NCBI RefSeq assembly: GCF_900114715.1
Contig: NZ_FOTY01000011.1
Coordinates: 1-64,000 of the forward strand
Origin: Salibacterium qingdaonense
GTDB taxonomy: Bacteria > Bacillota > Bacilli > Bacillales > Marinococcaceae
Length of the DNA: 64,000 bases
Direction: 5' to 3'
Shown here: one piece after another, positions 1-64,000 of the stretch
How positions within the stretch are numbered: position 1 is the first letter of the stretch
How the letters are laid out: every line of letters starts with the position of its first letter
Translations under genes and position numbers: made by a program
Notes under the pieces: generated by a model
Seen by the model: only the letters and a program-made list of their open reading frames with translations
Database searches by the model: none
Told to the model about the DNA's origin: nothing

Positions 1-198
1 GGTTCTCGCATCCCGCGTTTCAACGTCCCATCCTTCGTCCTTTTTCGCTTCTCTCACCGGGTTATCCAGCAGGGTGAGAGCTTCTCCCACCAAATCACTG
101 AACCAACGGAACATCAGCTGCTGCAGCTTTTCTTCCATATCCAAAACATCCGGTGTTTCTTTCAATATCTCGTGCATTTCTGCTATAATGGGTTTCAT
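1..198 (-). CDS. ISLre2-family transposase, N-terminal part (cut by window edge)
   Basis: The reading frame starts at ATG 198 behind AAGAGG and stays open for 66 codons to base 1, so the gene continues outside the window. The visible part is helical and acidic (starting MKPIIAEMHEIL) and leads into a GWDVETRDART segment. That matches the N-terminal region of ISLre2 (UPF0236) transposases, where a Gly-Trp-x-Val-x-x-x-Asp-x-Arg-Thr stretch precedes the Arg-rich zinc-finger-like region. No terminal inverted repeat could be fixed in the following 250 bases. Family assignment is by recall of the motif; whether the element is intact cannot be seen. Confidence 0.6.
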   Translation of the reverse strand, partial: MKPIIAEMHEILKETPDVLDMEEKLQQLMFRWFSDLVGEALTLLDNPVREAKKDEGWDVETRDART

Positions 199-456
199 GA
201 GAAGGCCTCTTTTCACTCTGTATTTGCTCGCTAGGCATACATTGATGATAGAGGACCTTCTCTTTTTTTGCCACCGATCAGCTCTCGCAACTACCGAGAA
301 CTATTTTACACATACATTCTACACCTTGTAACAGAATTTTAATGTACTGAAACTTGAATTATTAAAAAATTGATTCTATACTGAAAATAGATTCATCAAG
401 ATAGATGAGTAGATGGATATAGTGTTCGAAGACGGCATGTATAAAGGAGGTCTGTC

Positions 457-678
457 ATGACTGATAAAAAGTTCGCCTATCTTTATAATGGCACGGAACG
501 GCAGATTACCGTCGGCACTTCCGACACCATCGAACGAATGCAGGGTGGAAATACGCACATTCATTATGCAGGAACCGAAGAAGAACTGGCAGAAGATGTG
601 CATCCATATTACAAGCAGGAATACATCGTCACGATGGCTAACCGGCTGCACGATTTTGAAGACAAATTATTTTTATAG
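457..678 (+). CDS. small hypothetical protein, 73 aa
   Basis: A short soluble ORF with a textbook ribosome binding site (AAAGGAGG, about 7 bases before ATG). It has no signal peptide or membrane segment and is rich in Glu, His and Tyr, with a His-Ile-His-Tyr run in the middle. I do not recognise the family. It stands alone between the transposase fragment and mqo and is followed by two possible terminator hairpins. The antisense ORF over the same bases has no ribosome binding site and is a shadow. Gene reality is supported mainly by the ribosome binding site. Confidence 0.65.
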   Translation: MTDKKFAYLYNGTERQITVGTSDTIERMQGGNTHIHYAGTEEELAEDVHPYYKQEYIVTMANRLHDFEDKLFL

Positions 679-683
679 AAAAC

Positions 684-716
684 GGCCTGTTCTCCTGTTT
701 AGGGAAACAGGCTTCT
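684..716 (+). terminator. weak hairpin after the 73-aa gene
   Basis: CCTGTTT and AAACAGG form a 7-bp stem around AGGG, followed by CTTCTTTT. The U tract is broken, so termination is probably inefficient. Confidence 0.4.
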
Positions 717-757
717 TTTGGTCAGGATTCTGTTTTTCTGCTTCATAAAGAATGTCC

Positions 758-789
758 ACTCATTTCCTGAAAGAATGAAATGAGTTTTT
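758..789 (+). terminator. intrinsic terminator before mqo
   Basis: ACTCATTTC pairs with GAAATGAGT (9 bp, 10-base loop) and is followed directly by TTTTT. It would insulate mqo from the upstream small gene. Confidence 0.6.
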
Positions 790-934
790 AAATAATATAG
801 TCATCTGATGACCATATCACTTATTGTAATCGGTGTCATTCTTGTTTACAATAGTATAATAGATTGGATGGATAACAGACTAAAAGGGATTGTGCGGGGT
901 CTGTCCTGCTTTAAAAAGCGAAGGAGGAACGAAT

Positions 935-2431
935 ATGACCGATAATCAAACGACAACCGAAGTTATTCTCATTGGTGCCGGCATCGTGAGTGCGACACTG
1001 GGAACACTTCTGAACAAGTTACAGCCGGACTGGCATATCACCATTTTTGAAAAGCTCGACACAGCAGGAAAAGAAAGTTCGAACGAATGGAATAACGCAG
1101 GTACAGGGCACGCAGCTTTGTGTGAATTAAACTACACCGTCGAAAAGCAGGATGGCTCCATTGATATAAGCAAGGCAGTTAAAATTAATGATCAATTCCA
1201 GGTTTCCATGCAGCTCTGGTCTCATCTGGTAAAGACAAATGATATTACAGATCCCCGGGATTTCATCCGTCCCCTGCCCCATATAAGTTTTGTGTCCGGG
1301 GAAAAGAACACAGCCTTTTTAAAGAAAAGGTATGACGCCTTGTCCAACCACCCCCAATTTCAGGGCATGGAATTTTCCGAAGACCCTGAACGCTTAATGC
1401 AGTGGATACCTTTAATGATGGAGGACCGCACTTCTGAAAAACCTGTTGCGGCAACAAAAGCCGGCCACGGAACAGATGTCAATTTCGGTGAATTAACGCG
1501 TCAGCTTCTGGACAGTCTGGCTCAACAGGATAATGTAGATATTCGTTATAATCATACGGTGGATGATCTCAACCAATTGGAAAACGGGAGCTGGGAAGTA
1601 AAAGTACAGAATACAAAACACCACACCCTGGAAGAACATACAGCCGATTTCGTATTTATCGGTGCCGGAGGTGGTGCGCTGCCGTTACTGCAGAAAACAG
1701 GGCTCCCTGAGAGCCGGCATATCGGCGGCTTCCCTATCAGCGGCGAATTTCTCGTTTGTCATAATCCAGAAGTTGTCAAACAGCACGACGCCAAAGTGTA
1801 CAGTAAAGAACCGGAAGGCACACCGCCCATGACAGTTCCCCACCTGGACCGGCGGCATATCGAGGGGAAAGACACTCTGCTGTACGGACCATTCGCCGGC
1901 TTTACGCCGAAATTTTTAAAGACCGGTTCTTACATGGATTTATTATATTCTGTTAAACCGAACAACACCCTTACCATGCTGGCAGCGGGCGCAAAGAATA
2001 TACCGATGATTAAATACCTGGCCAAACAGCTGAAAATGTCCAAGGAAGAACGAATGGAAGAGCTGCGTCAATTCGTTCCGAATGCTAAAAGCAGGGATTG
2101 GGATATCCTGGTGGCAGGTCAGCGCGTGCAGCTGATTGAAGATACCGAGAACGGCGGCCGGGGAGCTCTGCAGTTCGGCACAAAATTGATTCATTCTGAC
2201 GATCAGTCGCTCGCGGCGCTTCTCGGCGAGTCCCCCGGAGCTTCGGTGTCAGCTTCCATTATGCTGGAAGTCTTGGAAAAGTGCTTCCCGGATCATCTCG
2301 AAGCATGGAAGCCTAAAATTAAAGAAATGATTCCTTCTTACGGCGAATCACTCGAGGACAATCCTGATTTGCTTGATACTGTTCATGTTTCAACTTCACG
2401 CACCCTCGGCTTGACCGATGCCAAAACGTAA
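935..2431 (+). CDS. mqo: malate:quinone oxidoreductase
   Basis: Membrane-associated FAD enzyme that oxidises L-malate to oxaloacetate and passes electrons to the quinone pool, bypassing NAD-dependent malate dehydrogenase. The 498-residue product matches the family's usual length of about 500. It opens with an FAD-binding strand ([15 protein letters not shown]) and carries the [19 protein letters not shown]-type family segment near residue 55 and a [10 protein letters not shown] segment near the C-terminus. The start at 935 is preferred over an in-frame codon 45 bases upstream because AAGGAGG lies 7 bases before it. It is monocistronic and closed by a strong terminator. It fits functionally with the citrate/tricarboxylate uptake genes downstream, since it feeds the TCA cycle. 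Confidence 0.95.
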
Positions 2432-2466
2432 AAAGCCGTATTCGGCTGAAAGCTGATTCCTATGGG

Positions 2467-2508
2467 AAAAGCAGCCCCATCTGTCATTTGACGGGGCTGC
2501 TTTTTTTA
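2467..2508 (+). terminator. terminator of mqo
   Basis: AGCAGCCCC (2470-2478) pairs with GGGGCTGCT (2493-2501), followed by seven T. Confidence 0.9.
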
Positions 2509-2562
2509 GAAAGATCCATTTACTGGAGCTCTGCTGCGGTTGTTCTTGGCCGCAGCGGTTCG

Positions 2563-2756
2563 GTGGACACTAAACCACCCGGCAGTGCCCATAGCATCTA
2601 CGGAAGTACTGTTCGTGGACACTATTACTCCCCTGCCGGCAGATAGTGTCCATGGACTTCCGCCGGCACCTATTACTTCCTGCTTTCAGCGGCATAGTGT
2701 CCACAAAACAGTGATTCGTGTACACTATTCCCTTATTTTTCGACGGCAGTGTCCAC
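2563..2756. repeat. phased dyad array 1 (GTGGACACTA / TAGTGTCCAC), four units
   Basis: This covers most of the 418-base gap between mqo and topB. The forward word GTGGACACTA or a variant begins at 2563, 2615, about 2663 and 2718. The inverted word TAGTGTCCAC or a variant begins at 2583, 2644, 2695 and 2747. Most intervals are 51-53 bases. The bases between words are not conserved apart from patches such as CTATTACT and TTATTTTTCGA. A 224-residue frame crosses the array but has no ribosome binding site and runs antisense into topB, so the region is taken as noncoding. It is paralogous to the array at 27022-27214. Confidence 0.75.
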
Positions 2757-2782
2757 AACCCGCTCAGCCCTCGTTTAAAATC

Positions 2783-2826
2783 AACTGCTCCCGGTTGTCT
2801 CTGGTGACAGCCGGGAGCAGTTTTTC
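2783..2826. terminator. bidirectional terminator between mqo and topB
   Basis: AACTGCTCCCGG (2783-2794) pairs with CCGGGAGCAGTT (2811-2822). A TTTTT run follows on the plus strand and a weaker TTGATTTT on the minus strand, where it would end topB transcription. Confidence 0.8.
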
Positions 2827-2849
2827 AGCGGACATGCCGCGTATTATTT

Positions 2850-5024
2850 TTAGTCTTTGTTTTTCCATTTCTGCAGAGCTTCGGCGAGGGCCGGGTTGGC
2901 GATGCCATCGTCCTCCTGATTGTTCAGGTATTTATTCACGTCCTGCTTCGACGCTTTGTCCTGCTTTTCCTTATTACGCCGTTCCACAAAAGATGATTCT
3001 TTTTCTTTATACCCGCAGCGGCAGACGAAAATCTTTCCATCCCCTTCCCCGCGCAGCTCCATTTTCTTCTTGCAGTTCGGACAGCGGGCGTTGGTCGACT
3101 TTGCGATGTTCTTTTTGTACCCGCAGGAGCGGTCCTGACAGACTTTCATTTTACCGTTTTTGTTTTTTACTTCAAGCATCAATTTGCCGCATTCGGGACA
3201 CGGCGTTCCAGTGACATTGTCGTGTTTGAACGACTGCGAACTCTTCTTTATACCGTCCACAATTTCTCCGGCATAGGATTTCATCTGATTGATGAATTCC
3301 TTCTTATTCAGGTTTCCCTTTTCAATATCATCAAGCTGCTGTTCCCACTCGGCCGTCAGTGTAGCTGATTTCAGTTCTTCGGGAACAAGGTCGAGCAGCT
3401 GCTTTCCTTTTGAGGTAACATGAAACGCATTTCCTCTTTTTTCAAGCAGAAAAGAGTTCTGGAGCTTATCGATAATGTCGGCCCGCGTCGCGACTGTACC
3501 AATGCCGCCTGACTGCTTAATTGTTTGAAGGAGTTCCTTGTCTTCTCCCTTCATAAACCGGGCCGGGTTTTCCATCGCCGAAAGCAGTGCCGATTCCGTC
3601 AGCGCCGACGGAGGCTTTGTTTCTCCTTTGTCGAGTCCGCTTTTCACGAGGTTCAGTGTATCCTGTCCCTTGACTCCGGATGGAATGCTGTTCTTTTCTT
3701 CGTTTTCTTCCGAATCATACACCGCTTTCCAGCCTGTTTCGAGCACCTTTTCTCCTTTTGCGGCAAACGGCTCTCCGCCGATCTCTGCCTGCAGGTCCGT
3801 CATCTCTTTTTTCTGCGGCGGGAAGAATGCTGCGAGAAAACGGGTGACGACCATCTCATACAATTTCTTTTCTTTATCGGACATTTTTGGGTATACCGGC
3901 GCTTCTTCGGTTGGAATGATGGCATGGTGGTCGGAGACTTTGCTGTCATTGAACATCCGGCCGGCCATCTTCCACCCGTTTTTGTTGATGGTCAGCACAT
4001 TTTTCGAAAACGGACGGACATCGACGGCTTTCAGTCTTTCTTTCATCGTGCCTTTTAAATCGGAAGAAAGATAGTTCGAATCTGTCCGCGGATAGGTGAG
4101 CACTTTGTGCGTTTCGTACAGCCGCTGCAGGACACTGAGTGTCTCTTTGGCGGAGTACCCGAAGCGCTGGCTGCATTCGCGCTGCAGTTCGGTTAAGTCG
4201 TACAGAAGCGGCGCATCATTCTTCTTTTCTTTTCGCTCCACCGACGTGATAACGGCCGGCTTGTTTTTCACTTGTTGCTCAAGCTGTTCCGCTTTTTCTT
4301 TGGAAAACAAACGGGTATCGCCCGATTTTGAATGTTTCCACCAAAACACGGGTCCTCGTTCCGCCTTCGCATAAAGCTGATAAAACGTGTCGGGCTTAAA
4401 TTCTTTTATTTCCTGTTCCCGGGACGCCACCATCGCAAGAGTCGGCGTCTGCACTCGACCGCAGGAAAGGGAGGCATTGAACTTCGTCGTCAGCGCGCGG
4501 GTGGCGTTCATGCCGACGTACCAGTCCGCTTCGGCTCTTGCCTGAGCCGCTGCATAAAGCGAATTGAATTTCCGCCCGTCGTGAAGGTTTTGAAAGCCCT
4601 GTTTTATGGCCTGATCGGTTACCGATGAAATCCAGAGCCGCTTGATTTTTTTCTTTGTGTTGGCTTTATCGAGGATCCAGCGCGCGACAAGCTCGCCTTC
4701 GCGGCCGGCGTCAGTGGCGATAATCACTTCACTGACATCATCACGGGACAGCTGTCTTTTTACCGTATTGAACTGTTTCCCGGACTTATTGATCACAGAC
4801 AGTTTCAGCTGCTCCGGCAGCATCGGCAGGTCTTCCAGCCGCCACGTCTGGTACTTTGCGTCGTACGTATCCGGTTCCGCGAGGCCGACAAGGTGGCCGA
4901 GCGCCCACGTTACGATATACTTCGACCCTTCAATAACACCATTTTTTTCGTTCCTGCATCCCAGCACTCTGGCAATATCTTTTCCTACCGATGGTTTTTC
5001 GGCAAGAATGACTGATTTACTCAT
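2850..5024 (-). CDS. topB: DNA topoisomerase III
   Basis: Type IA topoisomerase that cuts one strand, passes another and reseals; it helps resolve recombination intermediates, often together with RecQ. The 724-residue length fits Bacillus TopB. A TOPRIM domain occupies the N-terminus (KSVILAEKPSVGKDIA; acidic triad region ATDAGREGE near 105). The catalytic tyrosine lies in TYPRTDS and is Tyr311. Two C-terminal zinc ribbons follow, one starting CPEC and one CPNC, both with second cysteine pairs. The ribosome binding site is AGGAAGGA upstream of ATG 5024. A recQ gene lies 8 kb away, a functional partner but not in the same operon. Confidence 0.95.
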   Translation of the reverse strand: MSKSVILAEKPSVGKDIARVLGCRNEKNGVIEGSKYIVTWALGHLVGLAEPDTYDAKYQTWRLEDLPMLPEQLKLSVINKSGKQFNTVKRQLSRDDVSEVIIATDAGREGELVARWILDKANTKKKIKRLWISSVTDQAIKQGFQNLHDGRKFNSLYAAAQARAEADWYVGMNATRALTTKFNASLSCGRVQTPTLAMVASREQEIKEFKPDTFYQLYAKAERGPVFWWKHSKSGDTRLFSKEKAEQLEQQVKNKPAVITSVERKEKKNDAPLLYDLTELQRECSQRFGYSAKETLSVLQRLYETHKVLTYPRTDSNYLSSDLKGTMKERLKAVDVRPFSKNVLTINKNGWKMAGRMFNDSKVSDHHAIIPTEEAPVYPKMSDKEKKLYEMVVTRFLAAFFPPQKKEMTDLQAEIGGEPFAAKGEKVLETGWKAVYDSEENEEKNSIPSGVKGQDTLNLVKSGLDKGETKPPSALTESALLSAMENPARFMKGEDKELLQTIKQSGGIGTVATRADIIDKLQNSFLLEKRGNAFHVTSKGKQLLDLVPEELKSATLTAEWEQQLDDIEKGNLNKKEFINQMKSYAGEIVDGIKKSSQSFKHDNVTGTPCPECGKLMLEVKNKNGKMKVCQDRSCGYKKNIAKSTNARCPNCKKKMELRGEGDGKIFVCRCGYKEKESSFVERRNKEKQDKASKQDVNKYLNNQEDDGIANPALAEALQKWKNKD

Positions 5025-5169
5025 CGATCAAAATCCTTCCTCTTCTGTTCTCTCTCCCTCTATTTTATCATATCCTGCTTTTTAAAGGTTGACGGATGCA
5101 GAACGTCATCTTATGGTAGGATTCACACTGTTGTCAAATTTTCACCATGGGTATAAAGGGGGCGGGGAC

Positions 5170-6762
5170 ATGCGTGTCAGTATTCAAACGAAAATTATAG
5201 TACTTATCTTATCCCTGCTCACATTTATCACCGTTATTTTATCCGGTTTCTTTGCCTACATGGAGTTCCGTGACATTGAGGACAGACTAGGAGATAAGGC
5301 GTTAAGTACAGCAACCTACGTCGCAGGTTCACCTGTTGTCAAGGAGGCTTTCCGTTCCCCTGATCCAAGTGAAAGACTCCAGCCTTATGCCGAACGAGTC
5401 CGTAAACAGGCTGGGGCTGAGTTTGTTGTCATAGGAAATGAAAGCGGTATCCGTTATGCCCACCCGGATGAATGGAAAATCGGCAGACATATGGTAGGTG
5501 GTGATAACGCCAGAGCTCTTCAACATGGTGAATCTTACATATCCAGAGCAGAAGGAACACTTGGGCCTTCGCTGCGTGGTAAAACACCGGTTCGAAATGA
5601 CAATGGTGATATAGTAGGAATCATATCTGTCGGTTTTTTAATTGAGGATCTGCGAAGTACTGTGCTGCAGCGCCTCGGGGTTCTAGGACTCCTTACCTTT
5701 CTTGCGATTGGATTCGGAACGGTTGGAGCCATATTCCTATCCCGCAGCATCAAAAACGATATGTACGGACTCGAACCGTATCAGATTGCTGATCTATATG
5801 AAACACGTCAATCTACACTGAAAGCCATACGAGAAGGGATTATCGCCATCGATACAGATGGAAACATTACGACGATAAATGACTCGGCTGCTGACATGCT
5901 GGGCTTAAAGAGCCATGTTGAAGGAGTCCCGGTAACGAGTATCCTTCCCAATTCAGTCATGAAACGAGTACTGCAGCATGGAGAACCGGAATTCAATCAG
6001 GAACTGTCGATGAACGGTAAACTTTTCATTGTGAACCGCGAACCAATTTATCATAAGAATACTATTGCCGGGGTGGTCGCAACATTCCGGGATAAAACAG
6101 AGATGATGGAGATGGCAAATACATTGTCGGACATAAAAAAGTATTCGGATGATCTCCGCTCCCAGAATCACGAGTTTTCAAATAAGCTCTATGCCCTTGC
6201 CGGCTACCTCCATTTAGGTAAAAACAAGGAAGCTGTGCAGCTGATTGAAGAAGAAACAGTTAATCAAGAAAAACAGGCATCCATTTTATTTCATCAGATT
6301 AAAGACAGTGCGGTCCAAGCCATACTCACCGGCAAAGCCGGCCGTGCTTCGGAAAAGAAAGTCGACTTACAAATCGATGAATCGAGCCAGCTCGATCCGC
6401 TTCCGCCTCATATCAGTCAAAGCCATTTAATATCCATTCTTGGAAATATTATCGATAATGCTCTTGAAGCAGTATCATACCAGGAGAATCCTGTTGTGTC
6501 CTTTTTTGTAACCGACCTTGGCCGCGACATTGTATTTGAGGTCTCTGATAACGGCCCAGGTCTTCAGGCTGATATCACTGAAATACTTGAGAAAGGCTTT
6601 ACTACGAAAGACGGTTCTCAAAAAAGAGGATACGGCCTCGCTATTATTCAGGAAACTGTTCATGGTTTGGGTGGAATGATGGAAATCGAGAATGGAACAG
6701 AAAACGGAGCCGTATGCTCCATTTATATTCCGAAAGAAGAAGGGAGCGCAGCAAAGCCATGA
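5170..6762 (+). CDS. CitA/DcuS-family sensor histidine kinase
   Basis: Membrane kinase of the group sensing citrate or C4-dicarboxylates. Residues about 8-29 form TM1, followed by an extracellular Cache/PDC-type sensor domain and TM2 near 168-190. A PAS domain follows (about 225-320), then a Spo0B-like helical phosphoacceptor segment with the motif QNHEFSNKLY, where His334 is the likely phosphorylation site. The HATPase domain has the N box NIIDNALEA and glycine boxes DNGPGL and GYGLAI. The start at 5170 follows AAAGGGGG and gives 530 residues; the longer frame begins with a TTG lacking a site. The stop overlaps the regulator start (ATGA). The adjacent tctCBA genes suggest it senses tricarboxylates; the exact ligand is inferred. 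Confidence 0.88.
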   Translation: MRVSIQTKIIVLILSLLTFITVILSGFFAYMEFRDIEDRLGDKALSTATYVAGSPVVKEAFRSPDPSERLQPYAERVRKQAGAEFVVIGNESGIRYAHPDEWKIGRHMVGGDNARALQHGESYISRAEGTLGPSLRGKTPVRNDNGDIVGIISVGFLIEDLRSTVLQRLGVLGLLTFLAIGFGTVGAIFLSRSIKNDMYGLEPYQIADLYETRQSTLKAIREGIIAIDTDGNITTINDSAADMLGLKSHVEGVPVTSILPNSVMKRVLQHGEPEFNQELSMNGKLFIVNREPIYHKNTIAGVVATFRDKTEMMEMANTLSDIKKYSDDLRSQNHEFSNKLYALAGYLHLGKNKEAVQLIEEETVNQEKQASILFHQIKDSAVQAILTGKAGRASEKKVDLQIDESSQLDPLPPHISQSHLISILGNIIDNALEAVSYQENPVVSFFVTDLGRDIVFEVSDNGPGLQADITEILEKGFTTKDGSQKRGYGLAIIQETVHGLGGMMEIENGTENGAVCSIYIPKEEGSAAKP

Positions 6763-7454
6763 TACATACAGCTGTTGCAGAAGACGATTTCCGCATCGCA
6801 TCCATTCACCAGGAACTTGTAGAGCGTGTCGATGGGTTTCAATGCAGCCACCAGGCATTGAACGCCAAGGAGACGATGGAAATACTGGATCAGCATCCGG
6901 TCGACCTTCTCCTTTTAGATATTTTTATGCCGGATGAACTTGGAACCAATTTATTCAGTCGAATCCGCGAGAATTTTCCGGATATAGATATCATTATTAT
7001 CTCTGCATCTTCCAGTACCACTCACGTGCAGAAATCTCTCCGATACGGGGTTTTTGACTATATAGTGAAGCCAGTGTCTCTGGAAAGACTGGAACAGACG
7101 CTGCAGAATTATCTTGCTTTCCGAGGACTTTTAAGTGAGGACGGGGAAATGACACAGTCTCATATCGATCAACTCACCTTCCATCAGCCTCCCGATCCAC
7201 CTTTAGAGCAAGTAGAAGTAAATTCCGAGGAACAGCTCCCTAAAGGTATAGACCCACTTACCCTGCAGTCCGTACGCAAGAAAATGAATGAGATGAAAGA
7301 AGGAGTTACCGCCGAAGAGATGGGAACATTTCTAGGAGCCTCCCGCACCACTGCAAGACGCTACCTCGAATACCTGATATCAGCTGATGAAGCAGAGGCC
7401 AAACCAATATACGGCATCGTCGGCCGCCCGGAACGTAAATACTTTCAAAAATAA
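6759..7454 (+). CDS. CitB/DctR-family response regulator
   Basis: Partner of the preceding kinase. The receiver domain has acidic residues at 9-10 (EDD), the phosphoacceptor Asp54 in LLLLDIFMPDE, and the lysine in YIVKPVS. The C-terminal part (about 165-231) is a helix-turn-helix of the type found in CitT/DctR/MalR regulators (TAEEMGTFLGASRTTARRYLEYL). The ATG overlaps the kinase stop by four bases, so the two are translationally coupled. The likely target is the tctC promoter about 200 bases downstream, where an inverted repeat ATCGTTT/AAACGAT (7594-7614) overlaps a cre site. Its 231 residues are normal for the family. Confidence 0.9.
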   Translation: MIHTAVAEDDFRIASIHQELVERVDGFQCSHQALNAKETMEILDQHPVDLLLLDIFMPDELGTNLFSRIRENFPDIDIIIISASSSTTHVQKSLRYGVFDYIVKPVSLERLEQTLQNYLAFRGLLSEDGEMTQSHIDQLTFHQPPDPPLEQVEVNSEEQLPKGIDPLTLQSVRKKMNEMKEGVTAEEMGTFLGASRTTARRYLEYLISADEAEAKPIYGIVGRPERKYFQK

Positions 7455-7480
7455 TCCCGCTTTGCAGAGCGGGGTTTTTT
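7455..7480 (+). terminator. terminator of the kinase/regulator operon
   Basis: CCCGCT (7456-7461) pairs with AGCGGG (7468-7473) around TTGCAG, followed by GTTTTTT. It begins two bases after the regulator stop. Confidence 0.8.
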
Positions 7481-7593
7481 ATGTCTGTAAAAGGCCTGTT
7501 CATCTTAACCTCCACCCCCTCGATTCCTTTTACCCTTTTATTTTTCAGAACCACCATGAACAGAATGAACATTATTCGTTTATTGTTTTTTAT

Positions 7594-7618
7594 ATCGTTT
7601 AAATTGAAAACGATTACA
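7594..7618 (+). promoter_or_regulatory. CcpA cre site overlapping an inverted repeat upstream of tctC
   Basis: TTGAAAACGATTACA at 7604-7618 matches every position of the Bacillus cre consensus WTGNAANCGNWNNCW, implying carbon catabolite repression of the tricarboxylate transporter by CcpA. The inverted repeat ATCGTTT-N7-AAACGAT at 7594-7614 overlaps it and is a candidate site for the adjacent response regulator. The site lies 57-71 bases before the tctC start codon. Confidence 0.7.
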
Positions 7619-7674
7619 TAAACCGCTGAATCTTTTATGATGTGTACAGTTATTTAAACAAAGGGGGTTTCTTA

Positions 7675-8706
7675 ATGAAAAAATCACTGGTTTTATCTTT
7701 AAGTCTTTTCACGGTACTGGGTCTCGCCGCCTGTGGAACAGAAAATTCGGGTTCGAATGAAAATGGAAGCGCTTCCGGTTCGTCCGGACAGGAAAACTGG
7801 ACACCACAGCAATCTCTTGAAATCGTTGCTCCCTCCGGAGCCGGCGGAGGCTGGGATACAACTGCACGTATGGCTGCCGAAGGATTCGAAAGTGAAGGCA
7901 TCATTGATAAAGGCATTGGTGTGGTAAACAAAGAAGGCGGAGGGGGAGCCATCGGCTGGTCTTATATCGCTGAGAAAGCCGGTAATCCTCATCATATGTT
8001 TGTTTCATCCCCCCCACTTCTCTTGGTTCCATTAAACGGGCAATCTCAGTACGGATTTGAAGATTTCACTCCGATTGCCAATATGATTTCTGATTACGGA
8101 GCTTTCGCAGTCCGGGATGATGCAAAGTGGGATAACCTTAACGAACTGTTTGACGATATGAAGGACAATCCTGAAGATATAACGGTTATCGGGGAATCTT
8201 CACCAGGCAGTATGGACCACATCCAGTTCGTTAAAATCGCCAAGGCTGCCGGTGTTGATCCACAATCCATTAAATATGTATCGGCACAGGATGGGAGCAC
8301 AATGACTAACCTGCTGAACGGCAACGCGGATGTCTATTCTTCGGGAGTAACAGAAACCATTGAGCAGGTTCGCGCTGAAGAAATACGGGTTCTCGGGGTT
8401 ACCGCGGAAGAACGGCTGGAAGGCGATGTAGTCAGTGAATTCCCGACTGCAAAAGAGCAGGGTATTGATGAAACATTTGTAAACTGGAGGGGATTCTTCG
8501 GTCCACCTGATATGACAGAAGCACAAATCAGTTACTATGAGGAAAAATTCAAAGCATTGAGTGAGTCTGAACACTGGGCCGACACGCGGGAAAAATTCGC
8601 CTGGAATGAAATGTACATGGACAGCGGGGAATACACGCAGTTCCTGAAAGAAGAAAAAGAATCCATGCAGCAATTATTAAATGAATTGAACATTTCAGGC
8701 GGATAA
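7675..8706 (+). CDS. tctC: TctC-type tripartite tricarboxylate transporter substrate-binding lipoprotein
   Basis: Extracellular solute-binding component of the tripartite tricarboxylate transporter family. A signal peptide ends in the lipobox LGLAAC, so the mature protein is tethered by a lipid-modified cysteine, followed by a Ser/Gly/Asn-rich linker. The body shows the family pattern: SLEIVAPSGAGGGWDTTARM after the linker, a VNKEGGGGAIGW strand-turn and GFFGPPDM near the C-terminus. The start at 7675 follows AAAGGGGG with 7 bases of spacing; total 343 residues. It is first of tctC-tctB-tctA and separated from tctB by a hairpin that could stabilise or partially terminate the tctC message, as is common where the binding protein is needed in excess. 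Confidence 0.92.
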   Translation: MKKSLVLSLSLFTVLGLAACGTENSGSNENGSASGSSGQENWTPQQSLEIVAPSGAGGGWDTTARMAAEGFESEGIIDKGIGVVNKEGGGGAIGWSYIAEKAGNPHHMFVSSPPLLLVPLNGQSQYGFEDFTPIANMISDYGAFAVRDDAKWDNLNELFDDMKDNPEDITVIGESSPGSMDHIQFVKIAKAAGVDPQSIKYVSAQDGSTMTNLLNGNADVYSSGVTETIEQVRAEEIRVLGVTAEERLEGDVVSEFPTAKEQGIDETFVNWRGFFGPPDMTEAQISYYEEKFKALSESEHWADTREKFAWNEMYMDSGEYTQFLKEEKESMQQLLNELNISGG

Positions 8707-8722
8707 CACTTAAACTACTTGT

Positions 8723-8747
8723 GCCGTGATCGCATTCCGGTCACGGC
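8723..8747 (+). other. intercistronic hairpin between tctC and tctB
   Basis: GCCGTGA pairs with TCACGGC around an 11-base loop, with only a poor U tract after it. It is more likely an mRNA-stabilising or partially terminating hairpin than a full terminator. Confidence 0.5.
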
Positions 8748-8786
8748 TCTGTCTTACTTACCACCATTATAAAGGGGGTGCTGCCG

Positions 8787-9245
8787 GTGTTGAAGCCGGT
8801 CCACCGGAAAGCCAGTCTATTTCTCATTGCTCTGGCCGTTTTTTACTTAATTCTCGCCTATCGACTGGAAAGTTTCACAGCAGGACCGATCGGCGCTGAT
8901 ACGATGCCGAAAATTCTGGGGTGGCTCCTTATTCTTCTGAGTGTCATTCTGTTCTTTTTCAAAGACCAGGAGACAGAAGAAGAGAAACAAAGCAGGCGTA
9001 TCGCAAAAAACGATCTTATAAAGATGGCAGGAGTACTGCTTCTTACTTTCTGTTATATCTTTCTGCTGGAACGTGTCGGTTTTATTGTTACATCGTTCTT
9101 GTTTATCTGGCTTTGTTCCTGGTTCCTTGGCTATCAAAAACATGTCAAAAACATTGTAACGGCAGTCTTGTTTCCAGTTGTTTTATACAGTCTTTTTACA
9201 TTTATGCTCGGTATCGCACTGCCATCCGGCATTTTGCCGTTTTAG
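8787..9245 (+). CDS. tctB: TctB-type small membrane subunit of the tripartite tricarboxylate transporter
   Basis: Small integral membrane subunit, about four hydrophobic helices in 152 residues. These are an N-terminal helix around ASLFLIALAVFYLILAY, a second after ADTMPKILGW, and two more in the C-terminal half separated by GYQKHVKN. The upstream in-frame GTG at 8778 is part of the AAAGGGGG ribosome binding site, so GTG 8787 is the likely start; TTG 8790 is also possible. It lies between tctC and tctA, the canonical order. The product and TctA form the transmembrane complex driven by a cation gradient; in a halophile this may be sodium, which is inference. Confidence 0.88.
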   Translation: MLKPVHRKASLFLIALAVFYLILAYRLESFTAGPIGADTMPKILGWLLILLSVILFFFKDQETEEEKQSRRIAKNDLIKMAGVLLLTFCYIFLLERVGFIVTSFLFIWLCSWFLGYQKHVKNIVTAVLFPVVLYSLFTFMLGIALPSGILPF

Positions 9246-9260
9246 AAAGGAGGACAGATC

Positions 9261-10754
9261 ATGGGTTCATTGGAAGGAATATTAAGCGGAGTACAACTTG
9301 CGTTTAGTTTTCAGGGATTATTATTTGTATTCTTAGGGGTCGTAGCAGGAACCCTGATCGGCATGATGCCGGGTCTTGGTCCTATCAGCGCCATTGCGAT
9401 CATGATTCCGATTACGTATAACATGGATCCGGCTGTTGCGCTCGTGCTGATGGCAGGTGTCTATTACGGAGCTGTTTTCGGTGGATCGACTTCTTCCATA
9501 TTGTTGAATGCACCGGGAATTTCCGGGACGGTCGCCACGACATTTGACGGGTACCCCATGGCACAACGGGGAGAAGCCGGAAAAGCCCTTGCCATTGCCG
9601 CCATCTCCTCGTTTGTCGGAGGAACAATCAGCGTTATCCTGCTGATGCTTTTTGCTCCGGTGCTGTCTAACATCGCTATTCAATTCGGCCCTGCCGAGTA
9701 TTTTGCTTTAATGGTACTGGGTCTTACAGCAATATCCAGTCTGGCTGATGGTTCCACCATCAAAGCCTTGATATCAGCTGTAACCGGCATTATGGCCGTT
9801 ACAATCGGTATTGACAGCCAGACAGGGACGACACGGTTCACATTCGGTAACCCTAACCTTCTCGAGGGAATTGATTTTCTTGTCGTCGCTCTCGGGTTGT
9901 TTGCTATTGCTGAAGTATGCGCTCTTATTATCAACCGGCATGAATCACCAGAGCGAAACGGCTCCATCGGAAGTCTAAAGTTGACGAAAAAAGACCTGAA
10001 AGACATGAGCGGTCCTATGGGAAGGCAGTCGTTTCTTGGTTTTATTCTTGGTATTCTTCCGGGGTCCGGAGCTACTATCGGCTCATTTATGGGATATATC
10101 TCAGAGAAAAAGATCGCTAAAAATCCAGAAGAATTCGGAAAAGGATCGGTCAAAGGAGTCGCCGCTCCGGAAACGGCCAATAACGCAGCAACGAGCGGAG
10201 CCTTTGTGCCGCTTCTCAGCCTCGGCATTCCGGGATCCGGCACTACGGCTGTGCTGCTGGGGGCACTGCTTGTCCTCGATATTCAGCCGGGACCGCTTTT
10301 AGTTCAGGATCAACCTGCATTGTTCTGGGGTGTCATTATCAGCATGTATATCGGCAATGTTTTTCTATTGATTCTGAATCTGCCGCTCATACCCTACATT
10401 GCAAAAATACTGGCGATCCCACGTCCGATGCTGATTTCCATGGTAATCATGTTTAGTATGATCGGGGTTTATGCCATCAGTTTCAACACATTTGATTTGT
10501 ACCTGCTTTTGATTTTCGGAGCCATCGGATACATTATGAGGCTTTTCAAATTTCCAGCTGCCCCTTTCATTCTTGCCTTTATTCTCGGTGGGATGATGGA
10601 AGAATCATTCCGGCAGGCGATGACGATATCGAATAACGATATCACCGTGTTCGTCACCCAGCCGATTGCAATGAGTCTTTTACTTATCGCCCTCTTATCG
10701 TTTATTGTGCCGATCGTACAGAACACACGCCGCAAAAAAGCGGAGCAGAAATAA
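9261..10754 (+). CDS. tctA: TctA-type large membrane subunit of the tripartite tricarboxylate transporter
   Basis: Large permease subunit, 497 residues with many transmembrane helices. Both family halves are visible: an N-terminal repeat with GTLIGMMPGLGPISAIAIM and YGAVFGGSTSSILLNAPG, and a second copy with GILPGSGATIGSFM and LLSLGIPGSGTTAVLLGAL. This internal duplication is typical of TctA. The ribosome binding site AAAGGAGG lies 8 bases before ATG 9261. Transcription ends at a hairpin shared with the convergent ohr gene. Substrate is citrate or another tricarboxylate by family; regulation by the upstream two-component pair and CcpA is inferred from position and the cre match. Confidence 0.93.
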   Translation: MGSLEGILSGVQLAFSFQGLLFVFLGVVAGTLIGMMPGLGPISAIAIMIPITYNMDPAVALVLMAGVYYGAVFGGSTSSILLNAPGISGTVATTFDGYPMAQRGEAGKALAIAAISSFVGGTISVILLMLFAPVLSNIAIQFGPAEYFALMVLGLTAISSLADGSTIKALISAVTGIMAVTIGIDSQTGTTRFTFGNPNLLEGIDFLVVALGLFAIAEVCALIINRHESPERNGSIGSLKLTKKDLKDMSGPMGRQSFLGFILGILPGSGATIGSFMGYISEKKIAKNPEEFGKGSVKGVAAPETANNAATSGAFVPLLSLGIPGSGTTAVLLGALLVLDIQPGPLLVQDQPALFWGVIISMYIGNVFLLILNLPLIPYIAKILAIPRPMLISMVIMFSMIGVYAISFNTFDLYLLLIFGAIGYIMRLFKFPAAPFILAFILGGMMEESFRQAMTISNNDITVFVTQPIAMSLLLIALLSFIVPIVQNTRRKKAEQK

Positions 10755-10767
10755 AACGGGAAACCAC

Positions 10768-10800
10768 AAAAAAGCGCCCCGGTCCGGGACGCTTTTTTTC
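10768..10800. terminator. bidirectional terminator between tctA and ohr
   Basis: AAAAAAGCG...CCCGG pairs with CCGGG...CGCTTTTTTT with one mismatch. The run of A on one side and T on the other serves both converging genes. Confidence 0.85.
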
Positions 10801-10801
10801 A

Positions 10802-11212
10802 TTATTTCGCTTCGGTGTTAATGGTTACTTCGATGTTGCCGCGTGTTGCCTTGGAATACGGGCAGACTTGATGGGCAGCGGCTGTGAGCTCTTCTGCTTC
10901 TTCCTGGGAAACGCCGGTTATCTCCACGTTCAGTACAACACTGAGTTTAAATCCGTTGTCGGTTTCGTCTTTATTAAGGTTGACTTCACCGGTGACTGTG
11001 GAATCAATGTCCTTTTTTTGGTTCTTTGCGACAAGGTTCAACGCACCGTCATAGCATGCGGAATAGCCTGCTGCAAACAACTGCTCCGGGTTGGTGCCTT
11101 CATCAGAGCCGGTTCCCGGAGTGACAAGGTTTACATCAATTTTTCCATCTTCTGTTTTTACATGACCGTCACGGCCGCCTTCTGCTATTGCTTTTGCTGT
11201 ATAAATTGCCAT
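10802..11212 (-). CDS. ohr: Ohr/OsmC-family organic hydroperoxide reductase
   Basis: Thiol-dependent peroxidase that reduces organic hydroperoxides. The 136-residue product (start MAIYTAK) has the two redox cysteines of the family: Cys53 in AAGYSACYDGAL and Cys117 in HQVCPYSKATRGN. GGRDGHVKTEDG near the N-terminus and the PEQLFAAGY segment are also typical of the Ohr rather than the OsmC subgroup. An upstream TTG at 11224 is possible, but ATG 11212 gives the standard family start. No OhrR repressor gene is adjacent. It shares a terminator with tctA. Confidence 0.93.
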   Translation of the reverse strand: MAIYTAKAIAEGGRDGHVKTEDGKIDVNLVTPGTGSDEGTNPEQLFAAGYSACYDGALNLVAKNQKKDIDSTVTGEVNLNKDETDNGFKLSVVLNVEITGVSQEEAEELTAAAHQVCPYSKATRGNIEVTINTEAK

Positions 11213-11397
11213 ACAAATCACCAATCCTCTTCGTATATTTTTTAGTTATAAGTATCTAAGCTGCACAGTGATATATATTTCACGTTTCATCGCTGATTAA
11301 ACATAAAATTGATGATTTTCTTTCTGCAAAGAGAGGAACTGCTTTAAAAAATTTGATATAATATAGTTTAGATATCAGGGCAAAGGAGTCAACACAT

Positions 11398-12186
11398 ATG
11401 CAAAATCCCTTTTCTAATCCAATCTCCATAGATCTTCTTATGAAGACTCTGGATGCCGCAGGCTCAGGTATTATCATTACTGACCCTGAAAAAAATGACA
11501 ATCCCATCATTTACGCAAATGAAGGTTTTTTTCATGTTACCGGCTACAAAGCAGAAGAAGTCCTCGGATTCAACTGCCGCTTCCTCCAGGGAACAGATAC
11601 CCCGCAGAAGGAGATTGATAAAATCCGGCATGCCATCCAGAATGTATCTCCTGTATCCGTCCAAATTCTGAACTACAGGAAAGACGGCACAGCGTTTTGG
11701 AATGATCTTCACATGGAACCTGTTTACATAGAAGAAGAAGATAAACATTATTTCGCCGGTGTACAAAAAGATATAACAAAGCAGCGCTCGGCTGAAGAAA
11801 AAGCCGCCGGCTACAACAAAGAAATTCAACTGCTTTCTGCGCCCATCATTCCCATTGCTGATGATATTTTTGCCCTTCCGGTTATCGGTAATGTGGATGA
11901 CGAACGGCTGCAGATTATATTCGATCAAACCACTGAAACGATTCATTCCTCCAAAGTGGGAGTGCTTATTCTTGATTTGTCCGGCCTCACAAGTCTGAAT
12001 GAGGAGACGATCAAAGGTCTCTTCAACCTGTATCATCTCGTCCGCCTGCTTGGTTCTGAACTTGTCATCACCGGCATCTCCCCTCATATGGCAATGAAGT
12101 CGAATCATCTGAACAGCGGGATCAGCAACATCAGAATTTTTTCTACGATTAAAGATGCTGTGAAGGTATTGCAGGAGAGTGATTAA
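11398..12186 (+). CDS. ytvA: YtvA-like blue-light LOV-STAS photoreceptor
   Basis: Flavin photoreceptor of the general stress response. Residues about 15-125 form a LOV domain with the signature GFNCRFLQG, in which Cys60 would form the light-induced adduct with FMN (Cys62 in Bacillus subtilis YtvA). The C-terminal half (about 150-260) is a STAS domain related to RsbR proteins, with ILDLSGL in the region that carries phosphorylation sites in stressosome proteins. The 262-residue length and order match YtvA. The ribosome binding site is GGAG 9 bases before ATG. Known family role: it joins the stressosome and activates SigB in blue light. No SigB operon is visible nearby. Confidence 0.92.
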   Translation: MQNPFSNPISIDLLMKTLDAAGSGIIITDPEKNDNPIIYANEGFFHVTGYKAEEVLGFNCRFLQGTDTPQKEIDKIRHAIQNVSPVSVQILNYRKDGTAFWNDLHMEPVYIEEEDKHYFAGVQKDITKQRSAEEKAAGYNKEIQLLSAPIIPIADDIFALPVIGNVDDERLQIIFDQTTETIHSSKVGVLILDLSGLTSLNEETIKGLFNLYHLVRLLGSELVITGISPHMAMKSNHLNSGISNIRIFSTIKDAVKVLQESD

Positions 12187-12214
12187 ATGTTGTAAAACAT
12201 TTTTCGTTCAATGC

Positions 12215-12243
12215 TTGCATTTATTTGAAAGCCATGATAAGAT
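12215..12243 (+). promoter_or_regulatory. SigA-type promoter of the cold-shock gene
   Basis: TTGCAT (12215-12220), 17-base spacer, TAAGAT (12238-12243). It predicts a 5' leader of about 105 bases before the start codon, long like other cold-shock mRNAs; it contains TTTTCCGGGCAATCG and may fold. Confidence 0.65.
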
Positions 12244-12356
12244 GAACTTGCTATTTTGTCACCTAAGATTGTTGGAATAAATTTTCCGGGCAATCGTAGC
12301 GTTTAGCAAGATAAGTAATTTATTTGGTGCGCAAAAAGCGTACACAGGAGGATCAC

Positions 12357-12557
12357 ATGGAACAAGGAACAGTTAAATGGTTTAACGCAGAAAAAGGCTT
12401 TGGATTTATTGAACGTGAAGGAGCAGACGACGTATTTGTTCACTTCTCCGCTATTCAGGAAGAAGGTTTCAAAACACTTGAAGAAGGCCAGCAGGTTAGC
12501 TTCGAAATCGTTGAAGGCGACCGCGGTCCACAAGCTGCTAACGTAAACAAACAATAA
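12357..12557 (+). CDS. cold-shock protein (CspA/CspB family)
   Basis: Single OB-fold RNA/DNA chaperone of 66 residues. Both nucleic-acid binding motifs are present: RNP1 KGFGFI and RNP2 VFVHFSAI. The typical start [10 protein letters not shown] follows AGGAGG with 5 bases of spacing, so the longer frame beginning 33 bases upstream is rejected. The long leader downstream of the promoter at 12215 fits post-transcriptional cold control. It is monocistronic, closed by a terminator at 12578. Which csp paralogue it is cannot be said. Confidence 0.95.
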
Positions 12558-12577
12558 TGACAACAAAGATATGAAAA

Positions 12578-12606
12578 GGACCCTCCACGCGGAGGGTTCT
12601 TTTTAC
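12578..12606 (+). terminator. terminator of the cold-shock gene
   Basis: ACCCTCC pairs with GGAGGGT around ACGC, followed by TCTTTTT. Confidence 0.9.
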
Positions 12607-12711
12607 GTTTGAGGGTTTAATTCGACGGTTATGCCTGCCTCGTTACAGCTCCACCGCGCCATCCGTATAATATGTCACACAGGAACATAATCCTTATTTT
12701 TCCATTTAAGA

Positions 12712-12757
12712 ATAAAAAAACGGCCGGGGTCTTTCCTTCGCGAAAAACTCCGGTCTT
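12712..12757 (-). terminator. minus-strand terminator after the 48-aa gene
   Basis: Read on the minus strand, CCGGAGTTTTTC pairs imperfectly with GAAAGACCCCGG, then CCG and seven T (12714-12720). It lies just beyond the 48-residue ORF, which supports that ORF as a transcribed gene. Confidence 0.7.
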
Positions 12758-12768
12758 CTTTTTCTTCT

Positions 12769-12915
12769 TTAATGTTTATGAAAGTGATCAGAAAACAGAG
12801 CCATAAACGCCTGTACCACTTCCACCGATTGAAAGGTAAACAAACTTAACGCTGTCAGCGAAAACAATCCGACAGCAACAGCTCTGAGGTGCTGCATCAC
12901 ATGTAAGACAACCAT
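12769..12915 (-). CDS. small hydrophobic protein, 48 aa
   Basis: A short frame with a near-perfect ribosome binding site (GGAGGGAT, 5 bases before ATG 12915). The product has one predicted membrane helix (about residues 12-28, AVAVGLFSLTALSLFTF) and a His-rich tail ending SDHFHKH. It is followed by a well-formed terminator. It lies 61 bases downstream of recQ on the same strand, with a possible own promoter (TTTTCA-17-TATAAT in the gap). I do not recognise the family. Placement after recQ may be chance. The combination of ribosome binding site, codon-sized frame and terminator supports a real gene. Confidence 0.6.
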   Translation of the reverse strand: MVVLHVMQHLRAVAVGLFSLTALSLFTFQSVEVVQAFMALFSDHFHKH

Positions 12916-12976
12916 CACGTATCCCTCCTGTATTATCTATTATATTCCGGTATTCCCCCATTGAAAAGCAATATGC

Positions 12977-14758
12977 TCAACTTTTGACTTTCCCGGCCGC
13001 TGCACGCTGCAATACCTCCAGAAAAGGTTCTCCATATGTTTCGAGCTTCTGCCTGCCGACTCCTTTGATTTCCATCATCTCCGATTCCTCCTGCGGCAGA
13101 TGACGGCAGAATTCTTTCAATGTTTTGTCCGAAAACACCATATAAGGAGCAACACCGTGCTGTTTAGCCAGATGCAGGCGCAGCTGTCTCATTTCTTCAA
13201 ACAGCGGATCTTCGCTGCTTACGGTTTCCGCTGTCAATGTTTCCTTTCTCATCACCCGGTCTGTGCCCCGCAATACATCTATCGCTGCGTTTGTCAGGGT
13301 GAGAACCGGATAAGCCCCGTCAGACAACGAAAGGTAGGCATGAGCAGCAAGAAAATCAATAAAGGCGGCGACGTCCTTCTGGGTTCTGTTCTTCATCAGA
13401 CCGTAGGTAGGGAGTGTATGAAGATTCAGCGTACGGATTTTTTCATTGGATGACCCTGCCAGAACCTGAGCCGTCATCACTTTCCCGAACCGCTCCCGCA
13501 TACGTTTCACACACGAAAACACCATCTGCGCTTCTTCGGTCACATCTTCAAGCGTCCGGTCATCGGTACAGTTCAGACACCTGCCGCACGGCTCCTGCGG
13601 CTCTTCCCCGAAATAACGGAGCATCTCATTCTGCAGGCAGTCTTCAGTATGGCAGTAATGAATCATCTGCCTCAGCTTGCGGTATTCTTTATCTTTTCGT
13701 TCTTCGTCAAGATGGGACTGATCGATCAAAAACTGGTGCGTGCCTGCGTCCTGCGGCGAGAAAAGCAGCGTGCAGTCTCCAGGATCACCGTCGCGTCCGG
13801 CACGACCCGCTTCCTGATAATATGATTCTATGTTTCTTGGCATGCGGGCATGAAGAACAAACCGGACATTGGATTTATTAATCCCCATTCCAAACGCTGT
13901 GGTTGCTGCCATGACCGTCACTTCATCATACACAAAACGCTCCTGCGCCAATTCTCTTTCGGCCGGTTCCATGCCCCCGTGATATTTTTCCACGGCGATG
14001 CCTTCTTTGTGCAGCATCTCCCAGAGCTTCTCTACTTCTTTTCTCGTGTTCGCATAAATAATGCCCGGATGTTGTTTACGTTTCTTGACGTAATCGATGA
14101 TATAGGCCTCCCGGTTCTGACCCTTCACGACAGAAAACGTTAAATTTTCACGCGCAAATCCTGTTTTCACCATTTGGTCCGGCGGGATGTCCAAAGCATG
14201 CGATATGTCCTGTGCCACCTGCGGGGTTGCTGTTGCGGTGAGAGCGAGGACTGCTGTGTCACTGCCTGTAAAGGAAAGGAATTTTGGGATTTCCATATAC
14301 GCAGGCCGGAAATCATGACCCCACTGCGACAAACAGTGAGCTTCATCCACCGCCGTAAGCGATACCGGAATGGACTGGAGTTGACGCAGAAACTCCTGGT
14401 TGGACAGGCGCTCCGGTGCAACATAAAGAAGCCGGCACTCTCCCCGCCGGAGAGAATCCATCTGCTCCTGCATCTCGTCATAGGACAGCGAACTGTTGAT
14501 AAATGTTGCTGGAATGCCGGCTTCACGCGCTTCATCCACCTGGTCTTTCATTAAGGAAATCAAAGGGGAAATGACGACGGTAATCCCCGGAAGTAAAAGG
14601 GACGGAATCTGGTAACAGACCGATTTGCCCCCGCCCGTCGGCATAATACCGAGCACCGACTGCCGCTGCATGACGTGATGCAGAATATTCTCCTGTCCAT
14701 TCAAAAACGTTTCATAACCGAAATGATGCTGCAGTTTCTCTTTCGCTTCGTCCAGCAT
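12977..14758 (-). CDS. recQ: ATP-dependent DNA helicase RecQ
   Basis: 3'-5' helicase for recombination and fork repair. The DEAD/DEAH core has Walker A MPTGGGKS, the DEAH box AVDEAHCLSQWGHDFRP and motif VI YYQEAGRAGRDG. A RecQ zinc-binding domain follows with cysteines CHTEDC...CGRCLNC. A C-terminal HRDC domain occupies the last 80 residues (ending EIKGVGRQKLETYG). The start at ATG 14758 has AGGAGG 6 bases upstream; the ATG 21 bases earlier would place that site inside the gene. The product is 593 residues, the usual length. TopB, a common partner of RecQ, is encoded at 2850-5024. Confidence 0.95.
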   Translation of the reverse strand: MLDEAKEKLQHHFGYETFLNGQENILHHVMQRQSVLGIMPTGGGKSVCYQIPSLLLPGITVVISPLISLMKDQVDEAREAGIPATFINSSLSYDEMQEQMDSLRRGECRLLYVAPERLSNQEFLRQLQSIPVSLTAVDEAHCLSQWGHDFRPAYMEIPKFLSFTGSDTAVLALTATATPQVAQDISHALDIPPDQMVKTGFARENLTFSVVKGQNREAYIIDYVKKRKQHPGIIYANTRKEVEKLWEMLHKEGIAVEKYHGGMEPAERELAQERFVYDEVTVMAATTAFGMGINKSNVRFVLHARMPRNIESYYQEAGRAGRDGDPGDCTLLFSPQDAGTHQFLIDQSHLDEERKDKEYRKLRQMIHYCHTEDCLQNEMLRYFGEEPQEPCGRCLNCTDDRTLEDVTEEAQMVFSCVKRMRERFGKVMTAQVLAGSSNEKIRTLNLHTLPTYGLMKNRTQKDVAAFIDFLAAHAYLSLSDGAYPVLTLTNAAIDVLRGTDRVMRKETLTAETVSSEDPLFEEMRQLRLHLAKQHGVAPYMVFSDKTLKEFCRHLPQEESEMMEIKGVGRQKLETYGEPFLEVLQRAAAGKVKS

Positions 14759-14887
14759 AACCGTCCTCCTGTTCTTCATCTATTATACTGCGCTTTCGCT
14801 CTATTGAAAAAGGGATTTTTCAACGATTAGTAAAGCGGACCGAAGGGAATGCAAAAACCAAATGCTTTTTACCCAAAGGAGGAGAAA

Positions 14888-16024
14888 ATGAAAAAAATAA
14901 TAGCAGCAGGCAGTGTTATGATACTGCTTGGCGCCTGCAGTCCCGCAGATAACGAAGAAGAACCAGACAGCGGAATGGAAAACGGTGCCTCCTCCGGTCC
15001 GGAAACAGACAGCGGAGACGAACCGACAGACGGGAATACGATTGATGACGCGTCGTCTGCCTTGTCAGCCGAAACGATTGCCTCCGGTCTGAATGTGCCG
15101 TGGGACGTGGAGGTTCATCAAAATTCCTTTTATATCACGGAACGGGGCGGAACTATAGTCCACGTGAATGAAAATGGAGAAAAAGAACGGCAGAATATCG
15201 AACTGAACGAGCCTGTGGCGGCTTCCGGAGAGGGCGGACTGCTCGGTTTTGAACTGGCCCCGGATTTCGCGCAGTCGCAGGAAGCATGGGTATATCACAC
15301 ATATGAAGAGGATCAATCACTGTCGAACCGGATTGTGTCGGTGACGCTTGAAAATGGAACATGGCAGGAACAGGACGTGCTGGTGGACGGTATTCCGGGA
15401 GGTGCAATTCATAACGGCGGACGCCTGAAACTCGGGCCGGATGATATGCTATATGCGACCGCAGGAGATGCCGGCAGAGAAAATGCCGCCCAGAACAGAG
15501 ACTCCAAAGCCGGCAGCATTCTCCGGATGACACAGGAAGGAAACGTACCGGACGATAACCCGTTTGAGGGATCGTATATTTATTCCTACGGCCACCGGAA
15601 TCCGCAGGGCATCTCCTGGAATGAAAACGGGGAAATGTACAGCTCCGAACACGGCTCCAATGCACGCGATGAAATCAACCGGATTGAAGCGGGCGCGAAC
15701 TACGGCTGGCCGGAGATCACCGGGAACGAAAGCGCAGAAAACATGCGGGCCCCGCTCGTTCACTCCGGCTCGGACACATGGGCCCCGTCGGGAACAACGT
15801 TCGGTGAATCCGGCGCGTTTTATGTCACCGGCCTGCGCGGCACCCAGCTGATGCGTTTTGATGTGGAGAATGAATCAATGGAAGTCGTGTTCAGCGGACA
15901 GGGGCGGCTCCGAGACGTACTCCAGCACGACGGCTCCCTTTATGTAATCACCAATAACACCGACGGCCGCGGAAACCCCGGGAAAGAGGACGACCTTTTG
16001 CTGAGACTGAACGGCAGCTCCTGA
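14888..16024 (+). CDS. PQQ-dependent sugar dehydrogenase-like lipoprotein (GSDH/sorbosone dehydrogenase family)
   Basis: Predicted lipoprotein with a signal peptide ending LLGACS, an acidic Gly/Ser/Asp/Glu linker (about residues 20-60) and a six-bladed beta-propeller typical of glucose/sorbosone dehydrogenases. Family motifs are GLNVPWDVE, GEGGLLGFELAPDF, AIHNGGRLKLGPD, YSYGHRNPQGI and EHGSNARDEINRIE. Start ATG 14888 follows AAAGGAGG; 378 residues. The family oxidises aldoses outside the membrane with PQQ, but many Bacillus members have unproven cofactor use, and no PQQ synthesis genes are seen here. It is divergent from recQ and ends at a strong terminator. Confidence 0.88.
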   Translation: MKKIIAAGSVMILLGACSPADNEEEPDSGMENGASSGPETDSGDEPTDGNTIDDASSALSAETIASGLNVPWDVEVHQNSFYITERGGTIVHVNENGEKERQNIELNEPVAASGEGGLLGFELAPDFAQSQEAWVYHTYEEDQSLSNRIVSVTLENGTWQEQDVLVDGIPGGAIHNGGRLKLGPDDMLYATAGDAGRENAAQNRDSKAGSILRMTQEGNVPDDNPFEGSYIYSYGHRNPQGISWNENGEMYSSEHGSNARDEINRIEAGANYGWPEITGNESAENMRAPLVHSGSDTWAPSGTTFGESGAFYVTGLRGTQLMRFDVENESMEVVFSGQGRLRDVLQHDGSLYVITNNTDGRGNPGKEDDLLLRLNGSS

Positions 16025-16050
16025 TCGCGCAGCCAAAACAAGCGACATAT

Positions 16051-16094
16051 GATCCGGATGGTAAAGCCCGCTGTGCTGCCATCCGGATTTTTTA
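16051..16094 (+). terminator. terminator of the sugar dehydrogenase gene
   Basis: ATCCGGATGG (16052-16061) pairs with CCATCCGGAT (16079-16088), followed by TTTTTT. Confidence 0.9.
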
Positions 16095-16101
16095 ATGACT
16101 T

Positions 16102-16257
16102 ACCAGCCAAATTTCTTTATTTACATGCCAAATGCCCGTTCATACATGCCAAGTGAAAGGCAATACCGTCCGAGTCATTTTTTACAATCCAACCGGAGCT
16201 GAATACATGCCAAGTCTCTCCCTTCACATGCCAAATCAACTGGAATACATGCAAAGT
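16102..16257. repeat. phased array with 21-bp pitch (ACATGCCAAR word)
   Basis: The word ACATGCCAA followed by AT or GT begins at 16123, 16144, 16205 and 16226, with ACATGCAAAGT at 16247 and degenerate copies at 16102 (ACCAGCCAAAT), 16165 (ACCGTCCGAGT) and 16184 (ACAATCCAACC). All steps are 21 bases except one of 19. All copies share one orientation; the 10-base spacers are unrelated. The array lies between convergent gene ends and their terminators. No good ribosome binding site or coding frame was found. Confidence 0.8.
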
Positions 16258-16281
16258 CCAAAAAACAACAGCGCAGCTAAA

Positions 16282-16320
16282 AAAGGCACCGGGGCATACA
16301 CCCCGGTGCCTTCTTTCTTT
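16282..16320. terminator. bidirectional terminator after cotJC
   Basis: AAGGCACCGGGG (16283-16294) pairs with CCCCGGTGCCTT (16301-16312). A and T runs flank both sides. Confidence 0.85.
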
Positions 16321-16889
16321 TAAAATATTTTCTGCCGGTCCCGTTCTTCTTTCAGCATCTCCACTGCTTCCCGGAAGCGCTGGGAATGAACGACCTCCCG
16401 CTCGCGCAGAAATTTGAGTCCGTCGTTTAGATCCGGATCATCACTCATATCAATAATCCATTGATATGTAGCACGTGCCTTCTCTTCGGCTGCGATATCT
16501 TCATACAAGTCCGCAATCGGATCCCCTTTAGCCTGGATATAGGTCGCCGTCCAAGGTGCGCCGGCAGCATTGTGATAAAACAGCGCGTTATCATGATTCG
16601 CGTAATGAGCCCCGAGCCCCGCTTTCTCCATTTCCTCGGCAGTAGCATCTTTTGTCAGTTTGTACACCATCGTCGCAATCATCTCAAGATGCGCGAATTC
16701 TTCGGTACCGATGTCGGTCAAAAGCCCAATCACCCGGTCCGGAATCGAATACCTCTGATTCAGATACCGGAGGGCGGCGGACAATTCCCCGTCCGCTCCC
16801 CCGTACTGTTCGATTAAATACTTCGCGAGCATCGGATTACATGTGCTCACTTTCACGGGGTACTGCAGCTTTTTTTCATAAATCCACAT
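16320..16889 (-). CDS. cotJC: CotJC, manganese-catalase-like spore coat protein
   Basis: Ferritin-like four-helix protein related to Mn-catalases and found in the inner spore coat. The 189-residue product has the metal-ligand pattern of the family: TEEFAHLEMIATMV near residue 65 and IAAEEKARATYQW with EVVHSQRF in the C-terminal half. The start ATG 16889 follows AAGGAGG by 6 bases. It is the last gene of cotJA-cotJB-cotJC, expressed in the mother cell in Bacillus subtilis. It shares its terminator region with the facing 21-bp-pitch array. Confidence 0.95.
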   Translation of the reverse strand: MWIYEKKLQYPVKVSTCNPMLAKYLIEQYGGADGELSAALRYLNQRYSIPDRVIGLLTDIGTEEFAHLEMIATMVYKLTKDATAEEMEKAGLGAHYANHDNALFYHNAAGAPWTATYIQAKGDPIADLYEDIAAEEKARATYQWIIDMSDDPDLNDGLKFLREREVVHSQRFREAVEMLKEERDRQKIF

Positions 16890-16904
16890 ACACAGCCTCC
16901 TTCA

Positions 16905-17174
16905 TTATATCTGCCATGGCCACGGTGCCTGATTCCAGTTCCACGGATAACCGCTGTAGCTGTTACCGAACTGCTGCAGCGGACCGATGTACTGTTCGAC
17001 TTTTGGAACGAGCATTCTGCGGTGGTAGGAGGCATCGTTGAACTGCTGGATTGCTGCATAATCTTCCGGGTGGGTATCAAGATAAAGGGTCAATTCGACG
17101 AGGACAAAATCCACCACCTGCAGTTCTTCCATCAGCGGGTAAAACTCTTTTGGGAGCTGCACCTGGCTGCTCAT
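16905..17174 (-). CDS. cotJB: CotJB, spore coat assembly protein
   Basis: Small coat protein (89 residues; Bacillus subtilis CotJB is about the same length). The core PKEFYPLMEELQVVDFVLVEL and the aromatic tail (NSYSGYPWNWNQAPWPW) are typical. ATG 17174 follows GGGAGGGAAGAG and overlaps the cotJA stop in an ATGA arrangement; the frame starting 54 bases upstream is a shadow inside cotJA. cotJC begins 15 bases after its stop, so the three genes are one operon. Confidence 0.93.
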   Translation of the reverse strand: MSSQVQLPKEFYPLMEELQVVDFVLVELTLYLDTHPEDYAAIQQFNDASYHRRMLVPKVEQYIGPLQQFGNSYSGYPWNWNQAPWPWQI

Positions 17175-17398
17175 GACTCTTCCCTCCCCCAGTATCTGCC
17201 GTTGTACGGAGAAAACAGCGCCGGCCACAGCGTCCCGGCGTAAAGCGCCTGCTGCGGCGGATACTGCGGCAGATTGTACGGCTGATACCCAAGATAAAGT
17301 TCAGGCGGTGTTTCGTAGGATTTCACACGAATCGGCGGACACGGATCGAACGGACTGACATACGGCCGGTAATACTTCCGCTGGGTAAATTCTTTCAT
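17171..17398 (-). CDS. cotJA: CotJA, spore coat protein
   Basis: Proline- and tyrosine-rich coat protein of 75 residues (start MKEFTQRKYYRPYVSPFDPCPP), the first gene of the cotJ operon. The conserved PFDPCPPIRVKSYETPPELYLGYQPYNLPQYPP-type region spans the middle. ATG 17398 is preferred over the ATG two codons earlier because the AGGCAGG site is 7 bases from it. Expression should be SigE-dependent as in Bacillus subtilis; TATACAAA 30 bases upstream is a possible -10 region but the -35 is unclear. Confidence 0.92.
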   Translation of the reverse strand: MKEFTQRKYYRPYVSPFDPCPPIRVKSYETPPELYLGYQPYNLPQYPPQQALYAGTLWPALFSPYNGRYWGREES

Positions 17399-17468
17399 GT
17401 GCATACCTGCCTTTGTATAAAACGGATTACTTCACCTTATGCCGGATTATGTTTGATTAGAATGCTTT

Positions 17469-18110
17469 TCATTTTTCTTTTCTTTTTTTCAGCCATTTTT
17501 GCACAAAGCTTGTCTGATAGAGGAGATCCAATGCTGTGCTTATGATTAAGCCGTACAACACCACGCCGAGAATGCTGAGCAGGACGAGCAGAAAACGTCC
17601 AGCTCCGGTGACAGGATCAAAGTCCGAACGTCCGAAAAAAACGAGCGACAGCAGGCTGCTGGAGAAAGCGTCCCAGTAACTGACCAGCTCCGGCTCCAGG
17701 TGATAAAGCGGAATGATGGTGATAAATAAAAAACCAAACGCCGCAGATGCGACGAGTGCCAGGTTCTGCTTTTTCAGAAAGCGGATCAGCGGCATCGTAT
17801 AATATTTCGTGATCGTCTTCAGGCGGAGAAGATGGAGGATTCTGGCGAAACGCGCAAACTGGAAGATGGCATCAAGCGGAATGACGGCAATGACTAGAAA
17901 GGGGTTGGCCTTGATAAACTGCCATTTGCTGTCGGCGCGCCAAAGCCGGTAGACAAAATCTGCGAAAAACACACCCCACGTTCCCCATATCAGATAATTA
18001 TCCACCGCCGTGTCATACCAAAGCGTTCCGATCGATAACGCCGCGAGCAGCACCATGATAATTTCATATGTAATATCCAGATTGGAACGCTCAGTGTTTG
18101 CTGCAGTCAT
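17469..18110 (-). CDS. voltage-gated-channel-like membrane protein with an atypical pore motif
   Basis: A 213-residue membrane protein with the layout of small ion-transporter/potassium-channel proteins: four helices, an Arg-rich amphipathic segment resembling S4 (FARFARILHLLRLKTITKYY, residues near 85-105), then a pore helix region and a last membrane helix. At the selectivity-filter position, where TVGYGD is expected, the sequence reads FFGRSDFDPVTGAG. The downstream PVT-like residues are kept, but the Gly-Tyr-Gly is lost. This suggests altered selectivity or a non-conducting sensor protein. The ribosome binding site is weak. It is monocistronic. Family placement is likely; ion specificity is unknown. 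Confidence 0.7.
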   Translation of the reverse strand: MTAANTERSNLDITYEIIMVLLAALSIGTLWYDTAVDNYLIWGTWGVFFADFVYRLWRADSKWQFIKANPFLVIAVIPLDAIFQFARFARILHLLRLKTITKYYTMPLIRFLKKQNLALVASAAFGFLFITIIPLYHLEPELVSYWDAFSSSLLSLVFFGRSDFDPVTGAGRFLLVLLSILGVVLYGLIISTALDLLYQTSFVQKWLKKRKEK

Positions 18111-18164
18111 GCTCAGCCACTACTTTCTTTCGTATATAGGATAGATTGATTGTTTTATATCTAA

Positions 18165-18193
18165 AAAACCGGAGCAGGGCAGCTCCGGTTTTC
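18165..18193 (-). terminator. terminator of the M20 peptidase gene
   Basis: ACCGGAGC (18168-18175) pairs with GCTCCGGT (18182-18189), giving a T6 run on the minus strand. Confidence 0.85.
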
Positions 18194-18205
18194 ATTACCC
18201 TCGAT

Positions 18206-19576
18206 TTACTCAAGGTATTCCGCGAGTTCCTGGAGGAGGCGGGTGTAGACCTTCTGTCCTTTTTCAAACTGGGAAAGCCGGTAGAATTCGTTCGGTGCGT
18301 GCATGCCTTCATCAAAAACCGAGTAGCCGAGCTGAACGGTATGCACGTCAAGCAGCTGCTGGAGTAGTCCGGCAACAGGAATGGATCCACCGATACGGAG
18401 TTGGTGGGGGGATTTTTCCTCCACGTGCTGCACCGCTTCTTCCACAGCTTTCAGTCCGGGATGGTCTTCCGGGAGCATGTAAGGGTACGCTTTCCCTTCA
18501 AGCGGGAAGACGAGAGCATCCACTTCTGCGGGAGTATGGCGCTCGACGTGCCGCCGGATGAGATCAATCACATGTTCCGGATCCTGATTGGGCACCAGGC
18601 GGCACGTGACTTTGGCGTGGGACTCTGCTGGTATTACCGTTTTCACACCGATGCCCTGATAGCCTCCCCACAATCCGTTGATATCAAGGGTCGGGCGGAT
18701 CAGCGTCTGTTCTCCCGGCGTGTAACCCGGCTCCCCGTACACCCGGTCCACGCCGGCCTTCTGCTGAAACGTCTCGTCGGAGCTGAAGGTAGCATTGATT
18801 GTTTCTTTTTCTTCATCGCTTCGTTCCATCACGTCGTCATAGAATCCTTCCACCGCCACGGTACCGTCCTCGTGCTTTAACGAATCGAGGATACGCGCGA
18901 GAGCCTGCGCGCTGTTTGGCACCGCGCCGCCGTACAGGCCGGAATGAAGATCGCCGCCAGCACTCCGCACATCAATCTGCACACCGGCGAGGCCGCGCAG
19001 GCTGACCATCGATGCCGGCTGGTCTTCTTCCATCCGCCCGGAATCGGCGCTGATCGCGGCATCAGCGCGCAGCAGTTCTTTGTTTTCTTCCATAAATCCG
19101 GCAAGCGATGGGCTGCCGATTTCTTCTTCGCCTTCAAACAGGAATTTCACGTTCACCGGCAGTGTGTTGGCGTCTTTCAGCCACGTTTCACACGCAATCA
19201 CCGGCAGCAGGACGTTGGCTTTCATGTCTGTTGCGCCTCTGGCATAAATCCGTTCGTTTTCGATGACTGGTTCAAACGGCTGGCTGTTCCATAAATCCAG
19301 CGGTTCCGCCGGCTGCACGTCATAATGCCCGTAAAAAAGAACCGTCGGCGCCCCTTCGGCATGAAGCCAGTCCCCGTACACAATCGGATGGCCGTTTGTC
19401 TCCATCACCTTCACATGTTCAATGCCCGCGTGCTGCAGACGCGACGCCGTCCACTCCGCCGCCTGCTGCACACTTTCCTTGTATTCAGGCAGGGTCGAAA
19501 TACTTGGTATCCGGAGAAACTCCGTTAATTCATCGATAAACCGTTTCTGATTGTCCGTTATATAGGAAAAATCCAT
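18206..19576 (-). CDS. M20 family dipeptidase
   Basis: Zinc-dependent cytoplasmic peptidase of the M20 (ArgE/DapE/CNDP-like) group, 456 residues. Metal and catalytic motifs are in order: LFYGHYDVQPAEPLDLW (zinc His, catalytic Asp), GATDMKANVL (bridging Asp) and LFEGEEEIGSPSL (catalytic Glu pair). The start at ATG 19576 has AGGGAGG 7 bases upstream; the frame's earlier start lacks one. The substrate is probably di- or tripeptides, but this cannot be told from sequence. It is monocistronic with its own terminator. Confidence 0.93.
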   Translation of the reverse strand: MDFSYITDNQKRFIDELTEFLRIPSISTLPEYKESVQQAAEWTASRLQHAGIEHVKVMETNGHPIVYGDWLHAEGAPTVLFYGHYDVQPAEPLDLWNSQPFEPVIENERIYARGATDMKANVLLPVIACETWLKDANTLPVNVKFLFEGEEEIGSPSLAGFMEENKELLRADAAISADSGRMEEDQPASMVSLRGLAGVQIDVRSAGGDLHSGLYGGAVPNSAQALARILDSLKHEDGTVAVEGFYDDVMERSDEEKETINATFSSDETFQQKAGVDRVYGEPGYTPGEQTLIRPTLDINGLWGGYQGIGVKTVIPAESHAKVTCRLVPNQDPEHVIDLIRRHVERHTPAEVDALVFPLEGKAYPYMLPEDHPGLKAVEEAVQHVEEKSPHQLRIGGSIPVAGLLQQLLDVHTVQLGYSVFDEGMHAPNEFYRLSQFEKGQKVYTRLLQELAEYLE

Positions 19577-19647
19577 GTCACTGCCTCCCTGTGATTTGCT
19601 GCTTTTATTGTACCATGTCATTTCTAAAAAAAATATTTAAAAACCCC

Positions 19648-19676
19648 TTGCAAAAATCAGGGGGCTCTTATATAAT
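19648..19676 (+). promoter_or_regulatory. promoter of tRNA-Leu
   Basis: TTGCAA (19648-19653), 17-base spacer, TATAAT (19671-19676), 12 bases before the tRNA 5' end. Confidence 0.85.
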
Positions 19677-19688
19677 AGAATTTGTCTT

Positions 19689-19776
19689 GCGGTTGTGGCG
19701 GAACTGGCAGACGCGCACGGTTCAGGTCCGTGTGGGCATAGCGCCCTTGGAGGTTCAAGTCCTCTCAGCCGCACCA
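19689..19776 (+). tRNA. tRNA-Leu (anticodon CAG)
   Basis: Acceptor arms GCGGTTG and CAGCCGC pair, followed by an encoded ACCA. The anticodon stem CACGG/CCGTG encloses TTCAGGT, so the anticodon is CAG, reading CUG leucine codons. A long variable arm (TGGGCATAGCGCCCT) and T-arm GGTTCAAGTCC confirm a class II tRNA. Own promoter and terminator flank it. Confidence 0.95.
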
Positions 19777-19810
19777 ATTTTAACATGAAATGCAGGACCT
19801 ATAACACAAA

Positions 19811-19844
19811 GCAGTGTTGGCTTAACAGTCAGCGCTGTTTTTTT
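19811..19844 (+). terminator. terminator of tRNA-Leu
   Basis: CAGTGTTG pairs with CAGCGCTG through two G-U wobbles, followed by seven T (19838-19844). Confidence 0.75.
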
Positions 19845-19902
19845 GTATTATAAGTATGGACCCATAGTGAAAGTTTTCCGCGTTTTATACCATTTTTCAA
19901 CA

Positions 19903-20230
19903 TTAACGTAGTAACTGCATGATTTTGTCTTTTAACGGTGGAAGCTCTTTATCAATCACATTCCACACGATGTCATTATCTACGCCGAAATACTCATGAA
20001 TTAATACGTTTCGGATTCCTCTCATCTCTTGCCAAGGAACATGAATGTGTTGGTTTCGAAAGTCTTCGGAAATATGCGTTGCTGCCTCCCCCTATGATTT
20101 CCAGATTACGAATCACTGCATCCTGTACCAATTTGGAACGGAAAAAGTCTTCCTTACCATTTGGAATATACGTTTCAATGTTTTCTATACACTCCAAAAT
20201 ATGAGTCAGATAAAGGTTGTCATCCTTCAT
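19903..20230 (-). pseudogene. hepT: HepT-type HEPN ribonuclease toxin, frameshifted
   Basis: The frame starts at ATG 20230 (MKDDNLYLTHILECIENIETY) and reads as a HepT/DUF86 protein to VIRNLEIIG, then goes out of frame at a run of five C on the plus strand (20088-20092). Removing one base restores GEAATHISEDFRN and continues through VPWQEMRGIRNVLIHEYFG to a stop at 19903-19905. The catalytic HEPN motif (RNVLIHEY, R-x4-H) lies after the shift, so the uninterrupted product would lack it. The start overlaps the mntA stop (ATGA). It may be a sequencing error, a homopolymer phase switch, or a real inactivation; the raw sequence cannot decide. Confidence 0.8.
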
Positions 20231-20511
20231 AATTGTACAGCTCCATTTATGACATTTTCCTTGATACGCCAATGAACAGCGTTTTCCGTAACAACATCCA
20301 CTTCTCTGTTAAACAGATATTCCATATCTTGTTTAAAACGTATCAAATCAAATAAACTTCTTCCTTCTTCAACATCAACTAACAGATCAAGATCGCTTGC
20401 AGAATTGGCTTCGGATCGCACAACGGAACCAAACACCCTTACATTTTTCATGCCGTGTTCCTGCGCTTTTTCCAAAACCACATCGCGCTTTTCCTGAAGA
20501 TCGTCTAACAT
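20227..20511 (-). CDS. mntA: MntA-type nucleotidyltransferase antitoxin
   Basis: Minimal nucleotidyltransferase of 94 residues that neutralises HepT by adding AMP groups to it in characterised systems. The signature VFGSVVRSEANSASDLDLLVD carries the GSx10DxD catalytic arrangement, and a third acidic residue lies in NREVDVVTE. ATG 20511 follows GAGGGA. It is directly coupled to hepT. The antitoxin is intact while the toxin frame is broken, which is the viable order of loss. Confidence 0.88.
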   Translation of the reverse strand: MLDDLQEKRDVVLEKAQEHGMKNVRVFGSVVRSEANSASDLDLLVDVEEGRSLFDLIRFKQDMEYLFNREVDVVTENAVHWRIKENVINGAVQL

Positions 20512-20698
20512 GCAAGTCCCTCACAATCTTCATACTTTTTTCTTGTATTCATTATACCATCTCCCAACAAATTTTTATGTTGGAGAGTATCTTTTAACAC
20601 AACCGAAAATAGTAGTAACCGGCGGATAAAAGATGGCAGAGCATTGTTTTCTATTTCCATCAACAAGTCGGCAGCTGGAACAACCCCGTGTTCTCATG

Positions 20699-21205
20699 CT
20701 ACTCGATTTTTCTTTGCTTCACCATTCCAGTCACAATCGGAGTGAAGACTCCTATTAGAATAATGGGCAGCATCCATTCCCCTGCCCCTTCTCTCCAGCC
20801 CAGGGCAATAGAGATCGATTCCACTAAGAGGAAAGCAAACATAATCAGGCAGATATTTTTCAGCTGGTTCACCATCTTCCGGCTGTGGCGGTAAAAACGG
20901 GCGGCATTGGATTCATTCAACCGCTTGGGATAGTTATGGATTTCCGGGAACTTTTCAAACAGCGTCATCAACAAAATAATAAAAACCCCGATGCCCGGCA
21001 GAATCAGAAGCTCCCATTTTGACCCCATGCGGTCCACCTCCCCTGCTGCGTTGTAGTGGGCAGGCACCTGTTCCGGAAGCGCGCTCCAGGTCAGGAGCAG
21101 AAAAACAATGGAACAGAAAAAACAGAAATACCCGGTGAAATCCCAACCTTTTTCGCTTTTTGTTTTTGGAATATTGATTTTAGGACGATTCTCTAACGCT
21201 GCCAT
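20699..21205 (-). CDS. DUF1648 domain membrane protein
   Basis: 168-residue membrane protein with four hydrophobic helices. The segment after the first helix, ALPEQVPAHYNAAGEVDRMGSKW, is the hallmark of the DUF1648 domain found at the N-terminus of SdpI-like immunity proteins. Here only the DUF1648 part and two further helices are present. ATG 21205 follows AAGGGAGAGG. Function is unknown; relatives include toxin-immunity proteins, but no toxin gene is adjacent. Confidence 0.8.
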   Translation of the reverse strand: MAALENRPKINIPKTKSEKGWDFTGYFCFFCSIVFLLLTWSALPEQVPAHYNAAGEVDRMGSKWELLILPGIGVFIILLMTLFEKFPEIHNYPKRLNESNAARFYRHSRKMVNQLKNICLIMFAFLLVESISIALGWREGAGEWMLPIILIGVFTPIVTGMVKQRKIE

Positions 21206-21323
21206 CCATTCCTCTCCCTTTGAACAAACACTTCTGTGCTTTCTTCGTATTTTCATCATTGCAATCTATTCTTTATATTTAGGATAATGGAAATTACAAC
21301 AGCTCACAAGAAGAGGTGATGGC

Positions 21324-22052
21324 ATGAGTGAACTGGCTGATCTTTTAAGAGAATCAAACCATACCGTGGTGATGACCGGAGCGGGCATGTCCACGGAAAG
21401 CGGACTGCCGGATTTTCGTTCAAATACAGGGTTATGGCAAAACCGCGATCCGGCGGCGCTTGCGAGTGTGGATGCGATGGAACACCACCGCGGTGATTTC
21501 TTTGAATTTTACCGGTCGCGCATCGAGGCGCTGCACGGCGTCGAGCCCAATGCCGGACACCGGATTCTCGCAAAGTGGGAACAACAGAGTTTGGTGCAGA
21601 GCGTGATTACGCAGAATGTGGACGGGCTTCATCAGCAGGCCGGCAGCCGGAACACAGCGGAACTGCACGGTTCCATCGCGGGACTGCACTGCCATTCCTG
21701 CGGACACAACACCGGGAACGACCGCTACCTGGAACATGACACGACCTGCCCTGTCTGCGGTGGATTCCTGCGGCCAGGTATTGTGTTATTTGGTGAAATG
21801 CTGCCGGAGCAGGCGATTGCAACTGCGCAGCAGGAGGCCGCCCGGGCCGACCTTTTTCTCGTTCTCGGAACCAGCCTCACCGTCGCCCCCGCGTCACATT
21901 TTCCGGCGGAAGCCAAGCAGCAGGGCACCCGGCTCGCCATCGTCAATCAAATGCCGACCGACATGGATGACGAAGCAGACCTCCTCTTTCAGGGAGAAAA
22001 TATCAGCACCGTGCTCAGCGAAGCCGATGCCTGCCTCCAGGACGGACCTTGA
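21324..22052 (+). CDS. NAD-dependent protein deacylase, Sir2 family
   Basis: Sirtuin that removes acyl groups from protein lysines using NAD. The 242-residue product shows GAGMSTESGLPDFRS (NAD-binding), TQNVDGLHQQAGS (catalytic His region; HG in AELHGS), the zinc site CHSCG...CPVCGG, and GTSLTVAPASHF. Length and motifs match bacterial SrtN/CobB. The ribosome binding site GAGGTGATGGC precedes ATG. The terminator hairpin overlaps the last codons and stop. Confidence 0.95.
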   Translation: MSELADLLRESNHTVVMTGAGMSTESGLPDFRSNTGLWQNRDPAALASVDAMEHHRGDFFEFYRSRIEALHGVEPNAGHRILAKWEQQSLVQSVITQNVDGLHQQAGSRNTAELHGSIAGLHCHSCGHNTGNDRYLEHDTTCPVCGGFLRPGIVLFGEMLPEQAIATAQQEAARADLFLVLGTSLTVAPASHFPAEAKQQGTRLAIVNQMPTDMDDEADLLFQGENISTVLSEADACLQDGP

Positions 22053-22071
22053 TTCAGGGTCCGTTTTTTTA
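22042..22071 (+). terminator. terminator of sir2
   Basis: ACGGACC (22042-22048) pairs with GGTCCGT (22058-22064), followed by TTTTTT; the stop codon is in the loop. Confidence 0.85.
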
Positions 22072-22211
22072 TGATAATACCCCAGCACTGTTCCCCTTTC
22101 TTCCATAAAGTTTGAAAAATAATCTGACAACACATGCTTGTAATTGGAAATGATATGATACTATTTCTTTACATTATAGACGAAAGTCCGTGTTACAAAA
22201 GGAGTGTTTTT

Positions 22212-24509
22212 ATGGAAGAGCTTCAGTTTCATATTGATATGGTGTGGATTATGCTGGGAGCGGTGCTGGTGTTTAGCATGCAGGCTGGTTTTACCGCTCT
22301 GGAATCCGGCCTGACCCGGGCGAAAAATTCTATTAACGTCGCGATGAAAAATATGACGGATATTCTGATAGCATCGGTCGTGTTCAGCCTGGTCGGCTTT
22401 CCGCTTATGTTCGGGGCGTCGTACGGAGGATGGTTCGGCACGGATGCTTTTTTCTTCGAGGGGATGGATGACTCGTTTACGTGGGCCTTTCTTATGTTTC
22501 AGATTGTGTTTGCCGGAACAGCGGCGACGATTGTATCCGGCGCCATCGCCGAGCGGGTGAAATTCAGCGGTTATATTCTCGGTACAATCGGTATTGTTAT
22601 AATTATTTATCCAGTTTTCGGCCACTGGGCGTGGGGAAGCTTGTGGAATGCCGACCAGAGCGGCTGGCTGGAGGCAATGGGCTTTGTTGATTTTGCCGGG
22701 TCGACCGTCGTCCATTCCATCGGCGCCTGGACAGCTCTCGGCGCCCTTCTCGTAGTCGGCCCGCGTATTGGAAAGTTCGATCAAGACGGGCGGCCGGCGG
22801 AATTTGGCGGCAGCAACACCGTGTTGGCCGCGCTTGGTGTGATGGTGCTCTGGATCGGCTGGTTTGGATTCAACGGTGCCTCCACATTGACGGCTGATGG
22901 AAGCATCGCGCTTATTCTTTTAAACACACAACTTGCTGCGGCAGCCGGTGGTATCGCGGGTCTTGGGACCGGCCGCTGGATGCACGGAAAATTAAAAGCA
23001 GAAAGCTTGTTGAACGGAGTGATCGGCGGTCTCGTCGGTATTACGGCCGGGGCTCATCTTATGGATCCCCTGTCATCACTTGTCATTGGCTTTCTTGGCG
23101 GCGCAGCTGCAGTGGCGGGTGCCAAAGCACTGGAACGTTTCCGGATAGACGACGCCATCGGAGCTGTCGGTGCGCACGGTTTTGCGGGCGCCTGGGGAAC
23201 TTTGGCAGTAGCTGTGTTTGCACCCATTGAAGCGCTCCCCGCCGCCGGGCGCGGAGCCCAGCTGCTCATTCAGTTTACCGGCGTGGCCGCTGCGTTTGGC
23301 TGGGCTTTCTCCCTCGGTTTTGCCCTCTACTGGATCCTGGATAAAGCCATTCATCTCAGGGTGTCAAAAGAAGACGAGCTTGCCGGGCTGAATGTGTCCG
23401 AGCACGGGGAACATATTGCGCTGGTGGATACCATCTCTGCGATGCAGGAAATCGCCGCATCCAAAGGAGACTTGACGAAAAAACTGCCGGTTGAGCCCGG
23501 CGAAGATAACGCGGAAGTCCATTCTGCTTTCAATACACTGCTGGACAAGTTGAATACATTAATAGGAGAAGTGAAAGCGCAGGCCCGGGTGGTTGAACAG
23601 GAAACCGGGCAGATCAGCGGCATCTCCTCGACCATCGAAGATCATTCTCATCATCAATATCAGTTCGTCAACGATTCGATCGGCTATTTTCATAATGCTT
23701 CACGGCAGTTTGAAGAAAACACTGCATCCACCCAGGAACTGATTGCCTCCATTCAGGAAACCTTCCAGTCGATCAGTGAATGGGGCCGGGATTTACAGGC
23801 GTTTAAAGAAGAACTCGACAGCATGCAGGGGGTTGTCCAGGAAGCCGATGAGTCGAACCGGCACGTGCAGCGATCGGTACAGCAGGTGAGCCGCACATTA
23901 ACGGATATGAACGAACAGTCGACCGATATTCAAGATGCGATTTCAACCATTAATGGTATTTCCGAACGCATCAATCTTTTATCCCTGAATGCTGGAATCG
24001 AGGCGGTTCGTGCCGGAGAATCCGGGAAAGGATTTAAGGTCGTTGCCGAAGAGATCAAAAAGCTCGCGGAAGAAGCCAAAACCTCCACCTCGCGTATCAC
24101 AGGGATCCTGGAGCAGAACACGGAAATGATTGCCTACGGAAACCGCAGCATGGAGGAATGCAGTGCACGAAGTACGAGCCTTCAGGAGACTCTCGGCCAG
24201 ATACCAGTTCTTTTCTCGACGTTTCAGGAGAATATGGATCACATGACGCGGGGCACCGCGTCCATGAACGAACGGCTGGATCAGATGAAAACTGAAACCA
24301 GCAGACTCGGCACGTCCCAGCAGGAGCAGCTGGAAGAAATGCAGCGGCTGCTTTCGATGATGGACACGATGCAGGATACGACCGCCGAAAATGCCACCCT
24401 TGCCCGGCAGCTGCGGGAACAGATGCAGAGCCTGCAGGAGCGGAGCATGCAGCTAGGTGCCGAAGTGAATCAATTCACCATCGAAGAAGCACCTGCTGCC
24501 GGCTGGTAA
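22212..24509 (+). CDS. ammonium transporter fused to a methyl-accepting chemotaxis signalling domain
   Basis: A 765-residue fusion. Residues 1 to about 395 are a complete Amt/Rh domain with eleven helices, including Asp160 and His168 in [13 protein letters not shown], Phe220-Asn221 in WFGFNGAS, and the second pore histidine His322 in [11 protein letters not shown]. These are the ammonium-conducting residues of the family. Residues about 425-470 resemble the end of a HAMP domain ([18 protein letters not shown]). A coiled-coil receptor domain follows with the CheW/CheA-binding hairpin tip near 585-625 ([20 protein letters not shown]). No periplasmic ligand domain exists, so the transporter itself is the probable sensor for ammonium. 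Start ATG 22212 has AAAGGAG upstream. Amt fusions to kinases are known; this pairing implies ammonium taxis, which is inference. Confidence 0.9.
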
Positions 24510-24542
24510 CCTTATTTTCTTCAACAAACCTGCCTGTAAAAC

Positions 24543-24725
24543 AGCGCATGCCCATTTTTGGACGTGCGCTCTTCTACGATGCACTTCCTGCTGTGGAAAC
24601 AATTATTGTGACTCTTAGACGCTGCCTAAACCACACATTTTCGGCTTGCCGCTCCAATTGTGACTCTTACCGCTTTTCTACGAGTCACAATCACAGCCTC
24701 TCTGCCAAATTGTGACGCTCAGACA
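24543..24725. repeat. phased dyad array 2 (TTGTGACTCTTA / GAGTCACAA)
   Basis: TTGTGAC begins at 24606, 24658 and 24710, exactly 52 bases apart, with a diverged first unit near 24555. Inverted copies include GAGTCACAATC (24682) and a decayed one near 24632. The first unit contains a hairpin, AGCGCATGCCC against GGACGTGCGCT. The array lies between the convergent ends of the Amt-receptor gene and the DUF3221 gene. It shares sequence with the array at 25179-25360. Confidence 0.75.
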
Positions 24726-24764
24726 GTCTGCTCATACAGGGAAACAACGTACCCGCAGCGGGCA

Positions 24765-25127
24765 TTACAGGATCTGCAGTCTCACGGCTTCCCCGTATGC
24801 CGGCATGGAGGTATCCACTGCTTGAAACCATACTTTCACGTGCATCCCCGGTTTCAGTGCTGCACTGTTCTCCACATCATCTGCATCAAACTTTATGCCG
24901 TTTTCGTATTTTTTAAGAAGCTTCTTTGAAGACTCAGCTTTTGCTTCTCCTGGTTCTGCTCCCTTGATCATCAGCACGCTGTCTTCTTCCATCGACACAA
25001 TCGTACCTGTTCTAGCGTTGTTTGCATTGGAGTCAGAATCCGCTGACATAAACTCTGACATGAACAGTCCTCCGGAGAAAAGCAGTCCCAGTACCACAAC
25101 CAGTGCAGCAAGCAGTACTTTCTTCAA
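24765..25127 (-). CDS. DUF3221-like exported protein
   Basis: 120-residue protein with an N-terminal membrane anchor or uncleaved signal (VLLAALVVVLGLLFSGGLF) and a small beta-rich domain containing TGTIVSMEEDSVLMIKG and HVKVWFQAVDTSMPAYGEAVRLQIL. That pattern fits DUF3221 (YobA-like). TTG 25127 is taken as start because GGAGG lies 8 bases before it; the longer frame has no site. The gene is bracketed by two paralogous repeat arrays. Function unknown. Confidence 0.7.
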   Translation of the reverse strand: MKKVLLAALVVVLGLLFSGGLFMSEFMSADSDSNANNARTGTIVSMEEDSVLMIKGAEPGEAKAESSKKLLKKYENGIKFDADDVENSAALKPGMHVKVWFQAVDTSMPAYGEAVRLQIL

Positions 25128-25178
25128 CGTGCCCGCCTCCTTTTTTCTTCCTATTCTATCACATCCACCAAACATAAA

Positions 25179-25360
25179 GAGCGCACGCCCTATATTTGGA
25201 CGTGCGCTGGTCTACGCTGCACTTTTTGCTTTTCAAACATTCATTGTAACTCTTAGACGCTGCCTAACCCTCACTTTTTCGGCTTGCCGCTCCAATTGTG
25301 ACTCTTACCACTTTTCTACGCGTCACAATCGCAGTCGTTCTACCAAATTGTAAGGCTTAG
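25179..25360. repeat. phased dyad array 3 (TTGTRACTCTTA), paralogue of array 2
   Basis: TTGTAAC at 25244, TTGTGAC at 25296 and TTGTAAG at 25348 are 52 bases apart; a diverged first unit begins near 25194. Inverted copies are CGTCACAATC at 25321 and a decayed one near 25270. The leading hairpin AGCGCACGCCC against GGACGTGCGCT is the same as in array 2. Several spacers are shared with array 2 (for example CGGCTTGCCGCTCCAA), showing that the two are duplicates. Confidence 0.75.
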
Positions 25361-25402
25361 CCATCTCCAAACCACGTGCTGCCTGTTCAAACCGCTCATC
25401 TG

Positions 25403-26653
25403 TCAGCAGAACGAGTCTTTGGATTTTGGCACAGATAGCCCAAACAGCGGCCGGATAAACAATGCGACAAACGTTCCGGCGAGGGCTAGAATGCCCCATA
25501 GGTAGCCGTGCAGACTGAAGGACGCGATGCCGGTGAAATAAGCGCCGATGTTGCACCCAAAGGCGAGGCGGGCGCCGTAGCCCATCAGCAGACCGCCGAT
25601 GACAGCGGTGGATACGTTTTTCACGTTGACACTGGTGAAACGGAACAGGCCGCCTGCTGCTGACGCGATAAACGCGCCGAGGATGACACCGAAGTTCAAA
25701 ACGCTGGTGCCATGGGCGAAAACACTGGACTGCAGCGTTTCAGCACTGCTTCCCTGCCAGTATCCCCAGCTGGCCACATCCATGCCCATCGTTTGAAGAA
25801 CCTGGGAACCCCAGAGTGTGAACCCTGACGTGACACCCCAGCCGCTGCCGCGGGTAAGAAGCGTCAGCGCGTTAAGAACCGCCAGTACAACGGCTGCGGT
25901 GATGAGCGGCCATGACCCGCGGAGAACTCTTTTCCAGCCTGACGCTGTCGGAACCGGCGCCATACGGGGCGGCTGTGTCCTTTTCTCCCGGCGGAGGGTC
26001 CACCAGATAATGAATCCGAAAAAGAGAACCGAAACGGCCCAGGCGCCGAAATAACCGAGTCCGGTTGATGTCGCGAGCGATACAGAGCCGAATGACGGCA
26101 TCTCTTCTGACCAGAACGGCAGGTGATAAGCGCCGAGCGTTGCGCCGATAATGAAAAAGAACAACGTCACAAACATGACCGTGCGGCCGCCGCCTACTGC
26201 GTACAGTGTACCGGATGCGCACCCGCCTCCAAGCTGCATGCCAAGACCAAACAAGAACGCACCGACAACCAGGCTGATACCGATTGGGTTTACGTTACCA
26301 GTGGCTGCTCCGCCGAAAAAGGTTGTACCTATGGCAAGAATCGGAGCGAACAGCGTAACGGCAACCGCGAGCATAACCATATGCGCCCGCAGCGCCTGCC
26401 CGTTGCCGACGGAGGCAAATCTCCGGAACGCCGATGTGAATCCGAATCTGGCATGAAATAACGTATAGCCAAGTAAAAGTCCGAGAATTAAAAGAATCGG
26501 CTGGGCCGGCTGCTGTGTCAGGGCCAGAAAGACCGTTAATACAGCAGCGACAATGAGGGCCCCGACAACAAGTGGTATCTGGGCTTGATTCAGCGAAGGC
26601 TCTTTGGCGCCTTCATGTTGATGACCGGTAACAGCTTCTGCTTGAACCGCCAT
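25403..26653 (-). CDS. YeeE/YedE family (TsuA-like) sulfur-compound transporter
   Basis: Multi-helix membrane protein of 416 residues. The family's repeated motif is present twice: QLGGGCASGTLYAVGGG and LAFGCNIGAYFTGIAS. The cysteines in these motifs relay thiosulfate in characterised TsuA proteins. GTG 26662 is possible, but ATG 26653 has AAGAGG at better spacing. It is not accompanied by a TusA/YeeD gene. The substrate may be thiosulfate or another sulfur anion. It lies between repeat arrays 3 and 4. Confidence 0.88.
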   Translation of the reverse strand: MAVQAEAVTGHQHEGAKEPSLNQAQIPLVVGALIVAAVLTVFLALTQQPAQPILLILGLLLGYTLFHARFGFTSAFRRFASVGNGQALRAHMVMLAVAVTLFAPILAIGTTFFGGAATGNVNPIGISLVVGAFLFGLGMQLGGGCASGTLYAVGGGRTVMFVTLFFFIIGATLGAYHLPFWSEEMPSFGSVSLATSTGLGYFGAWAVSVLFFGFIIWWTLRREKRTQPPRMAPVPTASGWKRVLRGSWPLITAAVVLAVLNALTLLTRGSGWGVTSGFTLWGSQVLQTMGMDVASWGYWQGSSAETLQSSVFAHGTSVLNFGVILGAFIASAAGGLFRFTSVNVKNVSTAVIGGLLMGYGARLAFGCNIGAYFTGIASFSLHGYLWGILALAGTFVALFIRPLFGLSVPKSKDSFC

Positions 26654-27021
26654 ATTATCCACCTCTTTCTTATAATACCTATATTATTAGTAGGGATTTA
26701 GAACAATCATATTATATACCGCCTTAAACCATATTGTAAAGTTAAATGCCCAGTTTTCTCATTTACTGGAGTACCGGGGATTTGTCGTTTTTTTGTTATC
26801 ATAGAAGAGGCTGTATCAAAAATCTGTGAATAAAAAAATGCCTCGTCGACATATTGAGTATGCGCTGCAGGCGGACACTTTTCCTCCAGAGTACAAGAGC
26901 GGCATCGACTCGCAGATGCTCACTGCGTCTTCTTCCCTCTGGAGATGTATCTGTTTTTTTGCAGAAAAAGGGCCGTTACATCTGGAATCGAGCTTTGGCT
27001 GTTACGTACCGGAGTGGCTTC

Positions 27022-27214
27022 GTGGACACTGCATCGCCTGAAAAACACTTAGAGTCCACGGAGGTAGTGTTTGGGGACACTGAGACTTCCCCGCCGTCGG
27101 TTAGTGTCCTTTGATTTACGCCTGCACCCACTAATCCCTGATTCCAGCGGCGTAGTGGACATTAAGCGGTGCTTTGTGGATACTACGCCCCTATTTTTCG
27201 ATAATAGTGTCCAA
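27022..27214. repeat. phased dyad array 4 (GTGGACACT / TAGTGTCCAC), paralogue of array 1
   Basis: Forward words begin at 27022, 27073, 27124 and 27176 (steps 51, 51, 52); inverted words at 27050, 27102, 27153 and 27205 (52, 51, 52). Degenerate copies stay in register. The first and last units match those of array 1 (CTATTTTTCGA before the last inverted word). It is noncoding. Confidence 0.8.
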
Positions 27215-27317
27215 AACTGGAGGAATTGCAGCCGAAAGCGGCCCGCTGAAATACACGGCATGCACTTATCCTCCAGAGCACAACCGCGGCATTCCTTTCC
27301 TGCCTATGATTCAAAAA

Positions 27318-27350
27318 AAGGAGCTGTATCTGTTTGATACAACTCCTCTG
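27318..27350 (-). terminator. terminator of ahpF
   Basis: On the minus strand GGAGTTGTATC pairs with GATACAGCTCC around AAACA, followed by TTTTTTT. A near-identical hairpin recurs at 40884-40918. Confidence 0.85.
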
Positions 27351-27354
27351 TTCA

Positions 27355-28884
27355 TTAATTCCGTATCAAGTAGTCAAAGGCGCCAAGAGCTGCAGAGGCT
27401 CCGGATCCCATTGACGTAATAATCTGTTTATACGGCATATCGGTGCAGTCGCCTGCCGCGAAGACGCCGGGAACATCGGTGGCGCCTGTTTTATCCGTGA
27501 CGATTTCACCGAATTTATTCTTTTCTACCGTATCCTCAAGCCATGCGGTATTTGGATCAAGGCCGATCTGGACAAAAACACCGGCGAGTTCAATGCTGCG
27601 CTCTTCGTCAGATTCGCGGTCTACATAGCTCAACCCCTGCACCTTACTCTCGCCGTAAATTTCAGATGTACGTGCATTGGTGATAACCGTCACGTTGGAG
27701 AGGCTGTGCACCCGTTCCTGCAGCACGCTGTCTGCGTTCAATTCAGGCAGGAATTCGAGGATCGTAACGTGCTTGACGATACCGGCTAAATCGATCGCGG
27801 CTTCAATGCCGGAGTTCCCCCCGCCGATGACCGCTACATCTTTTCCTTCAAACATCGGACCGTCACAGTGCGGGCAGTAGGCGACGCCTTTATTGGTGAA
27901 TTCCGCTTCGCCTGGTATACCGATCGTTTTCCAGCTCGCGCCGGTGGAAAGAACGATGGTTTTACTCTGCAGCGCCGCACCGTTTTCCAGTTTCAGCTCG
28001 AAATCGTCTTTTTTCTCCAGTGAGTCGGCGAGCATGGAATCCAGGATATCGACATCATAGTCGCGGACGTGTTCTTCAAGGCTCGCTGTCAGCTGCGGTC
28101 CTTCGGTGTACTTGGTCGCGACAAAGTTTTCGATCCCCTTGGTATCTGCTACCTGGCCGCCGAAACGATCCGCTACAATACCGGTACGAATGCCTTTTCT
28201 CGCCGCATAAATGGCAGCACTCGCGCCGGCCGGTCCACCGCCGACAATGAGCATGTCATACGGATCTTTATCGTTCAGGGCGTCGACATCCACTGCCGTA
28301 TTTCCGAGTTTTTCAAGGATACTTTTCAGCGTCTGGCGTCCATCCACAAAAGCATCTCCATTTAAGTAGACAGACGGAACAGCCATCACATCTTTATTCT
28401 CTGCCTCGTCTTTAAAGGCTGACCCTTCAATCATCGTATGGGTGATATCCGGGTTAATGACACTCATAAGGTTCAGCGCCTGCACCACATCCGGGCAGTT
28501 ATGGCAGGACAGGCTGACAAATGTCTCAAAATGAAGCGGACCTTGCAGCTGTCTGATTTGTTCAAGCACCTGCTCTTCTTCTTTCGGAGGACGGCCGCTC
28601 ACCTGCAGCAGTGCCAGAACCAGGGACGTGAATTCGTGGCCGAGCGGTACACCGGAGAATACAACACCTGTATCTTCGCCGGGCCGGTTCACACTGAAAC
28701 TCGGCACCCTCGGGAACTCTCCCTGTTCCATCGTGATTTTATCAGACATACCGGTGATTTCCTGCACGAGTTCATCTACTTCTTTCGAAACATCGTCGGA
28801 GCCGAACTGCACTTTCAGAACAATGTCGTTTTCGAGCAGTTTCAAATACTCTTTAAGCTGTGATTTAATTTCCTGATCGAGCAT
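27355..28884 (-). CDS. ahpF: alkyl hydroperoxide reductase subunit F
   Basis: NADH-dependent flavoprotein disulfide reductase that recharges AhpC. The 509-residue product has an N-terminal thioredoxin-like double fold with the redox pair Cys127/Cys130 (SCHNC), then an FAD strand (MLIVGGGPAGASAAIYAARKG), the catalytic CPHC (Cys337/Cys340) and an NAD-binding strand (VAVIGGGNSGIEAA). The C-terminal FAD segment is GVFAAGDCTDMPYKQI. ahpC lies 115 bases upstream on the same strand, the usual order. A hairpin in the gap may give different levels of the two products. Confidence 0.95.
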   Translation of the reverse strand: MLDQEIKSQLKEYLKLLENDIVLKVQFGSDDVSKEVDELVQEITGMSDKITMEQGEFPRVPSFSVNRPGEDTGVVFSGVPLGHEFTSLVLALLQVSGRPPKEEEQVLEQIRQLQGPLHFETFVSLSCHNCPDVVQALNLMSVINPDITHTMIEGSAFKDEAENKDVMAVPSVYLNGDAFVDGRQTLKSILEKLGNTAVDVDALNDKDPYDMLIVGGGPAGASAAIYAARKGIRTGIVADRFGGQVADTKGIENFVATKYTEGPQLTASLEEHVRDYDVDILDSMLADSLEKKDDFELKLENGAALQSKTIVLSTGASWKTIGIPGEAEFTNKGVAYCPHCDGPMFEGKDVAVIGGGNSGIEAAIDLAGIVKHVTILEFLPELNADSVLQERVHSLSNVTVITNARTSEIYGESKVQGLSYVDRESDEERSIELAGVFVQIGLDPNTAWLEDTVEKNKFGEIVTDKTGATDVPGVFAAGDCTDMPYKQIITSMGSGASAALGAFDYLIRN

Positions 28885-28922
28885 AGGGACCCTCTCTTTC
28901 TTTGTATCTCAACAGTAAGGAA

Positions 28923-28946
28923 GTTCGACGCCGTTAAACGTCGAAC
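28923..28946 (-). other. intercistronic hairpin between ahpC and ahpF
   Basis: GTTCGACG pairs with CGTCGAAC around CCGTTAAA. It lacks a T tract on the minus strand, so it may stabilise the ahpC message or slow polymerase rather than terminate. Confidence 0.55.
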
Positions 28947-28999
28947 CCCCTTCAAAAAACCGTCATGTTTTTATTTTGCTGCGGATAACGGCGTTTCTC

Positions 29000-29563
29000 T
29001 TAAATTTTACCTACGAGATCAAGGCTCGGCTTCAGTGTTTCACCGTTTTCATCCCATTTGGCAGGGCATACTTCATCCGGATTTTCACGTACATACTGCG
29101 CTGCTTTGATTTTGCTGATGATGGTGCTTGCGTCACGGCCGATGCCGTCTGCGTTGATTTCCACCGTCTGAATCACGCCGTCCGGATCAATGATGAACGT
29201 ACCGCGGTCAGCCAGACCTTCGTCTTCGCGCAGCACATCAAAGTTGCGGGAAAGCTGCTGGGATGGATCACCAATCATGGTGTACTCGATTTTGTTGATG
29301 GATTCCGAAGCTTCATGCCATGCCTTGTGTACAAAATGTGTATCTGTGGACACCGAATACACTTCTGTTCCAAGATTTTTCAGCTCTTTGTACTGTTCCT
29401 GCATGTCTTCGAGTTCTGTCGGGCAGACAAAGGAAAAGTCTGCTGGATAAAACACGACAACGCTCCATTGACCTTTAAAATTTTCTTCTGATACATCGAT
29501 AAACTCACCTTGATGGAACGCCTTGGCTTGAAATGGCTCTACTTCTTTTCCTATTAGTGACAT
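29000..29563 (-). CDS. ahpC: alkyl hydroperoxide reductase subunit C (2-Cys peroxiredoxin)
   Basis: Typical 2-Cys peroxiredoxin of 187 residues. The peroxidatic Cys47 is in [14 protein letters not shown] and the resolving Cys166 in DEVCPAKW. AhpF returns it to the reduced state. The ribosome binding site AAGGAGG is 9 bases from ATG. A promoter candidate on the minus strand is TTAATG-16-TATAGA (29609-29636). Confidence 0.96.
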
Positions 29564-29608
29564 CGTATAGGTCCTCCTTCTTGAAAAAACAATATTGGAT
29601 GTACGTTT

Positions 29609-29673
29609 TCTATAGTACCATTAAACTTGCCATTAATAAAAATATAATGGTTTTTTTATTATAAGAAGTATTA
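29609..29673 (-). promoter_or_regulatory. ahpC promoter with a possible PerR-type box
   Basis: Minus strand -35 TTAATG (29631-29636) and -10 TATAGA (29609-29614) with a 16-base spacer. TTATAAGAAGTATTA at 29659-29673 matches 11 of 14 fixed positions of the PerR box TTATAATNATTATAA, but it sits upstream of the -35, so repression through it is uncertain. Confidence 0.4.
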
Positions 29674-29844
29674 ATAATTGTCACCAATTCATCAAATACA
29701 TTCTCATAACTAAGAGTCCTTTCCCCCGATCAGTCAGTAAATAAACACAAGATTTTTTGAAAACGCTTTATTTTCTATTCTTAATGTATAGATCTAATTG
29801 AGAAAGAAAGGCTCTGTCAGCGCTTTAAAACAGCCTGCAGCGTT

Positions 29845-30426
29845 TTATTTCGATACAAATCGATTCCCCGTTTCCCAAAACCTGTAGGGATAGTCTCTAG
29901 CTTCTCCTGTATTCTCGATTCCTATCCGGGGCCCGGAAGAAATCTCTGCGGGATTTTGTCCCGGTATGATGTACAGCGGTTTTTCAGAAAAATGGCGTCC
30001 GTAATCCTCCATCGTGATGCCAAGGGCCTTCGTTAATTTCCCGGGACCGTTCGTTAATTCTATGTCCTTCTGCCGGTTCCGCCGCGTGCGCATGAGGTCG
30101 ATTCCGTCCACCGGCTCAAGTGCCCGGATTAACACCGCTTCGGGCCTCCCTTCCGGTGCGGTCACTACGTTCACCAGACAGTGGGTGTGCATTTCAAACG
30201 TATAGACATGTCCCGGGGCATGGAACATAATTTCGGTTCTTTTTGTTCGTCTGCCACCATAACTGTGCGCGGCCCGGTCCTCAGGGCCTGTATAGGCTTC
30301 TGTTTCTACAATTCTACCGGCGGCGGCCCCGTCTTTTGTTTCTTTTACGAGTATACACCCAAGAAGATCTTCTGCTGTTTGCAGTGTAGATTCACAAAAA
30401 ATTTTTTTGATATTGGAATGTCCCAT
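29845..30426 (-). CDS. 3-methyladenine DNA glycosylase (AAG/MPG family)
   Basis: Base-excision repair enzyme that removes alkylated and deaminated purines. 193 residues, with AGRIVETEAYTGPEDRAAHSYGG (catalytic Glu in VETEAY), the Tyr-Thr-Phe region GHVYTFEMHTHCLVNVV, and NGPGKLTKALGI near 125. Length is normal for the Bacillus Mpg proteins. The ribosome binding site is AGGTGAGG. It is monocistronic and divergent from metE, sharing the regulatory region 30427-30834. Confidence 0.93.
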   Translation of the reverse strand: MGHSNIKKIFCESTLQTAEDLLGCILVKETKDGAAAGRIVETEAYTGPEDRAAHSYGGRRTKRTEIMFHAPGHVYTFEMHTHCLVNVVTAPEGRPEAVLIRALEPVDGIDLMRTRRNRQKDIELTNGPGKLTKALGITMEDYGRHFSEKPLYIIPGQNPAEISSGPRIGIENTGEARDYPYRFWETGNRFVSK

Positions 30427-30485
30427 TATTTCGCCTCACCTCGTACATGTTGGTATTTATAACGCTCTCAAACACAATATATGCG

Positions 30486-30527
30486 GTCAAGGTGCCCTTG
30501 ACAGGACGGCAGTACAAGCGATATAGT
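30486..30527 (+). promoter_or_regulatory. metE promoter with overlapping palindrome
   Basis: TTGACA (30498-30503), 18-base spacer, TATAGT (30522-30527). The perfect palindrome GTCAAGG-TGC-CCTTGAC (30486-30502) covers most of the -35 and is a candidate repressor site. Confidence 0.65.
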
Positions 30528-30533
30528 TTGTCT

Positions 30534-30782
30534 ACAAACATAGATATATGACGGAAACAGGCACCCTGTTTATTACCTTATCAGGATGGCGTGAATCTGC
30601 CGGGCTGCTTCCGGGATTTTCACTTCTTCTAAAAGAAAAACCGGCAGATCCGCTTGTTTTATGACACCGCCCGGTCTGGGGGAGACAGCCAGGTGTCAGA
30701 TACCACGTATCCAGCTGGGTATTTTTACTTACGCTTCTCCCGCGCCCGCGCGCCGTAATTACAGTAAAAATACCTTTTTTTT
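30534..30782 (+). promoter_or_regulatory. long structured leader with intrinsic terminator upstream of metE (riboswitch-like)
   Basis: From the predicted start near 30534 the leader can form AAACAGG/CCTGTTT, CTGCCGG/CCGGCAG and TGACACC/GGTGTCA helices. It ends in a terminator: GGTATTTTTAC-TTACG (30718-30733) pairs with CGTAA and GTAAAAATACC (30753-30773), followed by eight T. Upstream GATACC could pair with GGTATT and act as antiterminator. Parts recall a cobalamin riboswitch (GGC-GTGAATCT-GCC hairpin loop; GGTCTGGGGGAGACAGCC resembles the B12 box), but the CCCGCNACTGT core is not seen. No S-box or T-box consensus is present. Control by premature termination is well supported; the ligand is not. 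Confidence 0.6.
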
Positions 30783-30834
30783 ACGGCTTTTATCTTTTAT
30801 TATGAACACTTTATTCTACCAAGGAGGCAGCCAT

Positions 30835-33114
30835 ATGGAAACCAACTGGATCAGCAGTTCCCCCGGATACCCCCGGCTCGGGGAAAATCGCGAATGGAAA
30901 CGGATCCTTGAAAGCTATTGGTCGGATAAAATCAGCAGAGAAGAATTTCTGCAGACGATGAAAGATCTCCGGCTTCAGTATCTGCAAAAACAAAAAGACA
31001 AAGGCATCGCGCTTGTTCCTTCCAGCGATTTTTCCTACTATGACCACATATTGGATACAGCTGTGATGTTCGGTCTTGTCCCCGAGCGGTTTCAAGGCAG
31101 CGGTGACATGCTGCAGACCTATTTCAACATGGCGCGCGGCACAGATGAAGCACCAGCGTGCGAAATGACAAAATGGTTCAACACCAATTATCACTACATC
31201 GTGCCGGAACTTGGTGAAATCACCCCGTCCCTTCAGGAAAACAAACCGCTTCAAGATTTCAAAGAAGCCAAAGAGGAACTGGGGATGGATACAAAGCCGG
31301 TCCTTATCGGGCCGTTCACGTTTCTGAAACTGTCCAAAGGGTACGAGACTGCCGACTTTGAAGCGAAACTGGAGCAGCTTCTGCCGCTTTACACGACTGT
31401 ACTGCAGCAGCTTCAGGAAGCCGGTGCCTCCTGGGTGCAGATAGATGAACCTTCTCTCGTGCCGACAATAAGCGAAGAGGAATTCCGCTCTGTACAGCAC
31501 ATCTACGAGACGTTCGCCGCAGATGTTCCGGAACTCTCCATTCTACTTCAGACCTACTTTGAAGGTGTTCATTTTTACGAAAAGGTAACGAGCCTGCCCG
31601 CTGCCGGTATCGGGCTGGATTTTGTTCATGGATATGAGAAAAACATGGCCGCTCTGAAACAATTTGGATTCCCGGAAGACAAGACACTTGCCGCCGGCGT
31701 TATCGACGGACGCAACATCTGGCGCGCCGATCTGAAAGCCAAAGAAGAACTGCTGAAAGAAATCGATGCACATGCGCCCCAGTCGGATAAAATTGTGCAG
31801 CCGTCCTGCAGTCTGCTGCACGTACCAGTGACCAAAACACTGGAAACAAAGCTCGATTCCGTCCTTTACGGTGCCCTCTCTTTTGCAGATGAAAAACTGG
31901 AAGAGATTGCTGCACTTACGGATGTACTCAGTGGGCACAGTGCTGCAGATACTATGGAAGAAAACCAGCAGGCACTGAAAACTTTCGCAAAAACGTACCG
32001 GCAGCAATCTGCGGACTTAACAAAAGAACGTGAATCGCTGCCGTCCAAACGGGAGCTTCCCTTTGCTGAACGGAAAAAGTATCAGGATGAGACATGGGAA
32101 CTTCCGCTTCTGCCGACAACAACCATTGGCAGTTTCCCGCAGACAAAAGAAGTCCGCGTAGCGCGTCAGCAGTTCCGTAAAGGAGAAAAGAGCCCGGAAG
32201 CCTATAACGAATTCATCCGCAGCAAAATCAAGGAATGGATTGATCTTCAGGAAGATATAGGCCTTGATGTGCTTGTACACGGAGAATTTGAGCGCAATGA
32301 TATGGTCGAATTTTTCGGGGAAAAGCTGAACGGCTTTGCCTTCACAAGCTACGGCTGGGTGCAGTCTTACGGTTCCCGCTGCGTCAAGCCGCCGATCATT
32401 TACGACGATGTTACGTTTGAGGCGCCGATGACCGTGGAAGAGTCCCGTTACGCCCAATCGTTGACTGATAAGCCGGTAAAAGGTATGCTGACTGGTCCGG
32501 TGACAATTCTCAACTGGTCGTTTGAACGGGACGACATTCCAAGAAAGGAGACTTCTTTCCAGATTGCCGTCGCCCTCAGCCGTGAAGTGCAGGCACTGGA
32601 GGAATCCGGCATCAACATGATTCAGGTGGATGAACCGGCAGTACGGGAAGGTCTTCCGCTTAAGCGGGAGGAATGGGACGAATACCTGGATTGGTCTGTG
32701 ACTGCGTTTCGGCTGGCCACGTCCAATATCAAGGCGTCCACCCAGATCCACACTCATATGTGCTACAGCGAATTTCAGGACATGATCGAGTCCATCCGGG
32801 ATCTGGACGCCGATGTCATTTCCATCGAAACGTCCCGCAGCCACGGCGGGCTGATCGAGTCCTTTGAAACAGCTGTATATGATAAAGGAATCGGACTCGG
32901 TGTGTATGATATTCACAGTCCGCGGGTTCCTTCCGTCGACGAAATGAAAGATATGATTGACCGTGCGCTGCGCGTGCTGCCGGCGGATCTGTTCTGGATC
33001 AACCCTGACTGCGGCCTGAAAACAAGGAACACACCGGAAACGGTCGACTCTCTGAAAAATATGGTTCGCGCAGCAAGAGAAAGTCGGGAAACACGAGAAA
33101 TGCCTACTAAGTAA
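30835..33114 (+). CDS. metE: cobalamin-independent methionine synthase
   Basis: Transfers a methyl group from methyltetrahydrofolate triglutamate to homocysteine without B12. The 759-residue product has the two barrel halves of the family. Zinc ligands lie in the C-terminal half: His and Cys in IHTHMCYSEF, a Glu in VISIETSRSHGG and Cys in WINPDCGLKTR. TTIGSFPQT marks the start of the second half. ATG 30835 follows AAGGAGG; the frame's earlier start lies inside the leader and is rejected. nrdA begins 48 bases after the stop without a convincing terminator, so metE and nrdAB may be cotranscribed. Confidence 0.96.
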   Translation: METNWISSSPGYPRLGENREWKRILESYWSDKISREEFLQTMKDLRLQYLQKQKDKGIALVPSSDFSYYDHILDTAVMFGLVPERFQGSGDMLQTYFNMARGTDEAPACEMTKWFNTNYHYIVPELGEITPSLQENKPLQDFKEAKEELGMDTKPVLIGPFTFLKLSKGYETADFEAKLEQLLPLYTTVLQQLQEAGASWVQIDEPSLVPTISEEEFRSVQHIYETFAADVPELSILLQTYFEGVHFYEKVTSLPAAGIGLDFVHGYEKNMAALKQFGFPEDKTLAAGVIDGRNIWRADLKAKEELLKEIDAHAPQSDKIVQPSCSLLHVPVTKTLETKLDSVLYGALSFADEKLEEIAALTDVLSGHSAADTMEENQQALKTFAKTYRQQSADLTKERESLPSKRELPFAERKKYQDETWELPLLPTTTIGSFPQTKEVRVARQQFRKGEKSPEAYNEFIRSKIKEWIDLQEDIGLDVLVHGEFERNDMVEFFGEKLNGFAFTSYGWVQSYGSRCVKPPIIYDDVTFEAPMTVEESRYAQSLTDKPVKGMLTGPVTILNWSFERDDIPRKETSFQIAVALSREVQALEESGINMIQVDEPAVREGLPLKREEWDEYLDWSVTAFRLATSNIKASTQIHTHMCYSEFQDMIESIRDLDADVISIETSRSHGGLIESFETAVYDKGIGLGVYDIHSPRVPSVDEMKDMIDRALRVLPADLFWINPDCGLKTRNTPETVDSLKNMVRAARESRETREMPTK

Positions 33115-33161
33115 AACAGAGGGGGGCCGCTGCACGGCACCCTAATGATGGAGGAATCAAA

Positions 33162-35444
33162 GTGACAGTAATTACGAAAGACAACGGTAACCGGGAACTC
33201 CCTTTTGACAGAGATCGCCTGAGCCGTTTCATTGACGACGTAACAGCCGGCTACCCCAATCTATCCATACTGGATTTCAAAAATGACGTAACGACCAATA
33301 TTGAATTCAAGGACACGTACGCTTCCGAGCAGATCACCCACCTGCTTGCGTTAAACGCATCCGAACGGATTGACCGCACAGAACCGGACTGGACGTATGT
33401 CGCTGCCGGTATTTATCTGCGCCAGCTGTATAAAGAAGCTTCTAAAAACCGCGCGTATGACACGGATGAAAAATACGGCTCTCTCTACGGGCTGCTGAAA
33501 GTCCTTGGTTCCAAAGGTGTTTATGACCAGACCCTCCTGAGGGACTATTCCAAAGAGGAAATCATGGAGCTTGAAAAAGCAATCGACCCGGAGCGGGATA
33601 AGCTGTTTACATATGTCGGGATTCTGACACTTGCCCACAAGTACCTGGCTAATGATAAAAACAATCATGTATTTGAGCTGCCGCAGGAACGCTTCATGAT
33701 TATTGCGATGAAACTGATGATAAATGAGCCGGTTTCCAAGCGTCTTGACCTCGTAAAAGAAGCTTACTGGGCGCTGTCGAACCTCTACATGACGGTTGCT
33801 ACACCGACGCTCACAAACGCCGGCAAAAATACCGGACAGCTCAGTTCCTGCTTTATCGATACCGTTGATGACAGCCTGCGCAACATTTTCGATTCCAACA
33901 CGGATGTTGCCAACCTGTCGAAAAATGGCGGCGGTGTCGGTATCTATTTCGGCAAACTCCGCAGCCGCGGTTCGGACATCAAAGGTTACACAGGTGTTGC
34001 CGGCGGCATCATGGGCTGGATGAAACAGCTGAACAATACCGCCGTCTCGGTCGATCAGCTCGGTCAGCGCCAGGGGGCATTCGCCGTCTACCTCGACGTA
34101 TGGCATAAAGATATCTACGAGTTTCTTGACGCGAAGCTCAACACCGGTGACGAGCGTCTGCGCACCCATGATATTTTCACCGGCGCCTGCATTCCGGATC
34201 TTTTCATGGAAAAAGTCGAGAACCGCGAAGACTGGTACCTGTTTGATCCGCATGAAGTGCAGACCGTGATGGGCTGGTCCCTTGAAGATTTCTATGATGA
34301 AAAAGAAGGAGCCGGTTCCTTCCGTGAAAAATATCAGCAGTGCATCGACCACCCGGATCTGAGCCGCGAACGCGTACCTGCCATCGATATCATGAAACGT
34401 ATTATGAAGTCACAGCTTGAAACCGGCACGCCGTATATGTTCTACCGCGATACAGTGAACCGGGACAACCCGAATAAGCACGCCGGCATCGTGTACAGCT
34501 CCAACCTCTGCACCGAAATCATGCAGAACATGAGCCCGACGACCGTGAAAGAAGAATATTTGACCGAAGAAGGAACCATCATTACCGAGAAATCTCCGGG
34601 AGACATGGTTGTCTGCAACCTCTCTTCAATTTCGCTTGCCAAGTCGGTACGTGAAGACGTGCTGGAGCGTCTCATTCCCATTCAGGTCCGTATGCTTGAT
34701 AACGTCATTGACCTGAATACAATCGACGTGCTGCAGGCGCGCCATACCAATGAACGGTACCGCGCAGTCGGACTCGGCACATTCGGCTGGCATCACCTGC
34801 TTGCCCTCGAGGGGATAAGCTGGGAAACAGACGAAGCCGTAGAACTGGCCGACCGTCTGTATGAAAAAATCAATTACCTGACGCTGAAAGCTTCCCGCGA
34901 TCTTGCGATAGAAAAAGGTTCCTATCCACTATTTGAAGGAAGCGAATGGCAGTCCGGCCGGTATCTGGAGCGCACGTACCGCACAAGCGGTAACGGCTGG
35001 ACCGATGACGCATGGCGCGAACTGTCCGAATCCATCCAGGAAAACGGACTCCGTAACGGCTATCTGATTGCGGTAGCACCGAACGCTACGACGTCCTTGA
35101 TTGCCGGTTCCACCGCGAGCATTGATCCGGTTTTCCGCCAGGAACACGTGGAAGAGAAAAAAGGCTTCCGTTCTCCTGTCACAGCACCGGACATCAATTC
35201 AAAGACGATCTGGTACTACAAATCCGCATTCAACCTCGACCAGTCGTGGAGCATTAAGCAGAACGCCGCCCGCCAAAAGCATATTGACCAGGCCGTCAGC
35301 TTCAACCTGTATATCCCGCGCAGCATCAAAGCCAAAGACCTGCTTGGGCTGCACATGCAGGCGTGGCATTCTGGTTTGAAAACGACGTATTACACAAGAT
35401 CCACCTCGTCCGTCGTAGAGGACTGCGAAAGCTGCGAAAGCTGA
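33162..35444 (+). CDS. nrdA: ribonucleoside-diphosphate reductase alpha subunit (class Ia-like)
   Basis: Large subunit of the aerobic, oxygen-dependent ribonucleotide reductase. A short N-terminal ATP-cone (residues 1 to about 90; KDNGNRELPFDRDRL) is present, a feature of NrdA rather than of Bacillus NrdE. Catalytic motifs are the first active-site cysteine in QLSSCFIDTV, the thiyl-radical cysteine and Glu in SSNLCTEI, and the C-terminal pair CESC. GTG 33162 has GGAGG 8 bases upstream; 760 residues. No nrdI or nrdH is nearby. nrdB follows after 27 bases. Confidence 0.93.
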   Translation: MTVITKDNGNRELPFDRDRLSRFIDDVTAGYPNLSILDFKNDVTTNIEFKDTYASEQITHLLALNASERIDRTEPDWTYVAAGIYLRQLYKEASKNRAYDTDEKYGSLYGLLKVLGSKGVYDQTLLRDYSKEEIMELEKAIDPERDKLFTYVGILTLAHKYLANDKNNHVFELPQERFMIIAMKLMINEPVSKRLDLVKEAYWALSNLYMTVATPTLTNAGKNTGQLSSCFIDTVDDSLRNIFDSNTDVANLSKNGGGVGIYFGKLRSRGSDIKGYTGVAGGIMGWMKQLNNTAVSVDQLGQRQGAFAVYLDVWHKDIYEFLDAKLNTGDERLRTHDIFTGACIPDLFMEKVENREDWYLFDPHEVQTVMGWSLEDFYDEKEGAGSFREKYQQCIDHPDLSRERVPAIDIMKRIMKSQLETGTPYMFYRDTVNRDNPNKHAGIVYSSNLCTEIMQNMSPTTVKEEYLTEEGTIITEKSPGDMVVCNLSSISLAKSVREDVLERLIPIQVRMLDNVIDLNTIDVLQARHTNERYRAVGLGTFGWHHLLALEGISWETDEAVELADRLYEKINYLTLKASRDLAIEKGSYPLFEGSEWQSGRYLERTYRTSGNGWTDDAWRELSESIQENGLRNGYLIAVAPNATTSLIAGSTASIDPVFRQEHVEEKKGFRSPVTAPDINSKTIWYYKSAFNLDQSWSIKQNAARQKHIDQAVSFNLYIPRSIKAKDLLGLHMQAWHSGLKTTYYTRSTSSVVEDCESCES

Positions 35445-35471
35445 TAACAACGCTGAAAAGGAGCATAAGAC

Positions 35472-36509
35472 ATGTCGACTATTCATAAACGCGAACTCTA
35501 TGACACCCAGGCACCGAACAAATCGACAGGAATTATTAACGGAAGCAGCTCCAACATTTTGAACTGGGACGACACGGCACGTAAATGGGCCTACCCGATG
35601 TACAAGAACATGCTGCGTAACTTCTGGATTCCGGATGAGGTTCCGCTTGTTAACGATAAAAGCCAGTACGAGACGCTGACCGAAGACGAGCGCGAAGCCT
35701 TTAACAAAATCATCGGCCTGCTTGCTTTTCTCGACAGCGTACAGACCGACTTTTCCTCGAAAGTGGCTGACTATCTGACGGACTCCAGTCTGTCTGCCCT
35801 CATGTCGGTTCTTGCGTTTCAGGAAGTTGTCCACAACGAGTCCTATACGTACGTTCTGTCGAGTGTAACCGACAGCAAGACGCAGGAAGAGATTTTTGAG
35901 TACTGGAAGACTGATGAAGTGCTGCTTGAGCGGAACAAGTTTATCGCCGACGGCTACACCGAGTTTACAGAGAACCCAACCAAAGAGAATTTTGTCCGCG
36001 CCATCGTTTATGACGTGGTCCTTGAAGGGCTGTTTTTCTACTCCGGGTTTGCGTTTTTCTACAACCTCGCCCGCAACGAAAAAATGCTCGGCACCGCTAA
36101 GATGATAAACTTCATCAACCGCGATGAGCAGCTTCACGTCCGGCTGTTCTGCAACATTCTCAAAGAAACTCTTGAGGAGAACCCGGAACTCAATACCGAT
36201 GAATTTGCCCAGTTCGTGCATGACACGTTCCTGCGTGCGGCCGAACTCGAAATTAAATGGGGGAATTACATCATCGGCAACAAGATCGAAGGCATCAACT
36301 CCAACGAGCTGGAGAGCTATATCAAATTTATGGCCAATAAACGTATCAAAGAACTCGGTTTCCCTCACGTTTTTGAAGGCTATACAAAGAATCCAATGCG
36401 CTGGATTTCTGTCTATAACGACAATACAACCGGCAAGGCCGATTTCTTTGAAACGACCGTTACCGATTACAACCTTGTTGATTCCGATAACGACTTTGAC
36501 TCCCTGTAA
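35472..36509 (+). CDS. nrdB: ribonucleoside-diphosphate reductase beta subunit
   Basis: Radical-generating small subunit, 345 residues. All metal ligands are visible: Asp88 (AFLDSVQ), Glu118 and His121 (FQEVVHNESY), Glu185 (VLEGLFF), Glu219 and His222 (RDEQLHVRL). The radical tyrosine is present as Tyr125, four residues after His121 as in class Ia/Ib enzymes, so this is not a tyrosine-less class Ic protein. The ribosome binding site is AAAAGGAG. The gene ends the metE-nrdA-nrdB run with a strong terminator. Confidence 0.95.
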   Translation: MSTIHKRELYDTQAPNKSTGIINGSSSNILNWDDTARKWAYPMYKNMLRNFWIPDEVPLVNDKSQYETLTEDEREAFNKIIGLLAFLDSVQTDFSSKVADYLTDSSLSALMSVLAFQEVVHNESYTYVLSSVTDSKTQEEIFEYWKTDEVLLERNKFIADGYTEFTENPTKENFVRAIVYDVVLEGLFFYSGFAFFYNLARNEKMLGTAKMINFINRDEQLHVRLFCNILKETLEENPELNTDEFAQFVHDTFLRAAELEIKWGNYIIGNKIEGINSNELESYIKFMANKRIKELGFPHVFEGYTKNPMRWISVYNDNTTGKADFFETTVTDYNLVDSDNDFDSL

Positions 36510-36536
36510 AGAAACGTAACAAATGCAGCAATGCCA

Positions 36537-36572
36537 AAGAGGCCCGGTTTCCGCGGGCCTCTTTCTTTTTTT
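36537..36572 (+). terminator. terminator of nrdB
   Basis: AAAGAGGCCCG (36537-36547) pairs with CGGGCCTCTTT (36553-36563), followed by CTTTTTTT. Confidence 0.9.
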
Positions 36573-36598
36573 GCACTGGAAGAAGGATGGAGATACAT

Positions 36599-37798
36599 AT
36601 GAACGAAGAAAAAAGCACCTGGATGACGCCCAAAAATCTGATACTGGTGTTCGGTATTATTTTTGTGGCGTTTAATTTACGTCCGGCCATCACGTCGGTC
36701 GGTCCACTGATTGGCATCATCCGCGAAGACACCGGCATCACAAACGGGGCAGCTGGTCTATTGAATACACTGCCGCTCCTGGCGTTTGCCGCCCTTTCCC
36801 CTCTCGCACCTGCGGCCGGACAGCGGTTTGGCAAGGAACGGATTGTGTATGCCGGATTACTGCTTCTCACGGCGGGCATTGTGCTGCGCGCAGCCGACAT
36901 ACTCCCTGCCGTTTACGTTGGAACCGCCATGGCCGGCGGGGGTATCGCGATTGGGAACGTTCTGCTTCCCGGCGTCGTGAAAGAGCGATTCCCACAGCAT
37001 GTCGGCACGATGACAGGGCTGTACACGACATCCATGGTCCTTTTTGCAAGTGCCGCTTCGGGGCTCAGCCTCCCTCTCACCAACGGGCTGAATCTCGACT
37101 GGCATATGTCGCTCGGTTCGTGGGCGCTGTTATGCGTGCCCGCTCTTTTGCTCTGGCTCCCGCAGCTCAGGCAGAAACCGGAGTCTTGCAGCCAGGGCTT
37201 ATCCGTAGAAAATGAAGCATCGGTCTGGCGTTCACCACTTGCCTGGCAGGTCACACTGTTTATGGGCCTGCAGTCGTTTTTATTCTACTGCTTGATTACG
37301 TGGCTGCCGGAAATTCTGCAGGCGCGCGGCCTCGATCCGGCTGCAGCGGGATGGCTGCTGTCCATCATGCAGTTTGTCAGTCTTCCGCTGTCCTTTTTCA
37401 TTCCGGTTCTGGCCGCCCGTCTTTCCCATCAAAAAGGGATTGTGTCCGGAATCAGTCTTCTTTACATCATAGGTCTCTCCGGGCTGTTTATCGATGGACC
37501 TGTCATTTTACCGATTATCAGCGTTTTGCTGTTCGGACTAGCCCAGGGGGGAGCGCTCAGTCTTTCATTGACGCTGCTCGGACTGCGGGCCCGTACCGCT
37601 TCACAGGCATCACGTCTTTCCGGCATGGCCCAGTCTTTCGGTTATCTTCTCGCTGCCGTTGGTCCTTTTTCGACAGGACTGCTGTTTGATATGTACCAGA
37701 GCTGGATGCCCGCCCTTATCATTTTTGTCATCGTGACAGCCGTTATGTTCTGGTCGGGAATAAAAGCAGGAGAAGACCGTTATATTCTGCCCTCTTGA
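36599..37798 (+). CDS. MFS transporter, CynX/NimT family
   Basis: 399-residue, twelve-helix major facilitator protein. The N-terminal VFGIIFVAFNLRPAITSVGPL and the TLPLLAFAALSPLAPAAGQRFG segment are typical of the CynX/NimT/YeaN group, some of which export cyanate or 2-nitroimidazole. ATG 36599 is chosen over the ATG four codons upstream because GGAG sits 6 bases before it. The 3' end overlaps the convergent DUF2515 gene by 19 bases. Substrate unknown. Confidence 0.85.
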   Translation: MNEEKSTWMTPKNLILVFGIIFVAFNLRPAITSVGPLIGIIREDTGITNGAAGLLNTLPLLAFAALSPLAPAAGQRFGKERIVYAGLLLLTAGIVLRAADILPAVYVGTAMAGGGIAIGNVLLPGVVKERFPQHVGTMTGLYTTSMVLFASAASGLSLPLTNGLNLDWHMSLGSWALLCVPALLLWLPQLRQKPESCSQGLSVENEASVWRSPLAWQVTLFMGLQSFLFYCLITWLPEILQARGLDPAAAGWLLSIMQFVSLPLSFFIPVLAARLSHQKGIVSGISLLYIIGLSGLFIDGPVILPIISVLLFGLAQGGALSLSLTLLGLRARTASQASRLSGMAQSFGYLLAAVGPFSTGLLFDMYQSWMPALIIFVIVTAVMFWSGIKAGEDRYILPS

Positions 37799-38985
37799 TT
37801 TGCTGCAGCTGTGAAGGTTTCTTTCAAAAGAGCCAGGCGTTCCAGCTTATTTAAGCCAAAGCAGTATTCGCCCGTCATATCAAACGAAAAGGGAACCCGG
37901 GGTGTTTTCACGTATTGAAGTACATCCATGGAGGTGAACCAGTCCTTTCTCCAAATGCGGCGGGGCTGCCTGTCCCGCCAGACCGCGCCGAGTTCCGGAC
38001 TGTACAACAGCGGCGCGTCCGTTCTGATTTTTTCAGCAATCAACCGTTCTTTCGGGCGTGCTGCGCGTCCTCGGGTTGTAAACAGACCGGGCCAGTAGTC
38101 ACGGCGTGATCCGGAATGAGACACCTCTTTCATCCACGTGTTCACCCCGTCCTGCACCTCTTTTATACCAAAAAGCACCGCATACATCCGTTTGCCGGCT
38201 TCAATTCGTTCGGACAATGATGCAAAATGTTCAAGAGTCAGCCCGGCCAGACGGATACTGCTTTTCTCCCGGTAAGGAAACACAACTTGAGTCATCTGCA
38301 GCAGTTCCTGCGTGATAAACGGGAATGTCTGCAGCACACGTTGTTGAAAAGAATCGCTTTGGATCACCCGCTTTTCAATATAATGCTGCTCATTGATGAT
38401 CAGTGCTGTCGTTAACAGTACCGGGTTACGGTGAATCCAAAAATCATCCCAGAATGGCTGCATGAACCGGGAGACGTGAAAAGATGGAAGCAGGTGAAAA
38501 AGATTCCTTCCCCGGCGTTTACTTTCCACGTACAACAGCAGCTGCGGATACGCATCCTGAAAGATGAGGAAATTAGCCGTTTCATAAAGGTCAAACAAGT
38601 TTTTCCGCTTTTCTTCAGACAACAGCTCCGGCAGCCACTCTCCTTTTAAATCTGTCATGCACCAGCCGCTGCTGCGCGACACCATGTGGGCGAGCATCGC
38701 CCAGTGAAGCTCCTCGTTTTGAAGATATATCCGGCGGTAGCATTCGGTTCGTGTGATATTATTACGGGCTCCCTCTCTTGTCTGCTGTTTGATTCGTTCC
38801 ACGATATCTTTCTCATTAGACTCAGCCTCCCACCCGCGTACCCGTTGCTGCAGTTTTCGGCTCATCTCCGACCTGCTCTTTGGTGTAATTCTAAACATAT
38901 CCCGGCGCCGCTCCGCCTTTATATGACGAACCGTACTCCCCGCCTTGGACTCCATAGGTAATATCAAACGTGCCAATGGATCCAA
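37780..38985 (-). CDS. DUF2515 family protein (YppC-like)
   Basis: Soluble protein of 401 residues resembling YppC of Bacillus subtilis. The conserved core is ITRTECYRRIYLQNEELHWAMLAHMVSRSSGWCMTDLKG-type sequence (about residues 75-115), followed by helical segments with FDLYETANFLIFQDAYPQLL. The role of this family is unknown. TTG 38985 is chosen because GGAGGGAGGAAGG lies immediately before it; ATG 39006 would place the site inside the gene. It is divergent from the DUF2254 gene. Confidence 0.75.
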   Translation of the reverse strand: MDPLARLILPMESKAGSTVRHIKAERRRDMFRITPKSRSEMSRKLQQRVRGWEAESNEKDIVERIKQQTREGARNNITRTECYRRIYLQNEELHWAMLAHMVSRSSGWCMTDLKGEWLPELLSEEKRKNLFDLYETANFLIFQDAYPQLLLYVESKRRGRNLFHLLPSFHVSRFMQPFWDDFWIHRNPVLLTTALIINEQHYIEKRVIQSDSFQQRVLQTFPFITQELLQMTQVVFPYREKSSIRLAGLTLEHFASLSERIEAGKRMYAVLFGIKEVQDGVNTWMKEVSHSGSRRDYWPGLFTTRGRAARPKERLIAEKIRTDAPLLYSPELGAVWRDRQPRRIWRKDWFTSMDVLQYVKTPRVPFSFDMTGEYCFGLNKLERLALLKETFTAAANQEGRI

Positions 38986-39090
38986 TCCTTCCTCCCTCCT
39001 TTCCATTTTTTAAGTAAAACCTTCACTTCATGCTTGTGTCAGGATAAAAGCAGGACTCGCTGCAGACACTGAAGGGTGGAGGTGATGATA

Positions 39091-40413
39091 GTGCTGTCGC
39101 TGCGGAGTCTGTTTCATAACATCCGGTCCAATTTTCTCTATGTTCCGTCCCTTTACGGACTTGGTGCCTGCTTACTGGCGGTGCTCAGTGTATACATCGA
39201 CTCTCGTTTTCTGCCACAGGCCGCACCCGTCTGGATCCCCTCCCCGCTGTTTATACCGCTGGAACTCTCACGCACGATTTTAGGCGCCATTTCAGCGGCC
39301 CTGCTTACGATGACAACCATCACCTTTTCCACCATCCTTGTCGTCTTAACAACCTACCTGTCCGAATTCTCGCCGCGCACCCTGCAGAATTTCATCAGTG
39401 ATGCGAAAACACAGCGGGTGCTCGCTTTTTTCACGGCCGGCATCATTTATTCCCTTCTGCTTCTGCTGTTTCTGCGGGGCGGAGAGGAGGCTGTTTTTTT
39501 GTCACCTTCCCTCGCTGTATTTTTTGCGATAATTTGCGTCTTTATGTTTGTTTTTTTTATCCATCACGTGTCCAGCTGGATCCAGGTGAGCAGCCTGCTG
39601 CATTACATCACAAAAGACACATTGGAAAAAATAGAGAAAGAACTGCCTGATTTGCCTTCATGGGCGCCGGTTGTTCCGTGGGAAGACTGGGAAAGCGAAG
39701 ATATTAAAACGATAAGCCCGTCACCGGTGCGCTCCGCGGATTCCGGGTATATTCAGCACATCGATACAAAGGGGATAATACGCAGGGCATCACGCGATGA
39801 TTGTATCGTGCGGATTAATGCGGAAGTCAGTGATTATATAGAGCAGGGAGCTCCTTTTCTGTCGGTGTGGGAGCAGGGAAAAAAGATCCGTTCCGCTCAT
39901 TACAGACCTTTTGTGACCCTTGGAGCGGAAAAGTCGTCGAGTGACACGATCGAACTGGCCTTAATTAAGATTGTGGAAATCGCCCTCCGCGCCCTTTCTC
40001 CCGGCATTAATGACCCGAACACTGCGGTTGCCTGTATCAAAAATCTCGGCAAAATCCTTGCCCGGCTCGGCCGCAAGCAGCTGCCCCGGACGTTTCATTA
40101 CGACGCCTCCGGAGACCTGCGCCTGATCATGAAGCAGCCTGCTTTTTCGGATTATCTGTACACATCGTTTCATCAAATCCGGCAGTACGGATTTCAAGAC
40201 CTGGCCGTGTTATCGGCGGCGCTCGATGCCTTCATTCTTATGGCCGACGTCAACGCAGATGAGGTGAAAAGCATCATTTGGGAATTCACCGAATACGTGA
40301 TGGAAGGGCTGCAGCGCGAGGACCTGCTGACTCTTGACCGGAAACACCTGAACCACAAACTTCGCACGCTTGCCTCCATCTGCGGGCGCCGCCACCAGTT
40401 CCAGCCGCTGTAA
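39091..40413 (+). CDS. DUF2254 membrane protein
   Basis: 440-residue membrane protein with four helices in the first 170 residues, the second within ISAALLTMTTITFSTILVVLTTYLSEFSPRTLQNF, which is the most conserved DUF2254 stretch. A cytosolic C-terminal region follows with ALRALSPGINDPNTAVACI, also family-typical. GTG 39091 has GGAGG 8 bases upstream; the earlier GTG and ATG codons overlap the site. Function unknown; predicted membrane protein conserved in many bacteria. Confidence 0.85.
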   Translation: MLSLRSLFHNIRSNFLYVPSLYGLGACLLAVLSVYIDSRFLPQAAPVWIPSPLFIPLELSRTILGAISAALLTMTTITFSTILVVLTTYLSEFSPRTLQNFISDAKTQRVLAFFTAGIIYSLLLLLFLRGGEEAVFLSPSLAVFFAIICVFMFVFFIHHVSSWIQVSSLLHYITKDTLEKIEKELPDLPSWAPVVPWEDWESEDIKTISPSPVRSADSGYIQHIDTKGIIRRASRDDCIVRINAEVSDYIEQGAPFLSVWEQGKKIRSAHYRPFVTLGAEKSSSDTIELALIKIVEIALRALSPGINDPNTAVACIKNLGKILARLGRKQLPRTFHYDASGDLRLIMKQPAFSDYLYTSFHQIRQYGFQDLAVLSAALDAFILMADVNADEVKSIIWEFTEYVMEGLQREDLLTLDRKHLNHKLRTLASICGRRHQFQPL

Positions 40414-40454
40414 CCCGGCCCCCGCAGCACACTACTCCTGCTTTACTGAAAGGT

Positions 40455-40483
40455 TTTACTTTTCAGAAAAAAATCACTATAAT
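40455..40483 (+). promoter_or_regulatory. SigA-type promoter upstream of the 103-aa gene
   Basis: TTTACT (40455-40460), 17-base spacer, TATAAT (40478-40483), about 42 bases before ATG 40525. Confidence 0.6.
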
Positions 40484-40524
40484 TATTGATGTTACCTATA
40501 TTCTGTGAATAAGGACTGGTGTGT

Positions 40525-40836
40525 ATGGCAAAGACAAGAAAGCCTTTAGGGTGGGGGAGTATCTCCCTTTTTGTTTTCGTGTGTAGTACATTTGTTTCGT
40601 TCTGGTCGTTTAACAGACAATTGCTTGGAGAACATATAGTCGATTACCTGCATCTTGATATCAGCTATATTGTTATTACGATTGTTTTATTGGGACTCAG
40701 TATCATACTGGGATGGAAATTTCCGAAACACCTGTTTTCAAAATCAGGTTTAATCTCTTCTTCCATTTTTCTAAACCTGCTCCTCGTGCTGTTCGTTATA
40801 GATATCATCCTATCCATTTTCAACATGGTGCTTTGA
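40525..40836 (+). CDS. small membrane protein, 103 aa
   Basis: Three hydrophobic helices separated by short polar loops (ISLFVFVCSTFVSFWSF; YIVITIVLLGLSIILGW; IFLNLLLVLFVIDIILSIF), so a small integral membrane protein. ATG 40525 is preferred over GTG 40519. A good promoter lies upstream and a terminator downstream, which supports an independent transcription unit. I do not recognise the family. Confidence 0.7.
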   Translation: MAKTRKPLGWGSISLFVFVCSTFVSFWSFNRQLLGEHIVDYLHLDISYIVITIVLLGLSIILGWKFPKHLFSKSGLISSSIFLNLLLVLFVIDIILSIFNMVL

Positions 40837-40883
40837 CAGCACACCTTTTCGTAAATAATACACAGGCGTTTCTTCCACCAAAA

Positions 40884-40918
40884 AAAGGAGCTGTACCTCT
40901 TGATACAGCTCCCTTTTT
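40884..40918 (+). terminator. terminator after the 103-aa gene
   Basis: AAGGAGCTGTA pairs with TACAGCTCC, followed by CTTTTTA. It shares most of its sequence with the ahpF terminator at 27318, so this hairpin is a dispersed type in the genome. Confidence 0.75.
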
Positions 40919-40965
40919 AGCAATGTTGTGTCCCTTTCATGATGTCCGCGTGATTTGTGGTTTTT

Positions 40966-41496
40966 TTACCGTACTTCGACTTCCACGGTGCCAAGGGTGG
41001 TGGTGGTTCCGCCGTCTTCTGCATTTAGGTAAACCTTGGCTGCGCCTTCGGATTCTCCGTGCAGGGTGATGTCATGGGCGGATAGTGTACCTTGAGGCTG
41101 CAAGGTCTTGGTCAACGCCCCTTCCTTTTCATCAAGACTAACAACATCAGGGTTGCTGACGCGCAGAATAATCCCGCCGGAGGCTTCATTGATATAAGAC
41201 GTATCTTCTATACTGAACATCTCCTCCACCGGCATCGAGAGCGTGCTGCTCTCCTCGTCAAATCCCTTCGTCCCTTCTATCGTATTTAATCCAATATTCA
41301 AGCCTTCGGTCTGCTCGGTGGCCGTCTGCTGATCTGTTGTGTAATAATTTTGTAAGATTTCGTTCAGGGAAAACGAGTTCATAGATGTATCAGTGCCTGC
41401 GGCGGCTGCACTTCCACCGGCGGATGCAGCTGTCACGGCAACGGCTGCTCCAATCAATGTTTGTTTTACGATACGGGTTATTTTTTGTTTGAACAT
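40966..41496 (-). CDS. secreted hypothetical protein, 176 aa
   Basis: A Sec signal peptide is clear: basic N-terminus (MFKQKITRIVKQ), hydrophobic core and an Ala-rich cleavage region (SAGGSAAAAG). The mature part is acidic and Thr/Ser-rich with short beta-prone stretches (GIILRVSNPDVVSL, TTTTLGTVEVEVR). AAGGAGG lies 7 bases before ATG. I do not recognise a domain. Some Bacillus WxL-like and spore or cell-surface proteins have a similar composition, but no signature is present. Confidence 0.75.
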   Translation of the reverse strand: MFKQKITRIVKQTLIGAAVAVTAASAGGSAAAAGTDTSMNSFSLNEILQNYYTTDQQTATEQTEGLNIGLNTIEGTKGFDEESSTLSMPVEEMFSIEDTSYINEASGGIILRVSNPDVVSLDEKEGALTKTLQPQGTLSAHDITLHGESEGAAKVYLNAEDGGTTTTLGTVEVEVR

Positions 41497-41675
41497 GATT
41501 TGTTCCTCCTTAAAAAGCGTTCGTCTCTGTCGTTCTATTAGATACGTTCCTTTTTTGTTACAAACTTAAACGTTAAATTAAGATAATATTACATTTTAGA
41601 TACAAAAAGATTACAAAAAGAAAGAGAATAACAGAGACACAAAGGAGAAAACTATACGAAAAAGGGGGAAAGGAT

Positions 41676-42398
41676 GTGGAGACTATCACTGAACTTTTCA
41701 CCGTGGCCGGGCGCATCATCACGATTCTTCCCCTTCTTCTTTTGATGGCACTGTTCATGGGAAAGCGCGCCATCGGGGAGCTGCCCGTGTTCGACTTTTT
41801 GATTGTCCTGACGCTTGGTTCCGTCGTCGGCGCGGACATTGCCGACCCTGACATCCAGCACGTACACACAGCCGTCGCCGTTGTTCTCATTGCGCTGCTG
41901 CAGCGCGGTGTGGCAATGCTTAAAATAAAAAACAGGACGATTGGAAAATACATTACATTCAAACCGACCGTCGTTATTCAAAACGGGACATTTATCCGAA
42001 GTAACCTGAAAAAAATACGCTATTCCGTGGACAATGTACTCGAGGCCCTTCGTGAGAAAGACATTTTCAACGTAGACGATGTAGAAACCGCGGTCGTTGA
42101 AGCGAATGGCAGCCTCAGTGTGTTAAAAAAACCGGCAAAATCCACAGTAACAATTGAAGATACACCATACCTCAAACAGTCCTCGGCGATTGCGTTTCCG
42201 GTTGTCATCGAAGGCATCATCCAACACGACGTGCTCCGCCGTCAGAACGTCGATGAAACCTGGCTGCAAGACGAACTTGCTGCCCAGGGTATCACCGATA
42301 TCGAAGAGGTTTTCTTCGCTTCGCTGACCCGGGAACTTCAACTGCACGTATCCCTGCAATATGCTGATACCCTTTCATTACCCCCTATTCTGCACTAA
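41676..42398 (+). CDS. DUF421 membrane protein (YetF family)
   Basis: 240 residues: three N-terminal helices (ITILPLLLLMALFMG; LPVFDFLIVLTLGSVVG; AVAVVLIALLQRG) then a cytosolic DUF421 domain with FKPTVVIQNGTFIRSNLKKIRYSVDNVLEALREK. This matches YetF/YrbG/YdfS family proteins of Bacillus, several of which are linked to the spore or envelope but remain uncharacterised. The start is GTG 41676 after AAGGGGGAAAGG. It shares a terminator with the convergent CAP-domain gene. Confidence 0.9.
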   Translation: METITELFTVAGRIITILPLLLLMALFMGKRAIGELPVFDFLIVLTLGSVVGADIADPDIQHVHTAVAVVLIALLQRGVAMLKIKNRTIGKYITFKPTVVIQNGTFIRSNLKKIRYSVDNVLEALREKDIFNVDDVETAVVEANGSLSVLKKPAKSTVTIEDTPYLKQSSAIAFPVVIEGIIQHDVLRRQNVDETWLQDELAAQGITDIEEVFFASLTRELQLHVSLQYADTLSLPPILH

Positions 42399-42430
42399 AA
42401 AACCACCTGAGGTGCTCCAGGTGGTTTTTG
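42397..42430. terminator. bidirectional terminator between DUF421 and CAP genes
   Basis: AAAACCACCTG pairs with CAGGTGGTTTT around AGGTGCTC, with A and T runs on both sides. Confidence 0.9.
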
Positions 42431-42432
42431 CA

Positions 42433-43053
42433 TTATTTTTCGATGAACATCTGGGTCCAGTAATTTCCATTCTCTTCATAGCCTATGCCAATATGGGTGA
42501 GCTCCTCGTTTAAAATGTTTTTTCGATGACCTTCACTGTTCATCCAGCCTTCCACCGCCTGCTCCGGAGTTGTCTGGCCGGCGGCGATATTTTCCGCTGC
42601 CGCCTGAAAATCAGCCCCGTATTCTTTCAGCATCTGAAACGGAGATCCATAGGTCGGTGACTGATGGGCAAAGTAATCATTGGCTGCCATATCTTCCGAT
42701 TTTGCCTGCGCTGTTTCAGCCACCGTCCCATTTTCCTGTAAAGGATTAAGTCCCCGCTTGGTGCGTTCCTCGTTCGTCAGGGCTATGACTTCAGCTTTGA
42801 GATTTTCCTCTCCCGGATTCCCCTGCTCCGTCTTCTGTTTTTCCCGGCTCTCCACTTGTTCTTCCTGTTGTTTTTCTGTCTCCGTGTCTTGTTCGTCATC
42901 CGGAAGCAGGTCAAATGGGATATTGTCTCCCCCCTCTTCCCTTTCCTCATCAACGATCGTCAGCGGTTGATTATCTCCGGTGTCCTGTTCCGCCTGCTGG
43001 CAGCCGCTGATGAAAAGAAGCAGGCATGATGCGGTGCATAAAAAACCTTTCAT
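42433..43053 (-). CDS. CAP/SCP domain lipoprotein (YkwD-like)
   Basis: Lipoprotein signal peptide ending LFISGC, a long acidic Glu/Gln/Asp linker (about residues 20-80), then a CAP (PR-1/SCP) domain: VIALTNEERTKRGLNPLQ, AQAKSEDMAANDYFAHQSPTYG, AENIAAGQTTPEQAV and GWMNSEGHRKNIL. The last two contain the conserved His/Glu sites of the fold. 206 residues. Extracellular, membrane-anchored. Bacterial CAP proteins include spore-germination and envelope proteins, with mostly unknown function. Confidence 0.9.
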   Translation of the reverse strand: MKGFLCTASCLLLFISGCQQAEQDTGDNQPLTIVDEEREEGGDNIPFDLLPDDEQDTETEKQQEEQVESREKQKTEQGNPGEENLKAEVIALTNEERTKRGLNPLQENGTVAETAQAKSEDMAANDYFAHQSPTYGSPFQMLKEYGADFQAAAENIAAGQTTPEQAVEGWMNSEGHRKNILNEELTHIGIGYEENGNYWTQMFIEK

Positions 43054-43149
43054 GATTTCACTCCTTTTCTCATACCATGAATGAACTACTATTACTATGG
43101 ACCAGCCTGCTTGATTTTAACCGTGCAGGCCGGCAAAGGAGTGTCTTTT

Positions 43150-43758
43150 TTGAAAATATGCGACTTCCCCGTTTCCATTCAGACATACCGCCTTATGGAA
43201 GAACCGGTGTTTTTCCCGTGGATCGTTCACCCCGGCGCAGAAGCCGTCAACCAGGACATATTCTCCCGCGTGTACGGCATGTTTCAAAAATTGCAACAGG
43301 AGGGGTATTACCAGCCCGGAGTGACAGACATTCAAGGATCATTCCGCGTTAAAAACAATCAAGAGTGTATTGTCAGTTTTACGTTTTCCCTGTTTGCCAA
43401 TTCCCCTCAGCTTGCGCATCCGGTGGAATACATGGATTCGGTGACAGCGGACGTGTCCCGGGATAAGGTATATTCGCTGTCAGAGCAGTTTCAGCCGGGC
43501 AGCAATTGGAAAGAGAACGTAAACCGGATCATTGAAGCGCAGATAAAAGAACGTGACATTCCTCTTTTGAACGGTTTCCCGGGAGTCAGTCAGGATCAGA
43601 AGTATTATCTTGCCGACAAAAGCCTTGTCATTTATTTTGATCAATACGATATCACGCCGGGATACGCCGGATTTCCGATGTTTCCTATCTCCGGATACTC
43701 TCTGCAGTCCGTCGTCCGCGAGTCTTCTCCGCTTGGAATGATGTTAAGCGGCGGATGA
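43150..43758 (+). CDS. DUF3298/RsiV-like domain protein
   Basis: 202-residue protein whose C-terminal half (QDQKYYLADKSLVIYFDQYDITPGYAGFPMFPI) matches DUF3298, the domain of RsiV-like proteins; the N-terminal part fits the preceding DUF4163-type region. Unlike RsiV it has no transmembrane anchor or signal peptide when started at TTG 43150, which has AAAGGAG 8 bases upstream. The longer frame from 43081 would add a weakly hydrophobic stretch but has no ribosome binding site. Function is unknown; no sigma factor is adjacent. Confidence 0.7.
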   Translation: MKICDFPVSIQTYRLMEEPVFFPWIVHPGAEAVNQDIFSRVYGMFQKLQQEGYYQPGVTDIQGSFRVKNNQECIVSFTFSLFANSPQLAHPVEYMDSVTADVSRDKVYSLSEQFQPGSNWKENVNRIIEAQIKERDIPLLNGFPGVSQDQKYYLADKSLVIYFDQYDITPGYAGFPMFPISGYSLQSVVRESSPLGMMLSGG

Positions 43759-43801
43759 CATGATATAATAAGGCGACACAACAAGTACATCTGGAGGTTC
43801 T

Positions 43802-44257
43802 ATGCTTACATTCGAAGAAAAAATGGAAATACTTGATGGATTCCCGGAGCTCACGATGAAAGAAGTATCGCTCGGCCGGGTGAATTACCATTATGAAGAC
43901 AGCGTGATTGATAAAAAAAATGTCGTCTACCACCTTCATCCAAACGGGAACGGTTTCGTCTATGCCGGACAGATCCACGGCATGAAAACCGATGAAAAAG
44001 GGATGGTCAACATCCGCGAATACAGCGCCGAGGGGCTGCGCGAGATCGTTTCTGCAGCGATTGAATCCATGTCGCCGCAGGAAGACCCGGAAGAAATGAC
44101 GATGGAAGAATGGACGAATGAAAACGACCAGGTGCTCGTTATCATGAAAGAAGACGGCGGCTGGAACATCTACGCCGGGCTGGAGCTTGAAGGAGCCTTC
44201 AACACCTATCCCGAAGCCGCCGACTTTCTCGAAAAAGAAGGATTCACGAGAGCGTAG
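43802..44257 (+). CDS. acidic hypothetical protein, 151 aa
   Basis: Soluble, acidic protein with no signal or membrane segment. The middle (NVVYHLHPNGNGFVYAGQIHG) and end (DGGWNIYAGLELEGAFNTYPEAADFLEKEGF) look like a compact alpha/beta domain. GGAGG lies 5 bases before ATG. It is 43 bases after the DUF3298 gene and may be in the same unit. Not recognised. Confidence 0.75.
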   Translation: MLTFEEKMEILDGFPELTMKEVSLGRVNYHYEDSVIDKKNVVYHLHPNGNGFVYAGQIHGMKTDEKGMVNIREYSAEGLREIVSAAIESMSPQEDPEEMTMEEWTNENDQVLVIMKEDGGWNIYAGLELEGAFNTYPEAADFLEKEGFTRA

Positions 44258-44277
44258 AATACGAAGGATAAAAAAAT

Positions 44278-44335
44278 AATCCGAACGAGGGATACGGCAT
44301 GCTGTGTGCTGTTTCCCTCGTTCGGATTTTTTCGT
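44278..44335 (+). terminator. strong terminator after the 151-aa gene
   Basis: AATCCGAACGAGGGA pairs with TCCCTCGTTCGGATT across a 21-base loop, then TTTTT. Confidence 0.9.
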
Positions 44336-44450
44336 GGCTCTGTTCAAATGGAGTACTTTTTCATCCGCAGCCCTGCACGAAAGCAGGTGGAGCGTTCGCT
44401 TTTCATTTAATGGGATTTTATGAAGATTACAGACAAGAGGTGCGGAGAAA

Positions 44451-44600
44451 TGTCCATAACCTGAAAATAAGGGACAGGTTGAATCGCGTGACACAGAAAA
44501 ATGTCCAGTATATATAAATAACAGACACTTTCCGCCAGCAAGTCCAGTAAGTGTCCAGTAAAAGAAAATACTGGACACTCTGGTGCTGGTGCTGTCTATA
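44451..44600. repeat. phased dyad array 5 (TGTCCAGTA / TACTGGACACT)
   Basis: TGTCCA begins at 44451, 44502 and 44552; the inverted GACA core begins at 44473, 44524 and 44574. Steps are 51 and 50 in both series. A further TGTCTA lies 41 bases on at 44593. Noncoding; it lies after the terminator at 44278 and directly before array 6. Confidence 0.7.
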
Positions 44601-44640
44601 AAAACCATCCTATAGCCCACAATAGAGCTGACACCGGAAA

Positions 44641-44765
44641 ATTGTGACACTTAGACTGATTCTACGGGTTCCTTTTTTGGCCAACTGACCGAAATGTGAC
44701 GTTTAGCGGCAGGCTGCGCGTCACTTTTTCGTATCCTACGGGCCATTGTGACGGTTACACACAAG
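44641..44765. repeat. phased array 6 (TGTGAC word)
   Basis: TGTGAC begins at 44643, 44695 and 44747, exactly 52 bases apart, each followed by a TTA-containing segment. Inverted GCGTCAC lies at 44718. The word is like that of arrays 2 and 3. The remainder of the 657-base gap 44258-44914 (44340-44450 and 44766-44880) holds AAGAGG-GGRGAAATGTCC repeats (44436 and 44764) and no gene I can support. Confidence 0.7.
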
Positions 44766-44914
44766 AGGCACGGGGAAATGTCCCGTCTATAAACAACAGA
44801 CACCGGCGTGAAGGGACAACTGGACGAGTGCTGTGCATTCTGCGGTGACTGAGGCTTGCTGTGTTACCAACTCCTGCACCAAAAGACTCGAATAACGAAT
44901 CGTCTGGGTCTTTT

Positions 44915-46102
44915 TTATACTTGGACTTCTTTTAGATTCTGTTCTTTTTTGTTCTTGAGAAAGGCTTTTTGGTTCACGAGGAAACAGGCGGTGCTCATCA
45001 CAGCGAGGAGAAGAAATCCGATGGCGTAAGCCCCGGTCATGTCGCGCACGACGCCGAGCAGAATCGGTGGGAAAAATCCGCCGAGTCCTCCGGCTGCACC
45101 AACGATGCCGGTGACGGTTCCGGTCGCACTTGGAAAAATACTCGGAACCATCTTGAAGACAGCACCGTTTCCAACCCCGGACGCCGCCGCAAGCAGCAGA
45201 CTGGCGGCCGTCATGAGCATCATGTTTTCCCCGCCGATGGCAATCCCGGCTCCACCTGCCGCGACCGTGAGAAACACCCCTGCCAAAATAGGCCCCGGAG
45301 CTAATTTATCAGCAGCAAACCCACCGAGCGGGCGGATGAACGTGGCGAGTATAATAAACCCGGCCGTCCGACGTCCCGCATCCACTGCCGACAAGTCAAA
45401 CACATCAGTGAGCAGCGTCGGCAGGTACACGCTGAACGTCACAAAGATACCGAACGTGACGAAATAAAACAGCGACAGCGTCCACGTATGTTTGTACGTA
45501 AGCACCGACAGTTCTCCTTTTACGGTGCGGGACGTATCCGCACTCGGCGTTTCCGGAGTGAAAAACCAGAGGAGCACCGCCATCGCGGCAATCGGCAGAA
45601 TCAACGACCAGAATACCCACTCAAGACCCGCGGCAAGCGCAATCATCGGCAGCGCCAGACTGGCCGCGGCCGTACCCGCGTTACCGAGCGCATTGATGCC
45701 GAGCGCGGTCCCCTGCTTTTCTTTCGATGTCCATTTCGAAACAAACGTCATCGATACCGCAAATGATGTACCGGCCATCCCGAGGAAAAAAGCACAAACG
45801 AGAAGCGCTGCGTACGAATCCACAAATCCTGCCGCGGTGAGCGGTACAATCAGAAACAAAAGCAGCAGCGTATAGACTTTTCTCCCTCCGTACTTTTCCG
45901 TCAGAATGCCAAGCGGTACCCGCATCACCGAACCAAGCAGCACCGGCACCGCGGCGAGCACACTTTTTTCTGTGGCGGACAGGTTGTACGTCTCCCCGAT
46001 CTGATTGATCAGCGGAGAAAACGCCCCCCACACCATAAAAGCCACCGTCATTCCAATCGTCGTCAACAGCAGCAGACTTCCTCCAGCACGTTTTTGTTCC
46101 AT
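44915..46102 (-). CDS. narK: NarK-type nitrate/nitrite transporter (MFS)
   Basis: 395-residue, twelve-helix transporter of the nitrate/nitrite porter group. The conserved motifs are AFFLGMAGTSFAVSMTFVSKW (first nitrate-binding signature region), NALGNAGTAAASLALP and SGVGNGAVFKMVPSIFP, the second signature. MEQKRAGG follows GGAGGG. It is monocistronic; no nitrate reductase genes are nearby. Direction (nitrate uptake or nitrite export) cannot be told. A weak hairpin (44884-44911) follows the stop. Confidence 0.9.
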   Translation of the reverse strand: MEQKRAGGSLLLLTTIGMTVAFMVWGAFSPLINQIGETYNLSATEKSVLAAVPVLLGSVMRVPLGILTEKYGGRKVYTLLLLFLIVPLTAAGFVDSYAALLVCAFFLGMAGTSFAVSMTFVSKWTSKEKQGTALGINALGNAGTAAASLALPMIALAAGLEWVFWSLILPIAAMAVLLWFFTPETPSADTSRTVKGELSVLTYKHTWTLSLFYFVTFGIFVTFSVYLPTLLTDVFDLSAVDAGRRTAGFIILATFIRPLGGFAADKLAPGPILAGVFLTVAAGGAGIAIGGENMMLMTAASLLLAAASGVGNGAVFKMVPSIFPSATGTVTGIVGAAGGLGGFFPPILLGVVRDMTGAYAIGFLLLAVMSTACFLVNQKAFLKNKKEQNLKEVQV

Positions 46103-46278
46103 TGCCGGATCCCTCCTTCCTTGTTGCCCGGCTCTTTACTTATAGAGTCTGCCATAGTATTCCGGAACTGTAAGGGAATTAGGAAGGTTTTCTATCAATA
46201 AATCTGCATTTACGGTACATGTTTTATGGCACGTGCTGAATGATGACACGTAACCGCTGAAAAAATATTAATTCTATT

Positions 46279-46596
46279 AAAAGAGTATGGGACAAAAGTA
46301 AAATAGGTGGAGGACAACACGAATGTCTTGCATCCTTGCTCAACAGTCGAATGGTAGCGGAGTCAAAATGCTTCGACTCCTGCGGGAACAGCACGAGTCT
46401 CAAGACCCCGCAGGAAGCGATTTTCTTCCGAGGATTCCGCGAGAAGCGCCAGCGAATCGATGTCGCCCTTGTGCTCTGGAGTAAAAGCGAAGCATTTTGG
46501 CGCAGCGGTTTGTCTCAGCAACGAAAAATGCCGAACGATTTTTTAAAATCGTTCGGCATTTTTCTATCTTATAGAGGTTTTGTCCCAGACTCTTTT
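46279..46596. mobile_element. 318-bp noncoding element with 19-bp terminal inverted repeats (MITE-like)
   Basis: The left end AAAAGAGTATGGGACAAAA and right end TTTTGTCCCAGACTCTTTT are inverse with one mismatch. Inside are CTCCTGCGGG...CCCGCAGGA (46375-46416) and a terminator-like palindrome, GCCGAACGATTTT with AAAATCGTTCGGC (46531-46559). The GC-rich palindrome CTCCTGCGGGAACAGC and AAGCGAAGC segments resemble a repeat widespread in Bacillaceae genomes. No transposase is encoded, so it would move in trans if at all. It fills most of the gap between narK and the ABC permease gene. Confidence 0.65.
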
Positions 46597-46602
46597 TCAT
46601 TC

Positions 46603-47976
46603 TTACGGTATTGCATTATAGGCATCGTATTCTTTTACATCTTGTAATTTTTCGGAAAATCCGTCCGTGTCAATATAGAAGTATTGCCGTATAATGGTTT
46701 TCCCATTTTCCAGCTCATAAGCTATACTCACAGATTGTTTGGATGCTCCTTGTTCCTCTTCAGGACGATGATCAATAATCGCCTGATGCAGCTGCTGAAC
46801 GTCATCCAGGTAAGCATCCGATGTACTGTACAGATTTTGATAATCTGCCGGGTGTGATATAAATTCTCCAACATACACACTCTGTACGGAGTCACTGTCC
46901 GGGATCGTGGATTCATAGCCAAATACATCGTAATGCAGCATCGCACCTGCGATAATAATCACAACAGCGTACCCGCCGTAACCGATGAGAGCTCTACCCC
47001 GGAACACCCTCCATGTTTTTTTCAAAATCATTTCCGCAATGAAGTACCCGGCAGCCGACCCGAAAACGTATCCGAAAATTATCCAGCCTGTATTATCATT
47101 TTGACTATAAAAGACGCTGAACGTCAGCATAGCACAGAATGTCACACCGTACTTAAATATGGGGCGCAGCACACGGAACGTGATCGCTTCCGATGCGGTT
47201 TCTATCGGACGGAGTTTGTATAAGACAAGCGCAGCAGCTCCAAACAGTACCGCCGCAGCCGCGTATCCCGCTAACTGCCATGCTGTTTGTTGATTTTCTA
47301 CTATGTTAGATACAAACAGAAGCGGCGAAAAAGGTACGATGGCTTCCATGGCACTGATGTTAGAAGATGGAGCACCATATAAATAGAAGGCAATAGTACC
47401 ATTAATAAGGGTGTACATGCCGGCCGGCAGTATAAGCAGAATCATGGTTATGATACCGGTCGCTATCGACATCCCGACAGCCATTCCCACAAATACTGTA
47501 AAGAGAAAGAAAAAAACACTCATAATGAGGAATGCTCCGGCCCATGACCAAATCGTTTGAGGGGTTAACTCATTGAATTCAGGATACATCCCGGCAATCA
47601 CTTGTGCCGCTCCTGCAGTAATGAGTAATGGCGCCATGATCAAAACCAACCCGGTCAACACTTGATTGAAAAAAAGGCTTTCTCTGCGTACCGGCAGACT
47701 GTGCATCATGTCGGCTGCATCAGGAACCTGCAGGTATCGAAACAGAAACATGCCGGTTAAAATACTTCCGCCGACAATGACCGGAAGTTCTGTTCCATTG
47801 GAAATCTGGGTCATGGTAGTAACATCTTCCGGGCCATACCAATCGTCGGTAATCCTTATCATTCGCATGGGAACGATGAATATCCAACCTATTAAAATAA
47901 CAATGCCGATCCAGCCGAATTGTTTAAAATTCTGTTTTTGTATTCCGGGATTAAAGAAGGACACTTTCGATGTCAT
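46603..47976 (-). CDS. YtrC/YtrD-like ABC transporter permease
   Basis: 457 residues. An ABC-2-like membrane region with about nine helices spans residues 20-340 (including RRESLFFNQVLTGLVLIMAPLL, the typical cytosolic loop after the second helix), then a last helix and an extracellular C-terminal domain of about 100 residues beginning near DVFGYESTIPD, as in YtrC/YtrD relatives. The start overlaps the ATPase gene by 26 bases and has GGAGG upstream. It works with the ATPase encoded before it. Substrate unknown; in Bacillus subtilis the ytr operon responds to cell-wall antibiotics. Confidence 0.8.
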   Translation of the reverse strand: MTSKVSFFNPGIQKQNFKQFGWIGIVILIGWIFIVPMRMIRITDDWYGPEDVTTMTQISNGTELPVIVGGSILTGMFLFRYLQVPDAADMMHSLPVRRESLFFNQVLTGLVLIMAPLLITAGAAQVIAGMYPEFNELTPQTIWSWAGAFLIMSVFFFLFTVFVGMAVGMSIATGIITMILLILPAGMYTLINGTIAFYLYGAPSSNISAMEAIVPFSPLLFVSNIVENQQTAWQLAGYAAAAVLFGAAALVLYKLRPIETASEAITFRVLRPIFKYGVTFCAMLTFSVFYSQNDNTGWIIFGYVFGSAAGYFIAEMILKKTWRVFRGRALIGYGGYAVVIIIAGAMLHYDVFGYESTIPDSDSVQSVYVGEFISHPADYQNLYSTSDAYLDDVQQLHQAIIDHRPEEEQGASKQSVSIAYELENGKTIIRQYFYIDTDGFSEKLQDVKEYDAYNAIP

Positions 47977-48853
47977 AGCCGATGCCTCCCATCTCGTAAA
48001 TGAAAATTTCCTCGAGCGTCAGCGGCAGCAGGTCAAAGACGCGCGGCTCATACGGTTTGAGCTGCTCCTCTATCGCTTCGCGGTCCCCGCGGACGATAAG
48101 CAGATAGACGCTTCCGCGTTTCTCTTCGTGAAGAATGTTCAGTCCGGCAGCGGCCTCTTCTTTTGTTTCGTCTGAGTCAAAGGCGGCCTGGACTTTATGT
48201 GTGTCGGTCTTCAGCTCATCGAGTTCTTTTTCGATGCGCAGCGTGCCGTTATGCATGATGCCGACCTGGTCGCAGATGTCTTCGATTTCCCGGAGATTGT
48301 GGGAGGAAATGATCACCGTCACGTCCCGCTCTGCGATATCCTGGAACAATAGATTCTTAATCTTCTGACGCATGACCGGATCGAGTCCGTCAATCGGCTC
48401 GTCGAGAATAAGAATCTCCGGCATGGCGGAAAGGGCGAGCCAAAAGGCGGCCTGGCGCTTCATTCCTTTCGACAGCCGTTGGATTTTTCGTTTCGGATCA
48501 ATCTGGAACACCTGCTCCAGCTTTTGATAACGCTCTTCGTCCCAGTTTGGGTAAAACGAGCGGTAATAGGCAGCCATTTGCTTAATGGAAGCCTGCGGCA
48601 GAAAATACGGATTGTCCGGGATAAAAATCACTTTCTGTTTCTTTGGTACATTTTCATAGACCGGTTCCCCGTCTATCTGAACCGTTCCTTCGTCCTGCCG
48701 GTAAATGCCTGCGAGTATCTTCAGAAGTGTTGTTTTTCCGGCCCCATTTGACCCGAGCAGACCGTAAATATGCCCCTGTTTCACCGACAGATTCAGATCA
48801 TGGACAGCGTCTTCTTTTTCAAACGTCTTCGTGACATGCTGCACGTCAATCAC
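47951..48853 (-). CDS. ABC transporter ATP-binding protein (YtrB-like)
   Basis: 300-residue ATPase with Walker A GLLGSNGAGKTTLL, signature LSKGMKRQ, Walker B ILILDEPIDGLDP and switch His in ISSHNL. The C-terminal 80 residues are an extra regulatory domain. The start is GTG 48853 with GGGGGAG 6 bases upstream; it overlaps the end of the GntR gene by 8 bases. It forms the middle of a GntR-ATPase-permease operon. Confidence 0.88.
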   Translation of the reverse strand: MIDVQHVTKTFEKEDAVHDLNLSVKQGHIYGLLGSNGAGKTTLLKILAGIYRQDEGTVQIDGEPVYENVPKKQKVIFIPDNPYFLPQASIKQMAAYYRSFYPNWDEERYQKLEQVFQIDPKRKIQRLSKGMKRQAAFWLALSAMPEILILDEPIDGLDPVMRQKIKNLLFQDIAERDVTVIISSHNLREIEDICDQVGIMHNGTLRIEKELDELKTDTHKVQAAFDSDETKEEAAAGLNILHEEKRGSVYLLIVRGDREAIEEQLKPYEPRVFDLLPLTLEEIFIYEMGGIGYDIESVLL

Positions 48854-49229
48854 GATGGTCTCCCCCTTCCTGTTCTGCTTCCTCAAACCAGCGCAGCAGC
48901 TCCTCTTTCGTCAGTCCCATGTAGATGGCTTCTTTGAGAAGAGGCCGGAACTGGTCTTTCATCTCTTCCAGCTTTCGGTCATTGGATATCCAGTCGGTCG
49001 GTGCCACAAAATACCCCTTTCTGCTTGCGGAATACAGAAATCCCTGCCGCTCCAGTTCGCGGTAGGCTTTCTGAATGGTGTTCGGATTGACCGTCAGTTC
49101 CTGTGATACGTGACGCACCGACGGTAGTTTTTCATCCGGCCGTAACACACTGGTCACAATGAGTTCCTTGATATTATCCATCAGCTGTTCATAAATCGGC
49201 TTCCGGCTCCGCACGTCAAGCTCGAACAA
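48846..49229 (-). CDS. GntR-family transcriptional regulator (YtrA-like)
   Basis: 127 residues: winged helix-turn-helix (PIYEQLMDNIKELIVTSVLRPDEKLPSVRHVSQELTVN) and a short C-terminal dimerisation segment, the layout of the YtrA subfamily. The start is TTG 49229 with GAGGAGGGG upstream. It heads an ABC operon. A palindrome TGTATTA-N7-TAATACA at 49277-49297, just downstream of its promoter, is the probable autoregulatory operator; family members repress their own ABC operons and are released by envelope stress. Confidence 0.9.
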   Translation of the reverse strand: MFELDVRSRKPIYEQLMDNIKELIVTSVLRPDEKLPSVRHVSQELTVNPNTIQKAYRELERQGFLYSASRKGYFVAPTDWISNDRKLEEMKDQFRPLLKEAIYMGLTKEELLRWFEEAEQEGGDHRD

Positions 49230-49276
49230 ATCATCCCCTCCTCTGCTTTACCGATTTGTATGCCTGGTGTGTTTTC

Positions 49277-49332
49277 TGTATTATATTTATTAATACAATT
49301 GATAGTATAATCGTTCTTTTATCTGTTGTAAA
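49277..49332 (-). promoter_or_regulatory. promoter and operator of the GntR-ABC operon
   Basis: Minus strand -35 TTTACA (49327-49332), 17-base spacer, -10 TATACT (49304-49309). A perfect 7+7 palindrome TGTATTA-N7-TAATACA occupies 49277-49297, from about +1 to +21, an ideal site for repression by the YtrA-like protein. Confidence 0.75.
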
Positions 49333-49425
49333 GATATAATTTCCATTTCATTTCAGAAAAAAAGTTGATGACTCATCACAGGCCGGCGGCAACAGCTGAT
49401 CCACCTGCAAAATGTGGGCGCAATC

Positions 49426-49590
49426 GGTCGTGAGGCGCGCTCTAGCGACCAGTTCCAAGCCGCATCACAGAACAAACGGCCCCTGGGCATCCCCCAGGGA
49501 CCGTTTCCCTCCTGCTCCAGCGAGTAACTAGCTCTTTGCACCGCCCTAGCGACCCATTCATTCCCCATTTGCGCGTAATTTGGTCGTTAG
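49426..49590. repeat. phased dyad array 7 (GGTCGTNAG / CTAGCGACC)
   Basis: CTAGCGACC at 49442 and 49546, with CCAGGGACC in register at 49494: steps of 52. GGTCGTGAG at 49426 and GGTCGTTAG at 49582, three steps of 52 apart, with GGCCCCTGG at 49478. The in-register middle unit forms the hairpin CCCTGGG-CATC-CCCCAGGG. Each pair is a short dyad (GGTCGTGAG-N7-CTAGCGACC). Together with the promoter and the terminator at 49613 it fills the gap 49230-49680. Confidence 0.75.
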
Positions 49591-49612
49591 CAGAAACCGC
49601 CGGCAATCGTCA

Positions 49613-49668
49613 CAAAAAAGCCCCGGCCGGCACGCTGAAGGTTGCGCGTGCCGGCCGGGGCCCTGGAC
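49613..49668 (-). terminator. strong terminator of the 465-aa gene
   Basis: GCCCCGGCCGGCACGC pairs with GCGTGCCGGCCGGGGC; six T follow on the minus strand. Confidence 0.9.
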
Positions 49669-49680
49669 CGGGCGATACGG

Positions 49681-51078
49681 TCAGGCGTTGGCTTTCTGCA
49701 TTTTGCGGTACAGGTCCTGGTAGGCTTTTGATTCGGCGTCGCGGCCGAGATCAAGATAGATTTTAGAGAGCCAGCGCACGGGTTCGGGATCGGTCGTGTT
49801 CATTTCCATTTCCCAGCTGAAGCAGTCCACGGCCTGGTCGAGCTGGTTGAAATCATACAGCATCTCCCCAAGTTCACGCTGCTTTTCGGGGTCATCGTGG
49901 TAAGCTTTCATTTTCTCCAGCTGCTGGAGGACCGGGGAGGCATGCGACTTTTCCCGGATCGGCGCGAGCCACGTGATGACGTCCTGAAGCGGACGATCCG
50001 AAAGAAGTTCATTCACACACAGCTGCAGAATTTTCTCTGCTTTCCGGGGCTGGTTGTCATACATGGATGCGATGTAAAGAGGAAGGTCATCCAGCCGCGC
50101 GCCGGATGTTTTCAGATCCATCTTCTCCAGCATATCTTCCAGAGCAGCCTCTTGTTTCTCATTAAGAGACATATCGTGCTGCTGAAGGAGCCGCAGGGTG
50201 TTTTCCAGGTCATGACGGGACAAATAAATGGATAGCAGATCCTGAGGAAGCCGCTTCATGGACGGCACTTTAGCATACAGGTCGTTTAAAATCAGCTGCT
50301 GCTCCTCTTTGTCGTAATACAGATGGAGCCACTGCAGCAGTTCGTCGTAATAAGCGTCGCCGCCTTCCCGCTGGATTTGATCGATCATCAGCGAAAACGC
50401 GTCGACCCAGCGCTTTTCTTCTTTCAGGAACCGGAGAAGCTGCGCTGCGTTTTCCGGATCTTTGCGTCCGTAATAGCAGGACTTTTCCATATAAAGGGGG
50501 TCTTTTTCCCATAATTCCGGTTCCATCCTCTGATACATATCCTTAAAGGTGGAAAATTCCATATCGTTTGCCAGCTGTTTGACCCAGCTGTGTTTTGGTG
50601 TGAAATCCATCAGCACCCGGATAATCCGGTAACCAAGAAACAGCTGGCCGGTGCGCCGGTGCTGGTAGTAAAACGACTGGATGTCCTGAAACAGATCTTT
50701 TTTGGACACGAACGCATCGAAAAAGGTAAGCATACGGGCGGTTTCCTGATAGGTGTGCTGGCTCTGGAACTTGCCGCGGAGCTGGCTCAGACCGCGCTTT
50801 GGAAATGACGTTTTATCCGACAATACTTCCCCGATGAACGGATGCGGTGCCTCATAGACCGCGCCGTGCTTCACGGCTTTTTCAAGAAACGAACGCCGCC
50901 GCACGTGATGGGCTTTCATGGTCGTAAGATACTCATTTTTGAAAAAAATCATGTAGTAAACCTGTCCCGTTTTATCCCAGGCTTCTATCATTTTGCCCTG
51001 CAGAAATACGATGAGCGAGGCGGGACGTACCGTCGTCTGTTTTTTTCCATCGGTGATAACGCATTCGGTTTGGTTCAT
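49681..51078 (-). CDS. TPR-like hypothetical protein, 465 aa
   Basis: Soluble, almost wholly helical protein. The first 60 residues form a small beta-containing part (VRPASLIVFLQGKMIEAW); the rest are helix pairs resembling degenerate tetratricopeptide repeats, clearest near the end (LGEMLYDFNQLDQAVDCFSWEMEMNTTDPEPVRWLSKIYLDLGRDAES). GGGAGG lies 9 bases before ATG. Own terminator. I do not recognise a named family; it could be a scaffold or regulatory protein. Confidence 0.75.
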   Translation of the reverse strand: MNQTECVITDGKKQTTVRPASLIVFLQGKMIEAWDKTGQVYYMIFFKNEYLTTMKAHHVRRRSFLEKAVKHGAVYEAPHPFIGEVLSDKTSFPKRGLSQLRGKFQSQHTYQETARMLTFFDAFVSKKDLFQDIQSFYYQHRRTGQLFLGYRIIRVLMDFTPKHSWVKQLANDMEFSTFKDMYQRMEPELWEKDPLYMEKSCYYGRKDPENAAQLLRFLKEEKRWVDAFSLMIDQIQREGGDAYYDELLQWLHLYYDKEEQQLILNDLYAKVPSMKRLPQDLLSIYLSRHDLENTLRLLQQHDMSLNEKQEAALEDMLEKMDLKTSGARLDDLPLYIASMYDNQPRKAEKILQLCVNELLSDRPLQDVITWLAPIREKSHASPVLQQLEKMKAYHDDPEKQRELGEMLYDFNQLDQAVDCFSWEMEMNTTDPEPVRWLSKIYLDLGRDAESKAYQDLYRKMQKANA

Positions 51079-51112
51079 TTGAAAAACCTCCCTTAATATA
51101 GTAAATCACGTA

Positions 51113-51150
51113 CAAAAAGAAGCAGCCGCGCGCGGAACTGCTTCTTTTTC
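51113..51150 (-). terminator. terminator of the Gfo/Idh/MocA gene
   Basis: AAAAAGAAGCAG (51114-51125) pairs with CTGCTTCTTTTT (51138-51149); symmetric, T5 on either strand. Confidence 0.85.
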
Positions 51151-51155
51151 TGAAG

Positions 51156-52139
51156 TCACGTCCGCAGCTGGTCCGCTTCAAATACAACGCCCAAATCCTC
51201 TCGGATCCGGTCGGTCTGACGCATCACCATCTGCGAATCGTGCCAATGTAATGAAGTTGTATCATTCGTATCACAGGCACCGATAAACGCTGCCGCTTCG
51301 TAATACATATCCGGATGCTGCTGGTTGATATCCACCGTTTCCGGTTCTCCTTTCACCGGAACAAACGTCAGATGCTCCATCTCATGGATGGTGTCGATAT
51401 AGAGGGTGCCTTTTTCCCCTTGAATCTCACTCGGGCTGTTCGACGCTGTGATTTTCGAGTAGGCGGCCACCGCATCCATGCCGTCGTAGGAAAGAAGCAC
51501 ATTCGTTTGGCCGTCCACGCCGCTCTCGAGTACGTGGCCGGACGCCTTCACCTCTTCCGGTTCCCCGAACAGGCGCTGAAGCGGGTGCAGGCAGTACACA
51601 CCGATATCCATCGTCGCCCCGTTTGAAAGCGAAGGCTTGAACGCGTTCAGGACCTCTCCGTTCAGGTAGGCATCATAGCGGCTCGAATACTGGGAAAAAT
51701 GGAAGACGGCTTTGCGCACCGTGCCGACTTTCGGCAGCCATTCCTGCAAGGTTTGAAACCCGGGGGTATAAAGGTTTTTCACCGCTTCCATGAACACCAC
51801 GTCGTGTTTCTGCGCGGTTTCAATCAGGTGACGGGCTTCCTGCTCATTGCTGCAGAGCGGTTTCTCGCAGATGACATGTTTGCCGTGCTCCATCGCCGAC
51901 GCGGCCTGCTCGGCGTGGTACCGGGTCGGGCTTGCGATGTAGACCGCATCCAGTTCATCGTCACCAAACAGGGCTTCAAGATCCGAATAATATGTACCGG
52001 CTCCCGTTTTGGCCGCGAAATCCCGGGCCCGTTCTTCGTCTCTGGAATACACCGCATGCAGACAGAACGCATCCACGCCGCGTGCCGCATCGATAAAGGC
52101 CTCTGTGATCCAGTTCGTTCCGATCGTTGCCATCTTCAC
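51156..52139 (-). CDS. Gfo/Idh/MocA family oxidoreductase
   Basis: NAD(P)-dependent dehydrogenase of 327 residues. Rossmann strand KMATIGTNWITEAF, IASPTRYHAEQAASAMEHGKHVICEKPLCSN with the catalytic EKP motif, and GATMDIGVYCLHPLQRLFGE in the C-terminal domain. ATG 52148 directly abuts AAAGGGGG, so GTG 52139 with 9-base spacing is chosen. The substrate is probably a sugar or a trans-dihydrodiol-like compound. Monocistronic. Confidence 0.88.
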   Translation of the reverse strand: MKMATIGTNWITEAFIDAARGVDAFCLHAVYSRDEERARDFAAKTGAGTYYSDLEALFGDDELDAVYIASPTRYHAEQAASAMEHGKHVICEKPLCSNEQEARHLIETAQKHDVVFMEAVKNLYTPGFQTLQEWLPKVGTVRKAVFHFSQYSSRYDAYLNGEVLNAFKPSLSNGATMDIGVYCLHPLQRLFGEPEEVKASGHVLESGVDGQTNVLLSYDGMDAVAAYSKITASNSPSEIQGEKGTLYIDTIHEMEHLTFVPVKGEPETVDINQQHPDMYYEAAAFIGACDTNDTTSLHWHDSQMVMRQTDRIREDLGVVFEADQLRT

Positions 52140-52293
52140 CGCCGGCATCCCCCTTTTTGTCTCCAGTTGTCCTTATTATACTATACTCAAGAATGTTTAT
52201 CACGTATTCTTCTGTATTCAGCGTAACGTATTTCAGGTTCATATAAAAGGGCAGAGTATTCAGCCGCCGGTCTCTTGTGATGGGGGTGGTAAT

Positions 52294-52497
52294 ATGAAAA
52301 AGAATAAAAGGAATCAAAACGAAGATAACGAGAGAAAAAAGAGACTGCTGTTGGATAATATTTTTACAAACGGCATCTTTACCTTTTTGACATTTCCGGG
52401 TAAAGCAGTGGAAGATCCTAAAGAGTTCTTTACCATTCTGGCGGTCATCCTGCCTGTTTTAGGCGGTATGTTTTGGTTGATTCATCTTTTCTGGTAA
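52294..52497 (+). CDS. small membrane protein, 67 aa
   Basis: Starts MKKNKRNQNEDNERKKRLLL: a highly charged basic/acidic N-terminus, then FTNGIFTFLTFPGKAVEDPKEFF and one C-terminal membrane helix (FTILAVILPVLGGMFWLIHLFW). GGGGGTGG lies 4 bases before ATG 52294; the longer frame upstream is antisense to the dehydrogenase gene and is rejected. Not recognised. Confidence 0.65.
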   Translation: MKKNKRNQNEDNERKKRLLLDNIFTNGIFTFLTFPGKAVEDPKEFFTILAVILPVLGGMFWLIHLFW

Positions 52498-52504
52498 ACA
52501 AGAG

Positions 52505-52879
52505 TCAGCGCAGTGTATTCAGCGAAAAAATAAAATACGAGATATAGAGAACGACACCGGTTAAGAGAATCTGGATGAGGAGAAGCGGTACGAGAAAAAA
52601 GATAGAGTAGAACGTACTGACCCACAGCACAATCAGTGCGGTCCACTTGGTTTTGAGCGGAAGCGCCCGCTGCGTCCGGTACTGGTGGATGTAGGTGCCA
52701 AGCCATTTCGTGCGCAGCAGCCGGTCGTACAGCTTCTGCGATGATTTCGCGTAACACCAGGCGGCGAGCAGGAGAAACGGCGTTGTCGGCACGAGCGGCA
52801 GCACGATACCGATCAGTCCGAGCACAACACAGAGACTGCCGCTGAAAATGAGGAGTGTTTTTTTCATCGACGTAATCAT
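52505..52879 (-). CDS. DUF454 membrane protein (YbaN family)
   Basis: 124-residue protein with three to four helices. The conserved GLIGIVLPLVPTTPFLLLAAWCYAKSSQKLYDRLL-type segment covers residues 22-57, and the C-terminal LPLKTKWTALIVLW follows the usual pattern. AAAGGGG lies 8 bases before ATG 52879. Function unknown. It converges with the 67-aa gene, with 7 bases between stops. Confidence 0.9.
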   Translation of the reverse strand: MITSMKKTLLIFSGSLCVVLGLIGIVLPLVPTTPFLLLAAWCYAKSSQKLYDRLLRTKWLGTYIHQYRTQRALPLKTKWTALIVLWVSTFYSIFFLVPLLLIQILLTGVVLYISYFIFSLNTLR

Positions 52880-52958
52880 GGTTTTGCCCCTTTAATATGT
52901 ATCATTTATACATATTATAGTTCGGCGCAGGCGTTTCGTAAACCAGACAGCGGTTAGA

Positions 52959-53115
52959 GACATTTTTCTTCTGCTTTTGTCCGTAACCCGTCGATGATAG
53001 ACAGTTTGCCTCTCATTTTGTCCTGTATCTTTTTTTACTGGACACTTCTTCCCGCAAACTTGAGGAAAGTGTCCGGTATCCTGATATAATGGACACTTTA
53101 AACCGGGAAGTGTCT
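52959..53115. repeat. phased dyad array 8 (TGGACACTT / AAGTGTCCGG)
   Basis: The core GACA begins at 53000, 53041 and 53092 (steps 41, 51) and the inverse GTCC at 52979, 53020 and 53071 (41, 51). Further copies are GACA at 52959 (41 earlier) and GTGTCTGT at 53110. The word is the same as in array 5. Steps of 41 and 51 differ by about one helical turn. It lies between the start of the DUF454 gene and the HAD terminator. Confidence 0.65.
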
Positions 53116-53116
53116 G

Positions 53117-53152
53117 TAAAAAAACCTGCCGCCCGAAAGGCAGCAGGTTCCA
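53117..53152 (-). terminator. terminator of the HAD/aldo-keto operon
   Basis: AACCTGCTGCC pairs with GGCGGCAGGTT on the minus strand with one mismatch, followed by seven T. Confidence 0.85.
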
Positions 53153-53153
53153 C

Positions 53154-53813
53154 TTATAAAGAGGGGAGAAGCGCGTCGAGGGTGGTGTCTTCAAGCGAAT
53201 CCAGCCGGCGGTCGTGGTGCCCGAATGCCAGGGTTTCGGTCACTTTATTCGGTACAATCACGCAGCGCATGCCGGCGCGTTCGGCAGCGAGGGCGCCGTT
53301 GACGGAGTCTTCAAATACGACGCATTCTTCCGGCCGGACGCCGAGGCAGGCGGCGGTTTGTTCGTACAGCGCCGGATCCGGCTTCACGTCCTCTACATCA
53401 TCCGAGGTCCGGATGCAGGAGAAATAGTCAAACAGCCCCAGGTTCTTAAGGTGCATGGACACCCAGTCCAAGTCGGAACTTGAAGCCAGGCCGACCGCGA
53501 GTCCCCTGTCCCGCGCTTCGCGGATCCGGGCTTCTGCTCCCGGAAGGGCCGGTTCTCCGTTCACCCGGTCCAGAAAACGTTCCTTAAACTGCTCGAGAAA
53601 CATGTCCTGCTGCACCATCTTCCCCGTACGAGACGCCAGATAATCGGCCGGCGTGAATCCCGTCGATGTGCCGATTTCCTGCTGCCACACCTCGAGCGGC
53701 AGATCGGTGCCGTACTCTATGAACAATTCCTGCAGCACATCGAACTGCCTCGTTTCGGTATCCATGATCAATCCGTCAAAGTCAAAAATAACTGCTTTTA
53801 CGTCTTGTCCCAT
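53154..53813 (-). CDS. HAD-superfamily phosphatase/phosphomutase (beta-phosphoglucomutase-like)
   Basis: 219 residues with the HAD motifs: nucleophile DFDGLIMDTE (Asp12, Asp14), motif II LASSSD, motif III KPDPALYEQ and motif IV VFEDSVNGALAAERAG. The cap domain between motifs I and II is the small helical type of subfamily I, which includes beta-phosphoglucomutase and phosphoglycolate-like phosphatases. It begins 3 bases after the stop of the aldo/keto reductase, so the two are an operon. Substrate unknown. Confidence 0.9.
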   Translation of the reverse strand: MGQDVKAVIFDFDGLIMDTETRQFDVLQELFIEYGTDLPLEVWQQEIGTSTGFTPADYLASRTGKMVQQDMFLEQFKERFLDRVNGEPALPGAEARIREARDRGLAVGLASSSDLDWVSMHLKNLGLFDYFSCIRTSDDVEDVKPDPALYEQTAACLGVRPEECVVFEDSVNGALAAERAGMRCVIVPNKVTETLAFGHHDRRLDSLEDTTLDALLPSL

Positions 53814-53816
53814 GGG

Positions 53817-54734
53817 CTACACCGACTGCGGATGGCTGCCGCTCACCATATCAAGATCGGCCGCTGCCGCGTTTGATGCGACCTGGTCCGGGTTCTTGCA
53901 ACCCGGTATCACGGTGGTCACCGCTTCATGCTTCAAACACCAGGCGAGCGCCCACTGCGCCATCGGTACGCCTTCGGGTACTTCGTTTTTCGCCAGTTCT
54001 TCGACCATTTCAAGCGTCCGGCGCGTCTCATCCTTATCGTGGCGGTGACGTACGTCATTGTCCGCAAACTGCGCGCCCGGCTTGTATTTCCCGCTCAGGT
54101 AGCCGCTTGCCATCGGTACGCGGGCAAGGACGCCGAGATTCTGTTCTTCGGCAGACGGCAGTACATCTTCTTCGGGAGAACGGTCGAGCCGGTTGTAGAT
54201 GACCTGGATGCTTTCCGCTCCGGCGTCGGATGCGTTTTTCGTCTGATAGCTGTCTTCTTTTTTCCCGATGGAGAGGCCGATGTGACGGATTTTGCCTTCC
54301 TGCTTCTGCTTATCAAGCATCGTCCACAAGGCGTCGTTGCCGAATTCTTCCCCAATGCCGGTATGCATCTGATATAAATCGATGTAGTCGGTGCGGAGCG
54401 CGCGCAGAGAATCCTCGAGCTGCCGGCGTACGTCATCCGCTGAGAAATGACGGGTCCGTTCATACAAATCGTGAAACTTGTGTCCGAATTTCGTCGCCAG
54501 CACCCAGTTTTCCCGGTCTTTCTCTGTGGCGCGTCCGATGAATTCTTCCGACAAATGATCGCCGTAGCATTCAGCCGTGTCAATCAGGTTGATCCCTGTT
54601 TCTCTCGCCTTATCAAAAATAGCATCGACTTCCGGCTGGGTGTAGTCTCTGCCCCATTCGCCGCCGAACTGCCACGTTCCCATGCCGATGACAGAAACAT
54701 CCATGCCGGTTTTTCCTAATGTACGGTACTTCAT
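53817..54734 (-). CDS. aldo/keto reductase
   Basis: NADPH-dependent reductase with a TIM barrel; 305 residues. The catalytic tetrad is visible: Asp in NLIDTAECYG, Tyr in the same motif, Lys in VLATKFG and His in DLYQMHTG. The cofactor region is VIPGCKNPDQVASNAAAA. AAAGGAGG lies 8 bases before ATG. It is first in a two-gene operon with the HAD phosphatase, which suggests a role in carbohydrate or carbonyl detoxification (inference). Confidence 0.93.
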   Translation of the reverse strand: MKYRTLGKTGMDVSVIGMGTWQFGGEWGRDYTQPEVDAIFDKARETGINLIDTAECYGDHLSEEFIGRATEKDRENWVLATKFGHKFHDLYERTRHFSADDVRRQLEDSLRALRTDYIDLYQMHTGIGEEFGNDALWTMLDKQKQEGKIRHIGLSIGKKEDSYQTKNASDAGAESIQVIYNRLDRSPEEDVLPSAEEQNLGVLARVPMASGYLSGKYKPGAQFADNDVRHRHDKDETRRTLEMVEELAKNEVPEGVPMAQWALAWCLKHEAVTTVIPGCKNPDQVASNAAAADLDMVSGSHPQSV

Positions 54735-54884
54735 GTATAGATCCTCCTTTTTTCACTCCTGCTTTTTCTATTATAAGGCAAACTGCCGTGGAACGACAGT
54801 CACGGCATCTAGCTGGTTTATGACCGGTGGCAGGTGGATGGTGGCGGGGAGCGGCACGGGAACCGTTTGTGGTATCTACGGAGT

Positions 54885-55668
54885 GCGTAAACGTCACTCG
54901 GTATCGGTTCCAGTTACGTTTACACCACTCCCGCCTCCCGTAAACGTCATTAGAAATCTCTCCGGGTTACGTTTACGCCTCTTACCGCGGCGCAATCGTA
55001 ACTCGGCAGCCCTGCCTCACGCCGGCAGCCTCTCTGCATGCAATGATTGAATGGCTACGTTCATTGTAGATTGGCTCCAGCGACGTTTCCCGCTGCTCCG
55101 GGACCCCTAAACGCAACTCGGAACCTGCCCCAGTTGCGTTTGCACCTCTCCCGCCTCCCGTAAACGTCATTAGAAACCTCTCCGGGTTACGTTTACGCCT
55201 CTTACCGCGGCGCAAACGTAACTCGGCAGCCCTGCCTCACGCCGGCAGCCTCCCTGCATGCAATGATTGAATGGCTACGTTCATTGTAGATTCGCTCCAG
55301 CGACGTTTATCGCTGCTCCGGGACCCCTAAACGCAACTCGGTATCCGTTCCAGTTACGTTTGCACCTCTCCCGGCTCCCGTAAACGTCATTAGGAACCTC
55401 TCCGGGGTACGTTTACGCCTCTCCCCCCGGTACAAACGTAACTCGGCAGCCCTGCCTCACGCCGGCAGCCTCCCTGCATGCAATGATTGAATGGCTAAGT
55501 TCATTGTAGATTGGCTCCAGCGACGTTTCCCGCTGCTCCGGGACCCCTAAACGCAACTCGGAATCTGCCCCAGTTGCGTTCACACCACTCCCGGCTCCCT
55601 TAAACGTCTTTAGAAACCTCTCCGGGTTACGTTTACACCTCTCACCCCGGTACAAACGTAACTCGGCA
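54885..55668. repeat. phased array 9 with a 220-bp higher-order tandem repeat (AAACGTMAC / GTTACGTTTAC)
   Basis: TAAACGTCAT recurs at 54941, 55161 and 55381 with TAAACGTCTT at 55601, giving an exact 220-base period over about 3.5 copies at high identity. Inside each copy, forward AAACG words lie 52-53 bases apart (54889, 54942, 54994; 55109, 55162, 55214) and inverse TTACGTTTAC 53 apart (54914, 54967). 220 is not a multiple of three and frames break between copies. It fills most of the 957-base gap between two minus-strand genes; 54735-54884 holds the aldo/keto reductase upstream region only. Confidence 0.85.
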
Positions 55669-55691
55669 GCACCTGCAGCAACCTGAGGCGG

Positions 55692-57692
55692 CTAAAACTG
55701 AAACACGACGATCTGGTGGCCGCGGACTTCGGGTATCGTAACGCTCACCGCGCCTCTGTCATATGAAAAGGACAGCTTTTCTTCCGAGGGGGCAAGGTAC
55801 ACCTGCTGCGGCGTTTCGTCCACCCGGTGGGACACGGTTATTCCGTACAGCGGAATGACATCTTCGAGCACGTCCAGCCCTTCCGCCCGGCGCTGGTGGA
55901 TGTAGTGCAGTACGTGAAGCATCCGGCGGTTCTTATCCGGCTGGTCATTGATCGTGATCTGCGCTGTGGAAGGGAGATTTGTCTTGAGAACCGGTTCAGG
56001 GAGCAGAGCATCGATGCACTGCGCCGCGAGCTGTTTGTACGCGCGGGTTCCATAGCGCCGGTACGATTCAAACACGGGATGAGCCAGATACATCACCGCC
56101 CCGTCCCGAACGATCGCCGGATCAGCTGTGACGTCATCCACCGGCGTATGAAAGTGGGACATATACGTCGTCCGGGTGCGGTTGAAATAGGGGCGCTGCA
56201 CATAAGCCAGCACATCGGCACCGGGGGAGGCTTCCACCCTGCTGCCCCGTTCATAAAACACCTGCGCCGTATCCGGCAGGTCTTCAAACGCGTCCGCCAT
56301 ATTTATGTAATCCGGGGAATACGGCAGGTCCCCTTTATACTGCAGCCCGGCCGGAACCTCCCGTACCCCGGCTTCATTCAACCCGGAACGGTGGGACAGA
56401 AGAAGCTTGCCGCCCTGCTTGATAAACGCGTTGATCTTCTCCAAAAGCGTATCGGAAAACGGGACATGGTCCGGCGCGATAATCAGCCGTACCCGTGAAA
56501 AATCCGACGCTTCATCCAGGAGGCAGAACGGACGCCGCAGCTCTGTGAGCATGCGCATCGCCCCTTCATCGCTGAAGCTGGACGGTTCGTTTGCCACCCC
56601 TTCGGATACCTGGGACATCAGCACACCGATCTCATCTGCCGGACGCACGTCCCGGCACCATTCTTCTTTTTCTGCCGCTTGTTTATACACATCCCCAATC
56701 AAACGATACGTTTCCTTATCAAGAGCGCCGCGCGGATGAAGCTGGTCACCAATCACGCAGCCCGCGCCGTGCGCCATCATCAGAAAACATTCATACTCAA
56801 GCGCCGCCTGATTTTTCAGACTGCCAAAATCCCCCCACATCGTGTGAAACCGTCCGGTCATGCCGGTAAAAGGACTGTTGAGCGTTTTATAAAACGCGGC
56901 ATACAATGGAAAATGATTGTATCCCCAGAGACCCCCGGGAAGCGATTCGATGTCCACATGCGTCATCCATGCCATTTCCGGCCGGATTCCGGCTTCTGCA
57001 TTCCTATCCAGCCGAACACGCCCGTTGAAAAAAACCGGCAGATCCGGTTTCACAGCGTGAACGGCCTCTTCCAGCCGCTCCATCGTCTTTCGTTCTGTAA
57101 TCAGACTATGCCGGAGCAGATCTTCTGTATCTTCCGGATCCATCCCCAGCACATCCATCTGCTCGAGACAGTACGGACATACGCAGCCCGGTCTCGTCTG
57201 GTGGACAATATCGAAAAAAACACCATCCAGATGATAACCCCGGACAAACTCCTTTGTATGCGTTTCCAAATAATCGACATAAGGACTGTTCATGCAGAGC
57301 CACTTCCAGCCCGCGGCATCACGGTTATCTTCGCTGCCAAGAGGCGTTTTCCCAACCAGCTTTCCGTCCCGGTCCACCTGGCGCCAGTCATTATTCTCCG
57401 CCGCAAGCTCGTCCCACACTATCGTCGTGTACACCGGCACCCGGATACCGCGGGCGTGACAGGCGTCAATCATTTCCCCAAGCATATCCCGCCGCAGGGA
57501 CGGATGCTCCGTACCGATGCGGGTCGGATAATAAGAATACCCGTGATGGCACTTTGCAAACACTGTGACGGAATCGATAAAACTATCATGCAGCACGTTG
57601 GCAAACGCTTCCGGATCAAAATCCCGCCCCACATCCGGAATGTGCGGCGACGTATGAAAATCCAGATGCACCTGCCGGAAGCCAGCACTCAT
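55692..57692 (-). CDS. glycoside-hydrolase-like protein with TIM barrel and beta-galactosidase trimerisation-type domain
   Basis: 666-residue soluble enzyme. The N-terminal part (QVHLDFHTSPHIPDVGRDFDPEAF; DSVTVFAKCHHGYSYYPT; YHLDGVFFDIVHQTRPGCVCPYC) is a TIM barrel of the type called hypothetical glycosyl hydrolase 6. The middle (DEIGVLMSQVSEG; LIIAPDHVPFSDTLLEKINAFIKQGGKLLLSH) is a beta-galactosidase trimerisation-like Rossmann domain. A small beta domain ends the protein. No signal peptide, so it is cytosolic. ATG 57692 has AAAGGAG 8 bases before it. The substrate is unknown; relatives act on fucosides or galactosides. Confidence 0.75.
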   Translation of the reverse strand: MSAGFRQVHLDFHTSPHIPDVGRDFDPEAFANVLHDSFIDSVTVFAKCHHGYSYYPTRIGTEHPSLRRDMLGEMIDACHARGIRVPVYTTIVWDELAAENNDWRQVDRDGKLVGKTPLGSEDNRDAAGWKWLCMNSPYVDYLETHTKEFVRGYHLDGVFFDIVHQTRPGCVCPYCLEQMDVLGMDPEDTEDLLRHSLITERKTMERLEEAVHAVKPDLPVFFNGRVRLDRNAEAGIRPEMAWMTHVDIESLPGGLWGYNHFPLYAAFYKTLNSPFTGMTGRFHTMWGDFGSLKNQAALEYECFLMMAHGAGCVIGDQLHPRGALDKETYRLIGDVYKQAAEKEEWCRDVRPADEIGVLMSQVSEGVANEPSSFSDEGAMRMLTELRRPFCLLDEASDFSRVRLIIAPDHVPFSDTLLEKINAFIKQGGKLLLSHRSGLNEAGVREVPAGLQYKGDLPYSPDYINMADAFEDLPDTAQVFYERGSRVEASPGADVLAYVQRPYFNRTRTTYMSHFHTPVDDVTADPAIVRDGAVMYLAHPVFESYRRYGTRAYKQLAAQCIDALLPEPVLKTNLPSTAQITINDQPDKNRRMLHVLHYIHQRRAEGLDVLEDVIPLYGITVSHRVDETPQQVYLAPSEEKLSFSYDRGAVSVTIPEVRGHQIVVFQF

Positions 57693-57833
57693 TCGACCCA
57701 CTCCTTTCCATTTTACAGTCTCCCCTCTTACTTCAACTTGTCTCTCCTGTTTCCTTTAAAAAATTTTTATATGTGCAACAGGATATGAAAGACCTCCTCT
57801 TCGTTTTCCATTGCCTGCATGTTGAAACTCGAA

Positions 57834-57886
57834 ATTAAGTATTCCATTCGTTTCTTTCCATAAGCCGCCGAATGGAATTTCTTAAT
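57834..57886. repeat. interrupted inverted repeat in the gap before the dehydrogenase gene
   Basis: ATTAAG..TTCCATTCG pairs with CGAATGGAA...CTTAAT around an 18-base loop. There is no T tract. The 440-base gap 57693-58132 otherwise shows no gene: it must carry the promoters of the adjacent divergent genes, but no clear -35/-10 pair was found. Confidence 0.5.
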
Positions 57887-58132
57887 GAAAAGAATGTGTA
57901 TGTCCAAATTAACGGCTGCACCGTATGCAGTAGAAGGCGGTCAAAATCCTTAGTCTGCTAGTTCAAAGGATCTGCTCCGCTTCCTCATTCTCTATCACTT
58001 TCATAGTCTGTAATCTATGACCTGGTAGGCCTGCGTTTGTTTCCTGATCCCGCCGTTTCTCCGGTTGAACGCGGTCATACGATAACGTAGTACGATTCCA
58101 TGTACGACTGGAAAAAGGAGGCCGGGTTCACA

Positions 58133-59086
58133 ATGAAGGTCGGAGTTATAGGTACCGGAAACATGGGCGAGAATCATATTCGAACGTACAAGTCTTTATC
58201 TGATTCCTGTCGTCTGGCTGGAATTTATGATACAAATGAAAAAAGAAACCGGCAGATGGCCGAAAACTATAATGTCCCTCCCTTCTATTCGCTGGAGGAG
58301 TTATTAGAGGAAGTAGATGCCGTTAGTATTACAGTGCCGACCCCGTTTCATTACGACGTCGGTCTGCGCTGTATTGAACACAAGGTGCATATGTTGATGG
58401 AAAAGCCAATCACTTCCACGGTCCAGGAAGCCAAAACGTTAGTTAAAAAAGCCGGAGAACAAGATCTCATCCTGCAGGTGGGGCATATCGAATTATTTAA
58501 CCCGGTCATTCAGACATTAAAAAAAGAAATACAGAATCAGAACGTCATCGCTCTCGATACACACCGCTTGTCCCCGTACCAATCAAAATTCAAAGACATT
58601 GATGTGGTCCACGATTTAATGATTCATGATCTTTATATCATTAATGAACTGATGGAAGACGAATTAAAAGAATTTTATACACTGGGACAGTTAATCGAAA
58701 CGTCCCCAAAACATGCTATTGTCATTGCTGAGTTTAAACAGGGTGTGGTGGCGCAGGTCACAGCAAGCCTGCAATCCAACAAAATGATACGTACGGTGCA
58801 GGTTTTAACGGAAAAAGCTTATTTTACAGCTGATCTTCTGCGAAATGAAATTAACATTACTCGTACCGATAAACCAAAAACAAAAGATTTCCCAAGCACC
58901 GTAACAAGGACAATACAAATCCCCCCTTTCTATCAACCGTTGATGTTTCAACTGAAAGAATTTATCTCTTGTATCAAGAACAACACAGAACCGTTGGTAA
59001 GTGGAACCGACGGCATCAAATCGCTCACGATTTCCAGTGAAATCAGCGAAGCGATTAAAAAACAAAAAGGGAATCGTAACTCCTGA
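58133..59086 (+). CDS. Gfo/Idh/MocA oxidoreductase, probably a nucleotide-sugar 3-dehydrogenase (WbpB/WlbA-like)
   Basis: 317-residue NAD-dependent dehydrogenase. Rossmann start KVGVIGTGNMGENHIRTYKSL, catalytic EKP in MLMEKPITSTVQEAK, and a C-terminal substrate domain with HDLMIHDLYIINEL. The order of residues after EKP and the GHIELFNP motif resemble MviM/WlbA-type enzymes that oxidise UDP-GlcNAcA at C3. Start ATG 58133 follows AAAGGAGG with 11 bases. Presence of a 6-dehydrogenase and an aminotransferase in the same cluster supports a nucleotide-sugar role. The second Gfo/Idh gene in this window (51156) is not in this context. Confidence 0.85.
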   Translation: MKVGVIGTGNMGENHIRTYKSLSDSCRLAGIYDTNEKRNRQMAENYNVPPFYSLEELLEEVDAVSITVPTPFHYDVGLRCIEHKVHMLMEKPITSTVQEAKTLVKKAGEQDLILQVGHIELFNPVIQTLKKEIQNQNVIALDTHRLSPYQSKFKDIDVVHDLMIHDLYIINELMEDELKEFYTLGQLIETSPKHAIVIAEFKQGVVAQVTASLQSNKMIRTVQVLTEKAYFTADLLRNEINITRTDKPKTKDFPSTVTRTIQIPPFYQPLMFQLKEFISCIKNNTEPLVSGTDGIKSLTISSEISEAIKKQKGNRNS

Positions 59087-59116
59087 TCAGCTGCCAAAAA
59101 GGCAGCTGATTTTTTA
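59085..59116 (+). terminator. terminator of the sugar dehydrogenase gene
   Basis: ATCAGCTGCC (59086-59095) pairs with GGCAGCTGAT (59101-59110), followed by TTTTT. Confidence 0.9.
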
Positions 59117-59185
59117 AGCAGGATAAGCGCAGAACGCCTGAGGCTGGATTTTGAAATCACAGATTTTTCTATGTTCGGATACTAT

Positions 59186-59228
59186 AAAAAAGACCTTAAA
59201 ACCTGCTTTTTTAAGCAGATTTTAAGGT
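59186..59228 (-). terminator. terminator of the DUF2642 gene pair
   Basis: On the minus strand CCTTAAAATCTGCTT (59213-59227) pairs with AAGCAGGTTTTAAGG (59194-59208), with one mismatch, followed by CTTTTTT. Confidence 0.8.
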
Positions 59229-59298
59229 TCCATCCTTTATATTAAGAGTGTCAGCATGGGAGCTTTTCTGTGTCCACGATGAGACTTACAGGCATAAA

Positions 59299-59511
59299 CT
59301 ATGCTGCTGAGGCTGGAAAACGAACGTAGTTGATGCTGTTAATAGAGATATACAACCTGTTTCCTGATCCATACCCATTGGTAGTGTCAATGCTGATTAA
59401 ATTATTGTTAACACTGATCAGTAAGCCTTCGACTAGATTTTCGCCTGTCGCTATTTCAATTCTTGAACCAAGCCGCGACGCTAATTCTGCAGCAAATGTG
59501 TTCTCAAACAA
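59299..59511 (-). CDS. DUF2642 protein, 70 aa (spore-coat type)
   Basis: Small beta-rich protein: GSRIEIATGENLVEGLLISVNNNLISIDTTNG and LYISINSINYVRF form an Sm-like fold pattern typical of DUF2642 proteins, several of which are spore coat components. Start is TTG 59511 with AAAGGAGG 9 bases upstream. It lies 14 bases after the larger DUF2642 gene, in one operon ending at 59186. Confidence 0.75.
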   Translation of the reverse strand: MFENTFAAELASRLGSRIEIATGENLVEGLLISVNNNLISIDTTNGYGSGNRLYISINSINYVRFPASAA

Positions 59512-59525
59512 TGTGAAACCCTCCT

Positions 59526-59846
59526 TTAGAGTTCATTTACTGTCTCAATATTTCCATAACGGACAAGGACTTGAGACCCCGTGTCGTCTACCAACACAAT
59601 ATAGTCGCTTTGGACGGATAAGAGCGTACCGTCCACCACTCCAAACGGAGTGGTCACCTCTATCTGTTCTCCTACCAAGGAACACAATACTTCCCACAGT
59701 GTTCCAGGTGTATTAGGGGAACATGCGGTGGTGGGGGGAGTATCATTGTTAGATGACGTCCCCCCTCCGATACTGGCGCTTACATTCGATAACTGGTTAA
59801 CCAGCTGTTCTATATTTGCGGATGCCGAGGCGTTTACTCTAGCCAT
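59526..59846 (-). CDS. DUF2642 protein, 106 aa (spore-coat type)
   Basis: The N-terminal half is Ser/Asn/Ala-rich and low in complexity (MARVNASASANIEQLVNQL; GGGTSSNNDTPPTTACSPNTPG), the C-terminal half a DUF2642 domain: LVGEQIEVTTPFGVVDGTLLSVQSDYIVLVDDTGSQVLVRYGNIETV. AAAGGAGG lies 6 bases before ATG. The two DUF2642 genes are probably sporulation-expressed; placement beside glycosyltransferase genes suggests a coat-surface function, as an inference. Confidence 0.8.
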   Translation of the reverse strand: MARVNASASANIEQLVNQLSNVSASIGGGTSSNNDTPPTTACSPNTPGTLWEVLCSLVGEQIEVTTPFGVVDGTLLSVQSDYIVLVDDTGSQVLVRYGNIETVNEL

Positions 59847-60135
59847 ACTAATCCTCCTTTCTTCTTTTCAATATATTAGATGCAGGGATAAGAGATATTG
59901 TATAGGGAGACTACTAACTCTTTTGCCTATTTCAAAAAGTTTCCACAGTTGTCCTCTATTGAAAAAAGCGCAAGTCCCTCTGTAATCCCTCGAGCGGATG
60001 GATGCTGAAGCTGAATCCAGAAAACGCTGACATTATCTATAAGAAACAAAGCAGCGTATTGATGAACCCTCGGGCTCTCCCTGTCATAGATATAACTATT
60101 CCCCATCCCACAAGAAAAACAGGAGGGATTACGAA

Positions 60136-61416
60136 GTGAACGATATTACCGCTTTACTTTTCGGATATTCGAATAAAAAAACAGTACAACAAGCTCTCTG
60201 CTCCCTCGAAAAAATACACCACCGTATAGACATGGTTATGGTTTTGGATCCGTCCGTCCAAATTGGAAACGAAACAAAACGACACAGCTTCGATGTTTCC
60301 TTTATTCCCGAGCAGGACCCGGGACGCGCTTTGAACCGGATTTTGTCCTCTATTAAGACGTCCTATGTTTTGTTCTTACACGACGATGACTATTTCTCTT
60401 CCACTCTTCAGCCGTCCTATGTAAACCTTGATCCTTATAAATCCGTAATGACCGTACCACAGCACATTGGAAAAGCAGTCATTCAGCAGCCGTTCTTGAT
60501 AAGAACGAATTCCGGCAATCTAAACCCTTTTCCTTCCATCGGCCATCTCCCTTTTCAAGAAGCGCTGCTGCCTGCCTGGCTCAGCACGTTGGAAAACCAT
60601 CAAATAACAGCGATCCAAAGAGAAGGATTGAAAAAAATAAATAAAAACACTTCCAAAAGGGAAAGGGAAAAGATTCATTTTTTAACGAAATATAATACAG
60701 CTTCCATGGAATCAAAGTCCCCTTCTCTTTCAATTTTTATAGCCAATTATAATATGGGATCGTATGTGGAAACCGCATTGCTGTCCTGCATTTTACAGAA
60801 CGTCCAGCCGGAATCTGTTTTTGTTATCGATGACGGTTCCACAGACGATTCCCGCACCCGGCTTTCTGAATGGGAAAATCACCCGCGGGTAACATTCATG
60901 GTAAAAGAAAACGGCGGAAAAGCAAGGGCTCTGAATGAGGTCCTCCCTCACATTTCTACTGAATTTGTGATGGAACTGGATGCAGATGACTGGCTTGATC
61001 CGGATGCGGTATCGATTGTGAAACATTATCTTCAGGACCTGCCGGAGCCAGCATGTGTTTTATATGGGAACCTCCGGCGGTGGAAACAGACAGCTGACGG
61101 CGGTGTTTTATATAAAGGACTCTCTAAAGGAAGGCCTGTGCGTGCGAAAAATGATCTAGTATCCTACCGTTTTCCACTTGGCCCCCGGATCTACCGGACA
61201 TCTGCGCTGAAACAAATCGGAGGGTTTCCGGTGGTACCCTTTGAACATGGAAGACTGTACGAGGACGTCAGTGTTTTAATGAATCTTTTCAAAGAAGCTC
61301 CTTTGTTCTTCCAAAATTTCACCGTATACAACGTTCGCGAGCACAAGGAAAGTATTACAAAAAAAAATCATTCCAAATGGAATGATTTTTATAAATCATG
61401 GTTAGATCCCTATTAA
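60136..61416 (+). CDS. family 2 glycosyltransferase with a degenerate N-terminal GT-like domain
   Basis: 426 residues in two parts. Residues about 1-190 resemble a GT-A fold (ITALLFGYSNKKTVQQALCSL; FLHDDDYFSST in DxD position) but lack most donor-site motifs. Residues about 195-426 are a GT2 domain: LSIFIANYNMGSYVETALLSCILQ, VIDDGSTDDSRT, KARALNEVLPHI, and the metal-binding DxD in MELDADDWLDPDA; GPRIYRTSALKQIGGF follows. The start is GTG 60136 with AGGAGG. No membrane helix, so the protein acts in the cytosol, adding sugars to a surface glycan. The gene converges with degT, sharing 4 bases. Confidence 0.87.
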   Translation: MNDITALLFGYSNKKTVQQALCSLEKIHHRIDMVMVLDPSVQIGNETKRHSFDVSFIPEQDPGRALNRILSSIKTSYVLFLHDDDYFSSTLQPSYVNLDPYKSVMTVPQHIGKAVIQQPFLIRTNSGNLNPFPSIGHLPFQEALLPAWLSTLENHQITAIQREGLKKINKNTSKREREKIHFLTKYNTASMESKSPSLSIFIANYNMGSYVETALLSCILQNVQPESVFVIDDGSTDDSRTRLSEWENHPRVTFMVKENGGKARALNEVLPHISTEFVMELDADDWLDPDAVSIVKHYLQDLPEPACVLYGNLRRWKQTADGGVLYKGLSKGRPVRAKNDLVSYRFPLGPRIYRTSALKQIGGFPVVPFEHGRLYEDVSVLMNLFKEAPLFFQNFTVYNVREHKESITKKNHSKWNDFYKSWLDPY

Positions 61417-62534
61417 TCTTTCTGCTGATCAAAAAATTGGATAACGTTTGAAATGATATAGTTTTGTTTCTCAATAGAAAGCTCTGGAAAAATAGGGAGA
61501 GCCAGAATCCGTTCTGCTGTTTTTTCGGAGACAGGAAACCTCCCTTTTTGGTATCCCAAATAATGAAAAGCCTTCTGCAGATGAAGAGGAACCGGATAAT
61601 AGACAGCAGATGCGATGCCGCTCTTCTTCAAATGGGCGGCTAATTCATCCCGCTGCGCTGTTTCTATACAGTACTGATGGTACGTCCGTCCCTCCTGCTC
61701 CCTCGTTTCCGGAGTCTTGACGTACCGGTTTAACTGTTCGGTATACCGCTTGGCAATTTCCTTTCTTTTATGCAGAAACAGCTCCAAATATTTGAGCTTC
61801 ACCAGTAACACCGCCGCCTGCATCTCATCCAGTCTGCTGTTCACACCTATGGAAGAATGCTGGTACCTCATGTGACTGCCGTGATTTCGGAGTTCACGAA
61901 CGTTGTCACAAATATTCTGTTCATTGGTAACAATCATTCCCCCATCTCCAAGGGCGCCAAGGTTTTTAGACGGGAAGAAAGAGAAGCATCCGACATTTCC
62001 AATGCCGCCTGCTTTTTTATCTTCTACCTTCGTTCCTACTGCCTGGCATGCATCTTCAATCACTTTCAAGTTGTATTTTTCCGCCAGTGCGAGAATGTCT
62101 TCCATGTCCGCTGCTTTTCCGAACAGATGCACGATGATCACTGCTTTGGTTTTTGGTGTCAACGCTTCTTTTATTTTCTCTGGGTCGATAGTATACGTCT
62201 GCTCCTTAATATCTGCAAAAACCGGAACAGCACCAGTTTGGGCAATCGCTTCTGCTGTTGCAAAAAAAGTGAACGGGGTCGTGATCACTTCATCTCCGGG
62301 TCCGATGTTCAACGCTTTTAATGATAAATACAACGCATCGGTTCCGTTTGCCACCCCAACAGCATAAGCCGTGCCGGTATAGGCAGCGATTTGGTTTTCA
62401 AGTTCCTCCCCTTTCGCTCCCAGCACGTATTCCCCACTTTTCAGGACGGTTTTCATTTCTTTTAGCAGCGGGGCTTTCAACAAATCAATTTCTTTCTGAA
62501 GATCCACCATAGGGATAAACTCTGTGCGGTTCAC
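61413..62534 (-). CDS. DegT/DnrJ/EryC1/StrS aminotransferase (WbpE-like)
   Basis: PLP-dependent sugar aminotransferase, 373 residues. The PLP lysine is Lys190 in FSFFPSKNLGALGDGG; VIEDACQAVG holds the pyridine-interacting Asp, and ANGTDALYLSLKAL and TPFTFFATAEAI are typical N-terminal motifs. The start is GTG 62534 with GGGAGG. It lies 25 bases after the nucleotide-sugar dehydrogenase and is surely cotranscribed. In the WbpA-WbpB-WbpE pathway it aminates C3 of the 3-keto nucleotide sugar. Confidence 0.92.
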   Translation of the reverse strand: MNRTEFIPMVDLQKEIDLLKAPLLKEMKTVLKSGEYVLGAKGEELENQIAAYTGTAYAVGVANGTDALYLSLKALNIGPGDEVITTPFTFFATAEAIAQTGAVPVFADIKEQTYTIDPEKIKEALTPKTKAVIIVHLFGKAADMEDILALAEKYNLKVIEDACQAVGTKVEDKKAGGIGNVGCFSFFPSKNLGALGDGGMIVTNEQNICDNVRELRNHGSHMRYQHSSIGVNSRLDEMQAAVLLVKLKYLELFLHKRKEIAKRYTEQLNRYVKTPETREQEGRTYHQYCIETAQRDELAAHLKKSGIASAVYYPVPLHLQKAFHYLGYQKGRFPVSEKTAERILALPIFPELSIEKQNYIISNVIQFFDQQKD

Positions 62535-62559
62535 TATCTTTCACCTCCCGGTCCCCTTG

Positions 62560-63855
62560 TCACAAACCTATTCTTTCGTAGTAAATACCTAAAGCCGTGA
62601 TGTTTTCCTTGTTTAAGTCGTTTCGTCCATCAAAAATCAGTTTACAATTTGTGAAGGCATCAAAAGAAAGAAATTGATATTCATGATGAAAGGCTTGAAG
62701 GATGATGGTATCGATTTGGGAAATTTTTTCATCTTCCAGCGATAACGGGGTCAAATCATACGCGGAAATCTCCTGATCCGTAAACAATGGATCGTTTACG
62801 TAAACCCGCGCCTTCCTCTGTTTCAGTGCTTCTGTCAGGAGAAATGTCGTAGTTTTTGTCGGTTCTTTTACATTTCCTCGATAAGACAACCCCAAAATCA
62901 GAACATTTTTATGCTCAAGGGTTTCCAGGTAATCTTCCATTTTGGCAACAGCATAGGCTGCCATGCTGTCATTTATCTTTCTCGCCATGGAAGTCAATCC
63001 ATCCTGCAGTCCTCTTTTTATAAAGAAGTAGGGATAAATGGGAATACAATGTCCTCCGACGCCGATTCCAGGAGTGTGAATGTGCGAAAACGGCTGACTA
63101 TTGCCTGCTTTAACCGCCTCCGAAATGTCTACTCCTTTTTTTTCGGCATAGACGGCTAATTCATTGGCAAGCGCGATATTTACATCCCGGTAGACACACT
63201 CCGCAGTTTTGGAAAATTCCGCTGTTTCTGCGGAGTCTACTTCTATCACCTCACAATGAAGGGATTGTTTATAAAAAGCCGAAGCCGTCTGCAGTCCTTT
63301 CCCATTCGTGCCTCCTACTATTTTCGGATAGTGCTGCAGGTCATGGATCATTTGATTGGAATATACTCTTTCCGGACTGTATGCTAAATAAAAGTCAGTG
63401 CCTGCTTTTAATCCGGAGATGTCTTCAAGCCTCCTGCCAAACCTATTCCGGGTATCTCCCACAGGAAGCGTCGTTTCAAAAATCACCGTTGTCCCTTTAG
63501 TTAATCCCGCTCCTATATCTTCCACCGCTGCATCCATAAACGAGTAATCTACCTCATTATCTTCGTTAACTGCCACGGGAACGATGACAACCACCACATC
63601 CGCTTCAGCCGCCGCCTCCGGTGTTTGCTGTACTGCCCGCAGCCTGCCATTGTGAACAGCCTTATGCACCAGCTGATCCAGTCCTGGTTCATTCTTTACG
63701 TGGGAAAATCCTTTATTTACGAGTGCCACGATTTCCTTCTTGCGATCAGTTCCGATAACATCGAATCCACTATCAGCAAAAACCGCTGCAAGTGTCAGTC
63801 CAATTTTCCCTAATCCTACGACAGCGACAGTTTGTGCTGTGTTGTTATGATTCAT
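62560..63855 (-). CDS. UDP-sugar 6-dehydrogenase (WbpA/WecC/UDP-glucose dehydrogenase family)
   Basis: NAD-dependent four-electron dehydrogenase, 431 residues. Rossmann motif AVVGLGKIGLTLAAVFADSG, the central AYSPERVYSNQM, and catalytic Cys270 in TPGIGVGGHCIPIYPYF; C-terminal LGLSYRGNVKEPTKTTTF. The GGHCIP form and neighbours favour a UDP-HexNAc 6-dehydrogenase of the WbpA/WecC branch over UDP-glucose dehydrogenase. ATG 63855 is chosen since GGGGGGAG lies just before it; the frame's first ATG lacks a site. First gene of the operon with degT. Confidence 0.9.
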   Translation of the reverse strand: MNHNNTAQTVAVVGLGKIGLTLAAVFADSGFDVIGTDRKKEIVALVNKGFSHVKNEPGLDQLVHKAVHNGRLRAVQQTPEAAAEADVVVVIVPVAVNEDNEVDYSFMDAAVEDIGAGLTKGTTVIFETTLPVGDTRNRFGRRLEDISGLKAGTDFYLAYSPERVYSNQMIHDLQHYPKIVGGTNGKGLQTASAFYKQSLHCEVIEVDSAETAEFSKTAECVYRDVNIALANELAVYAEKKGVDISEAVKAGNSQPFSHIHTPGIGVGGHCIPIYPYFFIKRGLQDGLTSMARKINDSMAAYAVAKMEDYLETLEHKNVLILGLSYRGNVKEPTKTTTFLLTEALKQRKARVYVNDPLFTDQEISAYDLTPLSLEDEKISQIDTIILQAFHHEYQFLSFDAFTNCKLIFDGRNDLNKENITALGIYYERIGL

Positions 63856-64000
63856 GTCTCTCCCCCCTTTTTCCTCTGTTCCTTTCCTCATTTCATACTT
63901 TATGTGGAAATATAGTTGATGACTGGACTATTAGGAGGGTTGGAAGAGTTTTCGTTATCTCATCCAAAAAGATAGAGAAGACACCCAGCTGCCCCTTCTT

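Follow-up and report, generated by a model that had tools for sequence, protein, structure and literature searches.

SalA, a dispersed intergenic element of eight regularly spaced words in Salibacterium

The intergenic array that starts at position 27022 of the window (the whole stretch of 64,000 nucleotides analysed here, C47:1-64000 of the 3.52-Mb, 68-contig genome of Salibacterium qingdaonense) is one copy of a dispersed element of about 193 bp, here named SalA. SalA is composed of eight GTGGACACTA words of 10 bp (consensus RTGGAYACTR) set in alternating orientation at fixed offsets. We consider it fairly probable that these words are eight half-sites for one protein that binds duplex DNA, and that the phased complex so formed outside transcription units serves as a boundary or as a chromosome-organising platform. 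The anatomy of the 27022 copy, with its forward (F) and inverted (R) words, was established from the word positions, and the element itself also from nhmmer and covariance-model searches:

27022..27213, + strand: SalA element, four F-R units with eight words (nhmmer 180 bits; covariance-model search E=4.8e-43)
27022..27031, + strand: word F1, GTGGACACTG
27050..27059, - strand: word R1, which reads TAGAGTCCAC on the + strand
27073..27082, + strand: word F2, GGGGACACTG
27102..27111, - strand: word R2, which reads TAGTGTCCTT on the + strand
27124..27133, + strand: word F3, GCACCCACTA, decayed, a systematically weak site (family consensus CCACTA)
27153..27162, - strand: word R3, which reads TAGTGGACAT on the + strand
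27176..27185, + strand: word F4, GTGGATACTA
27205..27213, - strand: word R4, which reads TAGTGTCCA on the + strand (inverted word TAGTGTCCAA from 27205)

All eight words had been placed at these positions by the first-pass annotation, and they correspond to the eight sites conserved in the full-length copies of the family.

The most over-represented intergenic 9-mer, TGGACACTA, occurs in clusters that share one fixed layout. Full-length copies, of 181-194 bp, account for 87 of the 102 distinct SalA copies, and about 10 of the 102 are without one F-R unit. In the 87 full-length copies the words stand at offsets 0+, 29-, 52+, 81-, (103)+, 132-, 155+ and 184-, the third forward word being weak in the family consensus as it is in the 27022 copy. 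Each element carries four units, a near-fixed number, with mutually unrelated spacers and alternating orientation. Among copies the spacers are about 47% identical, which indicates common ancestry, and alignment revealed weaker similarity over about 40 bp upstream and about 30 bp downstream of the core. Since the copies share descent, part of the constant spacing is inherited, and the arrays of one family are not independent cases.

F-R dyads with a gap of exactly 19 bp and at most one mismatch numbered 76 in this genome and 106 in S. halotolerans, compared to 0 in reversed controls, and all but one of 22 perfect R-F dyads had a gap of 13 bp when 10-16 bp was permitted. No perfect R-F dyad was found in the 29 other genomes sampled, two other Salibacterium among them. 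A sequence-only covariance model gave at least 111 matches in this genome and at least 143 in S. halotolerans, many loci being counted once per strand; in the same two Salibacterium it gave 3 matches and 1 match. After removal of overlaps and identical copies, at least 50 and at least 49 copies were retained in this genome and in S. halotolerans, respectively, all genome-wide counts of SalA being lower bounds. The distribution is uneven, with several copies in C48 and C39 and none in the 240 kb of C54 that were examined. With regard to a phage origin, viral contigs contained no exact SalA dyad and no CGGACATnTGTTCCGTTATT. A literature search of partial coverage found no published description of SalA, and no Rfam family matched the array. 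The only Rfam match elsewhere in the window was a cspA thermoregulator at 12155-12605 (+), with 85 bits against a gathering score of 78, in a Gram-positive halophile.

Comparison of same-locus pairs between this genome and its sister species S. halotolerans (n=22) showed that the words differed at 187 of 1619 positions (11.6%) and the spacers at 700 of 2590 (27.0%), corresponding to an odds ratio of 0.35 (p=4e-35); one element of this genome sits in two of the 22 pairs, which are therefore not fully independent. Gap openings within SalA numbered 35, about one third of the 112 expected from the flank rate. Slower change of the words, together with fewer indels, argues that words and spacing are maintained by selection in place, after insertion. 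The 27022 copy by itself shows no constraint: its words (5/75) and spacers (8/117) differ at equal rates between the sisters, the divergence being too small. The adjoining AhpF gene is 97% identical to that of S. halotolerans and 85% to that of S. aidingense. The first-pass annotation had proposed a constraint on spacing rather than on sequence. The first part of this proposal agrees with our data and the second does not, since the word appears to be the best conserved part within each family, and probably under purifying selection.

Conservation in place bears on the possibility that SalA is a MITE, the words of which would bind a transposase in trans so that only bindable copies spread, with no role for the host. 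SalA resembles MITEs in being small, dispersed and non-coding, with its first and last words as terminal inverted repeats; a family of common ancestry with conserved inverted ends, a lineage-specific copy number, and two loci that carry SalA in this genome and are without it in S. halotolerans are all compatible with such an origin. However, even decay is expected after insertion, yet words and spacing are kept while spacers drift at shared loci. Simple TIR transposases need fewer than eight regularly phased sites, and neither a target-site duplication nor an empty site could be cleanly recognised, the two syntenic SalA-free sites being rearranged. The transposase-site reading explains dispersal but not in-place conservation, and we consider it unlikely; both observations would be accommodated by an element that was once mobile and then acquired a use.

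SalA copies are placed just outside transcription units, usually past a terminator, as judged from a simple longest-ORF gene call. The 27022 copy has the terminator of the AhpF gene on one side and the promoter region of the next gene on the other, and the second copy in the window is surrounded by convergent genes that both have their own terminator-like hairpin:

2562..2755, + strand: second SalA copy, convergent gene pair around it (nhmmer 183 bits)

SalA sides face gene 3' ends in 118 cases and gene 5' ends in 60. The median distance from stop codon to SalA is 116 bp, distances to 5' ends being looser, and a terminator-like hairpin separates the stop codon from SalA in 68 of 111 cases compared to 14 of 98 shuffled flanks. 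Convergent gaps are more frequent than among long intergenic regions (37 of 89 for SalA, 26 of 113 in the background) and divergent gaps less frequent (8 of 89). Tandem gene pairs flank half of the copies, and this, like the 60 sides that face a gene start, would suit operators of individual downstream promoters. Such operators are nevertheless quite improbable in view of the convergent and divergent gap frequencies and of distances that vary little to 3' ends and more to 5' ends; furthermore, the layout is orientation-symmetric, and at least 50 operators of such size would be unusual. A promoter reading, with TGGACA as a -35 box, was dropped, a possible -10 box being found at F1 only in the consensus.

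With SalA read as an array of protein half-sites, the reading that we favour, its location would fit a boundary role. A universal operon boundary is unlikely, because no SalA is present in the 240 kb of C54. A matS-like terminus marker also looks unlikely, if only weakly so with unordered contigs: the SalA-free C54 carries mutS, infB, parC and acnA. It should also be noted that a second dispersed module (CTCCAGAGCACAAGGGCGGCATCGATTCGC ... CGTGTCTTC) is often found beside SalA (26884-26960 and 27266-27310 in the window; L028 4370-4430; C48 94180-94300) and has about 20 partial matches in S. aidingense.

In the 13 F/R word pairings analysed, compensated two-sided changes showed no clear excess over permutation, one pairing reaching p=0.02. 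For F1/R1, 4 two-sided changes (3 of them compensated) were counted against 106 one-sided changes, with a permutation p of about 0.34 for the compensated ones. The changes accepted at word positions 1 (G to A), 5 (A to C), 6 (C to T) and 10 (A to G) are the same in F and R words, which would be expected if a single protein read its site in both orientations. The absence of covariation between paired words speaks against hairpins in RNA or single strands and in favour of a protein on duplex DNA, the kind of explanation towards which the first-pass annotation had leaned. It is thus highly improbable that the words are the stems of RNA or single-stranded DNA hairpins, whether REP/REPIN/BIME-like and moved by a RAYT (Y1) transposase or serving as signals for RNA processing, and this hypothesis was rejected. 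SalA does share inverted words, alternating orientation and a position between genes with BIMEs, as these are described in PMC2817692. On the other hand, it contains no GTAG-tagged palindrome, many arrays lie past terminators, and related arrays with a 21-bp pitch have no inverted words. The Y1_Tnp domain (PF01797) had 0 matches in this genome, in which some small contigs were masked, in a search that was positive in controls and in six of seven genomes, and 1 match in S. halotolerans. RAYT/IS200 was therefore rejected as the driver of SalA.

In the model of a duplex-binding protein, one sequence-specific protein would bind the RTGGAYACTR half-sites of SalA, those of the same orientation lying five helical turns (51-52 bp) apart with opposite-orientation sites between them. 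With such five-turn phasing, the bound protein would be expected to form a regular multi-subunit complex along about 190 bp. This complex might act as a boundary, either as a roadblock to read-through transcription and/or as a barrier to the spread of supercoils; a role as a chromosome-organising platform is equally open. Other families, with a pitch of 51-53 or 21 bp, may be the targets of paralogous or unrelated proteins arranged in the same geometry.

A pitch of about 52 bp common to different words had been noted in the first-pass annotation, with an expected excess at 51-53 and 21 bp over shuffled sequence. Within the window, peaks of 6- and 7-mer matches between genes stand out from dinucleotide shuffles at 51, 52, 103, 104, 21 and 42 bp, and lags of 53, 52, 21, 106, 42 and 103 bp are high over about 615 kb of the genome, whereas in coding controls the peaks fall on multiples of 3. 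The anticipated excess was thus present, also at 42 bp, and as had been suggested the spacings lie near whole helical turns (2 turns for 21 bp, 5 turns for 51-53 bp). A comb score of at least 4 was obtained for 10 of 252 intergenic regions and for 0 of 756 shuffled ones. Masking SalA left 52-53 bp as the most frequent array pitch, present in 6-7 regions whose words are different (TTGTGAC, GACGTTT/TAAACGTC, AAGGCACTTTA and CTAAGCGTC). In the intergenic regions outside the window, the strongest single 6-mer lag is 117 bp, which the 21/52 arrays do not explain. The arrays of other words in the window are the following:

16125..16258, + strand: ACATGCCAAGT direct-word array, pitch ~21-22
24606..24720, + strand: TTGTGACnCTTA array, pitch 52, inverted word at 24682
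25244..25360, + strand: second version of the 24606 array, duplicated and since diverged (87% identical across 129 bp)
44451..44594, + strand: TGTCCA-type words, pitch ~51, plus a palindromic AGTGTCCAGTA pair
44643..44760, + strand: TGTGAC array, pitch 52
49442..49590, + strand: CTAGCGACC words, pitch 52, CCAGGGACC at 49494, inverted copy at ~49582
52984..53120, + strand: TGTCC / GGACACT words, both orientations
54887..55676, + strand: GTAAACGTnACT / AGTTACGTTTAC alternating array, pitch 53, later duplicated as a 220-bp tandem (3.6 copies)

The words that the first-pass annotation had listed in these arrays are present at their positions, some of them with one or two mismatches (TTGTAAC at 25244, TTGTAAG at 25348, the word at 49494 and AATCG at 54994). 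They were described as unrelated, and they do differ between families, but words recur genome-wide and are not unique to one array. The TTGTGACnCTTA pattern gave only two matches in this genome, overlapping within one array, and none in five other genomes. S. halotolerans offers no clear ortholog of region 44260-44920. It does retain the 54889 array, with 11/60 differences in words and 22/67 in spacers, a trend that does not reach significance (p=0.07). The 220-bp tandem at 54888-55676, built on this AAACG array in 3.6 copies that are 91% identical, is recent and was the only tandem detected by TRF in the window; the same locus of S. halotolerans holds about two units, showing that unit number changes quickly. 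Elsewhere in the genome, 53-bp arrays in which two different forward words, AAGGCACTTTAG and TAAACGTCRTTAG, stand about 26 bp from each other (L028 4650-5100, C48 93730-94075 and C54 67650-67870), indicate that two interleaved words can share one pitch. In addition, a 791-aa protein encoded at 22134-24509 (+) of the window combines an ammonium transporter (Amt) domain with the signalling domain of methyl-accepting chemotaxis proteins, apparently a fusion of transporter and receptor.

True tandems atop some arrays, at 54888-55676 and in L175, would be in keeping with ordinary tandem duplication and decay, 52 bp being a slippage period without constraint, but this is barely credible and was rejected, because words evolve more slowly than spacers in the sister-species comparison that the first-pass annotation had put forward, because ordinary tandem repeats have alike units and even divergence whereas SalA has unrelated unit spacers, alternating orientation, a near-fixed unit number and uneven divergence, and because the same pitch occurs with unrelated words in several genera.

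The statement of the first-pass annotation that no described family has these properties was too strong, as staphylococcal STAR elements and enterobacterial BIMEs are close in kind. STAR elements are intergenic 14-bp words, T(G/A/T)TGTTG(G/T)GGCCC(C/A), with locus-specific spacers and ~50-nt repeats; their loci are species-specific, purifying selection has been suggested and their function is unknown (PMC3532100). Like SalA (51-53 bp), they belong to Bacillales, are intergenic, and combine short words and variable spacers in a repeat of about 50 nt. Unlike SalA, they have one GC-rich word in direct orientation and a variable repeat number, SalA having a 10-bp word in alternating orientation, near-fixed four units, exact spacing and at least about 50 copies per genome. 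The STAR 14-bp consensus is matched by neither the SalA word nor any array word in the window. BIMEs are regularly spaced alternating units between genes for which a protein-binding role has been proposed, according to PMC2817692 and PMC3733652, and a REP unit is a palindrome of 20-40 bp that bears a GTAG tag and has a RAYT as its partner (PMC3733652). SalA differs in its 10-bp words without internal hairpin, in the lack of covariation and in the lack of a Y1 transposase in this genome, and it differs from MITEs in its eight phased internal sites, in words that change more slowly than spacers at shared loci and in that no target duplication was found. Plasmid iteron and parC-type arrays have phased short direct sites about 21 bp apart that are cooperatively bound, but these are plasmid replication or partition loci and not dozens of chromosomal intergenic copies. 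CRISPR arrays, with identical repeats of 21-48 bp, unique spacers and Cas genes, are implausible given the word length and alternating orientation of SalA.

Other-word families appear, from the sequences sampled, to keep a similar fixed-spacing geometry in Bacillales. In S. aidingense, the 18-bp word GGACATnTnTTCCGTTAT is arranged in an F, F, R, R layout at 0, 51, 108 and 159; of seven arrays, four match these offsets throughout, a fifth departs from them by 1 base in its second half, another is without the first word, and in the last 31 replaces 51, a shift of 20 bp. L189, which belongs to a different family of the order, contains this layout at two places, with saturated spacers (30-42% identical to those of S. 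aidingense) and words averaging 84% over the set. When the pattern permitted 46-56 bp, the five GGACATnTnTTCCGTTAT pairs found were all at exactly 51. In L175, from another genus, CATAAGACCA recurs at 52 bp, these units being further duplicated as larger blocks, and TTCGGCG and TTTATCAGC recur at 21 bp in L174 and L179, each in a single 20-kb sample; sampling outside Salibacterium was small, and each family there rests on one or a few arrays. The G023 array had no match among plasmids. Counted once per region, pitches peak at 52-53 bp in this genome, at 51 in S. aidingense and at 21/42 in the sister Salibacterium G002, with weak peaks at 21/52/104 in the pooled genera.

We tentatively suggest that Bacillales may harbour widespread intergenic protein-binding arrays set by geometry (two or five helical turns), with lineage-specific words and proteins whose specificity shifts quickly, STAR being one branch; we would not be surprised to see this suggestion fail. 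Dozens of selected ~190-bp non-coding elements outside transcription units would point to a plentiful DNA-binding system, so far undescribed, among relatives of B. subtilis. A shared geometry with exchangeable words would separate the question of what is bound from that of how the complex is built, two questions that tend to be treated as one for intergenic repeats, and it provides a testable hypothesis for the STAR elements. Finally, contig C4 of G002 (L151-L160; for example at 28797, 87255, 130186 and 156768) carries direct-word arrays of GCCGAT and TTTACTAGCC at a 21-bp pitch, and the 21-bp words of several genera have a GCCRA core in common.
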